Shown: positions 1 through 21,613 of the stretch, piece by piece
Position numbering within the stretch: the stretch's first letter is position 1
How the letters are laid out: the number at the start of each line of letters is the position of its first letter
IMG/VR virus record: IMGVR_UViG_3300025138_008090
Coordinates: 1-21,613 of that record
Direction: 5' to 3' (one strand)
DNA from: a virus
DNA length: 21,613 nt
Notes under the pieces: generated by a model
Databases searched by the model: none
What the model was told of the DNA's origin: nothing
The model's input: the letters and a program-made list of their open reading frames with translations, nothing else
Translations under genes and position numbers: made by a program

Positions 1-225
1 ATCTGGTAAATCATATTTAAACTCTGACCAATTTATGAAGTGACCATTTTCAAATAACCACGGATAATTAAAAGTACTTATAAAACATTCACTACCTAAA
101 CTTCCCAATTCATGTGTGGGTGAATACGGAGTATCATCTGAAAATTTATAAGCTTGATTATCTTTAACATAGAATGAATCCATGTCATCAGTTCCTATAC
201 CATCAATTACCAATCCAAAGTTCAT
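1..225 (-). CDS. Hypothetical protein, truncated by the window edge
   Basis: An open frame starts with ATG at 225 and stays open for 75 codons to the edge of the window, so the C-terminus is missing. The start lies directly against the TAA stop of the upstream glycosyltransferase (226-228), the usual spacing for co-translated genes here. The visible N-terminus begins MNFGLVIDGIGTDDMDS and is acidic and aromatic, with no signal peptide or membrane segment. I do not recognise the family. Its place at the end of a glycosyltransferase cluster suggests a sugar- or methyl-transfer role, but that is only context. Confidence 0.6.
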   Translation of the reverse strand, partial: MNFGLVIDGIGTDDMDSFYVKDNQAYKFSDDTPYSPTHELGSLGSECFISTFNYPWLFENGHFINWSEFKYDLPD

Positions 226-894
226 TTATGATTTTCTACTTAACAACTCTCTGCTGAAATTGTCCATATAGAATTGATTTTGTTGTTCTTGTTTTTCTTT
301 TGTTTTTGGGTGATATAAACTCATCTCCTCCTGTGGTGGTAGGTGAGCGTAAGTTTTACATCCATCTATAAACTCATGTAGTGGTCTTGTCCATCTAATA
401 TCTTTGTGATTACGAAAAACTCTTGCTTGATAATCAGGATAATTCACCCAACCTTTTTCTGATATTTTCCAACCCCATCTTTTAACATCTTCATCAGTAA
501 ATCCATCAACAGTATTTACTCGTGGTATCCAAACCAAATCAACACCCTCATTCATTTCTAATATTCTTTTAATTTGTACTACTAAAAAATTATGTGGATA
601 CTCGTCAGCATCTATATGGAAAATGTAGTCACCTGTGGAGTTCTCTATAACCGAATTCTTTTGAGTTGCAAAATCACCATCGAGTTTTCTCTGATAAATC
701 TTAATAGTTTTCGTGTGTCCGTATTGTTGTGTCCAACTATCCAATACAAACCTAACTGCATCATCCTCACCATTTGTATCATCGACACAAATTACTATTT
801 CATCTTCATCACCTGATTTATGAATCAGTACTTCTAATAACTTATTTAATTCATCAGCCTCATTATGAACTGTGATACCATAACTAATTTTCAC
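226..894 (-). CDS. Family 2 glycosyltransferase (GT-A fold)
   Basis: This 222-residue protein looks like a GT2 nucleotide-sugar transferase. The N-terminus has the GT-A opening strand and helix (ISYGITVHNEADELNKLLE, from residue 3), then a VICVDD segment (about 34-39), FATQKN (about 75-80), and the metal-binding DxD as DADE (95-98) after GDYIFHI. It is shorter than many GT2 enzymes and ends about 120 residues after the DxD, with no membrane anchor. The start is GTG at 894, inside the end of the upstream gene (11-base overlap), which suggests coupled translation; no closer ATG is compatible with the fold. It sits with two GT4 enzymes. The acceptor (virion protein, modified base or host surface glycan) cannot be told from sequence. 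Confidence 0.85.
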   Translation of the reverse strand: MKISYGITVHNEADELNKLLEVLIHKSGDEDEIVICVDDTNGEDDAVRFVLDSWTQQYGHTKTIKIYQRKLDGDFATQKNSVIENSTGDYIFHIDADEYPHNFLVVQIKRILEMNEGVDLVWIPRVNTVDGFTDEDVKRWGWKISEKGWVNYPDYQARVFRNHKDIRWTRPLHEFIDGCKTYAHLPPQEEMSLYHPKTKEKQEQQNQFYMDNFSRELLSRKS

Positions 895-1348
895 TTAATA
901 ACTCTCTTAATCCTTTTGGTAATGATATTGGTTCTAAAAACACTGCTGATTTTTTAGCTTCTTTCCAATTATATGTCCTATACACAGAATGTTGATTTAC
1001 GTATCTTTTTATCTCTTTATAGACTCTTTGTTTAACTCCACGACTACCAACGTTTTTAATATTAATTCTGTAAATTTCGTCATCTCCACTTACAACTTGT
1101 ATTTCACCAACCCTTTCTAATAATTGTACTAAAATTGGTTTACTTTTAATAGTTGGAACACTACCGCGTTCCTCTAGTTTTAATCCTATCAAATGAAATG
1201 TTTTATTACCATCTTTTTTGGTATAAGGCATTTTTGGATTCATAACCAATAACGTAGTTAACGTTGAAAGTGTGCTATTACCTTTATAACGAAATGATAT
1301 AATGTCACCAGCTTCAACTTTACCCCAACTATATACTTGTTTAGCCAT
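884..1348 (-). CDS. Conserved-looking hypothetical phage protein
   Basis: A 154-residue protein that I do not recognise. The N-terminal half has short hydrophobic strands (AGDIISFRYKG at about 13-23, then TTLLVMNPKMPYT and HLIGLKLEE), which look like a small beta-barrel of SH3 type. The C-terminal part is basic and helical (KQRVYKEIKRYVNQHSVYRT), and the protein ends in a short Leu-rich helix. The ATG at 1348 overlaps the zinc-finger gene by 8 bases and the stop overlaps the glycosyltransferase start by 11, so it belongs to the same operon. No catalytic motif is visible. Confidence 0.7.
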   Translation of the reverse strand: MAKQVYSWGKVEAGDIISFRYKGNSTLSTLTTLLVMNPKMPYTKKDGNKTFHLIGLKLEERGSVPTIKSKPILVQLLERVGEIQVVSGDDEIYRINIKNVGSRGVKQRVYKEIKRYVNQHSVYRTYNWKEAKKSAVFLEPISLPKGLRELLSEN

Positions 1349-1787
1349 TACCCATATCCCTAGTTATTCCCATCAACTCACATGCTTTAAGAAATTCATA
1401 TTTACTGAATGTTTCTGCATTATCTACATCAAGTCTTTGGGTGTGGTTGTCATACACAGCACGTTCTTCTTTAGGAATATCTATAACCCTAGCGTACTTC
1501 CAAACATATTCTTTGGAATCTCCCTCTGGAAATATCATACCTAATTTACCCATATTAATCACAGATGGAAACCAAACTATGTTTCTTTCTTTGTCCTCAA
1601 ATTTAGATTCCCTTACCAACTTAGGAGATTTTTTAAGATTCTCTGTGAGTTTTAGACTTCCAATTTCATATCGAGAGTCACTCATAAATCCACAATGAAA
1701 ACAAAGATACGAACTAAAAGTTTCCTGTACCTCTTCAAAACATTGGTCTACATTAAAACAAATTGGACACGTTATTACTCTTTCCAT
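1341..1787 (-). CDS. Hypothetical protein with N-terminal zinc ribbon
   Basis: This 148-residue protein starts MERVITCPICFNVDQ and carries two CxxC knuckles, CPIC (about 7-10) and CFHC (about 29-32), spaced as in a treble-clef or ribbon zinc site. The remaining 110 residues have no motif I recognise; they contain aromatic strands (NIVWFPSVINMGKLGMIFP) and a charged C-terminal helix. The ATG at 1787 has AAGGTG just upstream and lies one base past the stop of the preceding GT4 gene. Its place among glycosyltransferases suggests either an accessory role there or an unrelated small regulatory protein. Confidence 0.7.
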   Translation of the reverse strand: MERVITCPICFNVDQCFEEVQETFSSYLCFHCGFMSDSRYEIGSLKLTENLKKSPKLVRESKFEDKERNIVWFPSVINMGKLGMIFPEGDSKEYVWKYARVIDIPKEERAVYDNHTQRLDVDNAETFSKYEFLKACELMGITRDMGNG

Positions 1788-1788
1788 A

Positions 1789-3120
1789 CTACACCTTCTT
1801 TAATTTAGGTAATTTTATTTTTGGAGCCTCTATCTCGTCAACTTTATTCAACTTCGGTAACTCCAATTGTATTTCTTCAGCAAACTCAGGAACATACTTG
1901 TCAAGTAAATTACCAAACTGCCTAGTCATCTCATCCAAAGAAAATTTTATCTTATTATAAGCAGTTAATTTCTTAGCACCAAGTGTATATTTTCTATAAT
2001 TCTTATATACATCTTTCATCTTAATAGATGCTTCTTGGTAGTTAACTGTAAACCATTTCATAGTATCCACATGAAAGTTATCTGGAAAAGAACCTTTTGG
2101 AACATCTGATAACGCTCCACCAAGTAAAACAGCATTTGGTTTTTTCAAGAAATCGGTATGACCACTCCAATCAGGAGCTATAACTGGTTTTCCACTTAAT
2201 GATGCTTCGAGTAATGGTCTACCAAAACCTTCACCATGTGTTAGTGATATGTGAGCTTTTACTTTAGGATGATTGTATAATTCATTAATTTCCTCATCCA
2301 TAAAGTCACCATGCATTAAATATATGTTTGGTAAATCTCCACTAACTGTAGCCTTGACTTCGTTAATTTTATTTAACATTGCTTCCCTATCCAATACAGA
2401 ATATCCTGCTCCACTTGTTTTCATAATCAAACCTGGTTTCTGTTTCAGATTCTTAAAGGTTTCACAGAATACCTTGATTAACATACCAGTATCTTTTCTG
2501 TCATTACCAAGTCCACCTTGTAACCAATGACCTACGTATAAAAAGTTAAATTTCTCTTCTACCTTATCCATCTCTTCTAAAAGACTTTTTGAAAACTCTT
2601 TAGTTGTTTTGTAAATTTTGGTATCTGCACCTTCAAATAAAACTTCTATTGGTTTTTCACAAGCCAACACACCAGTTTTTTCTTTTGTTCTATCATCCTG
2701 TATATCAAATTTGATAGTTTCTAATGTGTGCTTTACAAAGTTAGCTGGAACTATGTTCAAATCCATTTTGTTTACACCTTGTAACCACTCTGGATGACAC
2801 AACGTAGTTTCTAAACCAGCTGTAATACCTATGTTATACTTCCCAAACGTTTGAAACTCGGTTGGTATTACGATATGTATATGTAATTCTGGTTGTTTTG
2901 GTAAATTAGGTTCTGCTAATAACCTATCGATTATCATTTTATCATTTGGATCGTCCGTATGTAATGCATTCATTGGTGTATTACCCCACCTAACAGGCCA
3001 TATTTTTACATCATACTTATCTAATTTAATTAAAGCTCTACATATATCTCTACTATGTGCTCCATAACCACTTCTTGTTCCTACTGGTGCTGTAACCAAA
3101 CATACTGGTTTATAACTCAT
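1789..3120 (-). CDS. Group 1 (GT4-like) glycosyltransferase, GT-B fold
   Basis: This 443-residue protein has the two-domain layout of GT-B retaining glycosyltransferases. The N-terminal acceptor domain opens with VCLVTAPVGTRSGYGAHSRD (6-25), containing the glycine-rich turn. The C-terminal donor domain starts near FNFLYVGHW (191-199) and carries the nucleotide-sugar signature HGEGFGRPLLEASLSGKPVI (295-314), with the EX7E pair at E297 and E305. The last 40 residues are Lys/Pro/Glu-rich and probably a tail. The ATG at 3120 has AGAGG about 6 bases upstream. It follows a 41-residue microprotein and a second GT4 gene. Donor and acceptor sugars are unknown. Confidence 0.9.
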   Translation of the reverse strand: MSYKPVCLVTAPVGTRSGYGAHSRDICRALIKLDKYDVKIWPVRWGNTPMNALHTDDPNDKMIIDRLLAEPNLPKQPELHIHIVIPTEFQTFGKYNIGITAGLETTLCHPEWLQGVNKMDLNIVPANFVKHTLETIKFDIQDDRTKEKTGVLACEKPIEVLFEGADTKIYKTTKEFSKSLLEEMDKVEEKFNFLYVGHWLQGGLGNDRKDTGMLIKVFCETFKNLKQKPGLIMKTSGAGYSVLDREAMLNKINEVKATVSGDLPNIYLMHGDFMDEEINELYNHPKVKAHISLTHGEGFGRPLLEASLSGKPVIAPDWSGHTDFLKKPNAVLLGGALSDVPKGSFPDNFHVDTMKWFTVNYQEASIKMKDVYKNYRKYTLGAKKLTAYNKIKFSLDEMTRQFGNLLDKYVPEFAEEIQLELPKLNKVDEIEAPKIKLPKLKKV

Positions 3121-3130
3121 ATTCTACCTC

Positions 3131-3256
3131 TTATTTAAATGGTGATTCTAAAAACTTTGTCAAACCCTTGACAACCTTTGTCCAAAAAATATCTTCCGAA
3201 CCTCTAAAGTTACCAACTATATTCTTTCTTCTTACAGTTTTCTGTACTCTTGGCAT
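3131..3256 (-). CDS. Basic 41-residue microprotein between two glycosyltransferases
   Basis: A short open frame fills the gap between the two GT4 genes. It begins MPRVQKTVRRKNIVGNFRGS and ends at TAA (3131-3133). A textbook Shine-Dalgarno AGGAGG lies five bases before the ATG and overlaps the TAG stop of the upstream glycosyltransferase (3266-3268). That is among the strongest ribosome binding sites in the window, which argues the frame is translated. The N-terminal half is strongly basic; the C-terminal half is amphipathic (DIFWTKVVKGLTKFLESPFK). It may bind nucleic acid or a membrane surface, or be an accessory peptide for the flanking enzymes. No homologue is recognised. Confidence 0.65.
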   Translation of the reverse strand: MPRVQKTVRRKNIVGNFRGSEDIFWTKVVKGLTKFLESPFK

Positions 3257-3265
3257 ATTATCCTC

Positions 3266-4657
3266 CTATGCTTTAAACATTGTATAACGTTTTCTTGGTT
3301 TCCATTTATCAAATGCAGTATTCATGTGGTCTATAAAATTTTGTGACATAGCTGTAGAGGACATCATAGCATCATCACTCATAACAAACTCATGACCTAA
3401 CTTACCACACTCTTCTCTTTTATCTTTGTCCATATCATACCACTCTTTGATAGCATCAGCAACATCATCAAACCTACATCTATCATCAAATATATATGGT
3501 GTTGGTATTGAACCTGCTAACGACCTATTGGATGGCCATACTGGTTTACACCATTCACCCCAAGTCAAATCAGGATGGTCTTTCCATTTTCTATCATCGT
3601 GAAATGATTGTATCTCTGTATACTGTTCATGAGTAACGTGTTTACCGTTTAGTTTAAATCCAACTTGGTCTTGTAACCCACCTGTAACATTTACAATTAT
3701 CGGTGTACCGGCCATCAGAGACTCACAAGTTCCCAATCCAAATCCCTCATTGGAAGCCATATTGAGTGTAACATCAGCTATATTATATAAACAATTTAAT
3801 TGATTTGGTTCTACTTTTTTATCACTAAAATATACCCTATAATCTGGAGCTAATACATTAGCAACAACTGGTAAATCTGTACCATTATTATCTGTTGGTT
3901 GTGTGTGCATTATCAATGCACATTTATCAGCTTCCTCTTTAGGTAACATATCACAGAATGTTTTAAATGCCAAGACAACATCACCAGGATTTTTACGGCG
4001 AATATTTCTGTTATTGTAAAAAACTACGAAGTCAACTTTATTATCTATCTCAAGTTGTCTCCTCATTTCTGTCATTAATTTTTGGTCATCGTCAAATGGG
4101 GATACGGGTTTGAAAAAAGTATCACTCACACCATGTGGTAAATAGGTACAATCCCAATCTGTACGAGGTTTTTGTTTTGCAACTTCCTTTACAATAGCTA
4201 CAGTTTGTTTTGATATGTTCATTATCAAATCAGAACACTCATAAAAGAACTCATTGTACTGTGGTGCTGGCCAATCATCCCAAATGTTGTAATAGAATAT
4301 AGGAATATTTTGTCTAATCTCATGTTCCATTTCATACAACCAACCCCAAAATCTTGGATCAGTATAATGAAGTATAGCGTCAGGTTTTTCCCTCGACATT
4401 ATTTCTCTAACTACTTCTTGATTACCATATCCGTCTATAGGATATATTGTCAATTTTGCATCTTCTACACCTGTCTGTTCAGCACAAACAGCGTCCATAT
4501 TAACAACCTTACCAGTCTCAGGATGTTTTATAGCACCACCCAGCTGAACCCAATCATACTGTTTCAACGTTCCCATTACGAACTCTTTTGACATTGTGCC
4601 AACACCAGATGACATTCTTAAATCATCTGATAATAGTAAAATCTTTTTCTTAGCCAT
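3266..4657 (-). CDS. Group 1 (GT4-like) glycosyltransferase, GT-B fold
   Basis: This 463-residue protein is a second GT-B enzyme. It opens with a strand and glycine-rich turn (ILLLSDDLRMSSGVGTMSKE, 6-25). The donor half begins near VDFVVFYNNRNIRRKNPGD (208-226) and has the GT4 signature NEGFGLGTCESLMAGTPIIV (303-322), with the EX7E glutamates at E304 and E312. The ATG at 4657 has AGAGGG six bases upstream, and those bases directly follow the stop of the preceding microprotein. It differs clearly from the downstream 443-residue enzyme (different start, no Lys-rich tail), so the pair are not a recent duplication. Together they suggest two sequential sugar additions, on an unknown acceptor. Confidence 0.9.
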   Translation of the reverse strand: MAKKKILLLSDDLRMSSGVGTMSKEFVMGTLKQYDWVQLGGAIKHPETGKVVNMDAVCAEQTGVEDAKLTIYPIDGYGNQEVVREIMSREKPDAILHYTDPRFWGWLYEMEHEIRQNIPIFYYNIWDDWPAPQYNEFFYECSDLIMNISKQTVAIVKEVAKQKPRTDWDCTYLPHGVSDTFFKPVSPFDDDQKLMTEMRRQLEIDNKVDFVVFYNNRNIRRKNPGDVVLAFKTFCDMLPKEEADKCALIMHTQPTDNNGTDLPVVANVLAPDYRVYFSDKKVEPNQLNCLYNIADVTLNMASNEGFGLGTCESLMAGTPIIVNVTGGLQDQVGFKLNGKHVTHEQYTEIQSFHDDRKWKDHPDLTWGEWCKPVWPSNRSLAGSIPTPYIFDDRCRFDDVADAIKEWYDMDKDKREECGKLGHEFVMSDDAMMSSTAMSQNFIDHMNTAFDKWKPRKRYTMFKA

Positions 4658-4666
4658 ATAACCCTC

Positions 4667-4843
4667 TTAATCGTTTAATAGTTGTTTTTCTTTTTTTGGA
4701 AAGTTAGAAGTTATTCTTTCTAATACTTCTATAATTTTTAACTGAGTTTCTTCCATTTTACTCAACATGGTAATAATCTTATGTTCCATGTGGTATTGAT
4801 TGTCACTCATCTTTTGAATATTCTGTTCTGTTTTTTTCATCAT
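4667..4843 (-). CDS. 58-residue coiled-coil microprotein
   Basis: The frame starts at ATG 4843 (MMKKTEQNIQKMSDNQYHME) and ends at TAA 4667-4669. Its start overlaps the TGA stop of the upstream ribbon-helix-helix gene in the four-base ATGA arrangement, and GGGAG lies six bases upstream, both good signs of translation. A heptad-like pattern (KIITMLSKMEETQLKIIEVLERI, residues 22-44) predicts one long amphipathic helix or coiled coil, followed by a basic tail. It may oligomerise or partner the adjacent small protein. Function unknown. Confidence 0.6.
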   Translation of the reverse strand: MMKKTEQNIQKMSDNQYHMEHKIITMLSKMEETQLKIIEVLERITSNFPKKEKQLLND

Positions 4844-5034
4844 AACCTACTCCCACTTACCTTTAAATTTTGATATTCATGTATTTGTGATTTAAATTCC
4901 TTATCTATTAGATAAAGATCCATTGAACGGTTTACCAATTTTTGTAACGTAAATTCATCAGACAAAGCACTGTGTTTAAATTTCTTGTACAAATCTTGTA
5001 ATATTTTTACCGATGTTAACTTGTATTCATTCAT
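4840..5034 (-). CDS. Ribbon-helix-helix-like small protein, possible transcription regulator
   Basis: This 64-residue protein has an N-terminal short strand followed by two helices (YKLTSVKILQDLYKKFKHSA, then FTLQKLVNRSMDLYLIDKEF). This matches the ribbon-helix-helix (CopG/Arc-like) pattern: a beta strand inserting in the DNA groove and a dimerising helix pair. The family assignment comes from this pattern only. The ATG at 5034 has AAGGAG five bases upstream. A perfect 10-bp inverted repeat (5044-5073) sits just before the ribosome binding site, where an autoregulatory operator would be expected. It is followed by the coiled-coil microprotein with a four-base overlap. Confidence 0.65.
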   Translation of the reverse strand: MNEYKLTSVKILQDLYKKFKHSALSDEFTLQKLVNRSMDLYLIDKEFKSQIHEYQNLKVSGSRL

Positions 5035-5043
5035 AATAACTCC

Positions 5044-5073
5044 TTAATATATACATATATAAATATATATTAA
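5044..5073. promoter_or_regulatory. Perfect 10-bp inverted repeat upstream of the RHH-like gene (candidate operator)
   Basis: ttaatatata at 5044-5053 and tatatattaa at 5064-5073 are exact reverse complements separated by 10 bases. The element occupies the whole gap between the SLOG gene stop and the ribosome binding site of the RHH-like gene. AT-only palindromes arise easily in AT-rich DNA, so the arm length and position are the main support. Its centre (5047-5061) shares a 15-base string with the leader of the sliding clamp gene. Confidence 0.4.
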
Positions 5074-5483
5074 TTAAGTATTTTAACCATTTTTTTTAAT
5101 TTTTCAGCGTATCCAATTGTATTCATAGTACCTCTTGATTCGACTCCATCTGGTATAAATGCAATTATTATATTACAGTACTCAGCTAACTGTTTATTTC
5201 TTTTAAAGTAATTAGTAATATAATATGGTTTATTATAATGATTAGCTGATAACTTACAATGCATATTGTGACTATAGTGTGATGGTGGAAACTCTACATA
5301 GTCCATATCAAATTCAAGAGCAATCTTCTTAGCATATCCATCAGCTCCCTCTTTCTGCCCACCACTAACTATTTCTACTTCATCATTATACTTTGTCTTT
5401 ATTTCAAATATTAAATCTTTTATCTTTTTTTTATCAGTATAACCTCTACTACCAACTATACCTATTTTAATCTTCGTAGTCAT
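5070..5483 (-). CDS. SLOG-superfamily (YspA/DUF2493-like) nucleotide-binding protein
   Basis: This 137-residue protein has the Rossmann-like layout of the SLOG superfamily. It shows an N-terminal strand and turn KIGIVGSRGYTD (6-17), a glycine motif SGGQKEGADGYAKKIALE (about 40-57), and a C-terminal IIAFIPDGVESRGTMNTIGY (about 106-125) resembling the family's phosphate-binding GT/E loop. SLOG proteins bind or process nucleotide-derived ligands, and many work in stress signalling or phage-host conflict; the ligand here is unknown. The ATG at 5483 overlaps the upstream gene by 17 bases, and an AAGG lies unusually close to it, so translation is probably coupled. Confidence 0.75.
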   Translation of the reverse strand: MTTKIKIGIVGSRGYTDKKKIKDLIFEIKTKYNDEVEIVSGGQKEGADGYAKKIALEFDMDYVEFPPSHYSHNMHCKLSANHYNKPYYITNYFKRNKQLAEYCNIIIAFIPDGVESRGTMNTIGYAEKLKKMVKILN

Positions 5484-5889
5484 TCCTTTTTTGTCTTTTA
5501 TTTGGTTTGTCTGTAGTGATAAATTTTACACAAGCATATAATTGATTTAAACCTTCTACAATCTGAGAATTATTTGTGTATTCATATTTAAATCTATATC
5601 GTTTATTATCCGTAACACCCTTTGGAACTATATCGTAAAATATAAATTCTCCATGATGTACTTTAGAATTCTGTGTTACCTTTGTCCTAAAGTGTAATTT
5701 ATTTTCCCATTTAAGTAAAAATTTTTTTAAATCATTTGGATTTATTTCATCATTTTCATACCACAAATGTAATAAAATAATTGCTCGTAAATCACTATGA
5801 GTTTTATTTATCATTTCCATAATTCCATCTTCATTATCAGTATTTATAAAATCTGATAATTTCATTCGTACACACATAGTTGATGCCAT
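5467..5889 (-). CDS. Hypothetical protein
   Basis: A 140-residue protein I do not recognise. It has an N-terminal helical part with HSDLRAIILLHLWYENDEIN (about 30-49), a central beta-rich stretch (KLHFRTKVTQNSKVHHGEFI), and a basic C-terminal tail (TTDKPNKRQKRNDYED). No signal peptide, metal site or catalytic motif is visible. The ATG at 5889 overlaps the upstream nuclease stop by one base (TAATG) and has GGAG seven bases upstream, so the start is well supported. It is co-translated with the nuclease before it and the SLOG protein after it. Confidence 0.65.
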   Translation of the reverse strand: MASTMCVRMKLSDFINTDNEDGIMEMINKTHSDLRAIILLHLWYENDEINPNDLKKFLLKWENKLHFRTKVTQNSKVHHGEFIFYDIVPKGVTDNKRYRFKYEYTNNSQIVEGLNQLYACVKFITTDKPNKRQKRNDYED

Positions 5890-6752
5890 TATTTTACTCC
5901 TGAGTCACAATGTTTGGTTTGGTTAAATTCACACCATTTACAATTTTTCTTTGAAGGTCTTTTTATATAAGTATGTTTTGTGTTATGTTCACCATCAGAA
6001 AAAGATTCACCTATAAATTGATTTAAGTTATTCATAACCTTATTAACTGATGGTTTGCCACTAGCGGGACTAAAGGTTTGGACTCTTCGTTGTGGAAAAT
6101 CTACTTTCGTATACAGTTTTCTTTTAACAATAAAATACTCTACGTCAATCTTATCAAGTGATATATTTTTTTCAGCTCCATAAAATTGTTTATACAATAG
6201 TAATTGGTCTGTCTTATTCTTATCCAATTTCTGATATTTATTCCAGCCCATAGTGGATGTCTTTATATCTATAATCTTATATCTATCTTTAAACGTATCA
6301 TATATTACCACATCCATATAACCAATAAATTTAATTCCATTTGGCAAATCATAATTTATAGGAACTTCTATACCCACCAATTCATAGTTCTTCTTACTAA
6401 AGTAATTAGCCCTCTTCTTCTTAAACCACTCTAATATCAGTAATCCATGTTGGTAAAACTCTTCCATATCATCTTGTTTACAGAACTCAACACCACCATT
6501 CTTTTCCATTATAGTAGTGTAATTATGTTTCATTCTATGTAATAACATTTTTTCCAATGGTAGTGCATCAGCCATCTTAATTGTATCATTATACATTACT
6601 GTGAGATATGTCTGTAATACTTCATGCATAGAAGTACCAAACATGGTGTGGATACTATCTGTAAATTTACTTAGTTTATCAATGTAATTTAACTTCCACT
6701 TATATGGACAAGTTACCCATTGATTATACTGACTATAACTTATTCTTTTCAT
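5889..6752 (-). CDS. PD-(D/E)XK nuclease of Cas4/RecB type with four-cysteine Fe-S site
   Basis: This 287-residue protein is a RecB-family exonuclease-like enzyme. From the ATG at 6752: SYSQYNQWVTCPYKWKLNY (5-23) with C15; GTSMHEVLQ with H43 (motif I); GYMDVV with D147; IDIKTS with D162 and K164, the metal-binding catalytic core; Q183 follows. The C-terminus carries CKWCEFNQTKHC (C271, C274, C282), which with C15 completes the four-cysteine Fe-S cluster arrangement of Cas4 and AddB. The open frame extends to a TTG at 6788, but ATG 6752 is preferred because it overlaps the TAA of the upstream microprotein (TAATG) and follows AAGGTGG. No CRISPR locus is near, so a role in DNA recombination or replication is more likely than adaptation. 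Confidence 0.88.
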   Translation of the reverse strand: MKRISYSQYNQWVTCPYKWKLNYIDKLSKFTDSIHTMFGTSMHEVLQTYLTVMYNDTIKMADALPLEKMLLHRMKHNYTTIMEKNGGVEFCKQDDMEEFYQHGLLILEWFKKKRANYFSKKNYELVGIEVPINYDLPNGIKFIGYMDVVIYDTFKDRYKIIDIKTSTMGWNKYQKLDKNKTDQLLLYKQFYGAEKNISLDKIDVEYFIVKRKLYTKVDFPQRRVQTFSPASGKPSVNKVMNNLNQFIGESFSDGEHNTKHTYIKRPSKKNCKWCEFNQTKHCDSGVK

Positions 6753-6871
6753 TAATCCATCCACCTTCCGTGTTTTAATAGATGCCAAGTTCTATGTTTG
6801 AACATCTCCAATAACAAACCAAACAATGTGTCCGATTCATAAATACCAGCGTTACACTCATATCTATACAT
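6752..6871 (-). CDS. 39-residue microprotein overlapping the nuclease start
   Basis: A short frame begins at ATG 6871 (MYRYECNAGIYESDTLFGLL) and ends at a TAA that shares one base with the nuclease ATG at 6752. AAAGGT lies about seven bases before the start. It overlaps the previous microprotein by eight bases. This unbroken chain of stop/start overlaps is the main evidence that it is translated. The sequence is aromatic- and histidine-rich, ending TWHLLKHGRWMD. Function unknown. Confidence 0.55.
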   Translation of the reverse strand: MYRYECNAGIYESDTLFGLLLEMFKHRTWHLLKHGRWMD

Positions 6872-6989
6872 CTTTTTTACCTTTAGTATCTCTTAACCAA
6901 TTTATGTAATGTCTAATCTTACCACCCAATTCCATATCATTAGGTGTTTCTTTTACCATTCTTTCTATTATCTTTAATGGTGATTTCAT
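6864..6989 (-). CDS. 41-residue basic microprotein
   Basis: A short frame starts at ATG 6989, overlapping by one base the TAA of the upstream Nmad1-like gene (TAATG), and ends at TAG 6864-6866 inside the next microprotein. It reads MKSPLKIIERMVKETPNDME followed by a basic helical tail (KIRHYINWLRDTKGKKD). The overlaps at both ends suggest coupled translation. The layout of two short helices with basic residues suggests a nucleic-acid- or protein-binding peptide, but no family is recognised. Confidence 0.55.
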   Translation of the reverse strand: MKSPLKIIERMVKETPNDMELGGKIRHYINWLRDTKGKKDV

Positions 6990-7369
6990 TACTTACCCCA
7001 TAATCCTTTCTTAACGATTGTTGCCATAATTCCATAGTTGGATACATCAAGGTAAGCATCTTCCAATGGTTCATCCTTTACAGCTGACTCCCTATTGTTC
7101 ATCAGTAAAGTTTTTACCCTCTGTAACTTATCATTCATACGAAACCAAAGGCCTGTAAGTGATAACTTTACTTCTTCGGGTGTCTGTAACTGTGTACCAA
7201 CCGATATATTACCAGGCCCATAGTCGTGTTGTTTGTGTAGGAACAATTCATATTGTTCTCTTTGAATCTTCTTAAACTCTTCTGTCATCAACGGCCACTC
7301 TTTTTCCATTTGAGATATAATGTCACCAGCTGGTGATTTTGAGTGTGGTGTATCTTTTATAACTTTCAT
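6989..7369 (-). CDS. Nmad1/DUF1599-like nucleotide modification-associated protein
   Basis: A 126-residue protein with features of the DUF1599 (Nmad1) family: a helical protein with YELFLHKQHDYGPGNISVG, LTGLWFRMNDKLQRVKTLL, and a C-terminal EDAYLDVSNYGIMATIVKKG. The conserved acidic and arginine residues in these helices resemble all-alpha NTP-binding proteins of MazG type. The family is linked by gene neighbourhood to modified-base pathways in phages; the biochemical role is not settled. The open frame reaches a TTG at 7381, but ATG 7369 is a better start, with GGAG six bases upstream. It is the first gene after a strong promoter, so it heads the operon running to the glycosyltransferases. 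Confidence 0.8.
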   Translation of the reverse strand: MKVIKDTPHSKSPAGDIISQMEKEWPLMTEEFKKIQREQYELFLHKQHDYGPGNISVGTQLQTPEEVKLSLTGLWFRMNDKLQRVKTLLMNNRESAVKDEPLEDAYLDVSNYGIMATIVKKGLWGK

Positions 7370-7391
7370 ATACTTCTCCAATTCATACTTA

Positions 7392-7421
7392 AATATACAA
7401 CATTTTTTGTATATAAGTCAA
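7392..7421 (-). promoter_or_regulatory. Sigma70-like promoter for the Nmad1-to-glycosyltransferase operon
   Basis: On the minus strand, TTGACT (7421-7416) and TATATT (7397-7392) are separated by 18 bases. The predicted start lies about 7 bases downstream, leaving a leader of about 16 bases with a ribosome binding site before ATG 7369. The element fills the only gap between clamp-loader gene 62 and the next gene. It closely matches the polymerase promoter at 13380-13409, including TGTTGTATATT and the following AAGTAT-like bases. Within it, ATATACAA and TTGTATAT form an 8-bp inverted repeat around a 6-base loop, spanning spacer and -10. Confidence 0.7.
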
Positions 7422-7429
7422 GTGTTTTT

Positions 7430-7918
7430 TTATAAATTTCCCGCAGGTGAACTTCCTACTACATTAAGTCCAGCTTTGTGTATCTTCTTTTCTTCGACAC
7501 CCCACTTTCTACTAATTTCTCCTAACTCTAGCATACCACCTTCGGTTAAGAATAGCATATCAATATATTCTACAGCTTCTTTTTTACTAATCTGCTCGTG
7601 GTTACGTATTACATTAACTAACCAATTTGGATGATTCATATTATCTTTCCTCTTTGTATATTTTAACCATTGTTTACCCTTTGGTAAAATATTTGTGTAC
7701 AGTTTATACAACTCTTTTGGTTGTAACTTATATTTTTGTAATTCATTTACTACCTCTAACCATTCTGGTTTCATAGATAGAAATCTATTGACCATATAAT
7801 TAGACCAAGACTTCTTATCTTCATCCGATATTTCATCCCAATAATTAGGATTCTGAACATCTGTAATTTGTTTTATGTGGTCAAATAAACTTTTTTTCTT
7901 GATTACATTACTCGGCAT
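7430..7918 (-). CDS. 62: Clamp loader small subunit, gp62-like
   Basis: This 162-residue protein is probably the non-ATPase subunit of the T4-type clamp loader, which works with gp44 to place the gp45 ring on DNA. T4 gp62 is 187 residues. The family is highly divergent, so the call rests on the N-terminal SLFDHIKQITDVQNPNYWDE (10-29), the following NYMVNRFLSMKPEWLEVVNE (about 40-59) typical of marine T4-like gp62 proteins, the helical KGKQWLKYTKRK, and position downstream of clamp and ATPase genes. The ATG at 7918 overlaps the zinc-ribbon gene by 11 bases, implying coupled translation to balance subunits. The operon appears to end here: a new promoter starts within 9 bases of the stop. Confidence 0.75.
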   Translation of the reverse strand: MPSNVIKKKSLFDHIKQITDVQNPNYWDEISDEDKKSWSNYMVNRFLSMKPEWLEVVNELQKYKLQPKELYKLYTNILPKGKQWLKYTKRKDNMNHPNWLVNVIRNHEQISKKEAVEYIDMLFLTEGGMLELGEISRKWGVEEKKIHKAGLNVVGSSPAGNL

Positions 7919-8144
7919 CTGGCATCATATTCTTTGGTACTTTACCACAATTACCACAACTAAATACTTCAATCGGCACCATAGTTTCTTGTCCATTGGG
8001 TGAAACTATTGCTGATATTCTTCTTATAAAGTAAGATTGTATAAAAGAATAATTACCACAATCCTCACACTTTACTGATTCTGTATCATTTATGTTTATT
8101 TGTTTTTGTGGTTGCTTTATTGGTTTCATCGGTTTCATACTCAT
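7908..8144 (-). CDS. Small zinc-ribbon protein within the clamp-loader operon
   Basis: This 78-residue protein has a Lys/Met/Pro-rich N-terminal tail (MSMKPMKPIKQPQKQININD), then a zinc ribbon with knuckles CEDC (26-29) and CGNC (about 63-66) flanking a strand-rich core (YSFIQSYFIRRISAIVSP). It resembles the single-domain ribbons seen in many T4-like phages, with no known enzymatic activity. The ATG at 8144 overlaps the clamp-loader ATPase stop in the ATGA arrangement, with GGAG upstream, and its stop lies inside the gp62-like gene. It may be a replication accessory or transcription cofactor; neither is shown by sequence. Confidence 0.75.
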   Translation of the reverse strand: MSMKPMKPIKQPQKQININDTESVKCEDCGNYSFIQSYFIRRISAIVSPNGQETMVPIEVFSCGNCGKVPKNMMPDAE

Positions 8145-9064
8145 TTTATCACTCCTAGTAATTCTATTAACATCGCCATAGCATTTATTTCTTTATCAAC
8201 CACTTGACCATCTGACAATTCATATCTAGCTATTATCAATATACATTCTGCTAGATGACCTTTACCCCAATCATCAACATCATCATATAATAATCTAAAC
8301 AAGTCAGCAAAGTCTGTAATCTTATTATCCAATAATAGTTGTCTTATGTTTTGGAAAGCATCTTTCTTGTTTTGTGTTTTTAAAATCTTTAATAGTTTCA
8401 ACTTATAATCATTTTGTATAATACTCGTAGTGTCTAATTTAAGTTTACCATTGACAACATTTCTCTGTGAAGCATTTATTATTCTACGAATATCAGGATA
8501 ACCACTATCTATCAAAACTTTTAAGTCATCCATTTCGTGAGTTACATTTTCACTTATAAGAATATCATGAATATGTTTAGCAACCTCACTCTTTGATGGT
8601 GGTATTATCTGAAACGATTGACACCGAGATTGTATCGGGTCAATAATTCTCTCGACAAAATTACAAGTCAAGATGAACCTACAATGCTTACTAAATGTCT
8701 CCATTAGATTACGGAGAGCAGCTTGAGCGTTTGGTGTTATATAATCACATTCATCAAGTATAATTATTTTCAAGTCCTTAAACCCAACCGTAGAAGCAAA
8801 GTTCTTAACCTTAGTCCTAACCGTATCTACATTGTTTTCATCTGATGCGTTTATGTACATATAATCACATTCTATATTCTTAACAAGTAATTTGGCGAGA
8901 GTGGTTTTACCTGTACCAGCCTTACCAAACAGTAAAAGGTGTGGTAAATCACCACTCTCAAGGTATACAGATACTTTACTTTTAAGGTGTTCATTTCCTA
9001 TGTAAGTATCTATTGTTGTTGGCCGATATTTTTCTACCCAAAGGGTATGATTGTTTTTTATCAT
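8141..9064 (-). CDS. 44: Clamp loader ATPase subunit, gp44/RFC small-subunit type
   Basis: This 307-residue AAA+ ATPase opens and loads the sliding clamp. Visible motifs: LWVEKYRPTTIDTYIGNEHL (8-27, the RFC-type N-terminus), Walker A GKAGTGKT (47-54), Walker B IIILDECD (100-107, DExx box), sensor 1 in FILTCN (130-135), and the SRC arginine finger (146-148). T4 gp44 is 319 residues, so it looks full length. The ATG at 9064 overlaps the methyltransferase stop by four bases (ATGA). The downstream zinc-ribbon gene overlaps its stop in the same way, so all three are co-translated. Confidence 0.95.
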   Translation of the reverse strand: MIKNNHTLWVEKYRPTTIDTYIGNEHLKSKVSVYLESGDLPHLLLFGKAGTGKTTLAKLLVKNIECDYMYINASDENNVDTVRTKVKNFASTVGFKDLKIIILDECDYITPNAQAALRNLMETFSKHCRFILTCNFVERIIDPIQSRCQSFQIIPPSKSEVAKHIHDILISENVTHEMDDLKVLIDSGYPDIRRIINASQRNVVNGKLKLDTTSIIQNDYKLKLLKILKTQNKKDAFQNIRQLLLDNKITDFADLFRLLYDDVDDWGKGHLAECILIIARYELSDGQVVDKEINAMAMLIELLGVIK

Positions 9065-10038
9065 TTAGTATCCCAAAATTTATTAGCTACTTCTCGTGTT
9101 TTCTTTTCAACTATCTTAGGTTTTAATCTCTTATCAGAAATCTTTTCATAGTCTGGATTTAATTCAATACCAACCCAATCTTTATCTTGTTCCATTGCTA
9201 CTTGAGCTGTTGTTCCACTACCAAAAAACGGATCTAATACGACACCATCTTCAGGACATCCAGCGTCTATCGGACTTTCTAATAGTTCTGGTGGATACAC
9301 TGCAAAGTGAGCATCTTTAAATGAAGCTGTGCTTATGTGCCATACTGTTCTTTTGTTTCTACCATTTGGATTAACAAACCTAGTTCCCATTTTTTTCATA
9401 TCTTGAACATTAACAGCTTTTTGTGAATTATCAGTTTGATTCAACCCATACTCAGCTCTTTTTAAACTAGCATCTTTTACTGGTTCTATCTGTTGTTTGA
9501 AATAGTACTTAGGATTCTTTGTAAAGAAAAACATCTTCTCAAAATCCACAGTATATCTATCTTTAACAGAAGCAGGTAAGCAACTAGGTTTATGCCATAT
9601 TATTTCATTCCTTAGTATCCAACCTCTATTAGTCATCTCAATTGCAAATCTACTCGGTATCTGAACCAATGATTTTGGTTTGTAAGCAGAACCATAGTTC
9701 TTCTTATGTTTAAAATCATAACCATACTTGAATGTCTTAATACCAGTTTTTCCACTTTTGTCTTGTTGACCTGGTGTTCTACAATAAGAATCACCAAGAT
9801 TTACCCAACAACTACCATGTGGTCTTAGAACTCTCTTGACCTCATCAAACACATCACATAGTTTATCAACAAACTCCTCTGGTGTCTCTTCTAATCCCAA
9901 CTGATTATCGACTCCATAGTCACGAAGGCCCCAATAAGGCGGGGATGTGATACACATATCGATGGACTCATCTGGAAATGTCTTTAATACATCAAGACAA
10001 TCACCAATGTAAACCTTGTTTACTTCCAACTTTTTCAC
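9061..10038 (-). CDS. Beta-class DNA methyltransferase (N4-cytosine or N6-adenine)
   Basis: This 325-residue enzyme transfers a methyl group from S-adenosylmethionine to DNA. Catalytic motif IV is TSPPYW (31-36), followed by GLRDYG. The SAM-binding motif I LDPFFGSGTT (268-277) comes late, and this IV-before-I order defines the beta class. SPPY is more often seen in N4-cytosine enzymes, but N6-adenine activity cannot be excluded. A recognition-like region with charged residues lies between (about 90-235). No restriction endonuclease gene is adjacent. The start is GTG at 10038, overlapping the clamp TAG by one base (TAGTG). It lies between gp45 and gp44, which are adjacent in T4, so it was probably inserted there. 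Confidence 0.92.
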   Translation of the reverse strand: MKKLEVNKVYIGDCLDVLKTFPDESIDMCITSPPYWGLRDYGVDNQLGLEETPEEFVDKLCDVFDEVKRVLRPHGSCWVNLGDSYCRTPGQQDKSGKTGIKTFKYGYDFKHKKNYGSAYKPKSLVQIPSRFAIEMTNRGWILRNEIIWHKPSCLPASVKDRYTVDFEKMFFFTKNPKYYFKQQIEPVKDASLKRAEYGLNQTDNSQKAVNVQDMKKMGTRFVNPNGRNKRTVWHISTASFKDAHFAVYPPELLESPIDAGCPEDGVVLDPFFGSGTTAQVAMEQDKDWVGIELNPDYEKISDKRLKPKIVEKKTREVANKFWDTK

Positions 10039-10757
10039 TAATCTACGTCAGTTGATGCTACTAGATAATAAGTAACAGAATAATCATCCACATTAAATAC
10101 TATCTTAGATAATCCCTCACTACTAACTTCTAGTGTAGCACTTTCACATTCTTTATTAGCATGTAATACTTCTTTGAATATATTAGCATTGAAAGTCACG
10201 TTATCAATATTACTAGCTTCTGATGTTGTGACTGGTATAGTAACTCGGTTAGTACTTATGGTTGAGTAACCAATTACAAGTTTTGTGTTAGTACCATCTG
10301 TTATAACTGTAAAGTTATCAGTTTCACTCAAAGCACCTTTACCTGAAATGAACTTTTCCATAACTGGTGGTGTCATATTTACCTTTAACTCAAAGTTAGG
10401 TACGTGTTTCATAGGTGGTGGTTTACTGATAATCGAGGTATCACTCAACATATAATTTATAGCTGATGTTGAATCTGTTACCTTTAGTGATATTGATTTA
10501 TCACCCGCTTTGTTAATAGATACATTTACATCCTCATCCAATACACCCAATAATTTTATAAATTGGTCTGTACTGTAGACACCAACCTCAGCATCTTCAA
10601 AAGGCCATTTGTCCATTTCTAATTCACCTAACAAAGTTTTATCACCTGATATGAACCTTGTAGATATTTTCCCAGCTTTACTGTTTAGTATTACTGAGTT
10701 TACTGTTCCACTTAGATAGTACTTATTAATGAAACGTACTAGTTTCTGTTTATTCAT
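10038..10757 (-). CDS. 45: Sliding clamp, gp45-like processivity factor
   Basis: This 239-residue protein matches the expected length of the T4-type clamp (T4 gp45 is 228), a trimeric ring that tethers polymerase to DNA and, in T4, also activates late transcription. Repeated beta-alpha-beta units are visible: LVRFINKYYLSGTVNSVILN near the N-terminus, a central PPPMKHVPNFELKVNMTPPV linker and strand, and a C-terminal NIFKEVLHANKECESATLEV unit ending in VTYYLVAS. Primary sequence is divergent, so the call also rests on its place between polymerase and loader genes. The ATG at 10757 has AGGAG six bases upstream. A 59-base AT-rich gap separates it from the polymerase gene. Confidence 0.88.
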   Translation of the reverse strand: MNKQKLVRFINKYYLSGTVNSVILNSKAGKISTRFISGDKTLLGELEMDKWPFEDAEVGVYSTDQFIKLLGVLDEDVNVSINKAGDKSISLKVTDSTSAINYMLSDTSIISKPPPMKHVPNFELKVNMTPPVMEKFISGKGALSETDNFTVITDGTNTKLVIGYSTISTNRVTIPVTTSEASNIDNVTFNANIFKEVLHANKECESATLEVSSEGLSKIVFNVDDYSVTYYLVASTDVD

Positions 10758-10778
10758 TGTAACTCCTATTTAATAACC

Positions 10779-10793
10779 ATATATACATATATA
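10779..10793. promoter_or_regulatory. AT-rich 15-base element ahead of the clamp gene, shared with 5047-5061
   Basis: The minus-strand string TATATATGTATATAT occurs here, 22 bases before the clamp start, and again within the inverted repeat ahead of the RHH-like gene. A weak sigma70-like pair (TTGATT, 17 bases, TATATA) can be drawn over the same region, but it is well below the quality of the two strong promoters. Low-complexity AT sequence makes chance recurrence possible. Confidence 0.3.
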
Positions 10794-10816
10794 TATAGTA
10801 AGTTTGTTTCTCAAAA

Positions 10817-13342
10817 TCAAAAAAATCTTTCCATTGTTTTGGTAGCATCAGTTGGTTCACCCCAACCAAGTGCTTCATAAAACATCATTATTTTTTTATG
10901 TAAAGTTTGTTTGTAAAGTTTTTCTGGATTAATAAATTGTTTGATAAATGATATAATTTCAGGTGGATCTTCATGTCCTTTATATCCTATAGTATCTAAC
11001 CCAAGTGGATTATTTTTTAGATACACCCATTTAATTTTTTCTCCATTATATATCGGTGTATATCGTCTTGATATTTTAAGGTGTTTTAACATATCATTAT
11101 AGAACAACGCACTCTTCACATGGATTGGTGTTCCTAACTTATATGCTTTAAATATAGCACCACCCTTAACCTTATATTTAGTGACCTTCTTAACACCTGT
11201 TGGATTAGCTATCTTATCAAAATCCATCAACTTCATACTGTTCTTAAAATTTAATACAAATTTATCCAACTGTTCTTTTGGTACATCCATCAGTATATCT
11301 TCTAACAACTTACTCAACATATCTCTCATAGCAGTTGGGAAACTTGACCTAACTGTATCTAAACCCTTTACCATCAGTTTATTTACTTTCTTACCATTGT
11401 CATTGATAATTTTTAAACCATATCTTTTCTTGGTAACAAATAAACCACTCTTAGCAATAACCTCTTGTTTAATATCAAAACGATGTTTGTCCAAGTTACA
11501 GAATTTCTTAGCAAAGTAATCATAACTATTATTAAGATACAACTGAACCTCATCAGCTATGTTTAAAATAGCCTTGGACATCTTATCCTCATCACTAATA
11601 TTAACACTTGGGAATCTTTTTTGAACCAATGGTGTAGCCGAGTAAAAAACAGAATCGGTATCAATATAAATACAATGGTCTTTATCATCACCTAATTCTT
11701 TATTGTAAAAGTTATTCGCTATCTTCTTTGTGAATTTAATAAGTGATTGACCTGTATAGGTTACAGCTTCTGCATTGTCCAAGTCATAGAATCTAAATAC
11801 TGGTAATCCCAATACGCCATATAAACTATTTAAAATAATTTTCTGTAGGTACTGTCTCCTATCAAAGTAATCTGATTGGTCTTTGTCACCTTCTTCATGA
11901 AATTTTCTTGATAGTTTTCTATACTCAACCCTTTCATCAAACCATTTTCTTAACAACGCTGGTAATAGTCCATCCTTATCTGTACGATACATTACACCAT
12001 TGGTAGCAACTCCAATGGAACGATTCTCTAAATAATCTTTTAACTCTGTATTTGTAAACCTACCTAATTCCTTTTCATTATTTGTTATGGTGTATGTTTT
12101 ATTTACACCTCTAATAAATTCTTCAGGATTCCAACCTTCCAATTTACCTATCTTCGTTTCTGGTGATATGTTTAATGACATAATACAAGATGGATACATG
12201 GAAGTAATATCCAAATCAAATACCCACTCGTGTTTACCTTTTTGTGGATCTTGAACATAAGCACCAGTAAATTTACCATCAGTTAGTTTATTTGGTCTTG
12301 GTGGTTTATTTGGTGCTATAATATTTTGTTTTTTCAAATAAGTTAGGATAGCACCCTCTAAGTATCGTGAACTCATAAAAACATCCTCATACGGTACATG
12401 ACCTAAGTGAGCAATACCCCTAGCAATCTCAATAAAATCTAACTTATCATCTAATTTTTTAACTAACTTTACATCTTGTAAGTTATATTCTACAAACTTA
12501 TCAATGTCATTGTCATATAAATCATTTAATGTTCCTTCATACTCAATCTTCTTTTCACCTACTTCAATACTTCCAATATTATCTAACCTATACGATGATT
12601 TCTCACTAAAAGTAAATTTTTTATATAAAATAAGATAATCCAATATACTAACACCAGCAATCTTGTATTTGCCTAAACCAAACTCAGTCCATTGTACATT
12701 CATAATCGGTGATAATAAACTAGCTACATTCTTACCAACTACATTACAAGCTCTATTATAAAGATATGGAACATCAAAAAACTCTACATTCCAACCTGTT
12801 AGTATTGTTGGTTTTATTTCCAAATACTTCTTAAAAAATGCATTTAATAAATCATACTCATCAGTAAAAGACTTTGTTATTTCATTACCGTTGGTCGATG
12901 TTTTAGTATCATCTAATTTTAATTTATTTGTAGTATCTAATACATAACAAAAGTATTCATCTGTTCTTGGATCGTTAAAACCTATAGCTGTGATTCGGTT
13001 CTCTGCTTTTTTTACATCAGGAAATCCTGTTGTAACTTCAACCTCAATGTCAAATATCATTGTGCGGTGACCAGTAGACACTTCATCTGAATCTGTATAG
13101 TTATCCACTAACACTCTTATTTCTGGATTAACATCTGACTCGAATAAGCCTGATTGGTCTTTCTCGTATTTGTTTATTCGTTTTAACCTATCACCATATA
13201 GTGATATGTAAGTTCCACTTTTATTTTTTATATAAGCATACTTTTTATAACGAAACGTTTGATGACCAAATTTGTCATCCCAAATATGCATTTTATTTAT
13301 TCGTCTATCGTAATATATATTTTGATATATAACTAACTCCAA
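10817..13342 (-). CDS. 43: Family B DNA polymerase with 3'-5' exonuclease, gp43-like
   Basis: This 841-residue enzyme is the replicative polymerase (T4 gp43 is 898). Counting from TTG 13342: Exo I FDIE (D98, E100); Exo II NVEFFDVPYL (D190); Exo III Y286 to D290; polymerase motif A DLDITSMYPS (376-385); motif B K501 with NSLYG (505-509); KKRYGLK (638-644); motif C YIDTDS (559-564). Both active sites look intact. The C-terminus ends ERFF, fitting a clamp-binding tail as in T4-type polymerases. No ATG lies near the N-terminus. The longest frame uses TTG at 13342, after an in-frame stop two codons upstream, and lacks a ribosome site. GGAG precedes an in-frame ATA at 13330 by six bases, so the real start may be ATA. 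A strong promoter lies just upstream. Confidence 0.96.
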   Translation of the reverse strand: MELVIYQNIYYDRRINKMHIWDDKFGHQTFRYKKYAYIKNKSGTYISLYGDRLKRINKYEKDQSGLFESDVNPEIRVLVDNYTDSDEVSTGHRTMIFDIEVEVTTGFPDVKKAENRITAIGFNDPRTDEYFCYVLDTTNKLKLDDTKTSTNGNEITKSFTDEYDLLNAFFKKYLEIKPTILTGWNVEFFDVPYLYNRACNVVGKNVASLLSPIMNVQWTEFGLGKYKIAGVSILDYLILYKKFTFSEKSSYRLDNIGSIEVGEKKIEYEGTLNDLYDNDIDKFVEYNLQDVKLVKKLDDKLDFIEIARGIAHLGHVPYEDVFMSSRYLEGAILTYLKKQNIIAPNKPPRPNKLTDGKFTGAYVQDPQKGKHEWVFDLDITSMYPSCIMSLNISPETKIGKLEGWNPEEFIRGVNKTYTITNNEKELGRFTNTELKDYLENRSIGVATNGVMYRTDKDGLLPALLRKWFDERVEYRKLSRKFHEEGDKDQSDYFDRRQYLQKIILNSLYGVLGLPVFRFYDLDNAEAVTYTGQSLIKFTKKIANNFYNKELGDDKDHCIYIDTDSVFYSATPLVQKRFPSVNISDEDKMSKAILNIADEVQLYLNNSYDYFAKKFCNLDKHRFDIKQEVIAKSGLFVTKKRYGLKIINDNGKKVNKLMVKGLDTVRSSFPTAMRDMLSKLLEDILMDVPKEQLDKFVLNFKNSMKLMDFDKIANPTGVKKVTKYKVKGGAIFKAYKLGTPIHVKSALFYNDMLKHLKISRRYTPIYNGEKIKWVYLKNNPLGLDTIGYKGHEDPPEIISFIKQFINPEKLYKQTLHKKIMMFYEALGWGEPTDATKTMERFF

Positions 13343-13379
13343 CTGTTATAGGTTGTAAAATCCCCATTTTCGATACCTT

Positions 13380-13409
13380 AATATACAACAAAAAACCTAT
13401 ACTTGTCAA
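13380..13409 (-). promoter_or_regulatory. Sigma70-like promoter for the polymerase/clamp/loader operon
   Basis: On the minus strand, a perfect -35 TTGACA (13409-13404) is followed after 18 bases by TATATT (13385-13380). The spacer ends TGTTG, and AAGGTAT follows the -10, as in the promoter at 7392-7421. The predicted start is near 13373, about 30 to 45 bases before the polymerase start. It lies just downstream of the receptor terminator, so transcription is re-initiated here. Confidence 0.75.
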
Positions 13410-13422
13410 GTACTTTTTTGAT

Positions 13423-13451
13423 AAAAAGGGGGATAATATTGCAATCCCCCC
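13423..13451 (-). terminator. Intrinsic (rho-independent) terminator of the TonB-dependent receptor gene
   Basis: On the minus strand, GGGGGAT pairs with ATCCCCC across a 9-base loop and is followed at once by TTTTT. The stem starts 11 bases after the TAA of the receptor gene. G+C-rich stems are very rare in this AT-rich window, and this is the only clear intrinsic terminator seen in it. Confidence 0.9.
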
Positions 13452-13461
13452 AAATTACCTT

Positions 13462-16200
13462 TTAGAAACTAACAGCAAGTCCTATGTTGTAGTGCCTTGG
13501 TGTTCCCAAGAATACTTCAGCATTATGAGCTAGGTGAAGTTTATCACCGTACCCATTGTACTTACTATTGTCAACTGCATCTTGGACATAAACGTCATCA
13601 AGAGCATTAAAAACATGACCACTAAGTGTCACATCATACCCACCAATTGCTGGTAGTTTGTATGAAAAGTGTAGGTCAAGTTTAGAATAGCCAGGAGCTT
13701 TCCAAACCTGTGTCCTATCAGCATCACCGTCAATCTCACGAGAATCAGGTGACCAATCAGCGTAGTTATCATCATACATTCTGTAAAGACCTTGTATGTT
13801 AAGTCCTTCGACTGGTTTAATGGTTAATCCACCAACATAAGCTGTCTGTGGCATATCACCAACCATAAGTTCGTTAAGAGCGTAAGTGTATTCAGTAGTA
13901 GTCTGACCGATAACTTGGTTATCGTCATTATACTCCATCTCTTGATAATCACCATCGGCATCACCATCAAACTCCCACTTACCTTTACTAAATGCTAAGT
14001 CTAAATCAACCATTTCGTGAAGAGCAACTTTCGTTTCAACTTCCCAACCTGTATGACTTTGGTTAACACCTTTCAAGTAGATAATATCCGTATCACCGGA
14101 ATCACCAGCACCTGTTTCAACAGATTTGGTAAGGTTTCTATCTTTCCATTGAGTATTATAAGAACTCAATTTAAGATCTACATTACCACTTGCATACTTA
14201 CCACCAAACTCGAAACTTGTAAATTTCTCGTTATCTGGATTAGTAGCTACAGTACCATCATAGGCAATCACATTGTCTAAGATAGGTGGTTTTTCAACAT
14301 ACCCACCATTTACAAATGCAGACATTCTATCATCGAGGTTATATACACCACCACCTTTCACTTGGAAAGTTGTGATAGCATCAGCCTCAACTACACTATT
14401 GTCTGTAGAGAAATGGTCTTTGTATGTATATCCGATAGTTGATATTCCACTCATACCATAAAGGTTGAACTTCTGAATATCATACTTACCTTGTACGAAT
14501 GCCCCAAACCAATCAACGGTAGTTTCGTTGTGATAAGCAATTATATCACCTAAACCAACTTTCTTACCATCAGGTGCATTATCGTCAGCAAAGTCTACAT
14601 AGTAGTCTCCACCAAGTAAGTCACGAACCTCACGAGCATGCTCTATTCCAGCAGTTCTCCAATCGATACCAATCTGAACTTCGAGTTCATCTGATACATC
14701 ATAGTTTAATTTAGAAATCAAACCATAAGTGTTTTGACGATTGATTGAGTTACGAAGAATACCATCTGAACGATTTTCAGTATCAGACCACGCTGAATCT
14801 ACATTAGCAGAGTTCTCAGCAATCTGACTATTCCAATCCCAAGTCCACGGTGAACTTGCATACCAAGCACTTCCTTCTACTGCAGGAAATCGGTTTACAC
14901 TACCATAGGTACCAGTACCACCACCAGAACCACCACTCCAATAAGCAACAGAACTTAGTCTAACTTGGTCATTTACATCATAAAAATGATTTATATTGAC
15001 AAGTGGTTTATGGAAAAAGTTCTCTCTTTCATTTAAAAAATCAGAACTAAACCTATCTGTAGTGCGGTCACCATACATATACCAATACTGTTGACCTGTG
15101 TATGAAGCATCAATTGGGGCAACATTCTGATTAAAGAATCTACCAGCCTCATGTTCAAACTTCTCACCAGCAACATAAGCTGAATCATTATATCCATCAA
15201 TACCACCAGCTAACTCTTGTGAGTAGGTAGCAATATTCTGTTTATATAGATTTTGTCCATGACGCTGTGGAGCACCAATTGCATATAGCTCAAATCTTTG
15301 GTCATCAGACACAGCATAAGAACCACCAACGTAGTAAGCCCATGCATCTGTCCAAGTTCCATCAATGAACCCATTACCAGTTTTACGAACAATCGTTCCA
15401 CTAAGTGCTAGTTTATCATTGATTAGACCTGAATTATAATTCAAAGTAGTTTTTAGGAATCCACCCTCACCTACTTCTTGTTTGAACTTACCACCCTTTT
15501 CTTGAGCAGCAGGATCTGTGATTATGTTCATAGTTCCACCAATTGATGGTGTAGCTAGATTAACAGCGGATAGACCTCGTTGCATCTGAATGGAAGATGT
15601 GGCATCACCAACACCATCCCAATTAGACCAATAAACCCATCCGTTCTCCATATCATTCTGGGGAACACCATTAATCATAACCGCAACATTTCGTTGGTTG
15701 AATCCACGAACATTGATACGAGCATCACCCGCACCACCACCTTGTTGAGTAGCATATACACTTGGCGTCATATTAAGTGCCATTGGAATGTCTTGTGAAC
15801 CAAGACGAACTTCCATTTCAGCCTTATCTATCGTAGTGTAAGCTACAGGTGTTTTTTCATCAGCTCTTGAAGCCAAAACTTCAATATCTGACATAGTGAG
15901 TGCATTAACTTCTAAAGTGAAATTAAGTGTACCCACGATATCACCCACCTTAACCGAATTGGTTATAGATGAATGCCCAATGTATGAAGCAGTTAATGTA
16001 TAATCGCCTTCAGCACCGACATCAATAGTGTATTTACCAGACTCATCTGTTACACCACCTTTATCCGTACCTTCGACTACAATATTAGCTCCAGTCAATG
16101 GTTTACCCTCACTATTAACAACTCCAACAATCGATTGTCCATAAATGAAAATCGGTGTCAAAAATGTTAATAACAAAGATGTTAGATTGCGTTTATTCAT
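13462..16200 (-). CDS. TonB-dependent outer-membrane receptor (carboxypeptidase-regulatory-like domain, plug, barrel)
   Basis: This 912-residue protein is a complete outer-membrane active-transport receptor. From ATG 16200: a signal peptide (MNKRNLTSLLLTFLTPIFIY, likely cleaved before Q22); a carboxypeptidase-regulatory-like domain (23-97) with GKPLTGANIVVEGTDKGGVT; a TonB-box-like MSDIEVLAS (103-111); a plug (about 114-230) with INVRGFNQRNVAVMINGVP and GGTMNIIT; then a barrel of about 680 residues rich in aromatics, ending PRHYNIGLAVSF with the terminal Phe used for outer-membrane assembly. The frame extends to 16236, but ATG 16200 has GAGGAG seven bases upstream and gives a proper signal peptide. 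Base composition looks richer in G+C than the flanking genes (sampled lines of 35 to 48 percent against 23 to 38). The domain set is typical of Bacteroidota and relatives. Substrate unknown; being in a phage it is probably host-derived. Confidence 0.93.
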   Translation of the reverse strand: MNKRNLTSLLLTFLTPIFIYGQSIVGVVNSEGKPLTGANIVVEGTDKGGVTDESGKYTIDVGAEGDYTLTASYIGHSSITNSVKVGDIVGTLNFTLEVNALTMSDIEVLASRADEKTPVAYTTIDKAEMEVRLGSQDIPMALNMTPSVYATQQGGGAGDARINVRGFNQRNVAVMINGVPQNDMENGWVYWSNWDGVGDATSSIQMQRGLSAVNLATPSIGGTMNIITDPAAQEKGGKFKQEVGEGGFLKTTLNYNSGLINDKLALSGTIVRKTGNGFIDGTWTDAWAYYVGGSYAVSDDQRFELYAIGAPQRHGQNLYKQNIATYSQELAGGIDGYNDSAYVAGEKFEHEAGRFFNQNVAPIDASYTGQQYWYMYGDRTTDRFSSDFLNERENFFHKPLVNINHFYDVNDQVRLSSVAYWSGGSGGGTGTYGSVNRFPAVEGSAWYASSPWTWDWNSQIAENSANVDSAWSDTENRSDGILRNSINRQNTYGLISKLNYDVSDELEVQIGIDWRTAGIEHAREVRDLLGGDYYVDFADDNAPDGKKVGLGDIIAYHNETTVDWFGAFVQGKYDIQKFNLYGMSGISTIGYTYKDHFSTDNSVVEADAITTFQVKGGGVYNLDDRMSAFVNGGYVEKPPILDNVIAYDGTVATNPDNEKFTSFEFGGKYASGNVDLKLSSYNTQWKDRNLTKSVETGAGDSGDTDIIYLKGVNQSHTGWEVETKVALHEMVDLDLAFSKGKWEFDGDADGDYQEMEYNDDNQVIGQTTTEYTYALNELMVGDMPQTAYVGGLTIKPVEGLNIQGLYRMYDDNYADWSPDSREIDGDADRTQVWKAPGYSKLDLHFSYKLPAIGGYDVTLSGHVFNALDDVYVQDAVDNSKYNGYGDKLHLAHNAEVFLGTPRHYNIGLAVSF

Positions 16201-16229
16201 AAACGTTCTCCTCTTTTTGTTATTGTTAA

Positions 16230-16263
16230 GACGCATTTTTCCACAGGTGCGTCGTCTGCCTGT
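16230..16263 (-). promoter_or_regulatory. Potential H-type pseudoknot in the receptor mRNA leader
   Basis: In the minus-strand RNA, ACAGG (16263-16259) can pair with CCTGT (16247-16243), and GACGCA (16253-16248) with TGCGTC (16235-16230). The two helices interleave: loop CAGAC, no bases between helices, then the A-rich loop GGAAAAA. This is the topology of an H-type pseudoknot, or two mutually exclusive hairpins. It lies 17 bases before the GAGGAG ribosome site. It could be a translational operator or small riboswitch; the ligand is unknown, and short stems can occur by chance. Confidence 0.4.
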
Positions 16264-16281
16264 CCGCTTTTTTGTATGTGA

Positions 16282-16310
16282 ATTTTAATTTGCATAATCT
16301 TGGTCGTCAT
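16282..16310 (-). promoter_or_regulatory. Weak candidate promoter for the receptor gene
   Basis: ATGACG (16310-16305) and TAAAAT (16287-16282) are spaced by 17 bases on the minus strand, matching 4 and 5 of 6 sigma70 consensus positions. The -10 overlaps the reductase stop codon. If used, it would put the pseudoknot in the receptor's own leader. The match is modest and may be chance; read-through from the reductase is the alternative. Confidence 0.25.
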
Positions 16311-18294
16311 TATCACCAGTCATTGGTACTATTTCACAAGAATCATTATTACAAAATTTATCTATTTCTGCCTCTTCATTCTTAATTACGCCAAAAGATA
16401 ACTTACCAAGTTTCTTAACTTGTCTATTATATTCTTTCTCATCAATTGCTTCATATGGCATTTGTTTATATGCTCCTAATTCGTGTCTTGGTAATAAACT
16501 AATACCCTTTAAGTGATATTGATAATAATTTAAAGTTGGTGCAATTTGGTCTGCTTCTGTTTCTGGATTAAATGTAACCGTACAACTAACTTGGTTGTCC
16601 GCCCAATGTCGTTGTAGAAAAGCGGCTAAACTGAATTGTTCCCAAATCGAAAGTTCAGCCGCAGTTCTAATCCCCTCACCGACATCTACCGGCACCTCTA
16701 CTACCATCGTTGTATCTTCTGAACCAAAGGCTGGTTCTAATTTATAATTAGCTTTCTTTAATGGTTCTAATAATTCTGAATGCTTGGATAACCTTACTCT
16801 CCTAATGTAAAAACGACTCTCAGGATAGTGTAATCCGGGAGTCGCTCCTGCTAGTAGTGAAACTGTTCCTGATGGTTTTACTGATGTTGTCTTAATTGAC
16901 TTTGGTACAGCAAACCAATCTGAATACATTTTATCCCATTCTTGTATAACATCATAACCAGCATTTAACCAATCTTTTAATTCACCTAAACCACGATTAG
17001 TAATAAACTGAGCAACACCACTTACCGAACATCCAATTCTTCTGTTTCTCAACATAACTCGATTGGTATCACTCCAATGTGTTTTACCTAATGTTACTGA
17101 TTTAGCATACAAATAAGCATACTTTAATGTACGAGCATAATCCTCAAAGTCATCGTGGTTACTTGGAAATGTTTCTACCAAGCAACATAACTCGTAACTC
17201 TCCAATGATTGTTCCAAACAAGGATTACCACCAGCAACTCTATGGTCTTTATTATCTCCACCATTTTTCATACGAGAATACTTTCTCATATTTTCTAACC
17301 ATGCAAATCCAGGCTCACCATTATCCACAATTCGTTTGGCAGCTTCTGTATAATCCATACCCAATTCTGCGAATATACTATTATTACTTGTCCATCCATA
17401 TTGCTCCCTATGTGGGTTAACTTTATAATTTTTTAAATCTAAATATTCTTCATCATCTGGTTCACCGAACACAATCTCCGCAGTACGTCTTACATTCCCT
17501 GCTACGACACATTTACCAATAAGGTTCATTATGTCTACAATAGTTGTTACGGTGATTGGCTCTCCACTATTTTTCTCTAATACTTTTCTGATTTCTTCAT
17601 GTACTTCTAAAAGAGGTTCGTGACCACTTGAAACTCCACCAAAACCTGCAATTGTTTCACCCGCTGGTCTGACTTCTGTATAATCAAATTCAATTGGTGA
17701 ATGTCCATGAAAATAACTTTCTAGTAGTAGTTTAAGAGATTCAACCCAACCCTCACGAGTATCTGGTATCACATATACATCTTCATCCTTATCACGATTA
17801 ATACCTTTAACTATAATCTCACCTGCACCCTTACAATCGAATCCTACACCCACTCCTAACATACTTGCATCCATCAAAAATGTAAATGGTTTAGCATAAT
17901 CTTCTTTAATTGTTGATGTTGATACAAATGCACAGTTGTTGAGGGCGGCGTACAAACCTTTTTCTTCAGTTATGGCTGTTCCCATAGCCCAAAGACCTCG
18001 GCCGGGTGGCAAAAACTTCATGTTGAAGATACGCTCATACATCTCTTGTGCAGACCTTTGAGCTTGCCACGGATTCCACCCCAATTGATGTTGGTCAATC
18101 CAATTCTTTTGCATAGAGTAAGTTCCCTCTACGACTCGTTGTACGGTTTCCCACCAACGTTCATTCTTTCCATCTTCCTTAATTCTTGAATAGGTTCTCA
18201 TATAAACTAACTCACCCAATCCATTAAAACCAAATGGTGGTTTTTTTCTTTTGTATTTATTTATAAACTTTTCCGATAACGTAAATTTTTCCAT
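16285..18294 (-). CDS. nrdJ: Adenosylcobalamin-dependent class II ribonucleoside-triphosphate reductase
   Basis: This 669-residue enzyme makes deoxynucleotides from ribonucleotides using a radical generated by coenzyme B12. Counting from ATG 18294: FLPPGRGLWAMGT (94-106); C121; the active-site loop NPCLE with N357, C359 and E361; C370; SVKPSGT (471-477); and the C-terminal redox pair C648/C653. Cysteine spacings match the monomeric Lactobacillus leichmannii enzyme (C119, C408, C419, C731/C736): 11 residues between the two central ones and 5 in the C-terminal pair. The stretch between C121 and C359 is about 50 residues shorter, perhaps trimming the allosteric insertion. The longest frame starts at TTG 18297; ATG 18294 with AAGGA six bases upstream is preferred. 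No second subunit is expected for this class. Confidence 0.95.
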   Translation of the reverse strand: MEKFTLSEKFINKYKRKKPPFGFNGLGELVYMRTYSRIKEDGKNERWWETVQRVVEGTYSMQKNWIDQHQLGWNPWQAQRSAQEMYERIFNMKFLPPGRGLWAMGTAITEEKGLYAALNNCAFVSTSTIKEDYAKPFTFLMDASMLGVGVGFDCKGAGEIIVKGINRDKDEDVYVIPDTREGWVESLKLLLESYFHGHSPIEFDYTEVRPAGETIAGFGGVSSGHEPLLEVHEEIRKVLEKNSGEPITVTTIVDIMNLIGKCVVAGNVRRTAEIVFGEPDDEEYLDLKNYKVNPHREQYGWTSNNSIFAELGMDYTEAAKRIVDNGEPGFAWLENMRKYSRMKNGGDNKDHRVAGGNPCLEQSLESYELCCLVETFPSNHDDFEDYARTLKYAYLYAKSVTLGKTHWSDTNRVMLRNRRIGCSVSGVAQFITNRGLGELKDWLNAGYDVIQEWDKMYSDWFAVPKSIKTTSVKPSGTVSLLAGATPGLHYPESRFYIRRVRLSKHSELLEPLKKANYKLEPAFGSEDTTMVVEVPVDVGEGIRTAAELSIWEQFSLAAFLQRHWADNQVSCTVTFNPETEADQIAPTLNYYQYHLKGISLLPRHELGAYKQMPYEAIDEKEYNRQVKKLGKLSFGVIKNEEAEIDKFCNNDSCEIVPMTGDNDDQDYAN

Positions 18295-18297
18295 CAA

Positions 18298-18364
18298 ATA
18301 TCCTTGTATACTATGTTTCCAATAACATTAATAAATATAATATATATTGAATCTATACTGTGAT
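18298..18364. other. AT-rich intergenic gap between helicase and reductase
   Basis: The gap holds a 10-bp self-complementary string aatatatatt (18339-18348) and the AAGGA ribosome site for the reductase. I see no good -35/-10 pair and no GC-rich terminator stem, so the reductase may be read through from the helicase or driven by a promoter type I cannot recognise. Confidence 0.4.
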
Positions 18365-19732
18365 TTATTCAAATCCATCAACTTTTTTTTCCATATCATT
18401 ATATTTGTTTGCTAGTTCTTTTCTCAAAAACTCTTGACTATTATCCATCTTATTCTGTACATCTTTTCCAAACTGACTACTACCCTCGTGTATTTTAACC
18501 ACACCAATATTAGTATTTATGGTTGATGGATACGTAACCCCATCTATACCAAATCGGTTTTTAATTACATGAAATCTACCTGTGTTAGCAATCTTATCCT
18601 CTACTTTCCTGCTCATACTTATTACAAAATCAGCAGTCATAACCTTACTGTAATCTTCAGCTACCTTGTCAGCACCAATCACATCCTCTTCTAAAGCTGA
18701 ACGATTAGCCTGTGAAGCAGTCCATATTGGAATCTGTAACTCACCAGCTAGTCCTCTCAAATCTTCATAGATATTTCCTATCGCATGTCTCTTTTCTTTG
18801 AAGTTACCAGTCGGCATTAAAATATCAGCATAATCTACTATGACCATATCCACTTCAGTTCCACTCAACTCTATATGTTTCAAGTGAGCTCCTAATGTTT
18901 GAACCGAAGCACCCTTTGTTGGAAAGTACTTTATCAATAACTTACCATTTAGTTCAAATAGTTTTTTATTGACTTCATCTTTATAGTATTTTATATTTGA
19001 AGTTGTAATACCACTAAATATAGAGTCATACCTCAACCCAACGTAAGTTTCATTCAACTCCAATGTATAATGAACTACTGTTTTCTTTTCACGAATTACA
19101 CTAGCACCTAAAGCCTGTAGAGTCCAAGACTTACCGATACCAGCTGGAGCAACTACGACTCCCAATTCACCAGCACCTAAACCACCATCTGTTATATCAT
19201 TTATAACATCCCACGGTGTCTTAACTGTAATTCTAGCAGAATCTTCCAATCTTAAATCTAATGATGGGATGTAGTCATGACCTAAGTCTCTTGAAGTTCC
19301 TGCTTTCATAGCTTCATCTATAATAGTTTTAATACCATCATAGTTTTTATTCTCCAACATATCAACAGATTCTAATATAGCATTTTTCAATGTTTGATTT
19401 TTACAGAAATCCAATGTCTCCGATTGTACAAATTCTAAATCTGTAGCTTCTATTTGTTTCCAAACATCTCTTAGTTTTTCAACAACACCAGCTTTCAATA
19501 CATCATTATCTATCTCATCTGTTTTGAATTTTATAACTTCAAGTGTAGGTTGTTTTTTGTATTCGTAGTAGTAATCTCTTATAACTGTAATCAACCATTT
19601 ATTAGAATCTGAATCAAACATAGATGGTTGTAATATATCGCTAATGGTTTGTAAGAACTTAATATCACTCATCAACGAAGCTACAATTTTAGTCTGAAAC
19701 GATGTTCCGAATTGTGTTAATGTATCACCCAT
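18365..19732 (-). CDS. 41: Replicative DNA helicase, gp41/DnaB-like
   Basis: This 455-residue protein is a RecA-fold hexameric helicase of the DnaB/gp41 family, which unwinds the fork and works with a primase (none seen in this window). An N-terminal helical domain (1-165) precedes the motor domain. Walker A is APAGIGKSW (195-203), then HYTLELNETY (221-230), Walker B MVIVDYAD (296-303), and the TASQANR motif (338-344). T4 gp41 is 475 residues, so it looks full length. The ATG at 19732 overlaps the upstream nuclease stop by eight bases and has only a weak AGAG ribosome site, so it is probably translated by coupling. A 70-base AT-rich gap follows before the reductase. Confidence 0.93.
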   Translation of the reverse strand: MGDTLTQFGTSFQTKIVASLMSDIKFLQTISDILQPSMFDSDSNKWLITVIRDYYYEYKKQPTLEVIKFKTDEIDNDVLKAGVVEKLRDVWKQIEATDLEFVQSETLDFCKNQTLKNAILESVDMLENKNYDGIKTIIDEAMKAGTSRDLGHDYIPSLDLRLEDSARITVKTPWDVINDITDGGLGAGELGVVVAPAGIGKSWTLQALGASVIREKKTVVHYTLELNETYVGLRYDSIFSGITTSNIKYYKDEVNKKLFELNGKLLIKYFPTKGASVQTLGAHLKHIELSGTEVDMVIVDYADILMPTGNFKEKRHAIGNIYEDLRGLAGELQIPIWTASQANRSALEEDVIGADKVAEDYSKVMTADFVISMSRKVEDKIANTGRFHVIKNRFGIDGVTYPSTINTNIGVVKIHEGSSQFGKDVQNKMDNSQEFLRKELANKYNDMEKKVDGFE

Positions 19733-20741
19733 GTGTTTTCTCTGCGTAATGATTTAATTGATTAAAGTTAGTTGCTAACCAGCTAATTACATTTGGTAAT
19801 GCTGTAAATAGTTTATCTTCTAAGAACATTTTCTGAAATTGGAACTTGATTAACCTATTGATTGGTTCATTAGCTTTATCTATTATTTTTGTTTTAGTTG
19901 AACCTGAGATATCTACATCCGATAACTGCATTAATTTGTAGTTTAATTCTATGGTATCTTTTGAATCTGGTAAAACATTAACAACTTCATCCATATCAAC
20001 TATACGATTCTCTTGTAGAAATGGTAATTTCTTCTTGATAGTTTTTAAACCCAATCCCCTTACACCAGGAATATTATCAGACTTGTCACCATCTAAGACT
20101 CTGTACCAAATGTAGTTATGTGAATTGATACCATATTCATCCATAACCATTTTTTCATCATACATTTTCTTTTTAGTTGGACTCCATATCTTTATTCTTT
20201 CGTCAGCTAATTGTAAGAAATCTTTATCAGTTGACATAACTGTAATCTTGGATTCGGTAAGAACTTGTCTACATAGATAACCAATTGTATCATCAGCTTC
20301 AATGTTATCATACGACATAACAGTTATAGGAAGTGTTTCTAAATATTCCACACATCTAGCTAACTGCATCATCATATTTTGTTTCTCATCTGCTTGTGAT
20401 GCAAAATCATATGCACGATTTACTCTGTATTTAGTTTTACGATTTTGTTTGTATTCTGGAAACAACTTGCGACGGCGATTAGAACCACCCTTACCATCAA
20501 ATACTATAATGGTACGGGTAGGTCTAATCATATTTATAGTGTAACCAATACTTCTTAGAAAACCAACTATTCCACCAACGTGAATTCCATCATCATTGGT
20601 AGTTGGTATAACACTAAACACTCTGATAAAAGTATTTAGGCCATCTATTATAAGAACTTTGTCATTAGGTTCACCACCGTCTATTGAACCACCATTTTTC
20701 TTTATCTCTTCAAATATAGATAAATATTTCGCATTACTCAC
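19725..20741 (-). CDS. rnh: 5'-3' exonuclease / RNase H of the FEN (T4 Rnh) type
   Basis: This 338-residue nuclease would remove RNA primers and 5' flaps during lagging-strand synthesis. The FEN/PIN active-site acids are all visible: D33 in VLIIDGLN, D82 in IIVFDGKGG, E148/D150/D151 in NIEADDTIGYL, D172/D174 in STDKDF, and D219/D222 in DGDKSDNIPGVRGLG. The last is followed by the helix-hairpin-helix DNA-binding motif (GLGLKTIKKKLP). T4 RNase H is 305 residues. The start is GTG at 20741, overlapping the recombinase stop by eight bases and preceded by AGAGGA about six bases away; no nearby ATG exists. It is co-translated with the helicase. Confidence 0.92.
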   Translation of the reverse strand: MSNAKYLSIFEEIKKNGGSIDGGEPNDKVLIIDGLNTFIRVFSVIPTTNDDGIHVGGIVGFLRSIGYTINMIRPTRTIIVFDGKGGSNRRRKLFPEYKQNRKTKYRVNRAYDFASQADEKQNMMMQLARCVEYLETLPITVMSYDNIEADDTIGYLCRQVLTESKITVMSTDKDFLQLADERIKIWSPTKKKMYDEKMVMDEYGINSHNYIWYRVLDGDKSDNIPGVRGLGLKTIKKKLPFLQENRIVDMDEVVNVLPDSKDTIELNYKLMQLSDVDISGSTKTKIIDKANEPINRLIKFQFQKMFLEDKLFTALPNVISWLATNFNQLNHYAEKTHG

Positions 20742-21613
20742 TCAGTTCCTCTTCTACTGTAACATCATCAATTCCAAAGTTTTTTTCGTATTTTAATATG
20801 ACTTTATCACAGATGAGTTGATAACAATAAGACTTAAACTCCTTATCTTCAAGAAGAGCAGACCATTCTTTCGATTGAAATTTTACTTCTTCACCATTAT
20901 GGTCTTTCATCGTATACCAAGCACCACCAACCTTAGCAATTTTGTGGTCTTTAAGAACGTGTAACCAACTACCCACATCATCAATACCACTTTCAAAGTA
21001 AAGTTCAAAATCAGCATGTCTCATAGGTGGCCCTAATCGATTCTTGATAACTTGAGCTCTCATCTTCATACCAATAGTGTTCTTTTTGGTATCCTTTATT
21101 TGACCAAGATTTTTCAATCTGATTCTAGTTGATGCATGAAATGGTAGAGCTTTACCACCACTTGTAGTCCACGGATCTCCAAACATTACACCAAGTTTTT
21201 GACGTAATTGATTTGTGAATACAAGAGCAATTTTCTGTCTACCAATCATTTGAGTAATCTTTCTCATTGCTTTGGAAAGTATGATAGCCTTAGAAGTAGC
21301 CCAACCATCTTTGTCAAACTCAGCTTCTAATTCTACCTTAGTTGTAGCAGCAGCTAGTGAATCCACCAAGATAGTTACTAACCTATCCTTATCTGATTCA
21401 CGAACCTTAGCAACGATTTCTTCTATAGCTGTAAATATATCTTCAACGGTTTCTAAATGTAGATACAACATACTTTCTACATCCACGCCAATTGAACCTA
21501 AAAATTCAGTACTAACAGCAGTTTCTGTATCTATGTAAACAGCTACACCACCTTTTTTCTGTGTCTCTGCTAATATATGAGCACCGATTAAAGATTTACC
21601 ACTACTTTCTAAA
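20734..21613 (-). CDS. uvsX: RecA/UvsX-like recombinase, N-terminus beyond the window
   Basis: The frame runs off the right edge, so about the first 60 residues are missing. It begins with the Walker A LESSGKS (codons 21612-21592), then VAVYIDTETAVSTEFLGSIG (the ATP-binding aromatic/acidic strand), TILVDSLAAATTK (Walker B), FTNQLRQKLG (the RecA NQxR signature), and DPWTTSGGKALPFHASTRIR (the RecA loop 2 region). These resemble bacterial RecA more than T4 UvsX, as in many marine T4-like phages. It promotes strand exchange and recombination-dependent replication. An ATP-independent acidic tail (DDVTVEEELSE) ends the protein. The GTG at 21486 is internal, not the start. Its stop overlaps the nuclease start, so the operon continues. 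Confidence 0.93.
   Translation of the reverse strand, partial: LESSGKSLIGAHILAETQKKGGVAVYIDTETAVSTEFLGSIGVDVESMLYLHLETVEDIFTAIEEIVAKVRESDKDRLVTILVDSLAAATTKVELEAEFDKDGWATSKAIILSKAMRKITQMIGRQKIALVFTNQLRQKLGVMFGDPWTTSGGKALPFHASTRIRLKNLGQIKDTKKNTIGMKMRAQVIKNRLGPPMRHADFELYFESGIDDVGSWLHVLKDHKIAKVGGAWYTMKDHNGEEVKFQSKEWSALLEDKEFKSYCYQLICDKVILKYEKNFGIDDVTVEEELSE

Follow-up and report, generated by a model that had tools for sequence, protein, structure and literature searches.

A TonB-dependent receptor with its own pseudoknot leader as cargo of T4-like ocean phages

The window analysed here, i.e. the whole 21,613-nt stretch of viral DNA (IMG/VR record IMGVR_UViG_3300025138_008090, positions 1 to 21,613), encodes a complete TonB-dependent outer-membrane receptor (TBDR) between a ribonucleotide reductase gene and a DNA polymerase gene. 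The locus is laid out as follows:

10817 to 13342, minus strand: T4-like DNA polymerase B (PolB), the downstream border of the insertion site
13380 to 13409, minus strand: promoter of sigma-70-like type for the PolB unit (TTGACA-18-TATATT), which empty sites have as well (TTGACTTGTATAGG...TATATTC)
13423 to 13451, minus strand: intrinsic terminator GGGGGGATTGCAATATTATCCCCC-TTTTT, which closes the TBDR cassette
13462 to 16200, minus strand: TBDR, 912 aa, with signal peptide, CarboxypepD_reg-like domain, TonB box (E107-R112), plug, barrel and terminal Phe
16208 to 16212, minus strand: Shine-Dalgarno sequence AGGAG, 7 nt ahead of ATG 16200, its conservation judged by eye
16230 to 16263, minus strand: 34-nt H-type pseudoknot with stem 1 ACAGG/CCTGT, stem 2 GACGCA/TGCGTC, loop 1 CAGAC and loop 3 GGAAAAA
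16264 to 16267, minus strand: conserved GCGG flank of the pseudoknot
16285 to 18297, minus strand: nrdJ, adenosylcobalamin-dependent class II ribonucleotide reductase, the upstream border of the insertion site

According to the ORF listing and its translation, the TBDR reading frame is intact from ATG 16200 to the TAA at 13464-13462; it is open already from an in-frame ATG further upstream, at 16236. Because ATG 16200 is preceded by the Shine-Dalgarno sequence and the frame ends at 13464-13462, the gene boundaries given by an earlier, sequence-only reading of this DNA are right. The same reading had described the receptor as complete, and open reading frame, Pfam domains, structure model and terminal Phe agree on this. 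It had further credited the gene with its own ribosome site and terminator, and these hold as well: a terminator-type hairpin follows the gene in 128 of 146 phage copies, compared to 2.4% of shuffles.

The protein begins with a hydrophobic N-terminus ending in ...YGQ, followed by the CarboxypepD_reg-like domain (Pfam; residues 26-106) and the plug (residues 115-223; PF07715, 54 bits against a cut-off of 23.9). A structure model based on 119 homologues, both phage and cellular, reached a mean pLDDT of 86.4—phage copies alone had given 50—and displays the plug and a barrel of 22 strands by our own count. Its best Foldseek matches in the PDB are all TonB-dependent transporters, with FhuA, FecA and PqqU at TM-scores of about 0.75-0.80 (by target length) and with PQQ, siderophore and cobalamin receptors listed alike. 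By sequence, solved structures align to the N-terminal domain, the plug and a short C-terminal stretch only. Among the phage copies, the TonB box EVLASRA is invariant (147/147) and the C-terminal Phe is found in 146 of 147; the remaining contig breaks off within the gene. Membership in the SusC/RagA-type glycan importers was rejected, as the protein scores 53 bits on TIGR04056, whose curated cut-off is 368. No SusD partner gene was found among the window genes searched by family. Scanning the TBDR against defence families returned no match.

Family searches place a class II ribonucleotide reductase (nrdJ), a DnaB-like helicase, a 5′-3′ exonuclease and UvsX/RecA upstream of the TBDR and PolB, a clamp, a methyltransferase and a clamp loader downstream of it, which by these assignments identifies the neighbourhood as a T4-like replication gene set. 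Compared with cultured phages, PolB reaches 46% to that of Microcystis phage Mel-JY01. Elsewhere on the minus strand, the window encodes three glycosyltransferases (226-894, 1789-3120 and 3266-4657) and a SLOG-family (YAcAr/DprA-like) protein that weakly matches ShosA in PADLOC (5070-5483).

TBDRs are cellular genes, and all TBDR matches in the sequenced phages of INPHARED stay below 30% identity, as would be expected if the assembly were chimeric or the contig bacterial—the two conditions under which the sequence-only reading would have had to be abandoned. However, the order nrdJ-TBDR-PolB is repeated in viral contigs from separate metagenomes, and the chimera is already refuted by this replication. 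Speaking against a bacterial contig, a 130-kb relative (the contig of L004) carries the TBDR along with genes for a T4-like Gp23 capsid protein and a tail sheath. Moreover, the TBDR matches the phage genes in G+C at codon position 3 (GC3), and cellular homologues yielded no pseudoknot. Either artefact is thus extremely unlikely. A scan of IMG/VR confirmed a relative of the TBDR in 328 viral stretches, the best 80 of which were retained (72-89% identity, nearly all full length).

With identities of 61-69%, the nearest cellular relatives all belong to Marinimicrobia or unnamed members of the FCB group; those with a name are proteins of Ca. Neomarinimicrobiota/Fidelibacterota (68%, 65% and 61% identity). 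These receptors, which likewise carry a CarboxypepD_reg-like domain, share the domain order and the TonB box EVLASR with the phage copies, whereas the latter stand apart by their pseudoknot leader, the codon usage of the phage and a tighter conservation of extracellular loops. Of 199 Marinimicrobia genomes covered by the search, 113 had a homologue, usually with a single match. Two trees group the phage TBDRs inside those of Fidelibacterota (Marinimicrobia) with 99-100% SH-aLRT support, a placement that identifies Ca. Marinimicrobia (SAR406) as the apparent source of the gene. Nested among the phage copies is one cellular gene, L082:986-3733, and a tree in which the phage rows were constrained to a clade without it was rejected (p-AU 4e-5); its long end branch calls for caution regarding this placement. 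L082 is a Marinimicrobia TBDR gene that is followed in tandem by a second one and flanked also by a DegT-family aminotransferase gene, and it comes without the pseudoknot. Its nesting, together with the rejection of a phage-only clade, is probably due to gene flow back to a host or to more than one acquisition. The T4-like phages bearing the TBDR probably infect SAR406, as judged mainly from the TBDR phylogeny and additionally from Bacteroidota-like signal peptides in the 130-kb phage (by eye), which would link a phage lineage to the phylum of its host, an abundant and uncultured one.

The sequence-only reading had also noted a raised G+C content. This part stands, with 0.390 for the TBDR versus 0.30-0.37 in neighbouring genes, but the recent arrival that it implied does not: at 0.249, GC3 falls within the range of the neighbours (0.225-0.263), and the G+C contrast therefore reflects amino-acid composition. 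GC3 is fully ameliorated, pointing to a long residence in the phage. A median pairwise dN/dS of about 0.15 indicates purifying selection on the TBDR, with the plug as its most constrained region (0.08, as compared to 0.12 in strands, 0.14 in loops and 0.31 in the N-terminal domain). At a strand identity of 0.65-0.75, the extracellular loops, which were assigned from strand order in the structure model, are 0.69-0.72 identical between phage copies and 0.55-0.60 between cellular ones. On this model, phage copies keep the ligand-facing surface tighter than their bacterial homologues, which favours a conserved ligand rather than a diversifying surface target; recombination, a narrow host range or a narrow sample could account for part of the loop conservation.

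Between nrdJ and the TBDR, phage copies share a leader with the consensus GCGG-ACAGG-CAGNY-GRCRCA-CCTGT-NNAAAAA-TGYGYC, which forms a pseudoknot whose 3′ end lies 24-36 nt ahead of the TBDR start codon. The pseudoknot precedes the TBDR in all 79 loci having upstream sequence, being perfect in 70 of them and showing one shortened stem in the other nine. Across 47 distinct leader sequences, 98.6% of cells are paired, and five of the 11 pairs, involving both stems, have changed on both sides (25 cells versus a shuffled mean of 5.2)—counts that are inflated by relatedness and hence stand for several independent changes, not for 25. When the pairing partners are slid as a control, the covariation signal collapses. 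G-U pairs occur on the sense strand and therefore support an RNA. Nested MFE folding gave no signal (z -0.18), as is expected of a method that leaves pseudoknots unmodelled. Supported by this covariation, the element is best described as a predicted structured leader RNA.

This RNA is closely tied to the phage receptor gene. Searched with a covariance model of stem 2, each of 51 phage sources gives one strong match, as does the entire 130-kb contig, but there is no convincing match in 31 cellular loci and none above noise in 13 Marinimicrobia genomes. With no pseudoknot upstream of the Marinimicrobia homologues or in these genomes, inheritance of the element from the host was rejected. Among the matches listed in a pattern scan of IMG/VR, at least 116 contigs were analysed, yielding one chance match and 115 true motifs, each followed by the start of a TBDR or by what remains of one; nrdJ was found upstream by sequence match in 108 of these 116. 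Small H-type pseudoknots such as preQ1-I-like and other riboswitches or the T4 gene 32 leader pseudoknot share with it the short format, an A-rich third loop and the location in a 5′ leader. Unlike them, the pseudoknot of the window lies upstream of a TBDR and has no match in Rfam, for which reason a known riboswitch was rejected. The ribosome site lies outside the pseudoknot, and stem-1 variants show no covariation with it (by eye), which lends no support to a switch in which stem 1 acts on this site. The upstream sequence TTCACATAC is not enriched in the window and was rejected as a phage promoter. The leader may act in mRNA stability, as a protein operator or as a ligand sensor. One specific version, a phage-specific sensor RNA—either a new riboswitch class or an operator for a phage protein—that gates synthesis of a nutrient importer, is rather speculative and on present evidence unlikely; if true, the virus would sense its nutrient or replication state and open the host's outer-membrane nutrient door on demand.

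How the TBDR behaves as cargo can be read from 80 PolB relatives, 34 of which have it adjacent, while in 35 nrdJ lies no more than 1.5 kb ahead of PolB and the TBDR is lacking, one shows another arrangement and 10 are too short upstream. Inspected empty sites mostly comprise ~85 nt after nrdJ and retain the PolB promoter. Presence and absence change at least five times on the PolB tree, whose deepest lineages have the gene. Since about half of the related phages lack it, the TBDR is not essential. It thus has two properties of an auxiliary gene, i.e. it is a host-derived gene inside a phage genome, as seen from the trees and the 130-kb relative, and it is dispensable, being missing from close relatives. 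Accordance of the nested phage clade, the T4-like structural genes on the long relative and the clean empty sites lends strong support to the earlier proposal of host-derived cargo. Relative to the window, contig L358 is 62% identical in PolB, 87% in TBDR and 86% in nrdJ, a sign of module exchange that seems to have occurred between phage lineages. Two further contigs, L263 (from 5122, plus strand) and L276 (from 7887, plus strand), have kept the pseudoknot, the ribosome site and about a dozen codons. The rest of the TBDR is replaced by a 483-aa gene before PolB (no Pfam or PHROG match in L263), and we read these remnants as the scar of a TBDR deletion. Other genes use the same junction, with or without a TBDR alongside: glutamine synthetase (L332:2633-3667 and L040:8939-9925) and an AhpC/TSA gene (L049:9389-9958). 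By gene content, the nrdJ-polB junction is a cargo hotspot, with the TBDR as one of its cargoes. The sequence-only reading had included neither the empty sites and this hotspot nor the pseudoknot leader and the host phylum.

Phage-encoded TBDRs have barely been noticed so far. Our literature search found one report, on the marine megaphage Mar_Mega_1, which encodes a SusC-like TBDR and whose authors also propose uptake during infection (PMC9723777). As an auxiliary gene, a phage TBDR is therefore of a kind already known, and the Mar_Mega_1 receptor and PHROG 5687 are its closest known counterparts, the former resembling the receptor of the window as a TBDR of marine phage origin. Predicted viral structures (BFVD) contained a single full-length match, A0A8D9FQQ5, a SusC-like TBDR of an uncultured marine phage that, judging from its name, is presumably the Mar_Mega_1 protein. 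However, Mar_Mega_1 is an unrelated megaphage, its TBDR is just 13% identical to that of the window by structural alignment, and the family described here is widespread in T4-like phages, has a Marinimicrobia origin and possesses its own pseudoknot and insertion site. These four features, i.e. T4-like family, origin, insertion site and pseudoknot, appear to be new within the literature searched.

What the receptor does during infection can be approached from its conserved parts. We consider it reasonably probable, from sequence conservation, that the TBDR is a transport-competent importer which relies on the TonB of the host and supplies the infected cell. The ancestor of a T4-like phage lineage would have captured the gene from the Ca. 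Marinimicrobia (SAR406) bacterium that it infected. Inserted between nrdJ and the polB promoter, the gene would have formed a cassette complete in itself, made up of pseudoknot, ribosome site, TBDR and terminator. Presumably expressed alongside the replication genes during infection, the receptor would reach the outer membrane through the Sec and BAM machinery of the host, obtain its energy from host TonB-ExbBD and import a scarce nutrient for phage replication, and the pseudoknot may tune stability or translation of its mRNA. No ExbD was found in 12 long relatives; host energy coupling is therefore needed, and phage-encoded coupling was rejected on these contigs.

Uptake was one of two roles guessed at by the sequence-only reading, and it fits better than the other, according to which the phage TBDR stands in place of or beside the host receptor. 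Phages that attach to the host TBDR, be they competitors or siblings, would then fail to adsorb or be lost on debris. TBDRs are indeed classical phage receptors, and phage T5 offers a precedent for phages acting on this part of host outer-membrane biology: its Llp blocks the T5 receptor FhuA, itself a TBDR, although Llp is a small lipoprotein, whereas the phage of the window encodes a complete receptor (PMC9586334). The frequency of homologues among Marinimicrobia genomes, usually at one match each, could make this receptor a common surface target, and its patchy presence in phages fits an arms race. Yet a mask needs no TonB box, and EVLASR is invariant in 147 of 147 copies; constraint is strongest in the plug, and the extracellular loops of phage copies are conserved rather than diversified. 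Superinfection exclusion or receptor replacement, the main rival of the importer, is hence rather unlikely. Import of cobalamin for the B12-dependent NrdJ encoded next door would be a specific form of uptake: the nrdJ product scores above the TIGR02505 cut-off, the gene lies just upstream in most of the pattern-retrieved contigs listed (108/116), and BtuB is among the structural matches. But siderophore receptors ranked at least as high as BtuB, the TBDR is often missing from phages with the same nrdJ (35 empty sites), and searches of the window and of seven cellular loci found no cobalamin riboswitch, a common though not universal control of BtuB. The same junction also accommodates glutamine synthetase, AhpC or an unrelated protein, so the adjacency to nrdJ can come from the hotspot. 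The argument from adjacency is weakened accordingly, and cobalamin as the ligand is quite improbable.

Returning to the importer, a TBDR with its own RNA leader suggests phage use and control of a nutrient door in the course of infection, which implies that the uptake step at the outer membrane is itself a target of phage manipulation. Overall, the family is widespread, ancient and selectively maintained in uncultured T4-like ocean phages. It adds a short structured RNA that is open to direct probing, and natural pairs of phages with and without the TBDR make its benefit testable.

The 130-kb phage encodes further proteins of interest, all on the minus strand of L391. One is a second secreted, possibly outer-membrane protein with signal peptide and terminal Phe but no family match (3126-4427). 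Another is a thioredoxin-like protein with a Bacteroidota-like signal peptide and a Pfam score just below the cut-off (1372-1746), and the third combines Popeye-like (POPDC) and cyclic-nucleotide-binding domains (728-1372), which is unusual in a phage.

Follow-up and report, generated by a model that had tools for sequence, protein, structure and literature searches.

Comparison of homologous leaders shows that a conserved 38-nt element upstream of a phage TonB-dependent receptor (TBDR) gene is an H-type RNA pseudoknot of 36-38 nt with covariation in both helices. It is followed by an A-rich linker, predicted to be unpaired, and by a predicted hairpin that would bury the Shine-Dalgarno sequence and the start codon of the receptor. 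The pseudoknot structure and its assignment to the TBDR gene are near certain, the order of knot, unpaired A-rich linker and start hairpin is borne out by comparative sequence evidence, and the leader points to an undescribed RNA device controlling when the receptor is made. The element was studied in IMG/VR virus record IMGVR_UViG_3300025138_008090, a 21.6-kb stretch of DNA, referred to here as the window, whose minus strand carries T4-like replication genes. The features of the locus are as follows.

16285..18297, minus strand: adenosylcobalamin-dependent ribonucleotide reductase gene nrdJ, the usual upstream neighbour (Pfam and NCBIfam)
16230..16267 (core 16230-16263), minus strand: H-type pseudoknot, conserved 38-nt element (sequence, covariation, conservation)
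16263-16259 with 16247-16243, minus strand: helix P1, ACAGG:CCUGU, 5 bp
16253-16248 with 16235-16230, minus strand: helix P2, GACGCA:UGCGUC, 6 bp
16258-16254, minus strand: loop L1, CAGAC, 5 nt
16242-16236, minus strand: loop L3, GGAAAAA, A-rich, 7 nt
16214..16229, minus strand: A-rich, G-poor linker from pseudoknot to ribosome site, predicted unpaired
16208..16212, minus strand: Shine-Dalgarno AGGAG, conserved in homologous leaders
16184..16211, minus strand: predicted hairpin burying the Shine-Dalgarno and start codon (folding, co-evolution), its 3' strand within the first codons; consensus CGUAAUCU
16200-16198, minus strand: ATG start codon of the TBDR gene, the gene downstream of the leader
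13462..16200, minus strand: TBDR gene, 912 aa (CarboxypepD_reg_2 and Plug in Pfam; synteny)

The minus-strand genes of the window include those for a RecA/UvsX-like protein, an exonuclease, a DnaB-type helicase, NrdJ, the TBDR and a family B DNA polymerase, among others; the RecA/UvsX name is a reading of the frame, and the other gene names were obtained via Pfam or NCBIfam. The TBDR gene itself is located between nrdJ and the DNA polymerase gene, and the pseudoknot is placed on the minus strand between the nrdJ stop (near 16285) and the TBDR ATG. Similarity of the receptor to SusC/RagA is weak (NCBIfam), and its structure prediction, with a mean pLDDT of 49.6, was too poor for a structure search. 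A SusC-like receptor of a megaphage has already been reported (PMC9723777). The polymerase (10817-13342) has its closest GenBank phage relative in Microcystis phage Mel-JY01, at 46% identity and well before other phages. Promoter-like TTGAC...TATATT stretches are found on the minus strand at about 7383-7440 and 13360-13420, ahead of two genes whose starts are near 7369 and 13342, and the polymerase gene in loci L418 and L427 is likewise preceded by TTGAC stretches. Just 5' of the knot, at 16274-16282 on the minus strand, lies TTCACATAC, possibly a promoter or a processing site. We rejected it as a dedicated promoter, since it occurs only once in the window and is present in many, not all, of the homologous leaders.

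The original prediction of interleaved helices of 5 and 6 bp with an A-rich third loop at 16230-16263 proved exact in its coordinates, and covariation confirms it. Read 5' to 3' from 16267 on the minus strand, the element is GCGG-ACAGG-CAGAC-GACGCA-CCUGU-GGAAAAA-UGCGUC, in which the helices interleave without a gap and there is no L2. No other Watson-Crick pair of interleaved 5- and 6-bp helices with at least 7 GC pairs exists in the window, and none was found in 20 shuffled windows. Nested folding of the single pseudoknot sequence gave no signal (z about -0.5 to -1), because nested-folding programs cannot form the knot. We assessed covariation in 72 distinct 38-nt sequences, using shuffles and slid partners as controls. 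Standard pairs occupy 97.3% of the pair cells, compared with at most 51% for slid partners, and the covariation score is 0.251 as against 0.115 ± 0.008 for shuffled sequences. Both sides change in 6 of the 11 pairs, each helix having three double-changing pairs. Because these counts had to be guarded against relatedness, the pair changes were also placed on the branches of a receptor tree built from 128 distinct full-length proteins, which gave 40 pairing-preserving double changes compared with 0-4 for slid partners. In the inner pairs, G-U fills nine cells and A-C none, the pattern that an RNA of minus-strand sequence should show.

Near-invariant positions within the pseudoknot are the CAG of L1, the AAAAA of L3 and the junction nucleotides. 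The invariance of GG, CRCACC and AAAAAUGYG was partly imposed by the search pattern, although it is also seen in the unbiased leader lists; that pattern left the covarying positions free. The check proposed with the original prediction, covariation over homologous leaders, was run with a view to pairs broken without compensation, and none was found. The claim that the pseudoknot stands in the 5' leader of the receptor gene is strongly supported by this covariation and by the double changes on the receptor tree.

To describe the distribution of the element, we started from the protein. A search with the TBDR of the window returned at least 328 related IMG/VR stretches, and the 80 best loci were used. 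Leaders were extracted without asking for the motif; 78 loci had sufficient sequence, and the pseudoknot was found in each of them. Repeating the protein search with a receptor of 63% identity yielded 63 readable leaders, a few of them from contigs already sampled, and the pseudoknot is present in every one. Combined, the two unselected sets place it before the TBDR gene in 141 of 141 homologous phage loci, with variants in length or loop such as L006, which has a 4-nt loop 3, and L510, which has a different loop 1. Scanning with the pattern gave at least 117 stretches, six of which are chance matches; among the listed matches with enough sequence, all non-chance ones precede a TBDR gene, L187 excepted.

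A search of Rfam 15 gave no match at gathering score, the best being only at chance level (E > 1), and a pattern scan of genome contigs gave chance matches only. The Bacteroidota samples comprised 296 genomes of one order and 395 of the phylum, partly overlapping, and contained one convincing match, on a MAG contig, plus one weak partial match. We regard the convincing match as phage because the end of nrdJ lies upstream on its contig. The pseudoknot is missing from bacterial homologues of the receptor, whose identity reaches 50%, and a distant gut-phage TBDR homologue has no comparable leader. A literature search, whose coverage mostly excluded subscription papers and bioRxiv preprints, found no description of the element. 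The element is a structured RNA family that is absent from Rfam 15 and, as far as searched, confined to marine phages.

By comparison of gene order, the pseudoknot travels with the TBDR gene, and nrdJ is not required. In a reverse test, loci were collected starting from nrdJ instead of the TBDR. Where nrdJ has no TBDR gene downstream (L372, L418, L427, L431 and L435) there is no pseudoknot, and where glnA is inserted between nrdJ and the TBDR gene (L390, L391 and L404) the pseudoknot is found after glnA, directly before the TBDR gene. An interpretation of the element as the 3' UTR of nrdJ was rejected, because it is missing after nrdJ without a TBDR gene and is shifted with the TBDR gene past glnA. 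The identity of glnA (glutamine synthetase) was taken from the translated start only; a glnA-like gene also directly follows nrdJ in L359, L380, L388, L423, L430, L431, L433 and L435. In L187, around 5121, the TBDR gene has been deleted, and the whole leader persists with the first codons as a scar; a glycosyltransferase-like frame replaces the receptor there, making this locus a natural knock-out. The leader and TBDR gene of L075 are found beside other genes. Among phage records of 83-165 kb, exactly one pseudoknot copy is present in 8 of 8 with a TBDR gene, compared with 0 of 3 records that have no TBDR gene next to nrdJ.

The strong ribosome site that had been predicted downstream of the knot is present, with AGGAG at 16212-16208 and the ATG at its listed position, but it is buried in a second conserved hairpin that the prediction had missed. 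Folding of 91 distinct stretches, from GGAG to about codon 9, predicts the start hairpin in all 91 (mean z -2.0, 93% below -1), and the TBDR start is the only one with z < -1 among 16 gene starts in the window. The 3' strand of the hairpin consists of early codons, usually CGU AAU CU, and the 5' strand of the bases between the Shine-Dalgarno sequence and the AUG. The two strands co-vary, as in ACGUUU/AAACGU, ACUUUU/AAAAGU, ACGC/GCGU and GAUUAU/AUAAUC. Native strand combinations reach -5.83 kcal/mol, compared with -4.40 ± 0.26 kcal/mol for permuted ones, and 0 of 2000 permutations are as good; this permutation of UTRs and codons used one representative per distinct 5' strand and models relatedness only partly. 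The predicted, conserved hairpin would hide the ribosome-binding site (RBS) together with the start codon, and it co-evolves with the early codons of the receptor.

The host is probably Bacteroidota-like, judging by the relatives of the receptor and the single MAG contig. In Bacteroidia, the ribosomes keep their anti-Shine-Dalgarno hidden and normally ignore Shine-Dalgarno sequences (PMC9976891), yet the leader keeps its AGGAG. The bS21 genes in 3 of 11 related phage records (L523, L524 and L525) are of interest because bS21 helps Bacteroidia ribosomes to hide the anti-Shine-Dalgarno (for the hiding, see PMC9976891).

The linker between knot and ribosome site is usually 17-20 nt long in homologues, with 56% A and 6% G, and is predicted to be 84% unpaired. 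In each of 300 permutations, the native combination of linker and RBS region showed less pairing than the permuted ones, which implies that selection keeps the linker single-stranded. The Shine-Dalgarno sequence lies 17 nt past P2, outside the knot. No clear co-evolution was detected between the knot and the RBS hairpin, 13 of 300 permutations being as good. This argues against a simple switch by strand exchange between the two, and this candidate was rejected. Two further candidates were also discarded: an upstream ORF starting from the conserved AAAAAUG, given that the frames are random (44/35/33) and the peptides unrelated, and a -1 frameshift pseudoknot, given that nrdJ stops just upstream, the A-run is not conserved and the AUG in P2 opens random frames.

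As the best explanation of these patterns we tentatively propose, by analogy and at somewhat less than an even chance, a translational control leader of two parts, with knot and linker forming what would be a standby (docking) site for ribosomes. For the regulatory mechanism we infer that the hairpin would keep the TBDR mRNA poorly translated by default, that the knot and the single-stranded linker would dock the 30S subunit along with ribosomal protein S1, and that these would wait beside the hairpin and then capture or unwind it; anything blocking or remodelling the knot would switch TBDR synthesis. We consider a standby site the most likely arrangement because the same order of knot, linker and hidden RBS is found in tisB, and a knot with a sequestered RBS in timP. 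In tisB mRNA the pseudoknot, a single-stranded stretch and a sequestered RBS were shown by experiment to be required for translation, and binding of S1 and 30S depends on the pseudoknot (PMC7708055). The phage leader similarly combines an H-type pseudoknot, an unpaired stretch adjoining it and, downstream, an RBS sequestered by predicted local structure. The tisB knot differs in having stems of 9 and 5 bp, in lying about 100 nt upstream, whereas the phage pseudoknot is much nearer to the RBS, in being exposed by processing, and in serving a toxin gene. Binding of S1 has been shown for tisB and is a prediction only for the phage leader, and no sequence relation between the two was seen; S1-binding pseudoknots have been described as topologically diverse (PMC7708055).

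In timP mRNA, a covariation-supported pseudoknot likewise lies upstream of a sequestered RBS and is required for translation (PMC11228461), but it is a long-range knot joining two stem-loops, in an enterobacterial toxin gene that is an antitoxin sRNA target. What counts against a standby site is the near-invariance of L1 (CAG) and L3 (AAAAA), in contrast to the diversity of S1-binding pseudoknots, which suggests specific recognition or tight tertiary packing. The closeness of the knot to the RBS, compared with tisB, and the normal disregard of Bacteroidia ribosomes for Shine-Dalgarno sequences (PMC9976891) also count against it. If the proposed role is true, these viruses control, at the level of translation, a transporter that they bring into the host envelope. 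With dozens of compensatory changes across the gene tree and a tie to one phage gene, the RNA family also makes a compact, well-defined case in which to ask whether phages of Bacteroidota-like hosts, where ribosomes normally disregard Shine-Dalgarno sequences, load ribosomes by the knot-plus-linker standby route described for toxin mRNAs.

The same constancy of L1 and L3 seems to exceed the needs of non-specific docking, and for this reason a small metabolite-sensing riboswitch, with the knot as aptamer and a ligand altering access to the RBS hairpin, is a serious possibility, albeit an unlikely one; metabolite sensing was one of the two roles suggested with the original prediction, the other being an operator for a phage protein. 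Riboswitches of the preQ1-I type are H-type knots of about 35 nt with an A-rich loop 3 and a short loop 1, and the RBS or a terminator belongs to their expression platform. The phage element is likewise compact, and its loop and junction nucleotides hardly vary. It resembles them in size and loops but differs in consensus and had no Rfam match; in addition, its Shine-Dalgarno sequence is neither inside the knot nor detectably paired with it, as it would be in a preQ1-I- or SAM-II-like switch, and this, together with the lack of clear co-evolution between the knot and the RBS hairpin, argues against a riboswitch. Its occurrence once in each genome, in front of a gene for a transporter, fits a riboswitch, and there is a precedent in the candidate cis-regulatory RNAs manA and wcaG, which are structured, lie beside metabolic genes of marine T4-like cyanophages (PMC2864571) and differ from the phage leader in sequence and in associated genes. 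Less compatible is the absence of the element from the bacterial receptor homologues and the Bacteroidota genomes searched, the one phage-contig match aside.

A ligand linked to the cargo of the receptor would be logical for such a riboswitch, and adenosylcobalamin is one guess because nrdJ, usually adjacent, needs it. This neighbour is the only source of the cobamide idea, and nrdJ is also found without the TBDR gene. A search around 20 loci with bacterial homologues revealed no cobalamin riboswitch; the gene neighbours of the homologues were uninformative, and a cobalamin link via the homologues was rejected. Some 4.5 kb separate the closest chromosomal homologue of the receptor from a B12-dependent acyl-CoA mutase-like gene (by reading; L353:14007-15974), a proximity that is probably coincidental. 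Less likely than a riboswitch in general is its specific form, a phage-only miniature of about 36 nt that would sense a nutrient, perhaps receptor cargo such as a cobamide for NrdJ, and set TBDR translation via the start hairpin.

Similarly doubtful is a protein operator, in which a phage or host protein would bind the pseudoknot and repress or activate TBDR translation in the manner of gp32. The original comparison with the T4 gene 32 leader holds as an analogy and not as membership. The T4/RB69 operator is also a phage mRNA leader, with a pseudoknot of about 28 nt and an A/U-rich unstructured stretch reaching the RBS (PMC535899), which the knot and A-rich single-stranded stretch resemble, and both the T4-like replication genes of the window and the selection for an unpaired linker agree with an operator. 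However, gene 32 control is autogenous through gp32 and its RBS is unstructured, with UUAAA repeats (PMC535899), whereas here the RBS is folded into a conserved hairpin and the downstream gene encodes a TBDR, not an SSB. Nor do the 8 phage records contain a further copy in front of any candidate regulator gene.

It is quite improbable that the knot serves only stability or insulation, blocking ribonucleases or separating cistrons while initiation is not regulated. Its position between cistrons, directly after nrdJ or glnA, would suit such a role, and the timP knot also raises the mRNA level (PMC11228461), but the phage knot occurs only before the TBDR gene and not after other operon genes, and the co-evolving RBS hairpin would be left unexplained. 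Chance complementarity, or a constraint at the DNA level only, has in its favour the ordinary nested folding of the single sequence and is refuted to the point of being negligible by the 40 double changes on tree branches compared with 0-4 in controls, by G-U without A-C intermediates in the inner pairs, and by the presence of the pseudoknot in all 141 unselected leaders.
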